In this document: one piece after another, positions 1 through 64,000 of the stretch
How positions within the stretch are numbered: position 1 is the stretch's first letter
Layout: the number at the start of each line of letters is the position of its first letter
Origin: Irpex lacteus
Taxonomy: Eukaryota > Basidiomycota > Agaricomycetes > Polyporales > Irpicaceae
Direction: 5' to 3'
DNA: 64,000 bases
NCBI GenBank assembly: GCA_001986395.2
Contig: MQVO02000007.1
Coordinates: 930,001-994,000, forward strand
The notes under the pieces: model-generated
What the model was told of the DNA's origin: nothing
Seen by the model: the letters and a program-made list of their open reading frames with translations, nothing else
Database searches by the model: none
Made by a program: the position numbers and the translations under genes

Positions 1-68
1 GCGAACAGGACAGTCGTACGTGCTCATAACTGTCAACTAGACTAACTGGTATTGACGTGTGTTTTAGG

Positions 69-326
69 TTACGTGGGCCTCAGTACATAGGGCGGCTGAC
101 ATTCAAAGGCGAAATACGCCCGTCGGAATCAACCATAGTCACAGCCAAGTTATCTGCTCGAAACGCTGGAAGCTACGCGTTAGATTCATGGAGAGTAGTT
201 ACTGACGTGTTGGAGCCTCAAAAAGACGAGCAGAGACAACCTTACGTAGTGAGACAACGATACGAACAGGTCCCGCAGGCGGGAGACAACGCTTCGGTTA
301 CGATTGTAGACAAGTCGAGTACATGA
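69..326 (+). CDS. 3' terminal exon of a possible TRAPP-complex subunit (Trs85/TRAPPC8-like C-terminus)
   Basis: The reading frame follows a good acceptor (GTGTTTTAG) and ends at a TGA; the rest of the gene lies left of the window. The 85 visible residues look like a C-terminal beta-sandwich: a TVTAKLSARNAGSYALDSWRV-like stretch, then a charged linker, an RQRYEQVP segment and a closing SVTIVD strand. This resembles the Ig-like C-terminal part of TRAPP tethering subunits acting in ER-Golgi traffic and autophagy, Trs85/TRAPPC8 most of all. The assignment is a weak recollection of the family pattern. Being a real coding exon is better supported than the name. Confidence 0.4.
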   Translation, partial: LRGPQYIGRLTFKGEIRPSESTIVTAKLSARNAGSYALDSWRVVTDVLEPQKDEQRQPYVVRQRYEQVPQAGDNASVTIVDKSST

Positions 327-449
327 TAATTTATATAGTTTTCCGGATACAAACAGGATATTCCACGTTTATGTACGCTAAACAGTATGAAAGGTGCTTG
401 CGATGGCGCTAGAAGATTCAGCAGTGAATACATCCAGCAGGGGTGTGAT

Positions 450-1485
450 TTAGTTATCCTTGTTTTCCTTCTTCTCTTTCGCCTTTGCTTCGGCGAGGCG
501 CTGTCTCTTGATCATGGTACTGAAGACGGTCTGTCATACCAAATCGATTAGTTGCACATCCTCTCCGAGTGGATTCAAAGTACATACTCCAGTCAAGAAA
601 GTAACCAAGTTGAACCACGGCACCCAGAGCTGAAGAATAAACGCGTCAATTCGATGTCTGTGTGCATATCACAGTATCCTACCTCGGGCGAGAGGTAATT
701 CTGAGCAATTGCAATGCTGAGGGGTGAAGTCACCCAGGAAACCTGCAGGTAGACGACATTAGTGGATCATGTAGGATACTGATGTCCGCGGTTCACAAAC
801 CTTCAGAGCTTGGAACAGCCCGCCTTTGATGACGGCCAGAACAGAGTTCACAGACCTCGCGCCGTTAATAATAGCGGCAGAAGCGAGGTAAGCTACAAAA
901 GCGTCCAATACGTCATTTGTCAGCCGTACGCTCACTCATGCTACAACAATGGTAGTAGTCATAGCACTCACCACTGATCAGAGTAGGAGAAATCAAGAGG
1001 TTGCTAGCAAGGATCTGCAAGACCTTCGACTTGGCATCTGTCTTGCCCGCAAATACCTGTTGCAATTTGCCGACGAGGACGTGGCTGAGGGGTGCAGATA
1101 CGAAGAAGCCATACAGCGCCATCTTGAACGCCTTGGATTCGATCTTGGCTGCTGCCAGTGCGTGCTCGTAGGCTGGGGCATCTCTGGGGACTTTCCGGGA
1201 GGGCACACCAGCGAGGTGATTCGCTATAATCTCGGTCAGGAAGGAGAATACGCCTGTCAACGGTTTAAGTCGAGGTCATTAACGGTATTCTAGTTATAGC
1301 GTGTTCATGATAACTATCTTACCTGACGTGCACTGCTTCGTGCGCAGGGGATGCGCAGCCAACTGTGCAAGATATGCTGCCAATAGAGGGTTCACCTGAG
1401 CAGGCCCCGCAGTTTGAGTTACCACGGCTGGTCCAGGAGGTGGTGGCGTGGTCGTTGGTTGCACAACGATGCGAGTGCTGCTCAT
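450..1485 (-). CDS. Mpv17/PMP22-family membrane protein (peroxisomal or mitochondrial)
   Basis: Five or six exons encode a small multipass protein. A proline-rich leader is followed by NPLLAAYLAQLAAHPLRTK, then TSGVFSFLTEIIANHLAG, then the family hallmarks GFFVSAPLSH, a WVTSPLSI loop and LWVPWFNLVTF. It ends in a lysine-rich cytosolic tail (KEKKENKDN). This order matches the Mpv17/PMP22/Sym1 family, four-helix proteins of peroxisomal or inner mitochondrial membranes thought to form channels. The first intron is placed so that TCA-G joins GC-GTA, giving TSGVFSF. The PMP22-like opening favours a peroxisomal member over Sym1, but targeting cannot be settled from sequence. The start chosen is the first ATG giving the conserved N-terminus. 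Confidence 0.85.
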
Positions 1486-2067
1486 GGTGCTGTGAGAGGT
1501 GACGGTAAGAGTGTAAGTTGACTTGTACACGACAACGCTATGTCGTGGCCGTTAGTACAGAACGGGACACTGTCTGGTCGCTGTGTCGAGGAGCTTGACG
1601 AGAGGGGTCTGGGGTCGTGCTCCTCGACCACGGTCACGGGTACAGGATTGGTCCCGACTAACCGGGCGATTATTGCGTGAGTTTAATGTTGGCACCTCAT
1701 GACTTCAGCTAGACCAAGACGAGCTGGATCCAAGGGTTGTGGCGGCGAGTAAGAGCTATGTTCGCAAACGAGGCTGCACAGACAACCTGGCAGAAGCTGC
1801 CAACGCCAAAGGATAAGAAGATGTACACACACCAGGTACGCATCGGACTTAGCGCGCGGATAATCATTAACCTCAGATTCACATTTCCCTCGAGCACGGA
1901 CTGCCATGTTCCGATAAAGCATGTGTATAACGAAAGCAGTGTAACAGTAAATGATGCGTAAGGTATATGTACGGATGATGAAAGGCGCAATCTCCCTAAT
2001 CTCCAGTGTCTATGCAATAAAGATCTCATACGAACCCCGTCATAATCAGCCAATGACCAGCCATGGC
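1486..2067. other. Intergenic: promoter of the Mpv17-family gene and 3' flank of YHM2
   Basis: No gene can be supported here. A 114-codon open frame on the minus strand (1709-2053) has two hydrophobic runs but no recognisable family, no splice support and an overlapping open frame on the other strand. It is treated as chance. The stretch should hold the promoter of the downstream minus-strand gene. Confidence 0.5.
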
Positions 2068-3407
2068 TTAGTTCTTCTTGACCCTACGGAAGCGGTCAGT
2101 AAATTCGGCCGAAGGATCTGCATGACGTAGTGGTACGTACCAAGCCTTGACATAGTCAGCAAAGGAGACCATGCACACCGTCTGCCAGATACCAAGGCCA
2201 ATACGAGGAGTAACACCACGGTACAGACCCTTGATGCCGTTCTCCTTGTAGATGTACGAGAGCGTGTTCATGATCGTAAGTTTTTCTGGGCGACCGGCGA
2301 CAGCTGCAGATTTCGACATTGACTGCATCTCGACACGGACGACCTCTATGGGCTGGTTCCATGTTGCAAGCGCACCACCAATCGAGGACGAGGCGATCTT
2401 CTCGAACGGGGTGAGCTTGTCGTTCTCACCCTTGCCCTTGACATTTCGTATCGTGGTCTCTGCCAGACGGGCAAAGCCCATACTAAGGACGGTGTCAGCC
2501 ACATGCGGACAATTTGATGGCAGCAAGTGCGTACCGAGAGCCCCAGTTGGTACATTGGCGAACAGCAACGGCGTTGACACCCTTGTTGATACCAGCAATG
2601 CCCTCGCGGCGGTAGATGTCAGCAAAGACAGCCCAAGTCGAAGGCGGCTTTATTCCGGACGCAGCTTGCTTGTGACGCGTGATTTCGGCCGTCTTCATGC
2701 ATGTGCAGAAGCCTAATCGATCGGACATGGTGAGCGGGGCAACAACGGGCAGTTTCATGTGATAATGTGCAATGCGGGGTTTGTGCAGTAGTACTCACCC
2801 ATTGTGGCGTATGCCTGAGCAATACCGCCGCCCATTCCGCCAAGGAGACCGGCAACTGCGGGGCTAACACCCAGGCCAACAGTGGCAGTCTCAATCTCCG
2901 AAGCCGTAAACAGTAGCACAGCGCCCTTGGTAGAGGCCTCAATCCATGCCTGAAGGGTAGCGAACTATCAGTCTGTGACTGTGAATAGAACGAAACGTAG
3001 AGCGTACCCATGGAATGAGACCCTGGTAGAAGCCAGTGACGCCTCCTCTACTCCATACCGTCTTTATTGCCTGCACCATGGTCTGGGACCTGTTCGCTGC
3101 CATCTGGGTCTTGAGCACCTCTAATGGCTGACCCAATGTCGTGACCTATCATTGAATACAGAGTTAGTGGAACGAATGTCACAATAAGTCAGTGGCTCTG
3201 TTGCTCACCTCGAACTGAAACACGCAGAACCCGAAACTACGTTAGTCGTTGCACACCACGTATCAATCTGCGACATTACCATGTTCATAATGCCACCTGT
3301 GACGCGAATAAGCCGAGCTCACTAGACGTGTCATGACGCGACAACTCACCGACGGCAATGTTAGACCAGTTGACACCTTTTTGACCGGGCTCCTTCTGAA
3401 TGGCCAT
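2068..3407 (-). CDS. YHM2: Mitochondrial citrate/2-oxoglutarate carrier Yhm2
   Basis: This is a mitochondrial carrier family protein of the inner membrane. Yhm2 exchanges citrate for 2-oxoglutarate and supports an NADPH shuttle; it is also known as a mtDNA-associated protein. Strong family signatures are [89 protein letters not shown] and [21 protein letters not shown]. These follow the three-repeat carrier layout, and several are specific to Yhm2 rather than to carriers in general. The start is the ATG opening [20 protein letters not shown]. The last 57-nt intron (2084-2140) has a CTGAC branch point; removing it gives the Yhm2-like ending KAWVKKN. Its length is a multiple of three and it holds no stop. 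Confidence 0.95.
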
Positions 3408-4870
3408 GGCTGGGACGTGAGACGAGGGCGTAAGAGATGGAGGAGAGAGGGCGGAAGGAGGGAAATGGAGGGAGCGAGTTTGAAGGGTAGAAATAGCTTC
3501 ACTGGGGCGCAATGTTGGGGATATCACGGGCACCCAGCGCTAATAAGGGGTAAATACGCGGTGACCGTCGTGCCATCTCTTGTCTTCACTCAATTTACGG
3601 CCTCCTGCGTGAACTTCCCATGAATCCCATGTCGTTCGATTGTAACAATCATCGTCGACGCCTATGTCAGGGCTGTCGCTATCTGGCGCGTCGAGCAACG
3701 GGTGATAAGTATACCTCATGCGTTTTGAAGAGTGTACTATGCTGCCGGCAGTGATGTGACGGTATGTATTCCAGTGATGGTACTCGCTTTATATCATTGA
3801 CTGACTCTTTGATGTATATAGTTATTAGAGTTCCACTCGGGCTTTATGCAAAGTTACGGTGTGAATAACCATTCACCATGCAGTGCAACGTGCTTCAGCG
3901 GTCTGGCGATGCCCGAGTCTTCGAGAGCTCATTCGTTGACGCTTCCGTCAACGTCGGTGCGCAGTGTATGGTTCATAGACGATCCAATGCGAGTTGATAC
4001 TCAAGACTGCTCAGGCTATTCCGCACGCCATGCCGACGCAGTAGCGGAGTCCGATGCAATCTCGGGGCGCGCCACCAGTGACTAACGCGACTAAGCAAGT
4101 GCTTCCGCGGCCCAATTAAACTTTCCATCTGCCTGTGATGGTTTATCCAAGCAAACCATCGCGCCAGGGCGATGAGCAATGGTGCGAACAAACCAGCTAT
4201 GTCTCCGAACATTGAGTCTGCGCTCATTTGTACCTTAACTCTGTTGTCACCTCAGTACCGTGCGCCAACTGCCTGCAAGTTCTCCTGTACGTAAAAATAC
4301 GCCCATGAATCAGAAAAAGATTGTAAAAAGGCAGCCACATACCTGCCAGAAGACCCTCTCATCTTTACGATACGGCACTTCTCAATCGTGGACGATGTAA
4401 GGTGCCAAGAACTATTGGCTATTCCACTGGCTCCCAGCCTAGCGCTTTCGTGATAAAACAGGCGTTCCGCCCGCCAGTGGACACCTTTCTGCCATCTCTG
4501 CCGGCTTTGCAGCAATGAACGACGTCTCGGTGTTTCAGCATGTGATGATGTGCTCACCATGCTGCATTAACCGGTCCACACCGCAGATCGGCCGTCCCGC
4601 TATCTCTGGGGCCGCTAGACTCGCCGGTCAGGGGACTCCAACAAAAGACACGATCGAGCGTAAAATCTCGAGGGGCGCACTAACTCTAGGCTATAATTCC
4701 GCCTCTGATTTAAAAAGGCGGGGGCTGGGAACGACGGCGCACCCACTTTCTCCTCCTTTTCCTGCACGCTGCCGACACCTCTGTGAGTGCTTTCCTAGCC
4801 ATACATGGTCCGACGACGACTGAGGCACGCCCCTGCGGTTCGATCTACTCCTAGACCACCGCGATCAAAA
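3408..4870. other. Intergenic, divergent promoters of YHM2 and the F-box gene
   Basis: About 1.46 kb between two divergently transcribed genes. Open frames on both strands are short (84-102 codons) with no family resemblance. An A-rich TTTAAAAAGGC stretch near 4710 lies about 160 bp before the F-box start. Nothing else is supported. Confidence 0.5.
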
Positions 4871-6064
4871 ATGGTATACGTACCACCCGAGCTCAGCGAC
4901 TACATCATCGATTTCCTGTATGATGACCGGCCAACCCTGAAAGCCTGTAGCCTAATTTCCCGTGCTTGGTACCCTGCCGCTCGCTACCATCTATACCGCA
5001 AGGTCTCCCTTCCGAGCTTCCAGTCATGCATCACCTACCGTTCCCTTATCGAGAACTCGCTCACCCTGGCATCTTACACCCGCGAAGTGAAAATCGCGAA
5101 CGCCCTTCCTCTCGCTCCCCGTAATAAGGGTCAGACCGATGCTGCTCGAGAAGAACTCAGCCACTGCTGGGCTTTCGTATTCCCGGCACTCACAACTCTC
5201 ACTCGCCTCGAACTATCCTTCCTATCCATCCATCCCACCCTCGGCATCAATCTTATCCAGCACCTCAGCACCGTCAATGATCTCTCGCTGCAATATTGCC
5301 GGTTCGAAACCTTCGCGGACTTTGCCGCGGTATTCTGTTCCTTCCCCGCGCTCCAGAGCTGTGTCCTTCGTGGCGTTTCCTGGACAGGGCACGCTGTCGC
5401 GGCCAGTCCTTCTGACGGGACGGGGCTTGTTTTCCCGCGTCTAACGACACTCAACCTCGGTCGAGATCTCCCGCTCGAAGAGCTGCAGCAGTGGCTTCTT
5501 GCAGAACGGGTGTGCGATGGCCTTATCAACTTCTCCGGAAGTTGCTCGTCAGAACGAGATGCCATCCTAATGAGCGAGCTCTTGCGGCTTGCTTCTAACA
5601 CCCTGAAGGAGGTCGAACTTGACTGGTATAGCTGCAGTTACGATGGTAAGCAATGTCATTTGATATTAGGAACCCTTGTTGAACATTTCGGTTGTATAGA
5701 CCTTCACCTACCATTCGAGTTTTCCCTTGGTCCATGCGCCGCCCTTGAGTCCTTAACACTCCGTTCCCCTATTGCGCTGAATTCAACGGTGCCCTGGGTC
5801 ACGGAACTGCTGGCCCAAGTAAACCCGGCGCGTCTCCGGACGTTCACTCTCGAAGTACGCCTCCTGGGCTCTTTGGAAGGGCTCGACTGGGAGAGTCTCG
5901 AACAACGACTTCTGCGCGAGGAGTTTACGCAATTGAAGACTGTCGACGTGAAGGTGTTGGTGTGGCATACGGCTACTGGAATATACGACGGCGTTGAGTG
6001 CGCTATTCGTCGATTGCTGCCCACGTTGGATTCGAAGGGCATGCTCCGCGCATCGTGTCAATAA
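4871..6064 (+). CDS. F-box protein with leucine-rich C-terminal region
   Basis: The N-terminus VPPELSDYIIDFLYDDRPTLKACSLISRAWYPAARYHLY is a typical basidiomycete F-box: a PPEL opening, an L-x-D turn, an ACSLISRAW core and a following LY. F-box proteins bind Skp1 and recruit substrates to SCF ubiquitin ligases. The rest has irregular leucine-rich spacing (LTTLTRLELSFLSIHP, HLSTVNDLSLQYC, FPRLTTLNLG), as in this lineage-expanded family. The frame also opens upstream at 4805, but the F-box follows the ATG at 4871 directly. A likely 54-nt intron (5646-5699, GTAAGC...TATAG) is in frame; splicing turns SYDGKQC... into SYDDLHLPF. Substrate unknown. Confidence 0.8.
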   Translation: MVYVPPELSDYIIDFLYDDRPTLKACSLISRAWYPAARYHLYRKVSLPSFQSCITYRSLIENSLTLASYTREVKIANALPLAPRNKGQTDAAREELSHCWAFVFPALTTLTRLELSFLSIHPTLGINLIQHLSTVNDLSLQYCRFETFADFAAVFCSFPALQSCVLRGVSWTGHAVAASPSDGTGLVFPRLTTLNLGRDLPLEELQQWLLAERVCDGLINFSGSCSSERDAILMSELLRLASNTLKEVELDWYSCSYDGKQCHLILGTLVEHFGCIDLHLPFEFSLGPCAALESLTLRSPIALNSTVPWVTELLAQVNPARLRTFTLEVRLLGSLEGLDWESLEQRLLREEFTQLKTVDVKVLVWHTATGIYDGVECAIRRLLPTLDSKGMLRASCQ

Positions 6065-6577
6065 ATGTACAAATTATCTGTGATCTGTTGTAAACGGTTA
6101 TCTAGGTTTGAGTAGGAGTGTTTCGGTTACATGGAAAAGAAGTGGTCTAGGAAATTTGGTTGGACACTTTCATAGACGGTTTCTTAGTTACTTTTCGGAT
6201 TGCTTGGTATTATTGCACGGATGGTCGTTCAGTCGTTCAGACGGTGGCCAAAAATATAGCTATGTTGTAGTTGTATCTGCATGAAAGAAAAATATTGCAA
6301 GGGTATCGGGGTAACACAACATACGCGAATCGCAAAGAGTCCGAAGCCGGGAAACAAGTATTCCTTCCTTCTGAAAGACATTAGCAGCTAGGCCTATACA
6401 GAATCGAGATTAACAAAGCATGGAAAAGGCGAGGGAAATGCGTGAAGTCAACAAGTGATTATAAGGTTCTCCATTCCGTGAACGAAGGCCTCATGAAGTA
6501 CTTGAGGTACGATTTGAGGACGGCGTATTGAACCATCGTGGGATCCGCGTGGCCAGAGTGTCCTGTGGGCGTGAGGC
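6065..6577. other. Convergent 3' intergenic region
   Basis: AT-rich spacer between the convergent F-box and coiled-coil genes, with an AATAAA-like ending (AATAAATGT) at the F-box stop. No gene or RNA is seen. Confidence 0.5.
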
Positions 6578-9500
6578 CTAGTGTTCCTTTGCCTTCAGCA
6601 GCTCGGCGAGGTGTTCCACATCCGCTTTCAGTCTGCGAGGAAGATAAAGTTGAGTTTAATGAACGAATGTATGATGATAAGAGTCCGAGTCAATGAATGA
6701 TATCCGAATATTAATGAAGGTCCGTGCAAATTAATAATATGGATATGGAGAAAGGAGTGCGGTTGTGCAAAGGAGTGTGATTGTGATAAGAGTTGAAAAT
6801 GCAATAGGTAAATATCGTCCCGTTTAAAAAAGTCCATAAATCACGGCCAGCGAGAAAAGCCCAACGAGGAAACTCTTGAAACCAAAAACTCTAACATACC
6901 GTGTAATCTGATCCTGGCTCTCATCTTGGTCTTGCTCAAGATACTGGATCTCCATCGTCTTCCGTGCAACCTCCTGGTTCAGTTCGTCCGCCTTCGAGAG
7001 AGCCCCTTCGAGTTCATCTTTCAGCGCGCGTAAAGCTCGCTCGTGCTCAGCCTGCAGGTCGTAAAGCTTGAGATTATGCGCCTCGTGCATCTTCTGTAGG
7101 TCATCCCGTGTTACGCTGGAGGAACGTGCGTGTGCGGCACCGTTGCTTCGTGGTGAGGCAGTGGCTTCCGAGGCCAGCTGTGCCTTAACCGTCGCGAGTT
7201 CGCCCTGTAGATCTGAGAGCTGCATCGTGAGCGCGGTACGATCTTTCGTCAGGGTGTCGATCTCCTCCTGATGAGCCGCCTTCAACTTTGTAACCTCTTC
7301 AGCGCGACCCTTGGCAGCTTCCTCCAACTCCGTCACGTGGTTGTTGGTAATCTCGCGGAGATGTTCGTTCGAAGCCGTGAACATGTCCTTCAGCGCGGCC
7401 TGCTCCTCATGCACATTCGACAATTCCTTCGACAACTGTGCAATAGTCGCATCCTTGTCGGACTTGTCTAGCGACGCGATGAGTTGCTTCGCCTCGTCCA
7501 ACTGAGCTTTCAGGTTCTCCAACTCTGATGTGGCAGTAGTGGCGGACGTCTTAGCCCTTGCAAGATCCTCCCGAGCAGCATTAAGTTCGAGTGTCTGATT
7601 AGCGATCTGCTTCTCCAACGCCTTGACTTGGTTGTCAAGAGCGGCTTGATGCTCTGCCTTGAGACTCTCGATGGTAGACTGATGAGCAGTGCGAAGCTGC
7701 TCGATAGTTGCTTGAGACTCGGCTCGGAGAGCCTGCAGGTCCTGGCTATGTACCGATCCTGCCTCGGACTATAATCAGGTCAGCAGGTGAGCACGTAGGC
7801 GAGAACGTGTATACGGACCTTGGCTCGAGAAAACGCCTCCTGGAGCAGTTGGTCGTGCTCGGCCTTGACTGCATCCACCTTCGCATTATATTGGGCTTCT
7901 TGGCCCTGTACACGCAGTTAGCTAGCATCCGGCGACTCAAGCATTGTACTCACAGCAAGCTCTTCAGAGATCCTCTGTATCTCTTCCTGTAATTCGGCCT
8001 CTCTTGCTTTGTGCGTCGACTCAATAACTTCGAGGCGAGAATGATGTTCCTCGGCAGCGGCAACAGTCTCTGCCTTAGCGGCTTCGACGGCAGCACGGGA
8101 GGCGTCAAGCTCCTCTTGAACGGCTTGTAGCTGCGAAGACAACTTCTCATACTCTTCAGTAGCCTTCTGCAGCTCATCAGCATGAGCAGCGGCCGCAGAT
8201 GAAGAGGCCTGTAGAAGTTCCTCTTCCTTGGCTTGAGCAGCCTCCTGGGCAGCCTTCAAGGCAGTAGCAGCTTTCTCAGCCGCCTCCTCGAGCGCCTTGA
8301 TCTTCTCCAGAGTCGTAGCCCGTTCCTCCGCAATCTTCTCCTGCTCCTCCTTGAGTTCAAGAATCTCAATCTCCAACTCAGAGACCTTGTTCGCCTTCTC
8401 ATCGTTCTCAGCTTTCAGCTCGGCGAGTTGAGCCTCGAGTGCTGCAGAGCGAGCGGCGCTCTCCTCCAGACTCTGGATCTTCGCCTGAGCCTCAGCAAGC
8501 GCTTGAGCGTGTTCGGCCTTGAGTGCTTCGATCTCCTGCTGGATGGTTTCAAGGTCGGCTTTCGCCTTCAACAAAGCTTCATGCTCCACAGCCGCGGCCG
8601 CAGCAGCCTCCGAAGCCTCGCCTGATGACGAACGGAGCGAGTCAAGATTCTCTCTAGCAGACTTGACCTCGGCTTCGAGTCTCTCAGTCTGAGCTTGCAG
8701 TTGCTGAACGAGCTCCGCCTGAGTATGATGCCCTGCCTTGGCAGACTCGAGCTGAAAGACGTTTCGTTTCGTCAGCAGGGCTATCGCTGGGTTTACCGTG
8801 TAATCTCACCTCTTCTTTCACTGCTTTAAGCAGGGAACTGCTCTCCTCGTTCTCGGCCTGTAGTTTGGCCAGTGCTTCCTTCGCGGCGGCCAACTCGGAC
8901 TCAGCATCGGATTTCGACTTTTCGAGTTCATCCACAGTAGACTGTTTGGCATCGGCGTCTGCTCGCGCTTCATCGAAGGAGCGTTGTAACGTAGCAACCT
9001 GCGACGCAAGTTCGGCAAGAGCCTCCGTCTTAGCAGTTAGAGATGAGGTCACATCGGTTAACTGTTCCATAGTCAGTGACTGTAATATTTGCGATGCATC
9101 TGAATGTCATACTTTGCTCTGTAGCTCCTCTACTGCCTTACTGTCGCCCTTGATTTCCTTGATGGAACTGATAGACGGGGAGCCAGCAGCGCGAGTCGGT
9201 CTAGCGGAAGCCGTGCTTGAAGTGCGAGAGGGAGCAGTCGGACCCATACTGGTGCGAGAGGTGGGAGTTACTCTCCTCGCCGCATCGGTAACAGGAGCAC
9301 GGGGCTTCGTACCCGTCGTGGATTTCAGAGAAGTGACAGAGTCGGGAGATGTTACAGAAGGGCGAGCTGCATGACCAGTCGCAGAGGGTGTTCGTCCGGC
9401 AGTGGCATTGGAAGTCGTTACAGACGGCTTGGCGGTAGTTCCGAGAGTAGCCTGTCTGGCTGGCGGTGCCAACGAAGCTCGGCGGTTTGCCGTCGTAGGC

Positions 9501-10152
9501 GGGGCTGGTGCACGTGCAGTTGTTGGTGCGGCCATCGATGCTCTAGGACCTGCAGTGGCAGAACTGACAGTTTTCTTGACAGCGGAAGTTGCGGTGGACG
9601 ATGGCTTAGAGGTTGCAGAAGATGCAGCAGTAGCTTTGGTAGCAGCAGGAGCTGCTTTAGTCGTGCCAGGGCCAAACGTTCCCGAGCTAATCACCTAATG
9701 CAGCATACATGTGTTGGTCAAGCGTGCCTTTAATATCTTGCAGCATGGTGACTTACCCTCTTGACCAGAGGTGTTCCCGGAGCCCCAGCCGCTTTTCCAC
9801 CCGTTGTCCTCGTGGCCACGGTTGGTTTAGCAGTCACCTTTGCTTTCGACGGCGATACCGGAGCGGATGGGGTTTCCTTAACTTCCTTTACCTCCTCCGT
9901 GGCAACGTCCGCAGTTATCTCTGGGGCAGCCTCGACTGGTGACTTTGGCTCTGCTTCTGCGACTTCGCCACTCTCCGCAACGTGTGGCTCTGGCTCTGCA
10001 GCAGCAGACTCTGTCGCTTCAGTCTGCTCGTGTTCGCCATGTTCCCCTTGCGACTGCGTTTCCTCTGTGTGTGCTTGTTCTACGGTGTCATTATGTTCTT
10101 GGGCGTGTTCTTCCTCGACAGGCGCAGGATTTTGGGCTTCAATCTCGGACAT
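6578..10152 (-). CDS. Long coiled-coil protein with acidic head and basic Ser/Thr/Ala/Pro-rich linker
   Basis: The protein has about 1,100 residues in three zones. The first 110 residues are acidic (Glu/Ala/Gln/His-rich, opening MSEIEAQNPAPVEEE). A basic zone of about 200 residues follows, rich in Thr/Ala/Ser/Pro/Arg. From roughly residue 300 to the end comes nearly continuous heptad-patterned coiled coil (ELEKSKSDAESELAAAKEAL, LEEAAEKAATALKAAQE). The last exon encodes LKADVEHLAELLKAKEH and joins after DQITRY. Basic linkers next to long coiled coils are common in cytoskeleton- or septum-associated scaffolds, and a microtubule or polarity role is possible, but no CAP-Gly, motor or other domain is present. 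Function unassigned. The high Ala/Glu content will cause spurious matches to myosin tails and bacterial M-like proteins. Confidence 0.8.
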
Positions 10153-10561
10153 GAGTTTGGATTAATTAGGCCAGCAGCTGGGTCCGTATGCCAGTGCTGC
10201 GTTAATAGGGATATAAAAGTTGTAGTAGGGATAAGAGAATGAGAGGAGAATGAGAGAACAAGAGCAGAGACCGAGGACGCGATCTTCAGACGCGTGGCAG
10301 ATTCCGTGGGCGCTTACGCGTGTCTCCGAACCACTTATAATTATCGCATAATTGAATTTAATTGTTCCGTTACTTATTCAATGGGCCAATTGAGGAAGAG
10401 GCCACAGTACTAGTATTTCACGGTATTTGCTAGGTGTATAGTGACATCACTAGTTTGAAGTTGAGTAAGATACACGAGTTATACAATTTGATCTATCTTT
10501 CTGCAAGGGGTTGTCCGGATCCATGGCATGCGTCAGGACGTCTGTCCGGTACGAATTGTAT
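10153..10561. other. Intergenic: promoter of the coiled-coil gene and 3' flank of SHB17
   Basis: About 410 bp of AT-rich sequence upstream of the minus-strand coiled-coil gene. No further gene is seen. Confidence 0.5.
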
Positions 10562-11626
10562 CTATGACACGTGGGCATAGAGATTCAGGGCATTCAGGGC
10601 AGGTTCGTCGAGGTTGCGGTGATTATAGCTCAGGATAGCGATCTACAAATATCATAAGTCAGCTCGGGGATTATTGTCGTAGCACACAACAAGTCTACTC
10701 ACTCCCGCGGGATCAACGTTGAAATGGGTGCCTGCCATCCAGATGTCAGAAAAGTGCCAGTCGACTACTACAGGAGAAAACATACCTAGAGCGAGAGGGA
10801 AATTGATCCAGCGAGAGATGAATACGCGATTAAAATGTCCGTGCGCGACGATCACCACATCTCGGGAGACGGTGCCTTTCTCTAGATATTCTTTGTGGTG
10901 TGCTTTAACCTACATTCACCACTTGGTAAGCATTAACCTGCCGACGAGAGGACAATGCTTACCTTCTCGATTACGCTATCCACTCGGTGGCACATATCGG
11001 TAGTACTCTCGCCTCCTGGGCATCCATCCTGCCAGATCTTCCACGTCGGGTTTTTGGCCTTGATTTCGGCCGGCTTGAGACCTTCATACTCTCCATAATC
11101 CCATTCTCTCACATCCTCGGTTATAGTATGCCGAGGCTCGTTTTCGGTGTGATCGAAAAGGAGATGGAAGGTGCGGTGCGCACGTAATCTTGGGGACACA
11201 AACACCATGCATATACTCGCAGGATCGAGCACCTCTGTGGCCGGGTTGAGTATCTTAATCAACGAGCGAAGAACAAACTTACTTCCGGGACCTACAAGCT
11301 GCTGAGCACGCTGTTTCGTTTCCTCTTCACCGCGAGCAGTGAGGGGAATATCGGAACGTCCGGTCTAGAGCTCTACGGTGAGCTCACAAAGGAGTATACG
11401 ACAAAGCAGGTACATACGTGACGCCTGTAGATGTCCACCAGAAGTCAGGTGTATTGAACTAGTAAGGGATCTATCTGGACACATACCCATTCAACGACCA
11501 TTCCGTTTCGGCTGTTACGGGATCTCAATTAGATCAAGAGCACATTTCTAATGCATCAAGGAATCCGGACATACCATGACGGATGAGAAACAATCTGGGC
11601 ATAGGACGCGTACTTGGGTCTGACAT
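10562..11626 (-). CDS. SHB17: Sedoheptulose-1,7-bisphosphatase Shb17 (histidine phosphatase family)
   Basis: Splicing gives a histidine phosphatase opening MSDPSTRPMPRLFLIRHAETEW, then SLNGRHTGRSDIPLT, ICMVFVSPRLRAHRTFHLL, REWDYGEYEG, IWQDGCPGGEST, VVIVAHGHFNRVF and AILSYNHRNLDEPALN. These match yeast Shb17 nearly block by block. Shb17 hydrolyses sedoheptulose 1,7-bisphosphate in riboneogenesis, feeding ribose-5-phosphate synthesis. The catalytic histidine lies in RHAETEW (usually RHG) and the second histidine in AHGH. The conserved GRHTGRSD segment is only restored if a 7-nt exon (11418-11424) is used. Both flanking introns are GTATGT...YAG. A 54-nt intron joins FPLALG to THFNVDPAG. The start could instead be the internal ATG at 11602. 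Confidence 0.92.
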
Positions 11627-11767
11627 AGTTGCGATGGTGATGAAGGTTGGAAAGACGATGTTCGAGCGAAGCCTTCAACTTATACGATTCCGAGTCGGTA
11701 CAGGAGCCACAGGTCGCGGAGTGTCCGGGGCGTCTGGAGGTATGTCATCGATCCTACTCTCGGGTGG

Positions 11768-11775
11768 TATTTATA
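11768..11775 (-). promoter_or_regulatory. Candidate TATA box of SHB17
   Basis: Read on the minus strand this is TATAAATA, about 140 bp upstream of the SHB17 start codon. Position and sequence fit a core promoter; nothing else confirms it. Confidence 0.35.
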
Positions 11776-12411
11776 CATGTCGGTCCTTCGGACAGCTCAT
11801 TCGCTCCGATGCGACAGGCAAGGTGGACCGAAGAGGTACTTAGATAACAAAGTGGCTGCAGATAGCGTCCATAGATTACTGAGATACATCCACTTGAACG
11901 GCGACGGTGAGAAACCTAGCTACGTCAATCGCACAACTCCGTTCCGATGTCACTGCGTTCGCTCTCAGACGGAGTTCCCAAAAAATCTTTGACACAAAAT
12001 ACTACAAACATCCAAAGAAGTACCATTTTACACTCTTTTCCTGATGGTAGTGTAGGTGTTAGTACAACGCAAAGAATTGGAAGCCATTGCGGTGATTGGC
12101 CGGTCGGACAGGCTCAAATCATGCAGAACCTTCTTCTCGCCATCTAGCCTTAGTAGACCATCACATCCGTGTCTTCAGATTTCATGCGCCACAAGACTCG
12201 AAATCGAGTTGCCAGGAAGTCATTGAGGTATACATGTCTACCGTACTGTCACTTTTGCTGGAGAATATGATGCATGCTAATTTGTTTAGTCAGTTCACGA
12301 TAGATGGACAAGAAGAACGCATTCCAACGTACGCTCGACTTAGGCCTGTCTAGCCTTGGGAATCTCGCTGTTATTGCTGGCTACGAGCTTTCTTAGTAGC
12401 CGTTTCATTAA

Positions 12412-13420
12412 TTACCAGTGATCGGAGAACACAAGCGTGGGTGCATCACAATGGCGGTTAAGTGTGCCATGCTTCAAACGGAAGAATGCTTGTTGAAGTT
12501 TCTTTCTGTCTCTGTACTCTATGACCATTAGCACAGAGCCAGAGTGGCTGACTTGGCTTCCGCCTCTACTGAGAGACCAATCTAACGAGATAGATAGAAC
12601 ACTTGAGCGACAATCAACCAACTCTCATCATTACGGACTTACGGTGATTTAGATGCCCTAATGATGGCAATGGGTGCTTCGTTGTATAATCGGTCCAACG
12701 GAAGTGTTGAACAACAAGTGCGATAGTTCCTGCGTTGAATGAATGAGGTAGAATCACGAGATGTTAGCGTCCATTCTTCCATGAATTCGAACTGTATCAT
12801 CAGCGATGTAGGAAGTCTCAAATCCTCAGCGTCATCTTACACAAGTTCCAGAGTGGATCCCTGTCATTTGGTAGCCACAGAAAGCCCTTGACGCTGTTAG
12901 CCTCCGCCCAGAGTATATAAACCTGTAGGAAATCAACTGGCTGGGTACTCGCGGTAGGCTGGAGTCGCACGAGCCGCGGCCAAAGGAAGCAAACACGATC
13001 GTAACACGTCCTAGCTATTTCACTCGGTGGGATATGCGTCTACGGTATGCCCAGTAGCCGCTGAGCGCTGAGACTCCAGAAGAGCTCAAGGTTCCTGTTC
13101 GCTACCGTGACCCAATAGATAGGGTTAAAGTTAGCGTGAGGGTTAGGCATGCATTCAATCCACTCACCGTACTTCATGTCCGGGAATGACGAAGGAGTTA
13201 TACAGCCTCTGAGGCAATTTGGGCGCATGTCCATAAGACGGAAAGCTGCCGACAAGATTGCAACTCCGTCGGCGTCGAATCGCACAGATACTTGAACACT
13301 CTGACATGTGCGCCTTCATGCATCCCGCCATTCGCGCCACTCGAGACGGCAAAATGGTGATGGCAGGAGACGAAACTGTCGCACAACTGTTGCAACATGA
13401 TGGAACGATGTATCAACGTC
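12412..13420 (-). pseudogene. Possible decayed F-box gene
   Basis: Minus-strand fragments carry F-box-like text. One reads VFKYLCDSTPTELQSCRQLS followed by LWTCAQIA, close to the LLSCRQLSRLW core of basidiomycete F-box domains, and stops soon after. Later fragments (CCSTLPLDRLYNEAPIAII, GTLNRHCDAPTLVFSDHW) lie in other frames with no good splice sites joining them. The broken frames suggest a degraded member of this expanded family. The similarity is short and could be chance. Confidence 0.22.
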
Positions 13421-14092
13421 CGAATCTAGAGACTTGCGTAGTACAGCTTGCTGGCGTGGTATCCTACCGCCCGGTCAGCCTATAGTTTTGGGGTGGAATA
13501 AAACAAAGCTTACTTACAGCGGCCACCTTATGTCCTCAGATTCCTCACCGAAACCGAGTGTATGCCTATTCGGACATGTGTAAGCAATGAGGAGGGGTGG
13601 AAATACAAGATGGAAGAGGACAAGCGAAGAAGATAAGAACATGTGTAGATGTCAGAGAAAGGACAATACGAAAGCAATAAACCGTGGGAATAAATGCTGT
13701 AGGCGGTGTTACAAGTGAAACGCCCGCATCAGTTTGAAGTAGAGCCCACCACTCCCGACGTGAGCACCAAGTACGACTGCAATCCTATTCCACTTGCTCT
13801 TCCACTTCTTCTTCCATCTAGCATTTTCTGACGCCTTTTCACGGATCCTATTCTTCACTTGCTCTCCCATACTCTGCTATACCGCAAGGTGATTCAATCG
13901 TTGATTATCCCTTCTTGCAACTTATCTGACGAGACTATTGTCATGCCCTCCCTCTCCGGTCGCTGCCCCGTGGAAACTGTATTCTCTTATTGGCTTACGT
14001 GCACCACCTGTTCCTGCGGTCATGTGGCCAGCTTGCCCCTCAAACCCCTACCCGAAACGTAAGGTACATAGAATCGCTCGCGGTTACACAAT

Positions 14093-15089
<997 letters not shown>

Positions 15090-16240
15090 TGCAGACACGT
15101 GAACCTTCTTGAATACAGAACCCATATACTTTAGGCAACCTGCGTAACGACGATACGATTGGTCGTGATACCATTTACGAATTCTGCACCCATTTACGAC
15201 TTGTACGTTGCATCTCGAGCCTTTTTGTCCTTGTAACCTACCTACTCTGTCATCACCATGTTTACTGGGACGACTGCTAAGAGCTGCCGTCTTTTTTTCT
15301 TGTCCTCTACCAAACACAAGACGTTACTGTCTGTTTTGGAACTGGAGCCTGTTTGTGCCTGTCGACTGCTTCCGCCCTGTTTGTGTTTATTCTGTTTGGA
15401 ATTGATTGCTCTCCCCTGACGGTCTGGCTGCGACAAAACATCGGCGTAAGAGCTTTTGCCCGCTGTGTTCTGATGCGTAAGGGGCGCGCCGCATGCGACA
15501 AAGTCAACATATTGTGGCGGGAAGTCGGGCGTGGATTGTCATTGGCCTGCAATGAGGAGTCTGGCCCTGGCAGCCGGCTACCCGGGCTCTGCGGTCCCAA
15601 TACGGCAGTCAGGGCACACGCTGTCATCTCACTGTCACCGAATCTCCGTATGGGCGTCTGCACGCTTTTACGGGGATAGGTTTGAGGAAGTTAACTTATT
15701 CGCCAGACAACGGTATTGCAGCCGTTGGAGTCGTCGCCAGCTTCCTCGTCGCTGTCTTCGTCTTCCTTCTCACCACCGCGGTAGTCGTCGTCCACTCGTT
15801 GTCCAACACACTCTTTCTCCTGCCTGCTCGTTCCTGACACCAACTTTTGCCTCCGTTAGCCCTCGCGTGTACTTGATCACATCACCCACACCAATTTGTT
15901 TGATACACAACAGTTGTACAGACAGACATCAACGTCGGGGGGCATCCCGACTCGCTACCCTCCTCACTCTCGCTTCTGGGCGCGGTGTGGTGACCTCAGG
16001 CGCGCCGTGGCTCTGTTTCAGCTCGACTTCAGTGACTGCTAGGAGGCAGTTTGGCAGGACTCTGCGGTCCACCACCTCCGAATTGCCTGGGAGGTTTACT
16101 ATGCCATCGCCGTCTTTACATCAACAGTGGCCTAAATCAGTGACGAACTGTTGATACAAGGTGTGTATTTCCGTCGCCATGTCCAACTTCCAGCTGTCGC
16201 TTTTCTGACAATGCCCGCCATACATATGCGCAGGTTCCCA
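15090..16240. other. Intergenic and probable 5' leader of the membrane-protein gene
   Basis: About 1.15 kb between rac1 and the next same-strand gene. A long open frame (15531-16154) has biased composition but no family resemblance and is not called. A good donor (AAG-GTGTGT near 16157) and acceptor (TATGCGCAG at about 16233) suggest a 5'-UTR intron ending just before the chosen start of the next gene. Confidence 0.4.
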
Positions 16241-19200
16241 ATGTCCGCAGGTCGTGAAGAAGACCCGGGCACGCCGACACACAAGGCCAGACCCTCGCTT
16301 GTCACCAACGCGTCAGGGTTGGCAGAAAGCACCATCACATTTGGCAGCATCATGTCAAGCGATGGCCTTGCACGTCTTTCTCAGTTTCCACCAGTCCCCC
16401 TTGACTCTCTTTCGCCCGTGGAGGAGGTTCCGCCTATGGATTCGCCTGTTCGTAGCGAGCTCTCGCTGACCTCGCTGGGCGTGCCGTCGACTGGTCGTCG
16501 AGCTCTGCCTGCCCCACCTGTGGCAGGCTCTTCTACACGTCCCTTAAATGTCGAAGGCCGTGGTCCTCCGCGGGTGAATTCCCCACCTCGAGAAACACCG
16601 TTGGATCCTGACTATCTTCTCTCCCCCGCCGCTACTACTCCTGGTGTTCCTGGCCTTGGCCATTCCCCTAGCACGGCGACTTCCTATCCTTCTCCCCACG
16701 ACTGGCATGACGGATCTTCCAGCATAGCCAGCGATCCCTACGGCACAGCTGCTCTACCAACATCGTTTATAACGTCGTTGCTGAGCTCTACCTCGAACAG
16801 CGACGGTGGCTCCTTTGCACCTTCAGCTTTCCACAACAAGAAGGGCGGTGTTTACGAGCCGTCAGTGATCAGTAACGCTTTTACCACGGTCACTACCGAT
16901 TCTACAATAACCTATCCTCCCCCGAAACTGTACCCGCCCCCACTGCCGGGATCTCCACGTTCGCATCCACCAGTACCTTCACTTCCGTCTAACGCGATCG
17001 ACCCTCTCTCGATGCCCCCTTCGTCATTCTCTATGGAAGGGCGACAGACCCCTGATACACTACATACGAGCGAGTCCGAGGTAGCCTCAACGGCACGACA
17101 TCAAGGGAGTGCTATCTCGCAGACTTTGGGTGGTATGCGAGCAATGTCCACTACGCCGAGTCTGCAGACCCTGAATAGCTCAACACCTTTGATGCAGCAA
17201 ACATTTTCTCAGGCTCAGGTTGATCCTATTCTTGAAGAAGACGAGTTCAGACCTCCTTCCGGACATACTACACCAAGCAAGTCAAGGAGTAGTAGAGGTC
17301 GGCGGGCATCCACCACCTATTCGACAAAATCTGCGAAGAGCTATATGTCTTCCCTGGTGGCTCGACTATCGCATTCCAGTGGAAGCGGTGATAAGAGGTC
17401 GATCAAGCAGTCGGCCGTGTCATGGTTTCGTGGGAAACCCCTTCCACCTGTCCCTCCACTGCCCAACGTGCCCATTCAGCAAATCAGGAGAGCGGAGGAT
17501 CAACTCGCATTACCGGAGCTTGCAGGTCGGGCACAAATATTATCGGCGATGTTGGACAAGGGACAGCGCCCATACGACAGCGATGATATCCTCAATCAGC
17601 AGCAGCCATTTGATTCGAGGTACAAGGAACAGTTTTCGGCCACTGGTATTGATGTACGAACAGGCCCGAGTCTCGGCGACGTATACAACAGCAGTGTAAA
17701 TCCGAACGTGAACCGCACGGCTCGGGATCGGCGAGGGCGGTCGGAGGACTTCACGAGTCGACTTCCACAACCGGATAGCCCTACCAGGCCAGCGCGAAGG
17801 GCTGCATGGTCGAAGCTGTCGAAAAAGCAGCGAATATGGGTCATACTTGCGTTCGTGGCCTTGATTATCATCGTCACAGTTGCTGTCGCGGTTGGTGTGA
17901 CACAAGGACATAAGAGCCATGCGCACACATGCCCAGCGAACTTGGGAGGTGCTTCCTGCAACCTTGGTGCGTTATCACGATGATCTTCCAGCTGTCACTG
18001 TACCTACTGAAACACATCCAGACGCCACATGTGTATGTACAACACAAGGCTCGAGCCAGTGTAAGCAGCTCGCGCAAAGCGTTGCTTCTCTCGTACCGAC
18101 GATGAACACGGCGTTCGGCACGAACTACTCACCAGACTTCGTTTCTGACGCCATATGGCAGGTACAGGGTGCTCCGACGGAAGGCAGCTGTGTCAATCAA
18201 GTATCACTGATTGACGTTGCACCCGCGCTGGATTCTACCACATCGCCAAACAGAACGCAGTGGGCACAGGCGGCGTTATTGTGGAATCTGGTTCGATCGG
18301 AGAGCATGACTGCAAACCAGCAGATGCAAGAGTTCATACAGGGCGCGAAGTGGAAAACACTATCGTCAGCCGATGGTCCCGTCAACGATGCGTCATCGAG
18401 CTTCGCGCTGACAGTGTCAGGATTCAGCTTCGACTTCGCTTCCCAAGTTGTGACAGTGCCTACGTCAACTTTTGTTGATAACGGGCAGCCCAGCAATGCT
18501 CAACTGGGTCGAGTAAACGACGTAGCGCACGGTGCACTGGATCGTATGTATACATATGCTGTTGGTGAGTTGTCTAGGTTGAAGGATTCAAGTGCATACA
18601 CTGACGTTTATTGTAGCTTCATCCACACAGCAACAATCCGCGTTACAGCAGTATTGGACAAGTGAACTGCAGAGACCGGCGTCCACGCTATCGAATTTTG
18701 TCGGTGCAATTGCCGGTTCACAGATCTTGATACCGTTCGATTCGTCGACGAAGTTTGGCTCATCGTCATTGGCATCCCTCATCTCAAAGCCATCCTCTCC
18801 ATCTCCCTTTCCGCCGCCCCTGGCCTGCTATTCAGATTTGAACGCCTCTCAGTTACAGCTGATCAATAATCTTGAGACGAAGATTTTCGATTTGACCACT
18901 GCACCTGGAGCTTCCGCGTTCGACGCCGCGTGCTTTCCCAATCGCCCAGTGTACGGTGTCCTCGACATACTCGAACTCAGACTACCGTTCGTTGATAGCC
19001 GAAACGGCGTAGCCAGACAAGCCGTCGTTCTGGGGCGCGACGTGATATCGCGGACGGTGGTGTATAGTGGTGAGGTTGTCAGTGCCCTTCCTGGTTCTGC
19101 GTCGGCCGGGTCCATGTCGACTGATCCACGCGACTACGGGACCCTCAAGTTCATGAACCACGTCATTCTCGAATACCTTCGCTCCCTCGACCACTCTACG

Positions 19201-19626
19201 GCGAGTGCCCTGGCGGACTTCGTCCTTAACCAACAGGCTGTTCCTCCTACACCATCGTCGCCAATATATGCCGCACTGTCCAACCTCCCCCTGCTGGAAG
19301 TGGCTGTATTCGGTACGATAGACGAAAGCGATATCAACTATGTCGCCTCGGCACTGTCGGACAGTCAAGGAGGACTGTATTTCGGAACGCAGGCCTCGTC
19401 AATTGTCAGGAACTGGACTATCGATGGTCTCCAGAAACACGTTACTTGGACTGAGAACGCTACGGCCCCTCTGGTCGTGCAAGACAACGACTCCGACGGG
19501 AATTTCACCGCAATCTGGACAGCAGCCGTTGAGTCCATCAAAGCCGGTATCAGTGCCAACGTCACCCTCGGAAAGATCTTGGGATCTTTCAACGCTACTG
19601 GCTTGCTCAAGCCAGCGTCCTCCTAG
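16241..19626 (+). CDS. Large single-pass (type II) membrane protein of unknown function
   Basis: Three exons encode about 1,090 residues. The first 550 are low-complexity Ser/Pro/Thr-rich and probably cytosolic. Next comes a basic KLSKKQR stop and one strong membrane helix (IWVILAFVALIIIVTVAVAV). An outside-facing part of about 500 residues follows, with a cysteine-bearing start (CPANLGGASCNL, CVCTTQGSSQC) and several N-glycosylation sequons (NWT, NAT, NFT, NVT). Introns at 17967-18021 and about 18561-18614 rejoin the frame cleanly. The start MSAGREEDPG lies after a likely 5'-UTR intron; in-frame ATGs exist upstream to 16151. No named domain is recognised. A cell-surface role such as wall sensing is inferred only from topology. 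Confidence 0.75.
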
Positions 19627-20843
19627 CCGTCGTCTCCATTCGCTGCTTCATCATCGCTCTCAGGATTATGTATTCATATGTATCGATCTCGCTGCTGTCT
19701 CTGCACTCGGAATCTCCCATGGGGCCTGGCCGCCTCGTCCCTCCTCCTCCTCCCCTTGTCACTCCCTAGACCACGCTCACTTCGTAACCCCCTGACACTA
19801 TCTGTCTGGCTATCGGCCGTACACATGCACCCATCGCTGTCTTCTCGCACGACTCGTACAAGACACTGTATTTCATCCCCTTTTACCCCACCAACACAAT
19901 CACAATCCGGAATTTTTGTGCAATGGCTCTTCTTCTCGTCTTCACCTTCATCTTCACAACCGCCCATCAACTCACCAGGGAATAATTGCAGTAGTAGACC
20001 TTTGTCTACCGTACCTCCGCATTTTCGCGCACGCTCGCACAGTACCGCATACACCCCACGCACGGTGCCTATCAAGGTCTTCGGTCGTGTTCCGCCCACT
20101 TTTCTTTTCTCGCGTGCATTCCTCCTGCTCTTACTTTATCATACCTACCTTCGCATGGAACCACTGCTTACTGCTTTCTAATTTCATCATTTCCCCTTAC
20201 TTCTGGAACACGACTGAAGACTATTCCCCAAGCATCGTACGTCGTACATCAGCTATCACTTGCCCTACTTATTATTATTCGTCTCAATATTCGCATGTCG
20301 TTTTCGGTTCTTTCTCTTTGTTCACTGGTCCTATAGCTCGCTACTTACATACCTGGTCTTCTTTCTGTCTCGTACATACCGTTCGGTTGATTGGTTGTTG
20401 TTGTTACTTCAAAGTTCACGCGTACATATTCCCATATATTTTCATTGCCACTCCAAACATGCCAGTACCTATCTATAGCTGCGTGCACGCGTACGCTCGC
20501 TGCTCTCGTATGGCATCGAAATTCCACCGCGTATACCTGAAATTGGATCCGAAGAACGGTATATTCCTACAACCGTACATGACATGCAAGAATAACCGCA
20601 AAACAAAGCTAAAGCTCACGCATGCCAATCTGTCAACCTCCAAGAGATTACAAAGGTACAAGTAGCATCACATTAATCAGTCCGTCGCAAGAAGTCCCAA
20701 CAAAAATGAATGAATGAGCGAACGATCTAAAATACGCAGAATGTCCATGGGGAACTACTTAAACTGTACACGCCGATGACTGGAGGAAAATGATAGATAT
20801 ATGCATATGTGAATGATTGTGGTGTGTGGCATTGGTGGTGATA
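19627..20843. other. Convergent 3' intergenic region, pyrimidine-rich
   Basis: About 1.2 kb between convergent genes, with the plus strand strongly C/T-rich from about 19720 to 20400. Several open frames cross it but all have low-complexity Ser/Leu/Pro or Arg composition and no family resemblance. No gene is called; long 3' UTRs are likely. Confidence 0.45.
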
Positions 20844-23042
20844 TTAGGTGCGCCCAGGGAGAGGATCGACCCATGTCCCGTTAGGCCATAACGTCGCTGG
20901 CATCGTAAAGTCCGCGATCTGGTCTTGGCTTGTATACTGTCAAAGGGAATGTGTTTTCATGAGCAACAGGAATGTAAGCGTTAGCGTAAGTATGAGGGAA
21001 TACTCACTGCCAGCCTGAAGAAATGCGGCACGCCCTCCTTGAGCGCAGCTAACGAGAAATTCGTCGCGGCTCCGATGTACCGCTCGACGTCGTCAACGAG
21101 GAGCGAGAACCCGTCCCACCCCTCGCTCGCGTCCGGGAGGGGACTCCAAGAAATCGTTTGGTTGGCCAGGGGGATGGAGGCGTTGAAGGTCGTTGAGTTG
21201 GTGAGAAATGTCGGGATTTCCGAGCCGAGAGGTGCGTCTCGTCGTAACTAGCATACATGTAATAATGAGTATAACATTCGCTAGTACTGAGGAGAACCAA
21301 CTTACATCCGCCGCCGTCTGCAAAATCGAGTCAAACCCAAACGCAGCCACGCCGTTGAGGAACAACCCCAGCAACAACCCCTGATACACCGCCGACGCCC
21401 TCGTCGGCCACGCCGTGCCCGGCATCAACACAATCGCAATAATATAATGGTGAATCCTCAACTGCAGCCCCGGCAACTGACTAATCACCAACACCACCAG
21501 CCCGCCAAATACATACCACGCCAAATAGTGCGGCAACCACCCCGTCTTGCGGATGATGCGCACCTGGTTGACGACGATGACGACGAGTACGAGTATGATG
21601 ATGATGAGCGCAGTGAGTGCGCCTTCGCGTCCCCGTATATCTTGCGCCGTGAGTCTGTCAATGGGGATCTTGTCAGTCGTGAGGTTGGCTAGTACGCCTA
21701 CCCAGAACGGGCCGAGGAACCACACGGAGGACTCGAGCGGTGCGAGGCGGAAGGCGGGGAGTGTGAACCGCCATGCGACGCGCCAGAAGTAGTATGCGAC
21801 GAACAGCGCAGGGAGGAATGTGCCGAAGGCCTGGTCGAGCGGCGGGGGGTTGTCGCGCGGCTGGGAGAAGAGGGTGATGTGCCAGAAGCCGATGCTGAAG
21901 ATAGACCAGAATGTGATGATGGGTTTGGGGCGGACGACCCAGAAGAGGAGACAGGTGATGAGGACGTTGAAGGCGAGGGCGGCGTTGCGGTAGTCGGTGC
22001 AGTGGGTTAGTTCGGTGGAGGGCTCGAATTGGAAGGAGAGGGGGAACTCGGAGGGGAAGCCGAGGGAGGAGAGGCCGTTGGCGACGGCGGGGAGGTAGTT
22101 TGTGAAGCTTCCAACCAGCGACATGGTCGCACACCCGCCTTTGGAGTCGCTGATCTTTCCACTGCACACAGCGCATCAGCCAATGTTTTGCGTGACATTT
22201 GAACCACACTAAACTCACGCTTGCACAGCAGCAGCGCATATAAAACTGTCCCCTCTGTACGTCTGCTGAGGGTCACCCCCACCAACAATCAGGGGCACGA
22301 AATTCACCCTCTCATCGCCCACCGTCCTCGGATTATGCAGCGTCACCTCACTACACCCCGCCGGACACCTAAACGCAAAGCTCGTATTGCTAAACGGCGC
22401 ACAGTCCCTCCCGTCGAGCCCACACCCGGCGTTCGTCGTCCACCAGACGGACGTACAGGTGATGTACGAGTCGGCAGGGGTGAGCCATGCCTGGGCGCGC
22501 GCGAAGAAGGCCATGCCGATGATGTAGGCTGCGGCGAGGAGGACGAATACCCATTGGGGCTGGAAGAGACGGGTGGCGCGGAGGAGGGTGGGTTCGATGC
22601 TGAGGGTGTAGGTGCGTCCTCGGACGCGGATGGTCGAGCCCAGAAGGGGCGTCGGGTCTGTAGAGTTGGGTTGCGAGTATCATCGGTGACGTTAGAGCTT
22701 ACGGTGTGGTAGAGATAGATTAATACCGTACGCACCTGGTAGGTCTACTTTGGGTCGCGGGCCCTGTATGAACTTCCATACTCGTTGCACAGTGGGGTTG
22801 TACCAGCCCACATAGCTCAGCAGTTGCTCTCTTCGTTTTCCTTGGGGCGAGAGAGAAGCCTGACGGGGAATAGGAGGGTGTCCGTAGCCGAGGATCTCTG
22901 GGTCGTCGTTGCTCGCATGTTGCTTGAGGAATGATTTGGAAGTGGACAGGTCGCTCGCAGAGAGGTTTTCCTCGTCGCCCGGCTTTGCGTACGAGACGTG
23001 TGTGCGAGACGAGCTCGCCGGCGAGTCGGTGAAGTCACCCAT
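20844..23042 (-). CDS. LCCL-domain multipass membrane protein
   Basis: The cytosolic N-terminus (MGDFTDSPASSSRTHVSYAK) leads to a first membrane helix (WVFVLLAAAYIIGMAFFA). A lumenal or extracellular LCCL domain follows, with its cysteine pattern: CGLDGRDCAPF, FRCPAGCSEV, YRGDSFICAAAVQAG and KGGCATMSLVGS. About six more helices come next (NVLITCLLFWVV, LTALIIIILVLVVIVVN, YLAWYVFGGLVVLVIS, GLLLGLFLNGVAAFG). The C-terminus holds several sequons (NST, NAS, NQT, NFS). LCCL-membrane proteins are widespread in fungi with unknown biochemical function. The start is 122 bp from the direct repeat bordering the transposon-like element, so its promoter now abuts that element. Residues are fully consistent with an active gene. 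Confidence 0.9.
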
Positions 23043-23155
23043 GCTGGTCGTTGGGGGTGAGAGTGCAGGGTCAGAGGAGCATGGGGGCGGGAGGCGTGCG
23101 AGTCGGGCGTCGGGAAGGGGCCAGATGATGGCGGTTGCGGATCAGATCTATTTTG

Positions 23156-23164
23156 CGCACTGAT
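23156..23164 (+). repeat. Left copy of 9-bp target-site duplication
   Basis: CGCACTGAT is repeated exactly and in the same orientation at 30679-30687, immediately outside the matching inverted-repeat ends. This is expected of a target-site duplication made on insertion. Nine bp is the usual size for Mutator-like elements. Confidence 0.8.
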
Positions 23165-23302
23165 TAGGCTCGTTCCCAGCCGCTTTCGGATCAGTCGTAC
23201 CTCCTTGATGCGTAAGCGGCTGGAATATCTTGTGCGTGAAACGCGACCCCCTCTCTAAGCGCTGGACCGTGAGAACCAATACTTAGAAAAATCGTGCGTT
23301 CG
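23165..23302 (+). repeat. Left terminal inverted repeat
   Basis: About 138 bp. The outer part (TAGGCTCG..CCAGCC, later CGTACCTCC) matches the right end loosely. The inner 87 bp from 23216 pairs with the right repeat with five mismatches and two 1-bp gaps by hand alignment, sharing the 20-nt run ATATCTTGTGCGTGAAACG plus flanks. A short internal stem (TCTAAG...CTTAGA) is conserved in both ends. Confidence 0.85.
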
Positions 23303-23727
23303 CAACTCCTGCGAACACGCCGACCTCTTATATCTCCCTCGCTCTTCGTATTTTTGATAAACTCATTTATAGAGATTGAAAGGCATTGGATTTAGCTACG
23401 ATAAATATATATACAACAATGCATTTAATGGTGCCCTTCATTCACTGTCGCCCTGGTGTAGTCTAATAACTGCCGGTTGAGATAGCTAAACCTCCCTATA
23501 TCACACAAAGACTGTCCCATAGTGTCGAGAATCATGTAGCATTGCAGTCTGAAGAATACTGTTGTAGAGTGCGAGAAAGAACAATAATGGGGTACCAAAG
23601 CGTTGGTGTACAAGCTCATATGGTGACGTCTGTCTAGTTACCGAAGGTCGCTAGTAGTAATGCATTCAACAAGTGAGGACAATGAAGCAATCAACGACAG
23701 ACTCACCTGAACCCCCGATATTGTATG
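23303..23727. other. Subterminal non-coding part of the element
   Basis: AT-rich, about 425 bp between the left inverted repeat and the stop of the DUF6589 gene, with an ATAAATATATATAC tract near 23400. No gene is seen; it presumably holds the 3' UTR. Confidence 0.5.
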
Positions 23728-26700
23728 CTAGTCGTCGTCTAGTGCGAAATCTTCGTCGTTCTCGAGAGAGAACATCACGGAGGGCTCGGCGGCATCTACT
23801 AAATGCTCCCATAGTGATGTTTCGTCGTCGTCTTCACCATCGCTATCGTCGTTGCTGCCGCTGTTCAATTTATTACGGATGATCACTGGTACAGCTGCTT
23901 CTGACCCTGATGAGCCTTCCGTCACAGACACCGGGACACGAAGGAGAGCTGTAGAGCGCCACTGAGTAATGAGAACCGGAGACAAAAAACATAGTTACGC
24001 ACCTTCGCCAATGAGTGGCTGGGCTCGAAATTGCTCGCGCAGCTGACTAAATTGTTCGTTATAGTCACGCAGAGGTCCTGAAAGCGCTTGAAGCCCTGTT
24101 GTGACGATATTTGGAACCTCGGGAGTGTTGCTTTCCACGGTTCTACCAGGGCGGACGACGTAGACAGCCTTCTCGCGTAAAGATTCGATTAGCTTGCGTA
24201 TGTCCTTGCTAAGGTCCGGTGCGCTGTGTTTTTGCCCAAGATTTGACCCCAGCGTATTGTTCATATGTGTTGCGAGCTGCCGAAGAAGGTCCACACATGG
24301 CGAAATCTTCGCAAGCCATTCCCAGGAACCATTGCTGCCATTGGCGCTGTAGATAGTCTTCGCAATGGTACATTATGTGATGAGCAAGGAGTTCCTTGAT
24401 GATAGAACGCACGAAACATACCTTGATCAAAAGATTCATATGCTCCTGCAGCAGGTCCACCGGAATGAACGAATCTGCAAAACCGGTGGTATTAACAAGC
24501 CAGTTTTTCAGGATAATAATTCTATATGCATTAACATCGTTAAATTTTGGACGTTGAGAACAGGATGCGAACTCACCTAAGCGGCTTTGGCCAGACATGC
24601 TTGAACTTGTGTATCACATGGAGCATCTCGTAGGCATACTTCGTCTTGCCGCACCCGCGATAGGCCATGGCAAAGATCTTGAGACAGATAAGGATACGAC
24701 CTGAATCTCCCGCCTTGATTGCGTCAGTAAACTCACGCACGAGCAAAGCATCGCGCATGAATAATACTGCGTTCTCGAAGACGACGTCCCCAGCAGCTGT
24801 TCGCTCGGACTCCGGTTTTCGTAGTTCCCTTGCTCGTGACGCACGAAGTTTGGTTGCAACTTGTGCTGTAGCAAAACGGTCAACTATTTCAGCAGCGTGA
24901 TCATACAACTGGTTAAATGTTACGGATTCCGAATACTCGTCCAACGAGTCATATCCAGCAACAAGCTCGAGGCAGTGAAAGACCCGTGCGTATAAGGATA
25001 CAAACACCAGATCACGGCAAGTACGATAGGGCGGTAGGGAAGAGAGAACGATGGGTTTGCGAGCAAGGACTGTGTTATGAAGATGAAGGGATCCCGGGTC
25101 TTGAGGACCTTCTGCACTTCCCCAGTGCATTTCGAGTATGCCGGAGAGAATATGGATCTGAGCGTGGAATAGGCCCGGAAAAGTGACCACGTTTGCGAAG
25201 GTTTGTGTGGGATCGTCATCGCCTGCGCGGTTTGCCGTCACAGAGCGTAAGTTCGTTACTGACAGCTGGTCGCCACATACGATCCGGACCTCGTCCATAA
25301 ATTCCGGTGCGGTGATAGACTGCTCTAGCTCTTCGAAAATTGCCTCCATGACCTCAGCATTACCTGTTATAGAGGACTCGTTGATGTTCATAGCCGGAAG
25401 AGGGTATACCTCCGTCTTATGCAGGGGAATCTTGCTGTCGCTGTCGGGCCTACAGCTTTCGAGGTCCTTCTTGAAGCGAACAAAGTTTTCGCCACCTTGA
25501 TTGATAAGAATCCGAAGGATCGAGTGAATGGTGCACTTCCGATGGAATGCCTGCTCGTCAGCAGTAAGAACAATGTCATCGAGAGCGAGAGGCGGAGCGG
25601 TGTTTAGGGAATCTAAGAGAGCCTTCGTGGTCATATCCTCTCGCTGTGCATCAAAGAGAGGGAATATAGTGGCGCACGTGCCGTTCTCCTGTGCTTGGGA
25701 TCGTCCCAAGATTTGTTCTGCGATCTTCATTATCCAGTTAATGTTGTCGTAGACATGTGCGACAGGACCACTTCGAGCGATTTGTCTAGCAGCGGTACGG
25801 CACGAACGAGAAAGGCGATGTAGTAGCCCGTCATAAGGTTTTCGCTTTGTAGTGGGAGGTGATGTATTGCTCATGGTAGAAGGTGTGGATGAGGACGCCG
25901 CTGGCACCGAGTCTGTTGATTGCGCGCTATTTACGCTCGTCTTCATCTTGCCCTTCATCATCTATGTGCCATAGTCGAAAGTAAGCCCACATTCTTTAAC
26001 CAATGACATATATCTGGAAGCTCACTTTAATAAGCAGAGGTTCCTCCTCGCTGTCTTCGTCTGTTACCGACTCTACCGTAATCGAATGGTCGGGGACGGA
26101 GCGCGGTCCAATATCAGGATTAGACTCTGCATCAGAGTCTAACACAGCGCCGTCTGAGTCCCCTGAATCTGGCTCGGGGTCCACTTCGTCTGCGCTCTCG
26201 GAGCAGCTACCAGTAGTACCAGACTTCTGAACTTCAGAGCAGCCTGTCTTGCGAGACGTCGACGCAGCTACCTGAGAAGTGTCACTGCTAACCTCCAAAG
26301 TCTGGGACTGAGACTCCTTGGTTGGCTCCGAGTTGTCCGAACCCGAAGTAATTGTTGAGTAAGCACTGCCAACTCCAAGATGTGCAACGACACTAATTGC
26401 CTGATGAGAAGCTCCAGTTGCGTAAAGGTAGAGTCCAACAATATGCTTGAAATAGCTATTCTGCTGACTTCGTTCGCCTAGGAGAATGAGTGTAGCCGTT
26501 CCTACTCGCTAACGGCATCATAACGTATTGCGGTAAGTGCGCCTGCCAGACCAATACGTATTGTCGGTATGCACTCACATGCTCTTTACGCTGCTCCGTC
26601 TGCTCCGTCTTTGACCCATCTTGCCGTGGTGTTGTGGCCAGCGAATGAAGAAGCGATGTAGTGACAGGACACAGCATCGAAAGCTTTCGGTACAAGCCTG

Positions 26701-27494
26701 TAAGACTGAAGCCCGATATAAAGCTTCTGTCGATGGCCATGGTATGTGACTGGAGTATGTTACTCTTTGTAACCTCATCGCCCTCACGGAGGATCTTCTG
26801 TCTGACATGTTCGACAGCCCAGTTGTTCATCGCCTTCCGTCCCGATTTGCAGTTGTGTCGAGAGGCCCAGTTGTTCAAGACCTGTGACACTTGATCTGCA
26901 GAGTTGAAGAAGCCGTCGTAACGATTATTTGCAGGACACGATGAAGACGGGTCCGAGATCCACTCAATAAGATCTCCCCACGTATGCCCTGCTCTTTGTA
27001 GGCGATCCAAAACGTCCTCGAACACTGTCACGGTACCAGTCGCGGTCTGCATGGGCGGCTCTGGGGCAACCGCAGGAAGATGGAATGGGTCTGGTGTATT
27101 CGCCTCGTTAGAGGGGCCAACGTGGTGAGTATTCATTTCCCTCCATCTGTTACGCTCTCGCCTTTCATTGTAAAAGGTGGATAAAGCTGCCTTCTGGGTT
27201 TTACGCCCCTTCTTTATGCGGATAGCGGTCTGCTCAGCTTTGGTCCCAGCTACTGGTGAACTGCCCTTGAAGTCAGTATGATCGCTCTCATATCCGTCAT
27301 GGGACTTTCGACTAGGTGATCCATGGTATTTTGTAGGTGTGGTAGGAGGGCCTTCAACAGAATGACGTCGTCGGCGTGGTGTTCTGCGAGCACCAGTTAT
27401 TATAATTGTAAGCGCCCGTTCCTTCCGCTATCACAGTCAGTAGGACTTGTGCTTACCGTGGACTTAGTAGTAGCTTGGCTGGATCGTTCTGCAT
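23728..27494 (-). CDS. DUF6589-family protein, candidate transposase of the element
   Basis: Roughly 1,100 residues in eight or so exons. A 5' exon (MQNDPAKLLLSPR) splices into a basic Arg-rich region, then an N-terminal WGDLIEWISDP domain. Core signatures typical of Agaricomycete DUF6589 proteins are KHIVGLYLYATGASHQAISV, ARSGPVAHVYDNINW, VRIVCGDQLSVTNLRS, FPGLFHAQIHIL, ILKNWLVNTTGFADSFIPVD followed by LLQEHMN, and NGSWEWLAKISPCVDLLRQL. Acidic residues in YDNINW (codon 25746-25748), GDQLS (25269-25271) and LLQEHMN (24443-24445) are spaced like a DDE/D catalytic triad; that is inference. A long acidic linker sits between the second exon and the core. The gene faces away from the helicase. The final junction is inferred from frame (GEG joining ALLRVPVS). 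Confidence 0.82.
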
Positions 27495-27699
27495 GGCAGC
27501 ATCAGGGTACTCCTACAGGAAGCTGTGGTGGACGGTGCAGGAGCTTGACAAGTGTAAAATTTTATTCACCCCAGGATGACTAGGCTTTCAATAAATATTT
27601 GCTTCCGCTGATAATGATCGAGTTGGGCAGCCTGGTTTGACCTCAACCTCGACTCTTACCACCATCCCTCACACCTCTCACTTCTCTAACCATCTCATT
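27495..27699. promoter_or_regulatory. Divergent promoter shared by the DUF6589 and RecQ genes
   Basis: Only 205 bp separate the two start codons, so both genes must be driven from here. The helicase side is CT-rich (ACCTCAACCTCGACTCTTACC), a common basidiomycete 5' leader. Such a layout suggests the two products are co-expressed. Confidence 0.6.
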
Positions 27700-30367
27700 A
27701 TGAAGCGCAAGATTCACAAATCGAAATTAAAGCGATTAAGTTCACGCAAAGCGGTCACAGCCGCCCAACAGCGAAAGAAGCTTACACCCGAGCAAATCGA
27801 AGAGCTACGAGAGAAGCTACGTAGCGCATACAAGCGCGAACCATATGATTTTCAAGTAGAGGCAATAAGAGCACAAATAGAAGGTACAGATTTGCTCGTC
27901 CATGCCTCGACTGGTGCTGGAAAGACAACAATCGCCGCGGGGCCACATGTATGGATTCCGGATGGCGTAACACTCATTGCCACACCTCTCATCCAACTTG
28001 CTGAAGAGATGGTATGTTCTTAATCTCTTAATCTTATGTGTTTGTCTTTGGTGAGCTAAAAACACGTCCAGGTGGATACATTCAAGACGGAGTTTGGGCT
28101 GGAGGCGATATCAATCCACAGCAAAAATGGCGCACTGTCTCCTACTGTAGTAAAGGTGAGCAAATATACCTAGACATTAAAATCGAGCCGGGTAACTCTA
28201 ACATGATCATGAAGGACATACTCGAAGGCAAATATAAAGTCATCCTGGCCTCACCCGAAATGATGCAGACGCGCACGTTCATTGACAAGCTTCTTCGCAA
28301 CCAAAGGTTCGCGCGCCGGATAATCGCCCTCTTTGTCGACGAAGCCCACTGTATATCACATTGGGGTGCACAGTTTCGCAAGAAATACGGAACTATGGGG
28401 ACACTGCGTGCCTTCCTGACGGCTTCTACCCCTATCGTTGCTGTCTCCGCCACCTTGACTGCTCGGGTTCGGCGCGACATCCAGTCCAAGCTGCACTTTT
28501 CAAAAGCGAACTCCAGCTTCATTGATATAGGAAATGACCGACCGAATATCTCGCTCGTTGTCCGTGCATGTCAGAATCCCATGAACACGTACTCCGATCT
28601 CGATTTCATTATACCCGACTCCATCACATCTATTGAGGACATCCCGAAAACATGGATCTACGTCGATAATATTGATACCGGCGCCGAAATAATTCGTCAC
28701 TTGCGACTTGTTCTGCGTGAGCGCGGCGCCACGGTGGCTGGAAACGTCATACGCCCTTACAACGCCCGCCTGTCCCTGCCATATCGCCAGAAGGCGATGC
28801 AAAACTTTCGCGATGGGAATATCCGCATCCTAGTCTGTACAGAGGCAGCCGGAATGGTGAGTAAGCCGTTCACAGTAACGAAATACTCACTCATGATAGC
28901 GCTGCAGGGCTGCAACATTCCAGATATCCGTGTCATCGTCCAGTGGAAGCTGCCACGTACTCTATCAAACTTCATCCAGCGTGCTGGGCGCGCAGCACGT
29001 GGCCGAGACCAGGAGGGACTTGCAATATTGCTCGTTGAGCCAACGGCGTACACTGTGATACTTGCTGAGGAATCCACTGAGCCGACGCGTGCACGGAAAG
29101 GGAAGGGAAAGCAGACAGTAGCAGAAAAGGCTCTCTTGAAAGAGTGGGCTATCAGTCACGGATTGAAGCGCGGCGGAAGGAACGAGAACGATGGCGTACC
29201 GACAGGCAAGAGCCCCGTTCTTGATGTCTGCGCCGCGGATGAAGGTCTTCTTGCGTTTGTCCAGAGCGTAACATGTCGCCGCAAGGTATGGGCTGAAATC
29301 TTTGAGTCCACTCGTGATTTAGGTGCGCTGTGACGTACGACTCGGTGTTGTCCAAAACAAGACTGACAAACATGATATCAGTACCCACTGTCCCGTGTTG
29401 TGATATATGCTCACCTTCGTTGTTGGAAAGGACTCGGCCCTCGTCACTAGTCAAGGCATCCACAAGAGCAAAAGCTTTAACGAAAGGAATTCCTTTCGAG
29501 CCTATGCGTTCACGTTTAGAGGACTGGCGGGATGTAGTTTTCGAACGCGATCACAAGTACTCACCGTTGGACTCCACAGCCATCCTCAGTGATGACGACG
29601 TTCTCCATTTGTCGTCTATAGGACCACTAACTGCGGACGTACTCCAGTCAATCTTGAGTGCCTCGTGGCCCTGGTGGGATCGCTACGGTACTGAATTGAC
29701 GGTGCACACCAGGGATATCGAAGTCGTCTTTAAACCACTTCCAAAACCGCCTCGAAAGTCAAAACGTAGCGCCAATGAGCGCAGCAACACCGATAATACC
29801 TCGACAAAAAAGCCTCGCACCACTGTCGAGGTGCCCCAACGGTCCCCCACAGCCGCCGCCCAGTTACCACCGCCACAAAGCGGCTTGCCCTCATTCACCG
29901 GTGCCACACCACCACCCCCACACTCCGAACCGAATACTATCACCGCCAGATTGAGTACTCCGCAGGGTGAACTCGTACCCAGTGCACGCTACGAACCTTC
30001 ATATGGGCATGGCCATTTCACCCAATCTCGGAACCACTTTGTCAGTGGGTCCTTGCCCCAGGGTGCACCTTTCTATCCCCCCCAGCGAGGCCCTGCGACG
30101 GACTCGTCTCATACACAAGACAGCACACTGCAAGGCTTTGCACATGGGCCGCCAACAGCAACCCCACAGCTGTGGCAGCCTGAGTGGCCTCCGGGTGGCC
30201 AGTATTCGATGCACCAGCCTTGGCCATGGCAAGCTGCTCAGTACTACCCTGTGTACTATCCTGCCATGCCTGGTTGGAACACTCCACAAGCCCCCCAAAG
30301 CCAACCATCGTCTTCGACAGCTCATCCACCCGTGGATTATGGTCCAGCCCCGCACCCGCAGCCATGA
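27700..30367 (+). CDS. RecQ-type DNA helicase carried by the mobile element
   Basis: About 810 residues in five exons. Superfamily 2 motifs appear in order: YDFQVEAI (Q-motif region), STGAGKTT (Walker A, residues 71-76), VDEAHCISHWG (DEAH, about residue 174), AVSATLTARV (motif III), LVCTEAAGMGCNIPDI (motif V) and FIQRAGRAARGRDQ (motif VI). DEAHCISHWG is diagnostic of RecQ. A zinc-site remnant follows (CRRKVWAEIFES, then PCCDIC), then a Pro/Gln/Tyr-rich tail of about 200 residues. RecQ helicases unwind 3'-5' and process replication or recombination intermediates. Here a role in excision or gap repair of the element is inferred. Start taken at MKRKIHKSKLKR; an in-frame ATG exists at 27637. Not one of the host's typical full-length RecQ genes: no HRDC domain is seen. 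Confidence 0.9.
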
Positions 30368-30513
30368 TAGTGGACGCACCTTTGGTCGGTTTGTTTTATT
30401 TCTTGTACACAATTGATCTTAATGATAGTAGTTAAAAGTCTTTATTAATCGACATGTGTGCTTGATGCGACGGTGAGGGGGTACTACAGTGAGAGCGTAA
30501 ACGAACAACGAGA

Positions 30514-30678
30514 CGAACGCGCGATTTCTCTAAGTATCGGTTCTCACGGTCCAGCGCTTAGAGGGGGGTCTCGTTTCACGCACAAGATATACCAGTCCGC
30601 TCGCAAGCTCGCGCCTCCCTTTGATGTCTTTGATGGAGGCACGTGGCGGCTTGTGATCGGATCTGGCTGGCGAGTCTA
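30514..30678 (-). repeat. Right terminal inverted repeat
   Basis: About 165 bp read on the minus strand. The inner block (30514-30600) is about 92% identical to the left repeat. The outer block carries the same landmarks (TAGACTCG, CCAGCC, GATCA, CGTGCCTCC) but is longer, with extra bases between CCTCC and GCGAGCGG. The final base is followed directly by the second CGCACTGAT. Confidence 0.85.
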
Positions 30679-30687
30679 CGCACTGAT
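30679..30687 (+). repeat. Right copy of 9-bp target-site duplication
   Basis: CGCACTGAT identical to 23156-23164, directly outside the right inverted repeat. The next bases (AACC versus TAGG at the left end) no longer match, as expected for a duplication ending here. Confidence 0.8.
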
Positions 30688-30866
30688 AACCTTCTCACGA
30701 GATGATCAGGAGAGGTCTTGGATATTCCCTCGATAATCACTGCACGCCACGACCACACGCACCCGAATTTCACGTTTCATCACCCTCGATTTCACGTTCA
30801 TTTCAGGGACTTCCCATCATGGCACTTCATGACACGTCCACCAACGCAGTCAAACTCAAGAATCCC

Positions 30867-30873
30867 TATATAA
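30867..30873 (+). promoter_or_regulatory. TATA box of the small conserved gene
   Basis: TATATAA, 62 bp before the next start codon, in a C/A-rich promoter. Spacing fits a core promoter, and it survives on the host side of the inserted element. Confidence 0.55.
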
Positions 30874-30934
30874 CCCTCAAGGACTCGCATCGATATCGCC
30901 CACCCGTCTCTCTCACTCCAACTAGCATCACACC

Positions 30935-31675
30935 ATGGCCGTCCCAGCTGAGATCAACACGCTCAACCTCTCAGGAAAGTACTCCTTGGTACGTCTCACC
31001 CCTCGTCTCATACGCTCTCTCCAACACTCATACTCTCTCGACAGAACAAGTCTCTCAGCGATGACACAGACAAGATCCTCACCCTCCAAGGTGTCGGCTG
31101 GATGACCCGCAAGGCCATCGCCCTCGCCACGCTCTACGTCACCCTCACCCACAGCACCGAGAACGGCGTCGAGACCCTCATCAACCACCAAGAACTCACA
31201 GGTGGACTCGGCAGCGGGACAGAGACGCGACCACTCGACTGGCAGGACCGCGAAGTCCAGGACAAACTCTTTGGCGATATCGTCACGAAGTCGAGGAGGG
31301 CGCAGGCGGCGGACCTCGAGCATGAGTTCTTGAAGGCGGACTGGACGGAGCATTCGTTGCAGCATGGTGTGATCAACACTATTGGGCACAGTGATACCCC
31401 CAAGAGCGGCAAGACTTGGGTGGCTGAGCAGGTGGGGATTTATGCATATGGGAGTGCGAGTGCATAGTGTTGACGCGATCGAATCTCCATTAGATTTTCG
31501 ATGTCCAGGAGGTTAACAATGAGAGGAGATTCATCAAGCGCATCTACTTCACTGGTCCCAAGGGCGAGGAGGTCACTGCTCGTCAAGTGTTTGACTTCAG
31601 TGAGTCTGTTATGCACGCATGCTTTCTCCACAACGAGCTCATGCCAAAGCCACAGTCGGTCCTCTCGAAGGTTAA
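30935..31675 (+). CDS. Conserved small fungal protein, possibly lipocalin/FABP-like beta-barrel
   Basis: Four exons encode about 170 residues: MAVPAEINTLNLSGKYSL, NKSLSDDTDKILTLQGVGWM, TRKAIALATLYVTLTH, then TGGLGSGTETRPLDW, DTPKSGKTWVAEQ, ERRFIKRIYFTGPKGEEVTA and the end RQVFDFIGPLEG. Each junction restores frame with standard splice sites. The text resembles a conserved cytosolic fungal family with alternating strands (LNLSGKY... GVGW.TRKAI... KTW.AEQ... RR..K.I.FTGP), suggesting a ligand-binding beta-barrel. No enzyme motif is visible and the true function is not known. The inserted element now ends about 250 bp upstream of the start. Confidence 0.8.
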
Positions 31676-31769
31676 CCATTATCAACCTATATACCCAAAG
31701 TCAATGTGCTCCATATTCTGTACAATTTACATGTAGATTGCCAACCTGATTGATCATGAGAGATTCCGC

Positions 31770-32402
31770 TTAACTCGTACTTCCCTGAGACGGAGGGAAC
31801 AAGGTGATGACTTTCCACACCGCGTCCTTTCCTCTCTCCCAAGCTTGCGGTCCCCTGGCCTCATCACCGCCAAACTCGACCAGCACCCCATCCTTTGTCC
31901 ACTCGCACCAAATCCCTATAGAACCAGACGACGGCCCCGCGCCTCCACCCTTCCTCTCCGGCTCTCCCAAAACATCTACAAACTCTTTCCCCGTAGTAGC
32001 CGGTCTGACGACAAACTGCTTCGCTCGCTCTGGCTTGTCAGGTAGAGAGGCGAGAGCGAGGGTGATCGAGTCGAGGGGATAGGTCGAGTACGGTTGTTTA
32101 GGTTTCCTCTGACCTTCCTTGGGCGGCTGGACGTTGTAAATATCCAAGCCGTCTAGGACAAGCTTGTCGTTTGACAAGTCATCGCGTGAGAGACCGGTTT
32201 TTGGTTTGTAGCCGTTTGTGGGTTTGAAGAGGAGGCTGATCCCGAGGGGGAAGTAGTTGAAGTAGACGGCGTCGGGGTATGATTTGACTTCTGGCGTGAG
32301 CGACGAAGATGAGGTGGAGGAGGAGAGAGAGGAGAGGTATGATTGGATGAGATTGGAGGAGGGGTGTTGGCCGAAGAGGCGGTGGAGGGAGGAGGAGGAC
32401 AT
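31770..32402 (-). CDS. Conserved-looking protein of unknown function, 210 aa
   Basis: A single uninterrupted frame opens MSSSSLHRLFGQHPSSNLIQ, has a Ser-rich segment, then ordered text: SYPDAVYFNYFPLGISLLFK, LVLDGLDIYNV, YSTYPLDSITLALASLPDKP and WERGKDAVWKVITLFPPSQG. I do not recognise the family. Varied composition outside the Ser-rich part, a compact C-terminus and fit between neighbours argue for a real gene. It diverges from seipin with 152 bp between starts, and its stop faces the preceding gene. The frame opens upstream to 32453, but MSSSSLHRLF is the better start. Confidence 0.6.
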   Translation of the reverse strand: MSSSSLHRLFGQHPSSNLIQSYLSSLSSSTSSSSLTPEVKSYPDAVYFNYFPLGISLLFKPTNGYKPKTGLSRDDLSNDKLVLDGLDIYNVQPPKEGQRKPKQPYSTYPLDSITLALASLPDKPERAKQFVVRPATTGKEFVDVLGEPERKGGGAGPSSGSIGIWCEWTKDGVLVEFGGDEARGPQAWERGKDAVWKVITLFPPSQGSTS

Positions 32403-32554
32403 GGTCGTTATTAGAGAGATATACTTGAGAGAGCAATAAAGAGATGATGTCACGGATCGCCGGTCCGAGCTCGCGCCTCACTGCATATTCACGTTCACTT
32501 CAATTCTACTCTTGACATCACCTACCTTGTCTGGTCGACGTCCACGACGGCGAG

Positions 32555-33881
32555 ATGAACACAGCGGACAACAAACATGCCCTCACCAACGACGTCCCCT
32601 CACACTGGCTGCTCTGGCTGCCCGTCCAGCTCGTCCTCGACCTCATCTACGCAGCATGGCGTTCATTCCGCCCTTACCTCCCCCAGCTTGTCCCCCTCAT
32701 AGTCTTCCTCATCACCATCCCTATCCTCGCCGCCTCGTCCGTATCGGCGGGTTGGTTTGTGTGGAGGAGCATTGCGGTGGGGTGGGAGGCTAGCTTGTAT
32801 TTGCAGTACGGGTGCGTAGGTGTCTTATGTATGCACATGTATGCGTTAAACTCAGCTTTGGATTTCAGGGATGGTATTTCACCGTATGCATATACGGAGC
32901 TCCCTCTATTGGCAGCTCAGCAGCCATACGATGTCTCGCTACATCTTGTACTACCCACTTCCACAACAAACCTGGAGCTGGGCAACTTCATGACCACCCT
33001 CACCCTCTCCACACCCACCAACCAGACCATCGCGTCCATCCGCCGACCAGTAAGCACTCACCCCTCTCTATCATCCACATTCCCTCATATAACCCCTCTC
33101 AGGCCCTCGTTCTTCCGCCTAGCAAATGGCCTTGGTCTTTCATACTCGGCACGCCCAAAACCACCACTCTCGACGTCCCCCTACTCTCCAACGTCCTCTT
33201 CCACACCTCCAACGCAATCGCTACTGTCGAGATCGGTCGTAAAGACCACTGGAAGAGTCTCGGACACGGCGAAGGCCGCGAGCTAACCGTCTCAGCAGCC
33301 CTACTCCGCGGAGTAGTCGTACACAAAGGACTACGGTACGTCCTACCCCTTCCTCCTCCTCCTCTCAACACAACCTCAACTAACACATCGCCCCATTCAT
33401 ATCTTAACAGAGGCATTCTCACCCGCTTCCCCCTCCTAACAGCCCTCTCCGCCTCCGGCGCCTTCTTCTTCATCTCCTTCGTCGCCCTCGCCTCGTGTCT
33501 CCTCCCAATGATCGAATGGCGTCTGCAAGGGTACTCCGAACAACCCACCACCGAGGGATACACGGATAAACCGCAGCAGCAACAGCAGCAGAGGACTGTA
33601 CGCGTGAAGCGCGAGGCGAGTGTGCCTGCTACGCCGCGTGTACCGAGGCAGAAGAGGAGTCGGAGTCTTGGTGCCAGTGCACCGAGGAGTGCTGTATCTG
33701 TGAGTACTTACACTGTTTTGAAGGTGTTGTGAGGAGGTTGCTGATGACGTTGGTGTGTTTGTAGCAGCCGAATATCAAGACGGAAGAGAGTTTCACACAG
33801 ATGCCTTCGTCATCCTCGACGCCTGAGACTCCGTTGCGTCGGCGACGGTCAAGACTCTCACAGCCTGACAACGAGTACTGA
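32555..33881 (+). CDS. Seipin, ER lipid-droplet assembly protein
   Basis: Five exons. Two membrane helices frame a lumenal domain: LVPLIVFLITIPILAASSVSAG near the N-terminus and LTALSASGAFFFISFVALASCLLP near residue 250. Between them lie the seipin signatures QQPYDVSLHLVLPTSTTNLELGNF, TLTLSTPTNQTIASIRRP and HTSNAIATVEIGRKDHW. The C-terminal cytosolic tail has a short glutamine run (QQQQQQ) and basic/Ser-rich residues. Seipin forms ER oligomers at lipid-droplet contact sites and controls droplet budding and triglyceride storage. The last intron joins APRSAVS to QPNIKTEESF and the protein ends SQPDNEY. Confidence 0.92.
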
Positions 33882-34074
33882 GCCGTGCGTGCAGTATATA
33901 TACGTATACCCAACTGTCCCGTTATATCACCCCTGCCTGTTTTGTGTACGAGTATGTAGCTAATAAGCCTAATCAGAGTCCATTCCGTTCATGTCGCATT
34001 TCACATATAATACATCCTTCCGTTTCCCCTGTGCACAACCAAGATCCCTCGAAACAATGCAGCGAATGCAGAAG

Positions 34075-35316
34075 CTACGAAGTCGCCTTGGGCTCTATGG
34101 GGAGAGTGTGGTGAGGAGGTGTTATCTTGATTCGCGGCTCTGAAGCTTGTTTCTCCTCTGGCTCTGGCTTGTCTGTGGTATTTGTGGTTTCTTCAAGAGG
34201 CTTTGTTGTATCGTCGTTCGACGGGGGTGCGTCATCCTCCTTCGATGGGGGTGCCGCATCTGCAGGTCTACTGTCCTCCTTGTCCGCTGCAGATTTCTCA
34301 GGCTCCTCTGGTTTCTCCTCCACTTTCTTTGCCTTCCCTAACGGCTTCGTCTCGCCCTTACTCTCACTCTTCTCTTCAGACTTCACCTCTACCTTCTTTC
34401 CCTTCCCTAGTGGCTTCGTTTCGCTCTTACCCTCTCCCTTCTCACCCTCACCCTCAGTCTTCTTCCCACTCTCCTTACCCTTACTCTCAACCCCAGACAA
34501 CCCACTAACCAACTCCCTCGCCTCCTCCCCACCCAACCCAAGCTCACTAACAAGCGCAGCCAACTCATCCACACTAACACTAACATCCCCCAGCCCAAAC
34601 TCCTCCAACACCCCGTCCGCCTTCACCGTCTCCTTCTTCTCCCTCTCCCTCACCGCCAACGGCGAGGGCGAGGGCGAGCGGCTATGCACGGCGTGTTGGG
34701 GGTGCATTTGGAGGGGGCTGTAGGCCCCCGGGACACCGATGGGCGTGGCGTGCAGGAGGGGGGCGTCGTCGGAGAAGGGGGTGTAGTCTTCGTTCAGGCG
34801 GAGGAAGGTGGAGAGTTCGTTGAATTCGACGGCTTCTTCGCTGTGGGGAGAGGGTAAGTGAGTGAATTGTGAAATCAGGATGTGTACTGACAATTGTTCG
34901 AATGTCTATCATGAGTGGATTATGTTCGGTGTGAGTGTGTATTGGTAGAGGGATGGGGTGTAGTGTAGCTACTCACACCAGGGAACTCGCCGCCTACGAG
35001 TATACCAGGGAGCTGTTGTTTATCTACGCCTCATCAATATTATAATCAATAGCTATGAACAACTACACTGGCTGACCTCGAGGAGCCTTCCTCCTCCACA
35101 ACCGCTTCGCGTCTTCATCTGAAGCGAGGTCGTACGACGTGAAGGGGATCTTCTTCACTTGGAGGATACGTAGGATGTATTCTATTCCAATCAACCGACA
35201 AAAGATCAGACGGTAGTCACTATCAGTGGTCTCGAGACGTACTTACCCTGTCGTTGTCTGAGGGTGATCTGTGACGCGATGGTGGTGAGGAAGAGCTGGA
35301 TCGGTGGGGGTGCCAT
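34075..35316 (-). CDS. SH3BGR/glutaredoxin-like protein with charged C-terminal tail
   Basis: Small 5' exons encode a thioredoxin-fold domain: MAPPPIQLFLTTIASQITLR, QEYILRILQVKKIPFTSYDL, ASDEDAKRLWRRKAP, QQLPGILVGGEFPG and EEAVEFNELSTFLRL. This is the SH3BGR family order (strand, helix, PGILVGGEF-type cis-proline loop, helix). Like other members it lacks a CxxC redox centre, so enzymatic activity is unlikely. A long tail rich in Lys/Glu/Ser with imperfect repeats (ETKPLGKGKKVEVKSEEKS, then ETKPLGKAKKVEEKPEE) follows. A scaffold or adaptor role is inferred. The tail is low-complexity and its repeat number probably varies among strains. Confidence 0.82.
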
Positions 35317-35620
35317 AGTTCAAGTAGATTCGCTGTGTCGTAGGTTCGTTACAGTACTTGTTGTCTTGGGTATGAGGTCTTTTGAAATGTGCTAGCGAAT
35401 AGGATGATCAGGTTCAGGTGAGGGCAAAGCTAAAGCAACATATACGGCTTAGAGTATCATAGGAACGCGATCGCGATCTCGCGTCCCAATCTCATGATAA
35501 ACTCAGATAAACACAGATCTACTGCACCTCTACCACCACTTCAGCTACAACTTTCTCTCCAGCCCTAACCTCCTCCTCCTCCTCCTCAACCCTCATATAC
35601 CTTACTCCAGAATCTCACAA

Positions 35621-36309
35621 ATGGCCCCCTCCGCACTAATAGTCTGCCTAGGAAACATCTGTCGGTCGCCAATGGGCGAAGCCGTCCTTCGTCACGTTGC
35701 GAAGCAGCGCGGGGTCGACCTTACTGTGGACTCTGCGGGGACAGCGGCGTATCATACTGGTGAGGAACCTGATGAGAGGTGAGTTTTATGAGATGTATAT
35801 GTCTTGCGTTGGGATGCACGCACGCTGACTTGTGTGCTTTCGTGGAGTGCAGGACGGTAGCTACATGTCGCAAGGTATGTTCCACATCTATATCCGATTC
35901 CCCTTCACATACACCTCTATTTTCTGAATTCTACTGTCACCAGCACGGCGTCCCCATAGAACATGAAGCCCGCCAAGTCACCAAACAAGACTTCCACACA
36001 TTCACCTACATCCTCGCCTCCGACGACGCCAACCTCCGCAACCTCGAACGCATACGCCCAGCAGGGTCGAAAGCTATTGTCAAGTTGTGGGGGTCGTACG
36101 TGGATGGCAAGGCTATCCCAGATCCGTATTACGGTGGACTCGTGAGTACTAGTGCTCATGTTCCTCTGCGCGAGCATGTATTGATTGTACATGGGATGCT
36201 TTGGTAGAACGGATTCGAGAAAGTGTACGACCAGTGCGTAGCGTATTCGAATGCACTCCTAGACGAGATAGAAGGTAAAAGCAATTCGGGAGGTTCTTCG
36301 AATTTGTAG
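35621..36309 (+). CDS. Low-molecular-weight protein tyrosine phosphatase
   Basis: The N-terminus SALIVCLGNICRSPMGEAVL holds the C-x5-R-S phosphate-binding loop with the catalytic cysteine at about residue 9. DSAGTAAYHTGEEPDERT and HEARQVTKQDF follow as in the family, and IPDPYYGG carries the general-acid aspartate. The protein has about 160 residues, usual for this cytosolic enzyme that removes phosphate from tyrosine and some small phosphoesters (yeast Ltp1). A 22-nt exon (GACGGTAGC...CGCAAG) is flanked by two introns and restores ERTVATCRKHGVPIEH. Confidence 0.95.
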
Positions 36310-36396
36310 ATATCGATTGCGCATGTGTGATGTATGTATTGTACAATGAAATCGTTGCATATAGTACAGACATCTGAGAGGGAGAAAGGGAGGCGT

Positions 36397-38775
36397 TTAG
36401 TGGTGTGTCGGCATGTCGACTGAGGCCTTGTTGCCGATGGCGTCCTCGGATTTCCAGAGCGTGGTGGTGGTCTGAAGAAAAAGTTGAGTTGTGGACAAAG
36501 GAGCGGCTGTGAGTGAGATCTTACCTTGTTCTGAGTATAGAAGTCGATTCCGCTGAGTACAAAGCGTGTCGGTCAGCACCAATGATGTAGATCATAGGGT
36601 TAGTGTGAACATACTTTCGGCCGTAGAACGGAATATCGCCCAAGAAGCTAGCCTAAAATTGCCAAGCATCAACAAACTACCTTCATACCCACCATGCACG
36701 AGCAACTGACCTTGTTTCCGCTCCAAGAGAACATCGGCAACGGCACAGGAATAGGAACATTGATACCAATCTGCCCAACTTCAACCTCAACCTCGAACTT
36801 GCGCGCCGTAGCACCGCTCTGCGTGAAGATCGCGGTACCGTTGCCGTACTTGTTCTCGTTAATGATGGAGATGGCGTCGTCTAGCGTGTCTGCGGGGATG
36901 ACGACCAGGACTGGACCAAAGATTTCCTCGCTATAAAGGTGAGAGTATAGTGAGTATTGTTGTCAAAATACCCCAAAGGCCGTAGACATACCGGTAAGCT
37001 CTCATGGTTGTAGTGGCTTCCACTACCGTAGGTCCAACCCAGTTACCTTCAGGATAACCAGGCACCTGGTAACCTCGGCCGTCCAACAAGATTTTACCGC
37101 CCTCTTCGTCGACAGATGCAATGAGACCTTCGATTCTGGTCTTTGCTGCTGGTGAGATGACAGGACCACTGGAGTTTATTTCAAAGTTTGAGTCAGCGAT
37201 AATGCATGACAATATGAGCGGGAACGCGCGATACGCACAGGTCGGTGCCCTGCTCAAAGCCCTGGTTGACTTTGAGCTTCTTGGCGCGTTCCACCAGTTC
37301 TGGAACCCACGACTGTGCGTTCCCGACAAGGACAGCTATGATGCTCGTCTCAGTCTGGCTGTGCAATGATTTGTTAGAATGGCGGACTTACCGACTGAAA
37401 CAGCCATGCATCGCTGACCAGCAGCTAAAGGTTAACATTGAGTGGAGTCGAATTAATGCCTATCACGGAGACCTACCACCAAAGGCTGCGCCTATGAGAG
37501 AGTTAAGAGCGTGGTTCTTGTTGGCTATAGCGATTACCGTCAGCATACATATAGACTTGGCGAGAATAAATATTACCATCTGGCATGATCACAGCATGGT
37601 TCTTCGCGCCCAGGTTTGCTTGTACGCGTTTGCCCGTAGCACGTCCCCTTCAATGACAAATTTAATAAAGACCTTCGCAGGTAGCAGTCACCAAACCCAC
37701 CTTTCGTATATATGTTTACCTGCCCTGTCACCACCGACAAAGCTAATAGCCTTGATCTTCGGGTTGTCGCAAATAGCATTGACGATAGGGACGGTACCGT
37801 GCACCACATTGAGCACGCCAGGAGGTATACCAGCCTTCTGGCATAGTTCGGCGATGATCATGGCAGCACCTGGATCTCGTTCTGAGGGCTTGAGAATGAG
37901 GGTGTTGCCCGTGGTGAGAGCTACAGGGATCGACCACAGCGGAATCATCCTGTATCAACCTGTGAGTGGGTAGTTTTGGAGTGTGAAATGTTGCTCAATC
38001 CCGGACTCACGCGGGGAAGTTGAAGGGCGCAATGCTACAGTGTATGGTGAGAAAGATGCTACCAATTGAGTGGGCTGACAAAGTACCTTGCGCAAACACC
38101 CAGAGGGAGTCTTCGTGTCGAGGTATCCATATCTTTGGTGACTTCTATGTGGTTACCCAACAGAGCCGTCGGAATACCAGTGGCAGTCTCGACAACTTGA
38201 AGACCTCTTAGCAAGTCGCCCTGCGCGTCCGCGTATGTCTTGCCCTGTTCGAGGACAATACTGCTGGCAATGGCATCTGAATTCTGGCGAAGTAGATGCT
38301 GGAGCCTAAAATATAGAGATGTGTTCAACGACTGAAGTGTGGCAAAGACGATTACAATACATACTCAAGAGCGAAACGTTGTCGCGTGAGGACGCTGGAT
38401 TTACTCCATGTCTTGAACGCTTCCGACGCAGCAGCTACGGCTTGGTCGAATTCCTCAGTCGTCGAGTCTGGTACACGCGTAAGCAGCGTTTGTGTTGCCT
38501 ATAACGCGTGTTTAAGTGAGTGATTCCGGCGCAAATCCTACACTGCTTACCGGGTCTGCGAGGTCTATCCAGTTGGACGTCTTGCTCTCGACAAACTCGC
38601 CGCCTATGAACAGCTTTGTGTTCTCTCCTGTTGCACTAGTACCTTTCCATCCTGCAGACAGCTTCTCTGCACGTTCCCTGGCAGCTGCACTCAACCCACT
38701 CAGTGGTGGCCTGGTTGCGGCTGTTGCGAGTCCTCGCGCATGGAGCGTTCGAAGGCGAGCTGGGACTCTATGCAT
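36397..38775 (-). CDS. Methylmalonate-semialdehyde dehydrogenase (acylating), mitochondrial
   Basis: About 550 residues in more than ten exons. The N-terminus [20 protein letters not shown] is Arg-rich and fits a mitochondrial presequence. Blocks match ALDH6: [114 protein letters not shown] (catalytic Cys) and [19 protein letters not shown] and the CoA-dependent family's AAGQRCMA are characteristic. The enzyme converts (methyl)malonate semialdehyde to acyl-CoA in valine, thymine and beta-alanine or propionate breakdown. It converges with the phosphatase gene, only 87 bp between stops. Confidence 0.94.
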
Positions 38776-39213
38776 CCTTACACGACGAGCAAGAAGCTAA
38801 TCTGACACGCAACAGACAAGGTGGTGGTTGTGGTTGAAGACGACGAATAATTAGTCGCTGCGAGTAAGCAGCCTGAGCGGAAAGCCATTCCGCCACCAGT
38901 CATGAGAACAGCCTGACGAGTGTGGGGGCGCAGGAGGCGTTTGATGGCCGACGCACACATGTGACCCCCGACACCTCGTCTCGGCCGATCTCACTTCACC
39001 GACAATCAGAGACGCCATGCGTTCTGATTGGGCCGTGTGTGCCGACGCCTAACATAACAACGAATATTCTTAGAATAATAATCCTCCTTCTTGCCTCAGT
39101 CCTTCTGTCAAAGTCTCTGTCCTTTCTCCTGCTCTCCCACTCACGACCTCGCACAGGTCACCACACTCTTTTATACCCCATTCTATCTGGATAGTCGTGG
39201 CATAGCGGGCTCA
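38776..39213. promoter_or_regulatory. Divergent promoter region, MMSDH and KRE6-like gene
   Basis: About 440 bp between two divergent starts. It includes an imperfect palindromic stretch around 38960-39030. No TATA box stands out and no gene is present. Confidence 0.45.
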
Positions 39214-41587
39214 ATGTCACAACATTTCCCGCCGTCTCCTTCCTCCACAAACCTCCTCTCCGACAATGCTTCCTTTATAGCTCCCAAGAGCATCCGTTCC
39301 TCTGCCAGCAATGCTTCTCTGGTGCGTGTTTGGCTATTGACCTCGGTCTCGACGTCGCTGACACGGTCATTCACAGAGGACAAACGACTCGCGTTATGCC
39401 GTTGTCAGTGAGGGCAGCGGTAGCGGCAGTCCAATCCCGTCTTCGATATCCGACAAGGTGTGTTCTACCTCCCACATACCAAACGTCTCCGTCAGACACT
39501 GCAGCACGCACATAACGGCTTTGCCTGCGCAGCGCTAGCAGGAGACGCGTTCAGCGCATAACTGACTTCACCATCACAGTTTGCTATGTCGCCGGACCCC
39601 GCAGCCTGGGGCGGGAATTTGTTGCCGCAAAACCGAGAACCTGATGATGATCTGCACACTCCTGATCCTAAAAGGGATAGAAAGCATGACCAGGGAGGAA
39701 CGATATTTACCACACGCGGAATCTCGAACCTTGGCTGCCTTGCATTCCTGTTTGCTGGTATCACCATGCTTTTGTACGTGTCTTCCCCGTTTCACGATAT
39801 GCAATGATCCTAACCAATGAGCAGCGGCGGATATCCTATTCTCTCCCATTTCTTGAAGAAAAAGCAATCCACGCTCGGTGGTTTTAACCTTGGAGGTATC
39901 AACGCAACTGGACAGGTCAGTTTGATGTTGTTCTGATCAAGCACAAGTCTGACATACGTAAAGGTTCCTGAACTGATAGGAGAGTTCGGGTTGATAGACA
40001 AGGACACTCCGCAAGAGGCTTACCATTTCAACGATTATATCAACGGCAAGCAGTGGGACCTGGTCTTCAGTGATGAGTTCAATGAGGAGGGCCGCACATT
40101 CTATCCTGGTGACGACCCGTTCTGGGAAGCAGTCGATCTGCACTACTGGCAAACCAACAACATGGAGTGGTACGACCCTGCTGCCCTGACCACGAAGAAT
40201 GGCTCGCTTCACGTTACGTTGAGCAAGAAGGAAACTCATGGGATGGACTACGAAGGGGGCATGATGTCAACATGGAACAAGTTCTGCTTCACCGGCGGTC
40301 TGCTGCAGGTCTCCGTCGTACTCCCCGGCATCAACAATGTAGTCGGACTTTGGCCTGCCGTATGGGCAATGGGTAACCTTGGTCGTGCTGGCTACGGTGC
40401 AAGTCTCGACGGCATGGTAAATATCACATTCCATCAGTATTAGTGTTTGTTCTGACGTACATTTAGTGGCCCTACACCTATGATGCCTGTGACGTTGGAA
40501 CTGTGGCGAACCAGACGGTTAACAGCCTTCCTCTCGCCGCAACTCAGGGCGGTGACCCGACACACGATGGCGTGCTGTCTTACTTGGTTGGTCAACGCCT
40601 GTCGAGGTGTACTTGCCAGGGCGAATCGCATCCTGGACCCGTTCATGCCGACGGTACATACGTTGGACGCGCTGCACCTGAAATCGATGTTTTCGAAGCT
40701 ACAGTGCGTCCTGATCATCGCAAACCCCTTCACGATATTAACTTCACTTCAGATTAGCGGTGATCCTCTTTCAGGCCAAGTTTCGCAATCTAGTCAATGG
40801 GCGGTAAGTGAAGATGTATCGGGAATGCGAACTTTGTCTCATCTATTCACAGCCGTTCAACGAGGGATACAAGTGGTTGAATACCTCCGCAAACTTGATT
40901 ATCCCCAACACAACTAGCACGTACTTGAATGAGTACGCCGGTGCTGTATATCAACAAGCTACATCGTCTCTAACGCACACTAGTAAGTCATAGAATATAC
41001 GTTTGGTGCTGTTTACGTTGCTAAATACATCACAGACCCCGACGCGTACGAGCTATCCGGCAATGTTTTCGAAATCTACGGTATGCAGTACCAACCTGGA
41101 TTTGACGATGCTGTAAGCGTAGAACCTCGCTTTCTACGAGTCGTTACTCACTTTCATGCAGTACATTGGATGGGTTGCCAACGGCCAGCTCGCATGGCGG
41201 ATCAACCAACCAGGAATGGACGCCGATCCCGCTGTTGAAATCTCAGCGCGCCCTGTACCCCAAGAACCCATGTACATCATCATCAACTTGGGCATGTCCA
41301 GAAACTTCGGCTTCGTGGACGTCGATCATCTCACATTCCCGGCCACCATGAAAGTCGACTGGGTCCGTGTTTACCAAGATCCTGATCGCAAGAACATTGG
41401 CTGCGATCCCGAGGACTTCCCGACTAAGGCATACATTGAACAGTAAGTTATCGCTCCTCGCAATGATTGACCGCAATATTTAACGCCTTCTAGGTACCCG
41501 GAAGCATACACCAATCCTAACTTGACTACATGGGTAGACGACTATCACCAGCAGATGCCGAAGAACCGTTTCCTTGGACAGTGCTAA
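39214..41587 (+). CDS. Kre6/Skn1-type beta-1,6-glucan synthesis protein (GH16 fold)
   Basis: A type II membrane protein of about 600 residues in ten or more exons. The Ser-rich cytosolic head is followed by one helix (NLGCLAFLFAGITMLFGGYP), then LSHFLKKKQSTLGGFNLGG as in Kre6 proteins. The lumenal GH16-like domain includes WDLVFSDEFNEEGRTFYPGD, FWEAVDLHYWQTNNMEWYDP, LWPAVWAMGNLGRAGYGAS, the ExDxxE active-site pattern in APEIDVFEAT and QEPMYIIINLGMSRNFGFVD. It ends MPKNRFLGQC. The family acts in the secretory pathway in beta-1,6-glucan assembly of the cell wall. An intron placed so that SNASL joins RTNDSRYAVVSEGSGSG keeps the frame. Confidence 0.93.
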
Positions 41588-42282
41588 GTTTCGGTCGATC
41601 TACTCATCTATCTGCCCGCTTTCGTACGACCGTTTAACTTCACATGGTTCTCTCTCACATCATCGGCTTTTCATTCACCTTCACCATCTGCATGGACCAT
41701 CTACCCTCGCATACCTATCAGGGAACTCTCGGCCTGGATACCTCTACATTTCTCATCAGTTAGCAGTGCGCTTGATTTTGCATGCTTTAGGATTTACTGG
41801 ACGTAGGAGTCTTACCGTCTCGCTTGCCTCTATCTCTGAATAGACGTAGTTTTAATACACATTCACCTCGGTGAACAGTGCTCGTTGTACTATATACCAG
41901 CTTCGATTTACATTTTATCATGGTTTTTCTGCACGGTCTACGTAGCTGTTACACTCAGCGGCATAGAAAAATCTAGTGCAAACGACACGTAGCAGGGACA
42001 GCTCATCACATGGGCGTCTGGTGGTCCTTGTCAACTTCTCGTCAACGTTATTATGTAACACCATTTCGGTTAACAGCTTTGAGACAGTCGTGCATTTCCA
42101 CGGGAGCATGGTAAGTATGCGACCACGCTTACTTCGTAACACCACTCTACGCTCTGCTCTACTACAGACTAAAACATAATCTCCTTGCCAGCTCCTTCAG
42201 CCGCTGGCCCACCTGCCCGCAATTAATTCAACTACCCCAACTGCTGAATTGAATACCAGCTTTTCATCTCAAATCTCTGACC
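41588..42282. other. Intergenic
   Basis: About 700 bp between two same-strand genes. It must hold the 3' UTR of the glucan synthesis gene and the promoter of the Rap1/Myb-like gene. No gene or clear TATA box is seen. Confidence 0.45.
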
Positions 42283-44154
42283 ATGCCGGGGTCAGGTCGA
42301 TCTTATACGAAGAAGCCACGACGGGAGTCAGATTTCATACCTAACGAGGAGTTCACTGCTGGGGATTTCACGATACTGCAGACACTACTAGAAAGCAGAC
42401 ACAGCCGTAATATGACGTGTGAAGATGTTCTGGACTCTCTGACAGGTGTAAGTTGAAGAAATCCGATGTTTATTGAGTTTAGCTAGCATACCACTTACTG
42501 CCGCTTTTTAAGGCCAATAATCATACCAAGGAGCAATGGACCGGCTTTCTTCTCCGGAGTATTCGTACTATTGAAATCGACCCTCCCGACGAAGAGACTA
42601 TAGGACCTCCAGTAACCCGCAGGGTGAAACGACAGCCCTCTACCCGCCCGTCCTCATCTCGTCCTCCCGTGGTGGCAACCCGCCTTCAGCAACCTGCTGA
42701 TTCATCTAGCTCAAACCGAATTGGGCGATCAATATCCTCGGATGCGGACGCGGACTCTGACATGTACACTGATCCTCCGACACCACGAAGAACTCGAAAT
42801 AGCGTGGCTATAGCTATAAATAGCGAACATTCTGACCAGGAGCAGGAAGAAACCACGTCGTTCTCTGGTATACCGGATCCGCGCTCGCGTTCGCTCACCC
42901 CACCCATACCCGTTCGTGGTAAAAACGGGACATTTAAATTCACAGACGAAGATGGCCAATACATAGTCAAACTCGGCCGACAGATGTTTTTGCAGAATCC
43001 CCAGTTCACCCGAGCAGACTTAGTACGAAAGGCTACGGCCCAGGTGCCTTCTTTCATGCCCTTTTGCTACCCTCCTTCCACTAACTTCACGAGTTGCACA
43101 TATAACAGGCGCCGCATCATACGTTCAGTTCTTGGCAGGGCTACTTGTGTAAGAATCCGCATCTCGAGGAAGACATGCGTAAAGCACTGCCAGTACGCAC
43201 TGTGCCATACGTGCCATACCAAGCTCGAGAAGACTCAGATGATAGCGCCGACGAGTCCCCCGCACCAGAGCGAGGCAGCATGGATGAAGACCCGCGAGCC
43301 GTGACGCAGGAAAGCGAGGATGTCGAACCAGACCTTCCCGTCCCGGATCAGCCTGGCGATGCGACTGAAGACGAGAAGAACCTCGGTGACGCGGGATCAA
43401 AATACAGCGGGTCTGATGAGCGGGTCCTTGCTCGTTACATCGCCACGCATCCCGAATGGCATAAGAGATCTGTTAAGCAGAATATTAGACTATTCTATGA
43501 AAAGGTAAGGAAGTTTGTGAACGTTTATCATTCTGTCTGACAGTCGTTGTATCATAGTACCAGGTGCGCTCGGAAGAAGGCTGGAGGACGTATTATAGTG
43601 CACACAAAAAATGTGAGAGGACCGTATCACAAGATCATCATGCATGCTTCTCACGCAGAGACCGTAGACATTGATAGTCTTGCTGCGAATATGAAACTAC
43701 AGAAACGAAGTCGTGATATCAAGGGGAAGGGCAAAGCGAGGCACGAATCTGTGCACTCATTTGGTCGCTCCGAGAATGGTGAAGACAGCAATGCATCTTC
43801 GTCTTTGCCCAGACCTAATTTAGAGTCAAGCTGCCAGCTCAGCGAGAGCGAGCGGAGGGACCAGAGCAATGAGATCACATCGTCGGAAACCCAAGCGATT
43901 GACGTACTAACAGGTGAACCAGCTCCATAACACTAGCGGGAGTTTGCTGACCATTGTCATTAACTATATTCTTCTAAGCAGACCAAAGCTCGCGCAAGAG
44001 AAAAGGCCCCGATTCCGGCTTTGATTCCGATGGTAGTAGCGTGGTGCAGACTGTTGCGCACACACCTACAGCACCGATTGCAAGTGGAGAGCCTGAGTCT
44101 ACCTGGACGCAGAGACTGATAGACCGGGTTCCGCGGCCATGGACCAGGTCGTGA
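42283..44154 (+). CDS. Rap1/Myb-like domain protein A
   Basis: The frame starts MPGSGRSYTKKPRRESDFIP and carries at least two Myb/SANT-like units. The clearest reads GTFKFTDEDGQYIVKLGRQM, then NPQFTRADLVRKATAQAPHH and TFSSWQGYLCKN. Another begins YSGSDERVLARYIATHPEWH. The first exon pair gives a similar AGDFTILQTLLESR...HTKEQWTGFLLRS unit. This spacing recalls the Rap1/TERF2IP Myb domain (FT.EDD..L....HSWQSW). Acidic linkers and a basic end (SSRKRKGPDSGFDS) suggest a nuclear DNA- or chromatin-binding protein. It is a paralogue of the gene at 46661. The junction between WRTYYSAHKK and the KGKGKARHES region is uncertain: the best donor would create an early stop. Confidence 0.68.
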
Positions 44155-45029
44155 AAGGGCCGTGTGTCTACAAGAGTCTTTACCAGATGGATGACCGGCG
44201 ACTCGTGCTATCTTTTGTTGCTATATGATACCGGTCAATGATGATACTGGAATTTTGAACGGGGGGATGCGTACGTGCTATCTTACGCGGTAACGAATGT
44301 CTGTACCATCATTTCCAGCCACTGCAATGATTGAACGAGCACGGACGATGTGTACCACAGTACTTACCCGAAGCGGCGAAACTTAGTTTATGGGCGTCTA
44401 AAGTACCTACAGGCTGATCACTCCTAATCCACGTCTCTCTACTACGCAAAAATACCACCCCTATGCTTCCTCAATCCTATCATCTGACACCCCTCAGCTT
44501 CCGGGTAGGTCTCGGAAACCAGATGCGTGTCAAGAATCAATTTTCCAGTACATAGAGTGTATCTGGGCCAAGATGTTCAAATTGCGGTGCAATACTCCGA
44601 GGAGACAGCGAGCAATTGACCTATAGCACAAGCCGCACATTCGGCCACTATCCAGGTCTGTCGTTCTTCTCAGTCGACTGGGCGGGTCCATCTCATCTCT
44701 ACCCTATCGACAGGTCGGAGGCCGATCTGGTTTGCTTGCGGGCCCATCAACCATTGGTCGCCCCTGCCATCGATAGCTCCGGGGAAGAATTTGTCTCGCT
44801 CCTGACTATGTTGCAGTACGCACGGAACATGTCAATCGCCCAGACCACTGTGGGGGGGACCCAGAACCGGAGACATAATGTCTAGCGGACCGATAGGGCA
44901 CGCAATTCCGGAGGACACACTCGAATCTGACTATAAAACATGGAGAATATCACCCTGAGTTACCTCCAACGACCCCACAGACCACTCGTTCTCACTCGCA
45001 ACTCCCCACCAGCCTTCCATCCGATAGAC
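44155..45029. other. Intergenic upstream of the aldo-keto reductase
   Basis: About 870 bp. One 89-codon frame (44616-44885) lacks any family resemblance and is not called. A TATAAAA box near its right end serves the next gene. Confidence 0.45.
44932..44938 (+). promoter_or_regulatory. TATA box of the aldo-keto reductase gene
   Basis: TATAAAA, about 92 bp before the chosen start codon, at normal distance for a short 5' UTR. A strong TATA fits an inducible metabolic gene. Confidence 0.6.
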
Positions 45030-46235
45030 ATGACGACCCCCTACATCACCCTTCACCCCACCGGCCAAAAACTCCCCCAGGTCGGCATGGGCACCTGGAA
45101 GCTCGACAACAACCTTTGCGAGGAGACTATCTACCAAGCTATCAAGATCGGTTACAGACACTTCGATGCTGCCTGCGACTATGGCAACGAAGCTGAGGTT
45201 GGCCTTGGCTTGAAGAAGGCCATCCAGGAAGGCATCGTCAAGCGTGAGGACTTGTTTATCACCAGCAAGGTACGCAGCTCCCCGTCCTAGTCCGTGAACT
45301 CCTTTACTCATCGTCTCGCAGCTTTGGAACACTTTCCATGCCAAGGAGCATGTGAAGCCTATCGTACAGAAGCAACTCAAGGACTTCGGTCTTGATTACT
45401 TCGACCTATACCTGATCCATTTCCGTAAGTACAAAACCTGATACTATCTTCTCTGATCATCAGCTCATGTCTTCGTGATCGCAGCTGTCTCCCTTGAGTA
45501 CGTTGACCCCTCCGTCCGTTACCCACCAGGCTGGGCATACGACGGAAAGAACGATGTTCGCACAGCCAACGTTCCTCTTTACGAGACTTGGGCAGCAATG
45601 GAGGAGCTCGTCGACGCAGGGCTCGCCAAAGCCATCGGTGTTTCCAACATGTCCGGTGGCTTGCTCATCGATCTTCTTCGCTACGCTCGCATTAGACCAT
45701 CCCTGCTTCAAGTCGGTGCGTGATGCCTCTACCCATCTATCCGCGACTCCAGCACTAATAACCGTTATTTGGCAGAGCATCATCCCTACCTCACTCAGAC
45801 GAAGTTGATCCAGCTCGCTCAAGCAGAGAACATCGCCGTGACCGCCTACTCTTCCTTTGGCCCGTTGAGCTTCCGCGAGTTGAACTGGGATTCTGCCAAC
45901 GAGGCTAAGATACTGTTCGAGCACGACGCCGTTCTCAACATCGCGAAGAACCACAAGAGATCGCCAGCTGAAGTTCTCCTCAGGTGGTCGACACAACGTG
46001 GTCTCGTTGTCATCCCCAAGGCTACGAACCCCGAGCTGATGAAGCAGAACCTGGAGCACACTCAATTCGATTTGACCGAAGAGGAGATCCGTGCTATCTC
46101 AAGTCTTAATATTAACCTTAGGTTCAACGACCCATCGGATGTGCGTATAGGCTCACTTACATCCTCATGATCAGCTCGCTAAATTCCTGTCTTTAGTATC
46201 TCTCTGACTTCAAGAAGTTGTTCGTCTTCGCCTAG
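45030..46235 (+). CDS. NAD(P)H-dependent D-xylose reductase-type aldo-keto reductase
   Basis: About 320 residues in five exons. The AKR tetrad is visible: Asp and Tyr in [15 protein letters not shown], Lys in DLFITSKLWN and His in LYLIHFP. Further marks are [71 protein letters not shown] and the end [19 protein letters not shown]. The RFNDP ending and DYGNE.EVG match fungal xylose reductases, which reduce xylose to xylitol in pentose use; related substrates such as L-arabinose or glycerol are possible. The start [13 protein letters not shown] is chosen over an in-frame ATG at 44940, which lies beside the TATA box. Confidence 0.94.
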
Positions 46236-46660
46236 AGAATTTTTACTGGGGACTTTTGGTATCCTGACTCAGGGCTCATTAACGAAGTATCACAAATGTA
46301 ATGTAGTAATTGTAGAAGATCTAAAAGCGCTATGTAGTATAAAGCATTTTTCTGGGACTACTTACTCCCCGCCCGACGTTCAATACCGACGTTTACTGCA
46401 TATGGTCGGGCAGAACTGTTCCGCCTCGATGATCGTGAGCCACGTGTCAGACTTTGCTCCCGACGCGGCCTTGCCACAAATTGTTGGCCACTTATTGTTC
46501 CTTCTACTTACTGCTGCTTGTGCCATGACCGCGCCCGGGGTATATAATCTCTGAGGGGCTATCCGCAGACGACCGTGACATGCACTATCCACAACCCTCT
46601 CACGACTCACTGCAATCACCGCTACAACCAGCTGCTCGGGACTCACCCTCTCTTACCACC
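46236..46660. other. Intergenic with promoter of Rap1/Myb-like gene B
   Basis: About 425 bp with the 3' end of the reductase transcript and a TATATAA box. An in-frame ATG at 46580 could be an alternative start of the next gene. Confidence 0.45.
46541..46547 (+). promoter_or_regulatory. TATA box of Rap1/Myb-like gene B
   Basis: TATATAA after a GC-rich run. A start site about 30 bp on would leave almost no leader for the ATG at 46580, so the later ATG at 46661 with a CACC context is preferred. Confidence 0.55.
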
Positions 46661-48270
46661 ATGAGCAATAACGGACTCAATGGGCTTCCTAATACGAATG
46701 GCCTCCAAATGGCTTTGCAGATCGCCGGTGCGCTCATTCAGGGTTCACAGGGCGGCGCGCAACAACAAGTCTCTTCGCAACAACCAGGAACGAATGACCT
46801 CTTGAATTTCCTGGCGCTGCAGCAAGGTACCTCGGTGCCTGCTAACCATGTCGGCGGAGCTGCCTCCGGATCTTACTCGCACGGTGCATTGAATATTGGG
46901 CCACCTGTGGGAACATATCCAGACGACGAAGACGTGATAGTGCAAGCTTTGCATGACAGCGAGGAGAAGGGATGGACATACCGACGAGCTTTAGAGGCAC
47001 TTCATGGGGTACGTTCAGCTTTCAGGCAGTTACAAATTATCGTTATATCTCGCATAGACGGTACTGATGGCTGAATCATTGTGTTTGACAGGTTAATGAT
47101 CATCTTGCTAGTCAGTGGAAAGACTACTATCTCGACAATGCCCAACGCTTGAACAGACGCGTTGATTTTCTTCGTGGTCAGGAAAGGCGGGATAAACCCC
47201 TCATTGCTGTTAAGAAACCCGCTTTCGATTCCCCACCCAGATCCCGCGAACCTTCGACAGCAGCTCGAAAGCTTCCGCAGACTGCAATTAAGCAACAGTC
47301 TGTGTCGAGAAAATCGTCTGACTCGGCGACAGCGGTCGCTGGGCCCAGTAGTGTGAAGGGCAAAGGGAAGGAAAAGAATGGTCCTCCTCGTCGATCTCCC
47401 TCACCACCCAGGGTCGATCATGATGCGCAGGAATTCGGAGGTGGTAAATACCGCTTCACAGAAGAGGAGGACAAGTACCTGGTGAAATACGCACGTTATC
47501 GACTCTCCCTGGACCCAGATGTCTCAAAAGCCGCCATCTGTAAATCTATCTCAGAGAAGGTAGATATTCTTTTGTATATCACTTCATATTCTTGTTGACC
47601 CAGTGATATAGCTGCCTCACCATTCTTTCAACTCTTGGGCAAGTCATTGGCACTATTTGCGAGAGGATATCGAACGCCAAATACCTCAACTCCGTGCACC
47701 ACGGGACGTAGGTGCAGTGGATGATGGGGAACTTCACACAGATATCGACTCCTCGGACTCCCTTGACTCAGATTCTGACTCTGAAGCCGACAGACAGAAC
47801 ATGGGCCAGGCTGGAGGGGCTATCACGAAAGCGGACAAGCGTGTGATAGCGAGATACGCTGCGTCTTTTGGACGTGAATGGGCTACCATGCGTGGCAATG
47901 AGCGATGGGATCCGTTTGAGGCAATGGTGTGTATTAATCGCCAGTGCGCATGTATAGTAGTAATTCAGGCCATTTCTAGTACCCACAGCGAAAATCGAAA
48001 TCATGGCTGGAGGTATATCGACGCTATGAAAAAGGTATGTGTACGGTTTCACAGCCGATGATTTGCACGCTCAACTGACTCTTCGTAGAACTTGAGCAGC
48101 TGATCAAGAAGTACCGCAAACGACGACTAGCAGAGGTCAAGACCCAGCAAACTGGTCGTCCTAGTTGGGCACCCAAAAGATCTGATTCACCTGTTGCGAA
48201 ACGCACGCGGCTAAGCGACGATGAATACGAAGACGATGGCGACTATCCTCTATCGAAGCGGGCCAGGTAA
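46661..48270 (+). CDS. Rap1/Myb-like domain protein B
   Basis: About 420 residues in six exons. After a Gln/Asn/Gly-rich head come three Myb-like units: DDEDVIVQALHDSEEKGWTY with SQWKDYYLDN; GKYRFTEEEDKYLVKYARYR with AICKSISEKLPHHSFNSWAS; and ITKADKRVIARYAASFGREW with KSWLEVYRRYEKE. The middle unit is closest to the Rap1/TERF2IP Myb fold. The basic tail (APKRSDSPVAKRTRLSD) fits nuclear import. The same three-unit order and matching W spacing occur in the gene at 42283, so the two are diverged paralogues separated by the reductase. Splicing AM to RKSKSWLEVY and YEK to ELEQLIKKYRKR keeps the frame. DNA target unknown; telomere function must not be assumed. Confidence 0.75.
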
Positions 48271-48596
48271 ACCTCGGGCTCGCAAGTAAGCTATGGCCAT
48301 GACTCCGACTGCTACTAGCCTGTCATACTCGTATTGCATGTACCTCAGTACATACTGCTTACATTATGTTCTACTTCGTGTAATTATTACATGTTCGAGT
48401 ATATGCGTGCATCAGAAATGCTGGATCCTCGTGGTGTTTCTGCTGAGGCGATAGCCACGTGGGGACGGCATCGATGAGCCTCATAGCGCCAGCGCGTAGT
48501 ACTCTAACCTGGTTGTCGTAACCTCTCTCCTTCATCCATTGCGACGACTGTCTCTGCCCTTTCTACGTATATTCCTCACGAACACACTCACGCACC
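48271..48596. other. Intergenic, promoter of GDI1
   Basis: About 325 bp between same-strand genes. A CT-rich leader precedes the GDI1 start (CTCACGCACCATGG). Nothing else is seen. Confidence 0.45.
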
Positions 48597-50279
48597 ATGG
48601 ATGAAGAGTATGATGTGCGTTATCTGACGTCTGAGTGGCATACACAGTGAAGGCTAACATGTGTATCAAGGTCATCGTTCTCGGTACTGGCCTCACCGAA
48701 TGTATCCTGTCAGGTCTCTTGTCCGTCGAGGGCAAGAAGGTCCTTCACATGGACCGCAATGATTACTACGGAGGTGACAGCGCGAGTTTGAACTTGACAC
48801 AGGTCAGTGATTGACATTCATATATCTGGATATTGTCCCTGAGGTCATTTATGGTCACCAGCTGTATCGCAAGTTCAGGCCAGACCAAAGCCCTCCGGCG
48901 GAGCTTGGACGTGACAGAGACTACGCCGTTGACCTCATTCCCAAGTTTATCATCGCTTCTGGAGAGCTCACCAAGATCCTCGTCCACACCGATGTCACGC
49001 GTTACCTCGAGTTCAAGCAGATCGCTGGTAGCTTCGTCTACCGTGACGGCAAGATCTCGAAGGTCCCCAGTAACGAGATAGAGGCACTGAAGAGCCCGCT
49101 CATGGGCCTCTTTGAGAAGAGGAGGGCGAAGAAGTTCTTCGAGTTCCTTCAGGGCTGGAAGGATGAGGACCCTGCTACTCACCAAGGTGCGATTGACGAG
49201 TTCATAGCAGAAGTCATAATTAACGCTGGATGTTTCTTTCAGGCTTGGATCTTGATAAGGATACTATGCAGACTGTTTACAACAAGTTCGGTCTCGAGCC
49301 TGGTACCCAGGACTTCATCGGTCATGCGATGGCTCTGTACCTCACTGACGAGTAGGCGTCCATACTTTGAGCCACCGAGATCCTATACTGATGCGCCAAT
49401 GCAGCTACAAGAACAAGCCCGCACGCCCAACGTACGAGCGTATTGTCCTGTACACGTCTTCTATGGCGCGTTACGGCAAGTCGCCATACATCTACCCCCT
49501 CTACGGTCTTGGCGAGCTCCCCCAGTCTTTCGCTCGTCTGAGTGCCATCTACGGAGGAACCTACATGCTTGATAAGGCCATTGACGAGATTGTCACTGAC
49601 GCTGACGGCAAGTTTGTCGGTGTCAGAAGCGGTAACGAGACTGTGAAGGCCAAGCAGGTTGTCGGTGACCCAAGCTACTTCGGTGCTGGGAAGCAAACCG
49701 AGGGCAAGGTCCGTGTTGTCGAAGAAGGCAAGGTTGTCCGTGCTATTTGCATCCTCAAGCACCCCATCCCTGGTACCGAGGACGCGGACAGTGTCCAGAT
49801 CATCATTCCCCAGAACCAGGTCGGACGCAAGAACGGTTAGTTGTTCAGCATTGTATAGCATGATACGTTGCTCATCTATCATACAGATATCTACATCGCC
49901 GGCGTGTCCTCTACCCACAACGTTTGTGCCAAGGACATTTACATTGCCATTGTCAGCACTATCGTCGAGACAGACAAGCCCGAACTTGAGATCAAGCCCG
50001 GTCTCGAGCTTCTTGGTACCATTCACGATAAGTGAGTCTTCTTCTACGTCCTCGGGTCTGCCTTTCATCACTGACGGGGTTATCTAAAGGTTTGTCTCGA
50101 TCACATCACTCTACACTCCAACCTCGTCCGGCACCGATGACAACATCTTCATCACTCGTTCCTACGATGCCACCTCTCACTTCGAGACCGTCGTTGAGGA
50201 TGTTCAGGATGTATGGAAGCGTGTTGTCGGCAAAGACCTCGTGCTCAAGAAGCGAGAGGACATTGAGGCGCAGGCTTAA
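48597..50279 (+). CDS. GDI1: Rab GDP-dissociation inhibitor Gdi1
   Basis: Seven exons rebuild a full GDI. Visible are [20 protein letters not shown] (FAD-like beta-alpha-beta), [79 protein letters not shown] with [20 protein letters not shown], then [12 protein letters not shown] near the end. [28 protein letters not shown] is diagnostic and distinguishes GDI from the Rab escort protein. GDI extracts GDP-bound prenylated Rab GTPases from membranes and recycles them; it is essential in yeast. The first exon holds only 18 nt of coding sequence (MDEEYD). Confidence 0.97.
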
Positions 50280-50495
50280 GATAGGGTTTTACACGTTTCT
50301 TCCATACATCGTCTTGCCTTGCTTCGGTCTTCGGTCCTTCATAGGTTCTCGGTCTAATTTTCCCTCTCGCGTTTTGCCCAACCTGTACAAAGTCGCAATC
50401 TAGCATGTACAAAACATCTCGTGGATTTTCAAAGCATTCGATACCAATCTTCTCGGCAGTTCTCTCAGTCAAAGAGAAATAATTACACAAAGGTT

Positions 50496-53400
50496 TCAAA
50501 AGAAAGCGTCCATGCTGAACTCCGGAACTTGAACATCCTGCTTCGCGGATTTCATGAGACGTCCCATGCCAGCCTTCCGAGCAACCAGATCGCCATTTTC
50601 TTTCGGTTGCATCACCTCGCCCTCTCCTGAAGGCGTAGGGCCGCCATCAGGAGTTCGGAGATCTGGAGAGCCAACACGCGTCGGCGGTGCACTCGGAATA
50701 TCCATGTCAATCAAGATCGACGACCGACGACGCATTGCAGGTTCTAAGGCGAAACGTGTAGCAAGTGGGCTTGGAGGTGGGCGTAGAGTAGGAGAATCGT
50801 GCACAGCTGTCGATGGTCGTGCGAAAGACCACGTACGGACCAAGTCCAACGCTAGCGCATGGCAGCCTAGAAGAGCGTTAGCAGCAGCCTCAACAACGTG
50901 ACAAAAAACACGGCGAACCCATTCTGCAGAATACACGAGCAATTTGCAAGACAAAGTTGAACTCAGTTCGTCCCGATATCTCGCTGGTTCCCTTCGCAGC
51001 TTGCAGGGTTTTAAGTTTCAGCTGGGAGAATAGCAGGGCGAGGCTAGGATCATCGTAATGAGGCTCGCCAATCTCCGTTATTTTGCTGTCCCATGCCGCA
51101 GCGAGGTCACGAAGCGGAGTCTACAGCACCTTGAGTACGTAAAACGATCGAAACAATTATCTGGGCGTACCACAAGAATGCGGACTGCCAAGTCACGTCT
51201 TCGCAGCATCCAGAACGCCCAACTGGCAAGCCAGCGATTCCCTTCCTTGAACGCAGTTGGGATCACGGTCGTCGTAAGAATATCGCGTAACATCGGGCTT
51301 TCATCTCCTTCTACTACGCGCACAAGTGCAATAGCCAGCTGGAAGTCCTGCAGGTTCCTCAAGCACACGTTTACAGCATCCTTCAGGCTTCCGCCCAGAA
51401 GGAAGAACGCTGCGGCGTATTCTACGCACAATCATGAGTTCCTCGATTTTATCGCATGAGTATACACATACCAAATCTCCGTTTGCTCAGAAGCGCAAAG
51501 GCGTTCTTCAGCGCAGCTGTTCGCCATCGAGGTTCGGAGAAGTTGTTGTTAAGGAACTTCAGCATTGCATTCTGTTCTTTGTGCCATGCAGCCTGCCGCC
51601 AAAGTCCGTGCACCAACTTCACTTTGCCTAGCGCAAAGTAGAACAAGCTGCATGCAACAGGGTCCCGGTTGTCGCCGGCCATATATTGGTTACGAGCCAT
51701 GACTTCGAGGTGCGATTTCTGTTTTGGTGACGATCAGTATTGATACGATCGCGCTCCAGTGCTGAATTTACCATTGTCTCTTGAGAGCGCAGCCAAACAT
51801 ACACACCAAGCGCTCTCGCGTCCGTCCAGGTCATCTTGCCTCCTTCGCACGCGGCAACGGAAGTAGACAGCAGCAAGTCCTGACTCTCACTATGGAACGC
51901 CCATATCATGTCACGATATCGCAAACGCTCGCGCCGATGAGGTAAACGGCTCTTGGAACCACCATTAGACGCAGGAGAGGCGGGAGAGGCGGGGTTCGAT
52001 AGTCTTCGGTTATAGATGTAGAAAACACGCATGGAGATGACATATCGTAAGCCATTAGAATCGAGTGCGCGTCGCTGGTTCTCGATCTATGATTGACAGA
52101 CAGGCATCAGGAGGTGACTCGTGAAGAAAAGCTATGATAACTCACTTCTAGAGTGGTTTGGAGCAAAACTAACAGAGACTCCATCTCATTCGGGGTTAGG
52201 TGCGGCAATGGTTGCTCCGAAAGCTTTTCTTTGAGCCCTTCAACAAGAGTTTGAGAGAACTCTTCTTCCTCAGATCTGACATAACCATGTAAGCAATCGC
52301 CTTCAATGTGTTCAAATCACTTACTCGTCGGCTACTTCCGGTACAGAGAAGAGCAGCGAGTATTGAGGCTTATGGGCAATGTTACTCTAGGGTATGTTGA
52401 GTTACACGGTCGATAACGAATGATCAATCGCTTACAGCTTTCGCGACATCGTCTTTCTTCAAGAACTCTTCAAAGGGCAGCGGCGTCCATTGATGTATAT
52501 CCCGTGTTCTAGCCAGATTACGAGACAGGTTGATGAAGCTCTTCTTGACCAGCTCGACCTTCTCTAAATATACAAGATTGATCAGACATGGGTAACATCA
52601 TATACCAGATAGCTGTCTTACCCCAAAGCAAACACTGGAGTGTCATCTGGGGATGATAATCGTCCAGCGGTCCGTTGTGTCTTGCAACATACTCAAACAA
52701 ATCCTCTTCATCTGAGTTCGTATTTCGTGTACGCCGTTCTTGTCCATGTAAAGACATGAGTTGACCCGTCCCAATGAGGAATAAACCTCCTCTAAGCCAG
52801 ATAGAATCCTTTATTTGATGGGGAATTGTGCTACTAGCAGATCAATATCTGAAGAAAATCGCCAGAATGTGCGCTGCGTACCGTGACAAGTCGATCGTGT
52901 GGCATACACCCCACCCTGAAGTCTCATCGAAGTAGGTCATTCGTTCTTGACAAAGTAAGTCAACATGGTGTGAGAATCCCACCGCTAGTATGGACTGGCC
53001 ATCTGGCGTGGCTGTCCAATCCAGGTCCAGTATCGGGTCATCTGCACTGCACGACATTTAGATTGTATGCACCGGGAGATGATATAGAACTCACCTGAAT
53101 ATATGCGAATATTCCATGCCGGATGCGAACTCGGATTCAGTGGAGTCCCAGATCGTTAGTTCCTGGCCTCCCGTGGTGGGGCATACTACAGGAGACGTAA
53201 GTTTATGCTGGCACTCATTACTTCTCGTTGGGATGATCTGAACGTACCAAGGACAGTCTTCTTGGCAGAGCTGCAAGCCGCCATTGCAATATTCTGACGC
53301 TGGGTCTTTACTCTGCCCGTACGCTTCAGATTGATCGATGCACTGCTCGAGTCTATCCTCCAGAAGGCCAGTTCACCGCTATCACCAACGCTGACTAGAT

Positions 53401-55582
53401 CATCATGTCCGCCGAGCATTTGTTTCGCGTATTGTCCGCTCCATCCCATAGGGTCCACTGGCACAATCATCGTTGGCTTCGTTTCCAAAGGCAGACTGGT
53501 TTCCGACACAACAATAACCTGGCCAGTAGAAGTCGTACTCGGTCCAGAATCGCAATGGATAGACACGTTCAGGAATATCATGGTAGCCTTCGGAGTGATA
53601 CCGATCACAGTGGTCGATTTACCGTTCTGTCCAGAGGCGATGGCAAAAAGAGATACTACGCGGGATATCTCGACTGAAGCCAAGTTGACGAGCGAATGAG
53701 TCTCGTATAAGGAGACCCTACCCGACGACTCGGAATAAGTGAGAAAATGATCTCCTTTGAGGAAGTTCAGCAAAGTAAGCGTATGAATCAGTCGGCTACG
53801 TACCACCGCCCAGCACCACCACGCGATCGACCTTGTTAGACTGAGTCGGTCTCAACGTTGCAGCTCGCACTGGTACTCGTTTGTTCTTGCCAAGCGTCCA
53901 TATTTCCACCGTTCCGTCTTCCTTCAACCCAGCAATCGCTTCGCCATCTGCTGTCCTCACGAAGCGAACGAGATCTGACAGTGACCGGCCGCTTTCCTGC
54001 TGGTCACGGTGCAGTGATGTCTCGCCCTGTGATACCAGCGATAGTCCTTCCCTGCGAGCGTCGAAAAACGGCAAAGGAGATAGTGTGTATGAAGTAACGG
54101 GAGGTGATGTGATTAGAGTGAGTGTTCCTGGGACAGATGGATTCGGCAATATATAGAGGTGTCCTGGGGGATATGGGAGTGTTGAAGGTGCTGACTGTAG
54201 TAGAGTGAATTGTTTGAGAAGTGTTGGCGGCCGACGGTCTATATTCTAAGAAGCAATGAATAGAATGAAAAGCACGGGGATGAACGAAGGCCTACAGCGA
54301 CTGCTTGTAGCACGAGGGATCCATCCGAGAGCACGCGGAGAAATAGATCCCAGTTCTCTTCCTGTATCTCACGTACTCTTTTGTATCGGCCATCTTCAGT
54401 ATTTAGACCTGCATCAGCAAGGGCTGCCGTCAGAGCCTTTGACATGATATCCCGGCTCAACCAGAATACTTTGGAATCAGAGATCTGAGACGCTACGGAG
54501 AACGGCAGAGCAGAAAAGATGTCGAGAGACGCATGCAGTTGAAGATGCTGAGGTGCATCGAGTACAGGGAGGAAGATCCGCAAAGTTGCGTCTGATGTTA
54601 CGGTGTAGAGGATCAAGTCATCACTGTGAATGGCTCGTCAGACGCGAAAGATGCTATACTTGCTGAGGTGACAAACCGACTTGATGTTTCTGACTGTTTC
54701 CAGTTCATATCTGTAACTGGTCGAGGATGACGTATCTTCTGTGTTTGATTCCCTGACGTAGTCAAGTATATGCGGACTGTGTTATCCCGCTATCACAAAC
54801 GTAAGAGCACAGAAGACTTGTCTGACATTTAGGCATACCGTGGTTGTGCTAGCGATATACATGAGCGATGGAGAGAAGCGCAGGCGAGACAGTCCTGCGA
54901 GTCTTTTGCGAGGCTTTAACGAGTGTTATCACGCGAGACAGAACCGTCACGTACGGGAGTGTCCATTTCAGAGACCATGTGGGCAGGTCATTCTCTAGGA
55001 TTAGAGTGTACACAGATAAGCTAGAAGGAGTGCCCACGGCGAGCAGTCCTGACACCAGTAAATAGGCCATCACCTGTGACATTGTAGACAACATTACCAG
55101 ATTTACAATCTATCGTGGTGATGGGTTGACCATCAGGCAGCAACAGAGAAGAATAAACACGCCATGTATCGCCATGCACGCCGGACAGAGACCAGGAGGC
55201 TATACGAGAGCCCATGGAAGCAACAATCTATGTAATCATACGCATGAGATGCACACAGCTGATCGTATTTGGCTTGCACGCACAAGTCTCATGCCCGGGT
55301 CAATGGAGAGACATTTGATTGCTTCTGTTGTATGCAACGCGCCTGGAAAGGCTTCCCAAACCGCCAAGGCACGAACGAAAGCTAGGGTCCTTGCATTGAG
55401 AATTATGATAGAATCGAACGAAGGGTATAGCTGGGTAAGGTGGCGTTAGACTTTCGAACGCGAGCTTTCGAACGCGAGATCACAATATAATGGGAACTTA
55501 CAAGCAAAGTCTCCTTCGGCAGCACCAGGTGTTGGAGGCCCGTGTATGGGCTGCCGGTATATGTGTGCAGTAATTGAAGCAT
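50496..55582 (-). CDS. RAV1: Rav1, RAVE-complex regulator of V-ATPase assembly (DMXL family)
   Basis: About 1,400 residues in some seventeen exons. N-terminal WD40-like repeats include LLLYPSFDSIIILNARTLAF, WEAFPGALHTTEAIKCLSID and ASMGSRIASWSL. Then comes the Rav1p_C region: ISDSKVFWLSRDIMSKALTA, WDLFLRVLSDGSLVL, FEYVARHNGPLDDYHPQMTL, the signature DPVACSLFYFALGKVKLVHG, LWRQAAWHKEQNAML and FLNNNFSEPRWRTAALKNA. The DPV.CSL.Y.AL..K..L.GLWR text is specific to Rav1/DMXL. The RAVE complex (Rav1, Rav2, Skp1) reassembles V1 and Vo sectors after glucose returns. The start MLQLLHTYTGSP is forced by phase: only this frame splices into LLYPSFDS. A longer frame from 55811 would not. Confidence 0.93.
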
Positions 55583-55935
55583 TATCTGCACAATCTGGAC
55601 AAAAATGAGCCGCGTTTATGAAAGTCGAGAAGGAAAGGTCATGGCTGTTGCGTGCAGAGGTCGCCCGATGAGCCAGAACTTGCACATCTCCGGGCCACGT
55701 GGCTAGGAACGTCATGTCCGCAGTGCAGGCTCTCTGGACGCCCGTTCCGACTGTGCTTGAGGCCAGGGAACGCGACTTTCCTCCTTTCTTACGAACCACC
55801 ACCACCTTCATTATTGGCCGCTGCTTCTCCCCCGCGCTCTGTTGTCAGCAACTCGCCGCTGGGTTCGTGGAACGGCGGACCCCCCTGAGTCATTCACGAC
55901 CGACTTATTTCTAGCCGCCCCCGTCCTGGAGAAAC
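55583..55935. promoter_or_regulatory. Divergent promoter of RAV1 and the fasciclin gene
   Basis: The 353 bp between two divergent start codons. Open frames cross it on both strands, but splicing phase at the RAV1 first intron excludes the minus-strand one as a RAV1 extension. Confidence 0.5.
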
Positions 55936-58767
55936 ATGCGTTTATGGGGTTATGTCCCCCTGTTCGCGTCTGTACCATTGGCGCATGCTGCGCAAGTGGC
56001 ATTTGAACAAGGGCCCAGCTCTTTGTCAAGTAATCTCATCGACAGACTCTCCCAAGACCCTGATTACACATCCTTGCTCTTGCTACTACAGAAAGCTAAA
56101 TTAATCCCAACGCTGAACAGACTAAATGGATCCACCCTCTTCGCACCCACGAACGATGCGATCAAGCGACATATAACCACGGATGCTGCTTGGGAAGCTG
56201 CACTCACCGAGGATGGTGAAGAACTACGCGATAATATACAAGAGAAGCTTCGCCAGGAGCTCTTTTACCACCTGCTGAACTATACCCTCCCTGAAGAACG
56301 GCCGAATGAAGGTGTAGAGACTTTGAATACACTACATTACCCCCGCACACCCGTGGAACCTCCCTCCCATGAACCTCCACCGTACCCGCCATGGATGCCG
56401 ATACCCGGCGGCACATTGGGTGGCTTACCTCAGAGGCTTCGCAGGGCCGTCCGGGATGACGCAGAATGGATTGGGGTAGACGCCTTTGGCCAGCAAGGTG
56501 CTCAAGCTACTGACCACGTAACTGCCTCAAATGGTGTAGTTGTGAAGATTAATGAGGTACTGGACGTACCACCAGACCTAGGTGCGTCCACGCTGTTCCA
56601 TTGTTCTATGCTTAAACTCTAACATGGACATTAGCCACCGTTATCTCCACGCATCCTTCTTTATCATATCTTCGAAACGTGCTCACTCCGGAGTTGATAA
56701 ATTTCCTGAATTCAACGTCAGAGCTCACGATATTCCTCCCTGTGGACGATGCATGGCAAGCCCTGCCCTACTACGAGCGCCTTTACTTGGAGAGTAAATA
56801 CGCTACGGACGATTTAACGACCATCGTTAATCTCCACGCAGTGGCAAATAAGGACGTTCACTATGCCGAGTCCTTCGATGGCGGTGTCGAATGTGAGTCG
56901 GATGTCTCTTACCTCTCAAAATGGCTAACAATCTCTCAGTGACCACGATAGAAGGACAGAAGCTCCACATTGCCAAGTCGGAAGAGGGCAATGTGACTAA
57001 GATATCTTCTGCAGATCTCATTGAGCCGGATATATACGCGTCTAACGGCGTCATACATTCCATCTCTTCATTCCTCTTGCCTCCGGATGCGCTACGGTTC
57101 ACCCCAGAGAAGTATCTGCTCACCCTGAACTGTTCCTCATTCGTCGATCTCATCCATTCCGTCGACCTCACATCACTAATCAATGACACTGAGACACACT
57201 GGACAATACTCGCACCCCAAGACGATGTTATCTCAATATTTGACAATGGCGAGCTCCCACCGCGCGGCAGCGAAGAGTTGAAGAAGATGCTGCAGTATCA
57301 TTTCATACCAGGGAAGAAGGCACCGAAGAAGCTATCAAACGGTATGCTGCTGGAGACGGCTCTAGAGGAGTCCGGGTTGAGTGGTGGCCGACAAGTGCTG
57401 AGCGTGGATGTGCACGAGGACGGAAAGAAAGGCAAATCTGTTGGGTTTGGAGGTGCTAGTACTATTGGTGACCCCAGTAAGTCCAATATGCCGCGGGCCC
57501 AAGACATCCAACTAACGATCGCGTCTTAGTCGAAGCTAACAACACGCTCATCTACTTCATATCGCATCCCCTTGTACCTCCGGCGGATGCGTTGACAACT
57601 GCTCTTCCGCAGCTCGACTTATCGTCTTTCCTCGCTGCTGTTTTTTCGACAAACTTGGCAGACAAACTCAAATTCACTCCTCGCACAACGCTGTTGATCC
57701 CTTACAACAGCGCCTTCAAGCGGTTGGGAGCACTTGTCAGTGCACATCTGCTTAGCGCCTCTTCGAAGTCGGATCTGGAGAAGGTCATACTGCACCACGC
57801 TATCAGCGGCGTCGAATACGCAGAGACGTTGCAGAATGGCACTGCTCGCACGTTCGCTACGTTAGAAGGCTCAGATCTGCACGTCGAACGCTCGAAGAGC
57901 GGCGAAGTCGTACTAACTGGAAGCGGCGGCTGGTCAGACATGCACTCCTTACTCTACCCACAGGACTACCTCACACAAACCGGTGTCATACACGAGCTCT
58001 CGGACATTATGATCCCGCGTTCGGTGGATATTACCATAGGGAAACTCATCTCTGCTGCCAAATCGTCCACGATGGCCTCGTTGATGACCAAGGCTGGCGT
58101 TGACTGGATTCTGAACGGGACGAACCCGCCTGAAGGGACTGTTTGGGCGGAGATGGGTCTTAAAGGAGTCGGATGGACAGTGCTGTGCCCTACCGACGAA
58201 GCGTTCAAAGGTGTTAACTTGACCGAGCTACACGCAGACACACCGCGCCTGATAGAAACCGTCCTCCAGCACCTGGTGCCCTTGCAAGAGCCGTCGCGAG
58301 CACCGGACAACATCGACTACGTCGACTTCTTCGAGATCCTCAATAACAATCGACCACTGGTCCTCAACGATTCGACGAAATACACGACGTTGTTGTCGAG
58401 GAAGCAGTCATTCGATTGGCAAGACTCTCGGGGAGATGTGGACTTCCGGCAAGTCGATAATGAGATAGTCGTTGGCGTAGACGGCGCACGAGGATCCGAT
58501 GGAAGGCGCGATTCCGCTCATGTGACTAGCTGGGGACGATCTACGCAAGGGAGAGGCACTGGAGGTGTTGTCTCGATCGACCGAGTGCTTACACCGTACC
58601 ACCCTTCCTGGAGGGCTGTATACGGTGGCCCTATCACGGTTACCGTTCTTGGAGTGCTATTGATAGGCGGGTTCTTCTACGGTGTACGCGTCCTCTGGAA
58701 ACGAGACACGACGGAGGCGACGTATGAGCCCATAGGCGGGTTTGGCAATAACGATGACGAGGCGTAA
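55936..58767 (+). CDS. Fasciclin (FAS1) domain cell-surface membrane protein
   Basis: About 870 residues in four exons. A signal peptide (MRLWGYVPLFASVPLAHA) precedes several FAS1 repeats. Characteristic segments are NRLNGSTLFAPTNDAIKRH, NSTSELTIFLPVDDAWQALP, NDTETHWTILAPQDDVISIF, TPRTTLLIPYNSAFKRLG and GWTVLCPTDEAFKGVN, each with the T-x-hydrophobic-P-x-(N/D)-x-A core followed by FHLL/HHAI-like helices. One C-terminal helix (GGPITVTVLGVLLIGGFFYG) precedes a short cytosolic tail, giving type I topology. FAS1 proteins mediate adhesion; fungal members include vacuolar and cell-surface proteins linked to autophagy or wall contact. Yeast Ylr001c-like vacuolar membrane proteins are an alternative location. 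Confidence 0.92.
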
Positions 58768-59251
58768 TTCATTTTCTTGGTTTACTTACTTTTCTATAGA
58801 CAGTGGAACAGTGCTCGTTTCTAACCCTATACACACTTTCTGCTCTTGTTTTCTTCGAGGATCTCGTTGTATTTTATCCGGTAGACTTTCATTACATGTA
58901 CCCATTAATGGCGGTAAATATTCAATACTGTACAGGTTGTCTCTGTTTTGCTCGTGTTCTAAATTCGGGTGCTGCTCGTCACTACTTACTTCAGATGACT
59001 GCCAAGCAGGTGGTTGGCGGATTCCATCGCTGTGATTGGTTAGACCGGTTCATGGTTCCCCGCATCCCGACTGCGGGGCGAACGACCGCGCAGGGGACGT
59101 AGAACGGATGTCAAAATCACAAGCTAACCCCACCAGTATAAGATCCTAATCTTCAAATTCGTCATGCAGACGCTTTCGAAGTACACTAGGGCTCTTCAGC
59201 TCGTTTGCTATCCCCCACCTGCTCCCGTGCCCGCTTTCAACACCGTTTGCC
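58768..59251. other. Intergenic, promoter of the carnitine carrier
   Basis: About 480 bp between same-strand genes. T-rich 3' flank, then a GC-richer promoter. A CAGTATAAGATCC stretch lies about 115 bp before the carrier start and could act as a weak TATA. Confidence 0.4.
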
Positions 59252-60579
59252 ATGGTGAGTAACGGCTCTTGTCCGACGCGAACGTAACGGAGACTGACGC
59301 GATCTTTGGCGCGGTGTTTTGCGGCGCAGAGTGATACACAATCCATTGAACAACCGAAAGCCTCGACGAGCTCGACGGCCGAGTCAATAAAGTCGTTCGT
59401 TGCAGGAGGTGTTGGAGGTGTTGCAGCGGTAGTAGTTGGTGTGTAGAGTTATATACTCTCAGAATAGACACATTAGCTCAATTCTACACTTCTAGGACAT
59501 CCTTTTGACCTTACCAAAACCCGCCTTCAGACCGCTGCGCCAGGCACATACACTGGAGCTATCGATGTTGTGAAGAAAACTCTGGCTCGCGACGGCGCAA
59601 CTGGGTACGCTCATTGTTCCCGTTCCCAGATTTAGAGCAAGGAACTCATGCAATACATTCCAGTTTGTACCGTGGTGTTGTTCCACCTCTACTGGGAGTC
59701 ACCCCGATCTTCGCTGTATCCTTCTGGGTGAGTCATTTGCCACATAATTCACATGCATGTGGACTCAACGGATTATCAGGCCTATGATACCTCGAAAGCC
59801 CTCATTTACGCTGTCACGCCCCACAGAACGAGCAAAGAGCTTTCTGTCGCAGAATACGCCGCGGCTGGTTTCCTCTCGGCAATTCCTACGACGCTAGTGA
59901 CAGCTCCTGTCGAACGCGCCAAGGTTCTTCTACAGGTCCAGGGCCAAAGCGCAGGGGGCACGCATTACAACGGTGTCTTCGACGTTGTGAAGCACCTGTA
60001 CCGTGAAGGCGGCATTCGCAGTGTGTTCCGCGGTTCGGTTGCAACAGTAGCGCGTGATGGGCCTGGTAGTGCAGCGTACTTTGCTGCCTATGAGGTCACG
60101 AAGGGGCTCTTGACCACCAAGGGCTCTACCGACCTTAACCTTGGCGCTGTCATTTTCGCTGGTGGAATGGCTGGTGTTGCAATGTGGTCAATAGCTATCC
60201 CGCCGGATGTACGTCATAGTATGAGGAAATCTGAATCAATGAGCAGTACTGAGAGGTTTTCTTACAGGTTATCAAGTCGAGGATTCAGTCCGCCCCAACG
60301 GGAACGTACTCTGGATTCCTCGACTGTGCACGCAAGACAATTGCTGTGGATGGAGTCAGTGCGCTGTGGAGAGGTTTGGGTCCCGCCATGGCTCGAGTAA
60401 GTCGTTTAATTCACTTGCTCTCGCTACTCTCGTTAACGAAAGTGATCAGGCCTTCCCTGCAAATGCCGCAACCTTCGTAAGCACCTCTTGTAACCTGTAT
60501 CAAGATGCAGCTGACCTTGCGCCTTCTAATTCAGCTTGGAGTGGAAGCCACGAAGAAATTGCTAGAGTCCTATTTGTAA
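59252..60579 (+). CDS. CRC1: Mitochondrial carnitine/acylcarnitine carrier
   Basis: A three-repeat mitochondrial carrier. Each repeat shows the Px[DE]xx[KR] signature: GHPFDLTKTRLQTA, TAPVERAKVLLQVQGQ and IPPDVIKSRIQSAP. PVERAKVLLQVQGQ, RDGPGSAAYFAAYEV and IPPDVIKSR.Q.AP.GTY are typical of the carnitine carrier subgroup, which moves acylcarnitines and carnitine across the inner membrane for fatty-acid and acetyl-unit use. The first coding exon is the ATG alone; a 75-nt intron follows and the next exon begins SDTQSIEQPKASTSSTAESI. Without this intron the reading frame stops. The last intron joins FPANAATF to LGVEATKKLLESYL. A full-length, ordinary carrier otherwise. Confidence 0.93.
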
Positions 60580-60881
60580 TCTTATCTAGGGACCTTGAAG
60601 ATATATACATTGGATCTTTACTCCGGAACATCGTCGTCGAGAAGTCGGTCCACACCGGATGCTATGTATGCAGGTTTCGTCGACGTCCAAGGCGAAGCAT
60701 TGCTTCATTGACAACTACGTCTAAACATAGAATATGTGTTATATGAGTGTACATGGTAGTAGGGATACATTTTGACTATTCCGGTATTTACACAAATTCC
60801 AAGGATATGAGTGGATGAATAAAGAACTGGATGAAGATGAAGAAAGTTCAAACTCTATGCAAACAAGCTGCGTTTTGGGGT

Positions 60882-62866
60882 TCACTTCCGCCAACTGGAC
60901 GGAATTTTGAAGACAACGTCCGACCACACACCCAACCTTCCACGTTCCCAGTCTTCGAGGTACGACAGCCCGGCACTGCCGCGACGTCCTTCCTCCTCCT
61001 TGAGCCGCATCTCTGCGTCGCACCAGAAGAGAACCCAGTCTCCCATCCGGATGTGTCCGGTACTGCGCTCAAAGTACCACTTGTTCACAGGGTTGTTGGC
61101 CCGACTACGCCACACGAGGTCGCGGCCCTCACCCACACCTTCCTTGCCTCCGTTGGGATTCGCCGAGAAAGGTAGACCGAGACCGTACGACTCGTCGTGG
61201 AGAGCGACCCACAGGAAGTCCACCGTGCCGTCTCCCTGATGGCTAGGAAGCACAGCGAACTTATCCAAGTAGGTGATCGGTGCAAACGCCCCTGGAGTGC
61301 CCGCAGGGCATTGCTCTGTAGTAACGATTGCCGCGCCAGCGTAGTCCCCTGCGACAATGACGAAGTCAAGGCATTCGTCGAGTCGTTTCCAGAACGGCGC
61401 TTCGTCCAACTCACGGCCGAAAGACTGCTCGAGGAGCGCTTTCAACTTCGTGCGGTCAATCTCCGAGGCCGAGCGAATGACACGGACGTCGAGGCCGCGC
61501 CGAAGGATGGTAGGAGTGTGAGAGTCGATCCTGCGGTTTCCCTGCAGGAGGGCGTGAGGGAGGCTAGAGCTGACGGCGGGCTTATTCGTGATGAGATTCG
61601 CGATCAGAGAGCTAGGAGAGCGGTGGGAAACCATGACTGCCGAGGACGAAGGAGGCATGTAGGAGAGGCATGTGCGCGCCAGTGCTAAATTTGACAGTGC
61701 CGAGGGATGTGTCGACTTCCAGCGAGGATCAAAGGTGTTGCGGATGTATGAGTATTCAGAAGCAAGGTTCACCAGCAGATGAGGCATGCCATCACGAGCG
61801 TATGAAGGAACTCCTCCTTCCTTATTGATGAGCATAAGTCGTAGAGGGGTAAGGTCGATGTCGCTGTCGTCCGGCATCTCGTGCTTAGTTTCGGCTGCCG
61901 CCTCAACCATCCCTCGGGTGAGAGCAGCGATCACATCGTTGGCATCGACGCGAACTGAGCGGAGAAACGAGTCGAGAGCCATGGGAGGAAGCACCGGAAT
62001 CTCGCCCGCCTTCAAGGCGGACCGGATGGGAATCAAGTCTGCTGGGAAAGTGTGTGCCTCGGGAGTATACTCGGTAGGCTTTGCAGAAGTTTCTTCTTCG
62101 CCAGGTTTTGGGCCTAAACGGACGACCGCACCGAGTACAGGGCGAGCTTTTGCACCGTATTTCTCGAGGGCAGACACAACACGCATAGTCTCCTCCATGA
62201 CTGCTGCACGTTCGCCGCTCTCACCTTTGGGCAGATCATCCTTCTCTACGACGATGACACTGACAAGGCCGAGCTTTTCCAAGTAGATCATACCACGGGC
62301 GATACTCTCCAGCTGACGCTCCGTGAAAGGCCCTTGCAGCTTCACGAGGGCAGTTCGTCGGACAATGGGGTTAAGGATAGATGCGATGACAGGACTCTGG
62401 ATCTGGGACTGTTTCTGTTCCATGGCGATATCCGGAGGGCGTGTCTCAGTGGACGGCTTTATTGACTCTTGGACGTCTTTGATCATATCCTGGGGAGGGG
62501 AAACTTTCTTTGGCTTCATAGCACGAAGACCAAAGTCGGCTAGATAACCACGCGTGTCACGCAGCGATGGGTTCGCGCGGAGGATGGACATGATGAAATC
62601 CTACACCATCAATGTCAGTCACGCCGCATAGTGCTTGGGGACTCTGACTCTTACATTATCGGCAACTTCATCGACGTCCGGGGGTGGCTTAGGTTCTCGC
62701 AAACTGCGTATCGTCTACGAAGAAAGTCAATATGCTGTGGCGCGACAGGCCGCACAAAGACGAGGCGTACTGCATAGAAAGCCTTGAAAGTCTGAGCGGA
62801 TCGCGAGTTCAACGCGACGTGCGACGGCTTGCGGGCTGTCCTGGCTGCAGTTGAGAGCATGGTCAT
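60882..62866 (-). CDS. ARG2: Mitochondrial N-acetylglutamate synthase
   Basis: Three exons, about 620 residues. The N-terminus MTMLSTAARTARKPSHVALN is basic and Ser/Ala-rich, fitting a mitochondrial presequence. An amino-acid-kinase-like region (ALVKLQGPFTERQLESIARG, YLEKLGLVSVIVVEKDDLPK) precedes a GNAT-type domain with DFVIVAGDYAGAAIVTTE, ITYLDKFAVLPSHQGDGTVD and LVWRSRANNPVNKWYFERST. YLDKFAV...QG.G..D and WRSR..N..N.WYF are the vertebrate/fungal NAGS signature. The enzyme makes N-acetylglutamate, first step of arginine synthesis. It is usually feedback-inhibited by arginine. Two introns near the 5' end rejoin FKAFYA to TIRSLREPKPPP and VADN to DFIMSILRANPS. Confidence 0.95.
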
Positions 62867-63743
62867 CGGAGGGGGGAGAGTGAGGAGAGCGAGGACGTCG
62901 AGAGGCGGTATAAATAATGAGTCATGGGATGTGGTGAGTGAAAAAGTGATTGGACCCTAGCAAGAAGTCTCTGCAATTCACCGGCGCTCCAGCCATACCG
63001 TCGGCGCTCTCCACCCAATGGCAGATTTCCGACCTCAGGACAGCCTCATGCAGAAAGCAATCAGAGTGCAATCAGCCAGTGATTCTACTTATTGAGCTCT
63101 TATTGAGCTCTTACTGCCAGACGCAGTACGTATTTAATGACTCTCCGGCCACATGTCGGTACATAACCAATTACCCTTTCGACGAACGGTCTTGTCGCGA
63201 ATTCCTCGCACCTCTTCTCGCGCATCTCTCTTCACATGCGGAACAGGACCGAATGAACCTACGGCAACACAGTCTAATGAAACCGCCACAAACGTTGTAT
63301 CCCACTTAGGACGGTCGTCGTTTTCCAAGTACATATCATGTCCGTGGACATGTGCTTCGCAGTAGATGCTCGGCTTTTGTTCTTACATGTATTGCGATGT
63401 TTGCAGTGTGATAGATCTGATATACACGTTGCTTCTTCGTACTGGAATAGATGGACGGCTGTGAGGAGCAACGCCGTGCTGGCGCTACTGAGAGCCAGGT
63501 ACACCAGCAACTGGTGTTTCCGAGGACAAACATGAGTGTGATGAAACTGCGAAATGCCCGGTAAGCGACCAGCCACACCGGGCGCAGTAAACAGAGCATC
63601 AGGTACTCACGTTAACGTTGATGTCTACAAGGGGGATTGCGTATTTAGAAAGAAAGAATGCGGTACTGTCGGACATTGGGATTCTTGAACGCGGAAGATA
63701 TCAGTGTACTTGGAAGTGGGCAAAGGCAGACGCTGGAACATAC
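62867..63743. other. Promoter of ARG2 and unresolved 3' part of the edge gene
   Basis: About 880 bp. It holds the ARG2 promoter and an 11-bp tandem pair (TTATTGAGCTC at 63089-63110). On the minus strand it probably also contains the terminal exons of the gene entering from the right edge, which I could not resolve. Short open frames are otherwise unconvincing. Confidence 0.4.
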
Positions 63744-64000
63744 GCTTGTTACCGTCACAATCGAGTCTTCGCTCATCATGACGGCATTGAAGGTGTGGTT
63801 TTCGTGTGTGGGCACTCGGATTGTTTTCGCACGGTAAGGTAAATATGTCTTGACGGGGCGTTCCAGGATCGGCCCCAGATTGAGCGTAGTTGGGCTCTGC
63901 ACGACTGTAGTCACTGGATGATCACGATCAAGCCCCTCTGCGATGTCTTTCTTTACCGCTAATTGGTTAAAGTCCAGTATTTGGATAGCCTTCGGTCCTA
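63744..64000 (-). CDS. Partial exon of an F-box-family-like protein running off the window
   Basis: Open from the right edge: GPKAIQILDFNQLAVKKDIA, VTTVVQSPTTLNLGPILERP, then VKTYLPYRAKTIRVPTHENH and AVMMSEDSIVTVTS before a GTATGT donor. The LPYR...MMSEDSIV text resembles the C-terminal propeller part of the expanded Agaricomycete F-box proteins (LPYR...VMLDDERI). That resemblance is from memory and short. The F-box itself would be beyond the window. The 5' portion and true stop are not visible. Confidence 0.4.

Follow-up and report, generated by a model that had tools for sequence, protein, structure and literature searches.

What moves a transposon-like element that lacks a recognizable Mutator-like (MULE) transposase, and what does its helicase gene contribute? 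These questions are raised by a locus in the window, a stretch of 64,000 nucleotides from Irpex lacteus. An earlier note had described the locus as apparently a new or little-described superfamily of fungal transposon that carries a RecQ helicase as cargo. That interpretation was partly supported: the terminal inverted repeats (TIRs) with a target-site duplication (TSD), the two genes, and the lack of a recognized MULE transposase domain in six scanned ORFs all stood, but the novelty and the cargo role were overstated, and the DUF6589 protein is itself predicted to be a DDE transposase. We consider it highly probable that the element is AcademH-like, autonomous, and intact in structure, with the DUF6589 protein as its DDE transposase and the RecQ-like helicase as a needed partner.

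Limits of the Element and Its Copies in the Genome

The reading of positions 23156–30687 as a complete DNA transposon with TIRs and a TSD was confirmed, as ends, TSD, and a family of copies were all found. Those limits are right with the TSDs counted in, but the element proper (7514 bp) occupies 23165–30678, starting with TAGGCTCG and finishing with CGAGTCTA. The exact 9 bp repeat reported outside the ends is a perfect CGCACTGAT on both sides (23156–23164 and 30679–30687). The left terminus, TAGGCTCGTTC (23165–23175, plus strand), is matched by TAGACTCGCCA (30668–30678, minus strand) on the right. The inner arms of the TIR lie at 23220–23302 (plus) and 30514–30595 (minus), with inverted repeats of 55 nt (93% identity, 23248–23302 versus 30514–30568) and 32 nt (94% identity, 23220–23251 versus 30564–30595); comparison of the two ends gave an internal inverted stretch that spans 88 bp with a 92% match, close to the 87 bp at about 92% first reported. 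The 865 bp left flank matched itself alone in the 44.3 Mb assembly, so no insertion-free allele was found there. On either side of the insertion is an ORF that reads away from it (ATG at 23042, minus strand, and at ~30936, plus strand; gaps 23042–23156 and 30687–30936), and the element may therefore occupy a promoter common to both.

Searches of the genome with the two ends gave 32 left-end and 40 right-end matches (the window's own counted), and, as the earlier note had expected, further copies carry other 9 bp TSDs. We assembled a sequence set of 20 stretches around end matches and nine that completed other DUF6589 elements; eleven right-end matches lie outside it (three on C213, two each on C122 and C308, and one each on C40, C37, C170, and at C187:765531), as do most of the 71 DUF6589 matches in the genome, several of which are exons of one gene. 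A perfect 9 bp TSD was present in 14 of the 18 two-ended copies, each with its own sequence. This count leaves out contig C17 (L029), a second occurrence of C313 that has an identical TSD, and six loci with one recognized end each in the stretch (L020 and L030–L034). Because the expectation is 4^-9 per pair, the 14 perfect TSDs are not due to chance, and mispaired flanks used as a control gave 0 matches in 306. The TSD of C296 is 8 bp and adjoins a diverged right end, that of C187 matches at 8 of 9 positions, and none was found for C277 and C262a; in none of the 18 copies does the TSD extend to 10 bp. Of the 36 ends, 35 have TAG[GAT]CTCG as their first eight bases (the exception being the right end of C296, TAGTCTGG), a figure that is partly the result of selection because copies were located via such ends.

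Copy lengths span 111 bp to 9.5 kb. The shortest copies (111–119 bp; C313, C187, and C18) were considered as a guide to the minimal ends, but this use was dropped: their internal junctions are unlike and each occurs at one site (C17 repeating C313), so they may be deletions that postdate insertion. Two non-autonomous copies of 931 bp, C277:10748–11678 (L022 949–1879) and C262 (L023 978–1908), are 100% identical; their flanks differ and both lack a TSD, for which movement with loss of the target, or recombination, is a possible explanation. C54:1–9000 was considered as a candidate empty site for the C277 copy but was dropped, as 474 bp alone is common to the stretches compared.

A DUF6589 Gene and a RecQ-like Helicase Gene

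The element contains two divergent, apparently intact genes, as had been noted. The minus-strand gene (23728–27494) encodes a predicted transposase of 1131 aa with a DUF6589 domain (PF20231), which a Pfam scan of six ORFs matched at E 4.7e-106. The gene model is homology guided: splice sites were picked near gaps between homology blocks, joins with an early stop were discarded, and the result has six GT-AG introns (27456–27384, 26578–26509, 26025–25962, 24576–24522, 24412–24358, for which an alternative donor at 24421 is possible, and 24002–23949). A model that maximized length was rejected because it gave the transposase a wrong tail.

With a reporting threshold of E 0.1, the Pfam scan placed DUF6589, DEAD, and Helicase_C above the cut-off in the six ORFs, and nothing else; no MULE or MuDR domain was recognized there, in agreement with the earlier note. 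A TSD of 9 bp is typical of Mutator/MULE elements, and long TIRs are a further likeness, so that a MULE with a strongly diverged transposase might be suspected. Given the missing domain and a structural comparison in which Hermes and the P element score higher, we regard such an origin as extremely improbable.

The predicted fold of DUF6589 is that of a DDE transposase with a conserved D/D/E, and its identity with hAT (Hermes) and the P element in structural alignments is 5%–11%. As modeled, the DUF6589 protein looks like the transposase that moves the element, and we infer catalysis by the D of YDN, the D of GDQ, and the E of LQEH. The DUF6589 profile had no match among the sequences of solved structures at E up to 1, a viral structure library gave none at E 0.001 or better, and little was gained from a DDE_1 search or from base composition. 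DUF6589 is common in mushroom-forming fungi: two queries, with the ~8,000 closest candidates scored for each, gave at least 324 and at least 170 relatives. The named relatives among the matches listed are all fungal, and within that list the nearest to the protein of the C1 element is from Irpex lacteus (83%), which would fit a Polyporales-like host, although transposons may pass between species.

The plus-strand gene (27700–30367, exon borders approximate) encodes a RecQ-like helicase with DEAD and Helicase_C domains and the stretches ASTGAGKT and DEAHCISHWG. By sequence, its nearest solved relatives are WRN (6e-18), RecQ, RECQ5, and BLM; its C-terminal ORF is Pro-rich and has no Pfam match. 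Within the aligned parts, stops occur in the helicase matches of C54 (two) and C229 (three) and in the DUF6589 matches of C54b (two) and C308 (four), and may represent damage or introns.

If the DDE protein were sufficient for movement, the RecQ gene could be a passenger, as the earlier note had supposed. Passages of PMC10799480 describe fungal helicase domains as often gained or fused, and families differ in how the two genes are ordered and oriented: they are divergent in the window, inverted as a pair relative to the ends in C185b and C229, and convergent in C1, C262b, and C296. A passenger would not, however, be expected to show the co-occurrence and constraint that we observed. DUF6589 and helicase occurred together in all 11 long elements tested, namely that of the window, seven found via their ends, and three (C1, C262b, and C296) taken from the DUF6589 list blind to the helicase; the proteins of these last three share 24%–26% (DUF6589) and 27%–32% (main helicase match) identity with those of the window. 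Both genes are under purifying selection. Five of eight comparisons were usable, in that dS was finite and both genes had changed sufficiently; in these, dN/dS was 0.08–0.146 for DUF6589 and 0.031–0.054 for the helicase, and the helicase had the lower ratio in all five. The ratios are rough because most dS values are high, and in two of the eight comparisons at least one of the genes was saturated. The recent pair C308/C54b gave 0.97 (DUF6589) and 0.31 (helicase) at a dS of 0.03–0.05. These results suggest that the helicase, always present and under constraint, belongs to the machinery of movement and is not evident cargo, and we consider a passenger very unlikely.

Two mosaics were observed among the copies. 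C185b and C229 (L025 versus L026) are ~72%–81% alike in the helicase part and 88%–95% in the transposase part, and C308/C54b (L041/L045 versus L040) are 96.5% alike in the helicase half and 84.5% in the other. Transposase and helicase genes may have been swapped between elements.

Relation to AcademH

AcademH elements have TIRs, and the nuclease of AcademX is XPG. Our literature search found no paper that mentions Academ together with XPG. KolobokH duplicates TTAA, and hAT (Hermes) and the P element make 8 bp TSDs and are not known to encode a helicase. AcademH, of the Academ superfamily, was reportedly described by Kojima in 2020 (Mob DNA 11:15). A passage of PMC10045372 gives the TSD as 9 or 10 bp for AcademH and 3 or 4 bp for AcademX, and relates this difference to the encoded helicase or nuclease; passages of PMC9587614 count Academ among the DDD/E superfamilies and describe KolobokH, a fungal Kolobok, as having a RecQ helicase and a DDD/E transposase; and others in PMC10799480 assign the domains PF00270/PF00271 to AcademH, KolobokH, or Helitron and call AcademH low-copy in Basidiomycota, Ascomycota, and Mucoromycota.

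The element fits AcademH when filed by these published descriptions, a comparison of reported features rather than of transposase sequences: it shares the fungal host, the TIRs, the encoded helicase (11 of 11 long elements), the TSD length (9 bp and perfect in 14 of 18 copies), and a DDD/E transposase, the last judged solely from the predicted fold and the conserved D, D, and E. It differs from AcademX in its 9 bp TSD and in having no nuclease family above the Pfam cut-off in the six ORFs. KolobokH likewise combines a DDD/E transposase with a RecQ helicase in fungi, but with the helicase placed downstream of the transposase domain, whereas the window has two opposing genes and a 9 bp TSD in place of TTAA. 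The element also differs from hAT in TSD length (8 bp in one of 18 copies, at a diverged right end), and from hAT and the P element in having a helicase.

Because AcademH already joins a helicase gene to a 9–10 bp TSD, the new superfamily proposed at first is unlikely. A superfamily unrelated to Academ would have to combine a DDE transposase, a RecQ helicase, and a 9 bp TSD independently; Pfam lists DUF6589 with function unknown, and a search of 5.39 million papers did not find the word, so that within those papers it has no published tie to a transposon. Against this, these three features and the fungal host all agree with AcademH as characterized in the passages of PMC10045372, PMC9587614, and PMC10799480, and we judge independent assembly to be improbable. 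The AcademH-like element of the window is probably autonomous. The AcademH lineage itself is already described, and what we propose is a function for the unexplained DUF6589 family: should DUF6589 prove to be an AcademH-type transposase, many fungal genes now labeled "hypothetical" would belong to transposons.

Terminal Palindromes and a Possible Mechanism

A palindrome lies directly inside the terminus at most of the eight ends tested in four families. In the window, the left one (CCAGCCGCTT...AAGCGGCTGG; 23176–23223, plus strand) folds as a single strand with z = -5.4 and the right one (30591–30667, minus strand) with z = -3.9; the ends of C308 gave -2.0 and -5.7, those of C1 -2.45 and -2.8, those of C296 -1.7 and +0.67, two short copies folded whole -3.9 and -2.0, and two internal controls -0.3 and +1.4. 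The left-end stem of C308/C54b differs on both sides from that of the window family with pairing preserved; as this amounts to a single change between families, it is modest evidence. As duplexes, the palindromes may instead serve simply as inverted binding sites.

In the mechanism that we propose, the DUF6589 protein would be a DDE transposase with an RNase H-like core that binds both ends, at TAG[GAT]CTCG and then the palindrome. It would excise the element by what we infer to be cut-and-paste and join the ends to target positions 9 bp apart, repair of the stagger then producing the 9 bp duplication. The TSDs support staggered joining, the predicted fold supports the chemistry, and co-occurrence and selection support a need for the helicase. 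The helicase would most likely open or remodel DNA at the palindromic ends, or resolve the joined product, but its exact step is a guess. More tentatively, transposition may be helicase dependent, the RecQ-like motor unwinding the end palindromes and DUF6589 acting on melted or hairpin ends. Such a mode, which we hold to be less likely than not, would stand between ordinary cut-and-paste and the routes by single strands or hairpins that Helitron and IS200/IS605 use. The family in this genome comprises several diverged groups and an intact-looking copy, and it combines palindromic ends with a helicase under constraint; it is thus suited to testing why a helicase is carried by some DDE transposons.

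Two further features of the ends were observed. In L017 (C54) and L027 (C74), a right end of ~78 bp is duplicated in tandem with nearly the same junction, and the left end is partly repeated, yet a single perfect 9 bp TSD flanks the whole arrangement. Template switching at the palindrome may account for this. An additional end type, TAGGCTCGTTAACCAGCC / TAGGCTCGTGAACCAGCC, occurs in L044 (C296), L032, and L034, and adjoins left ends of the window type in C57 and C20.
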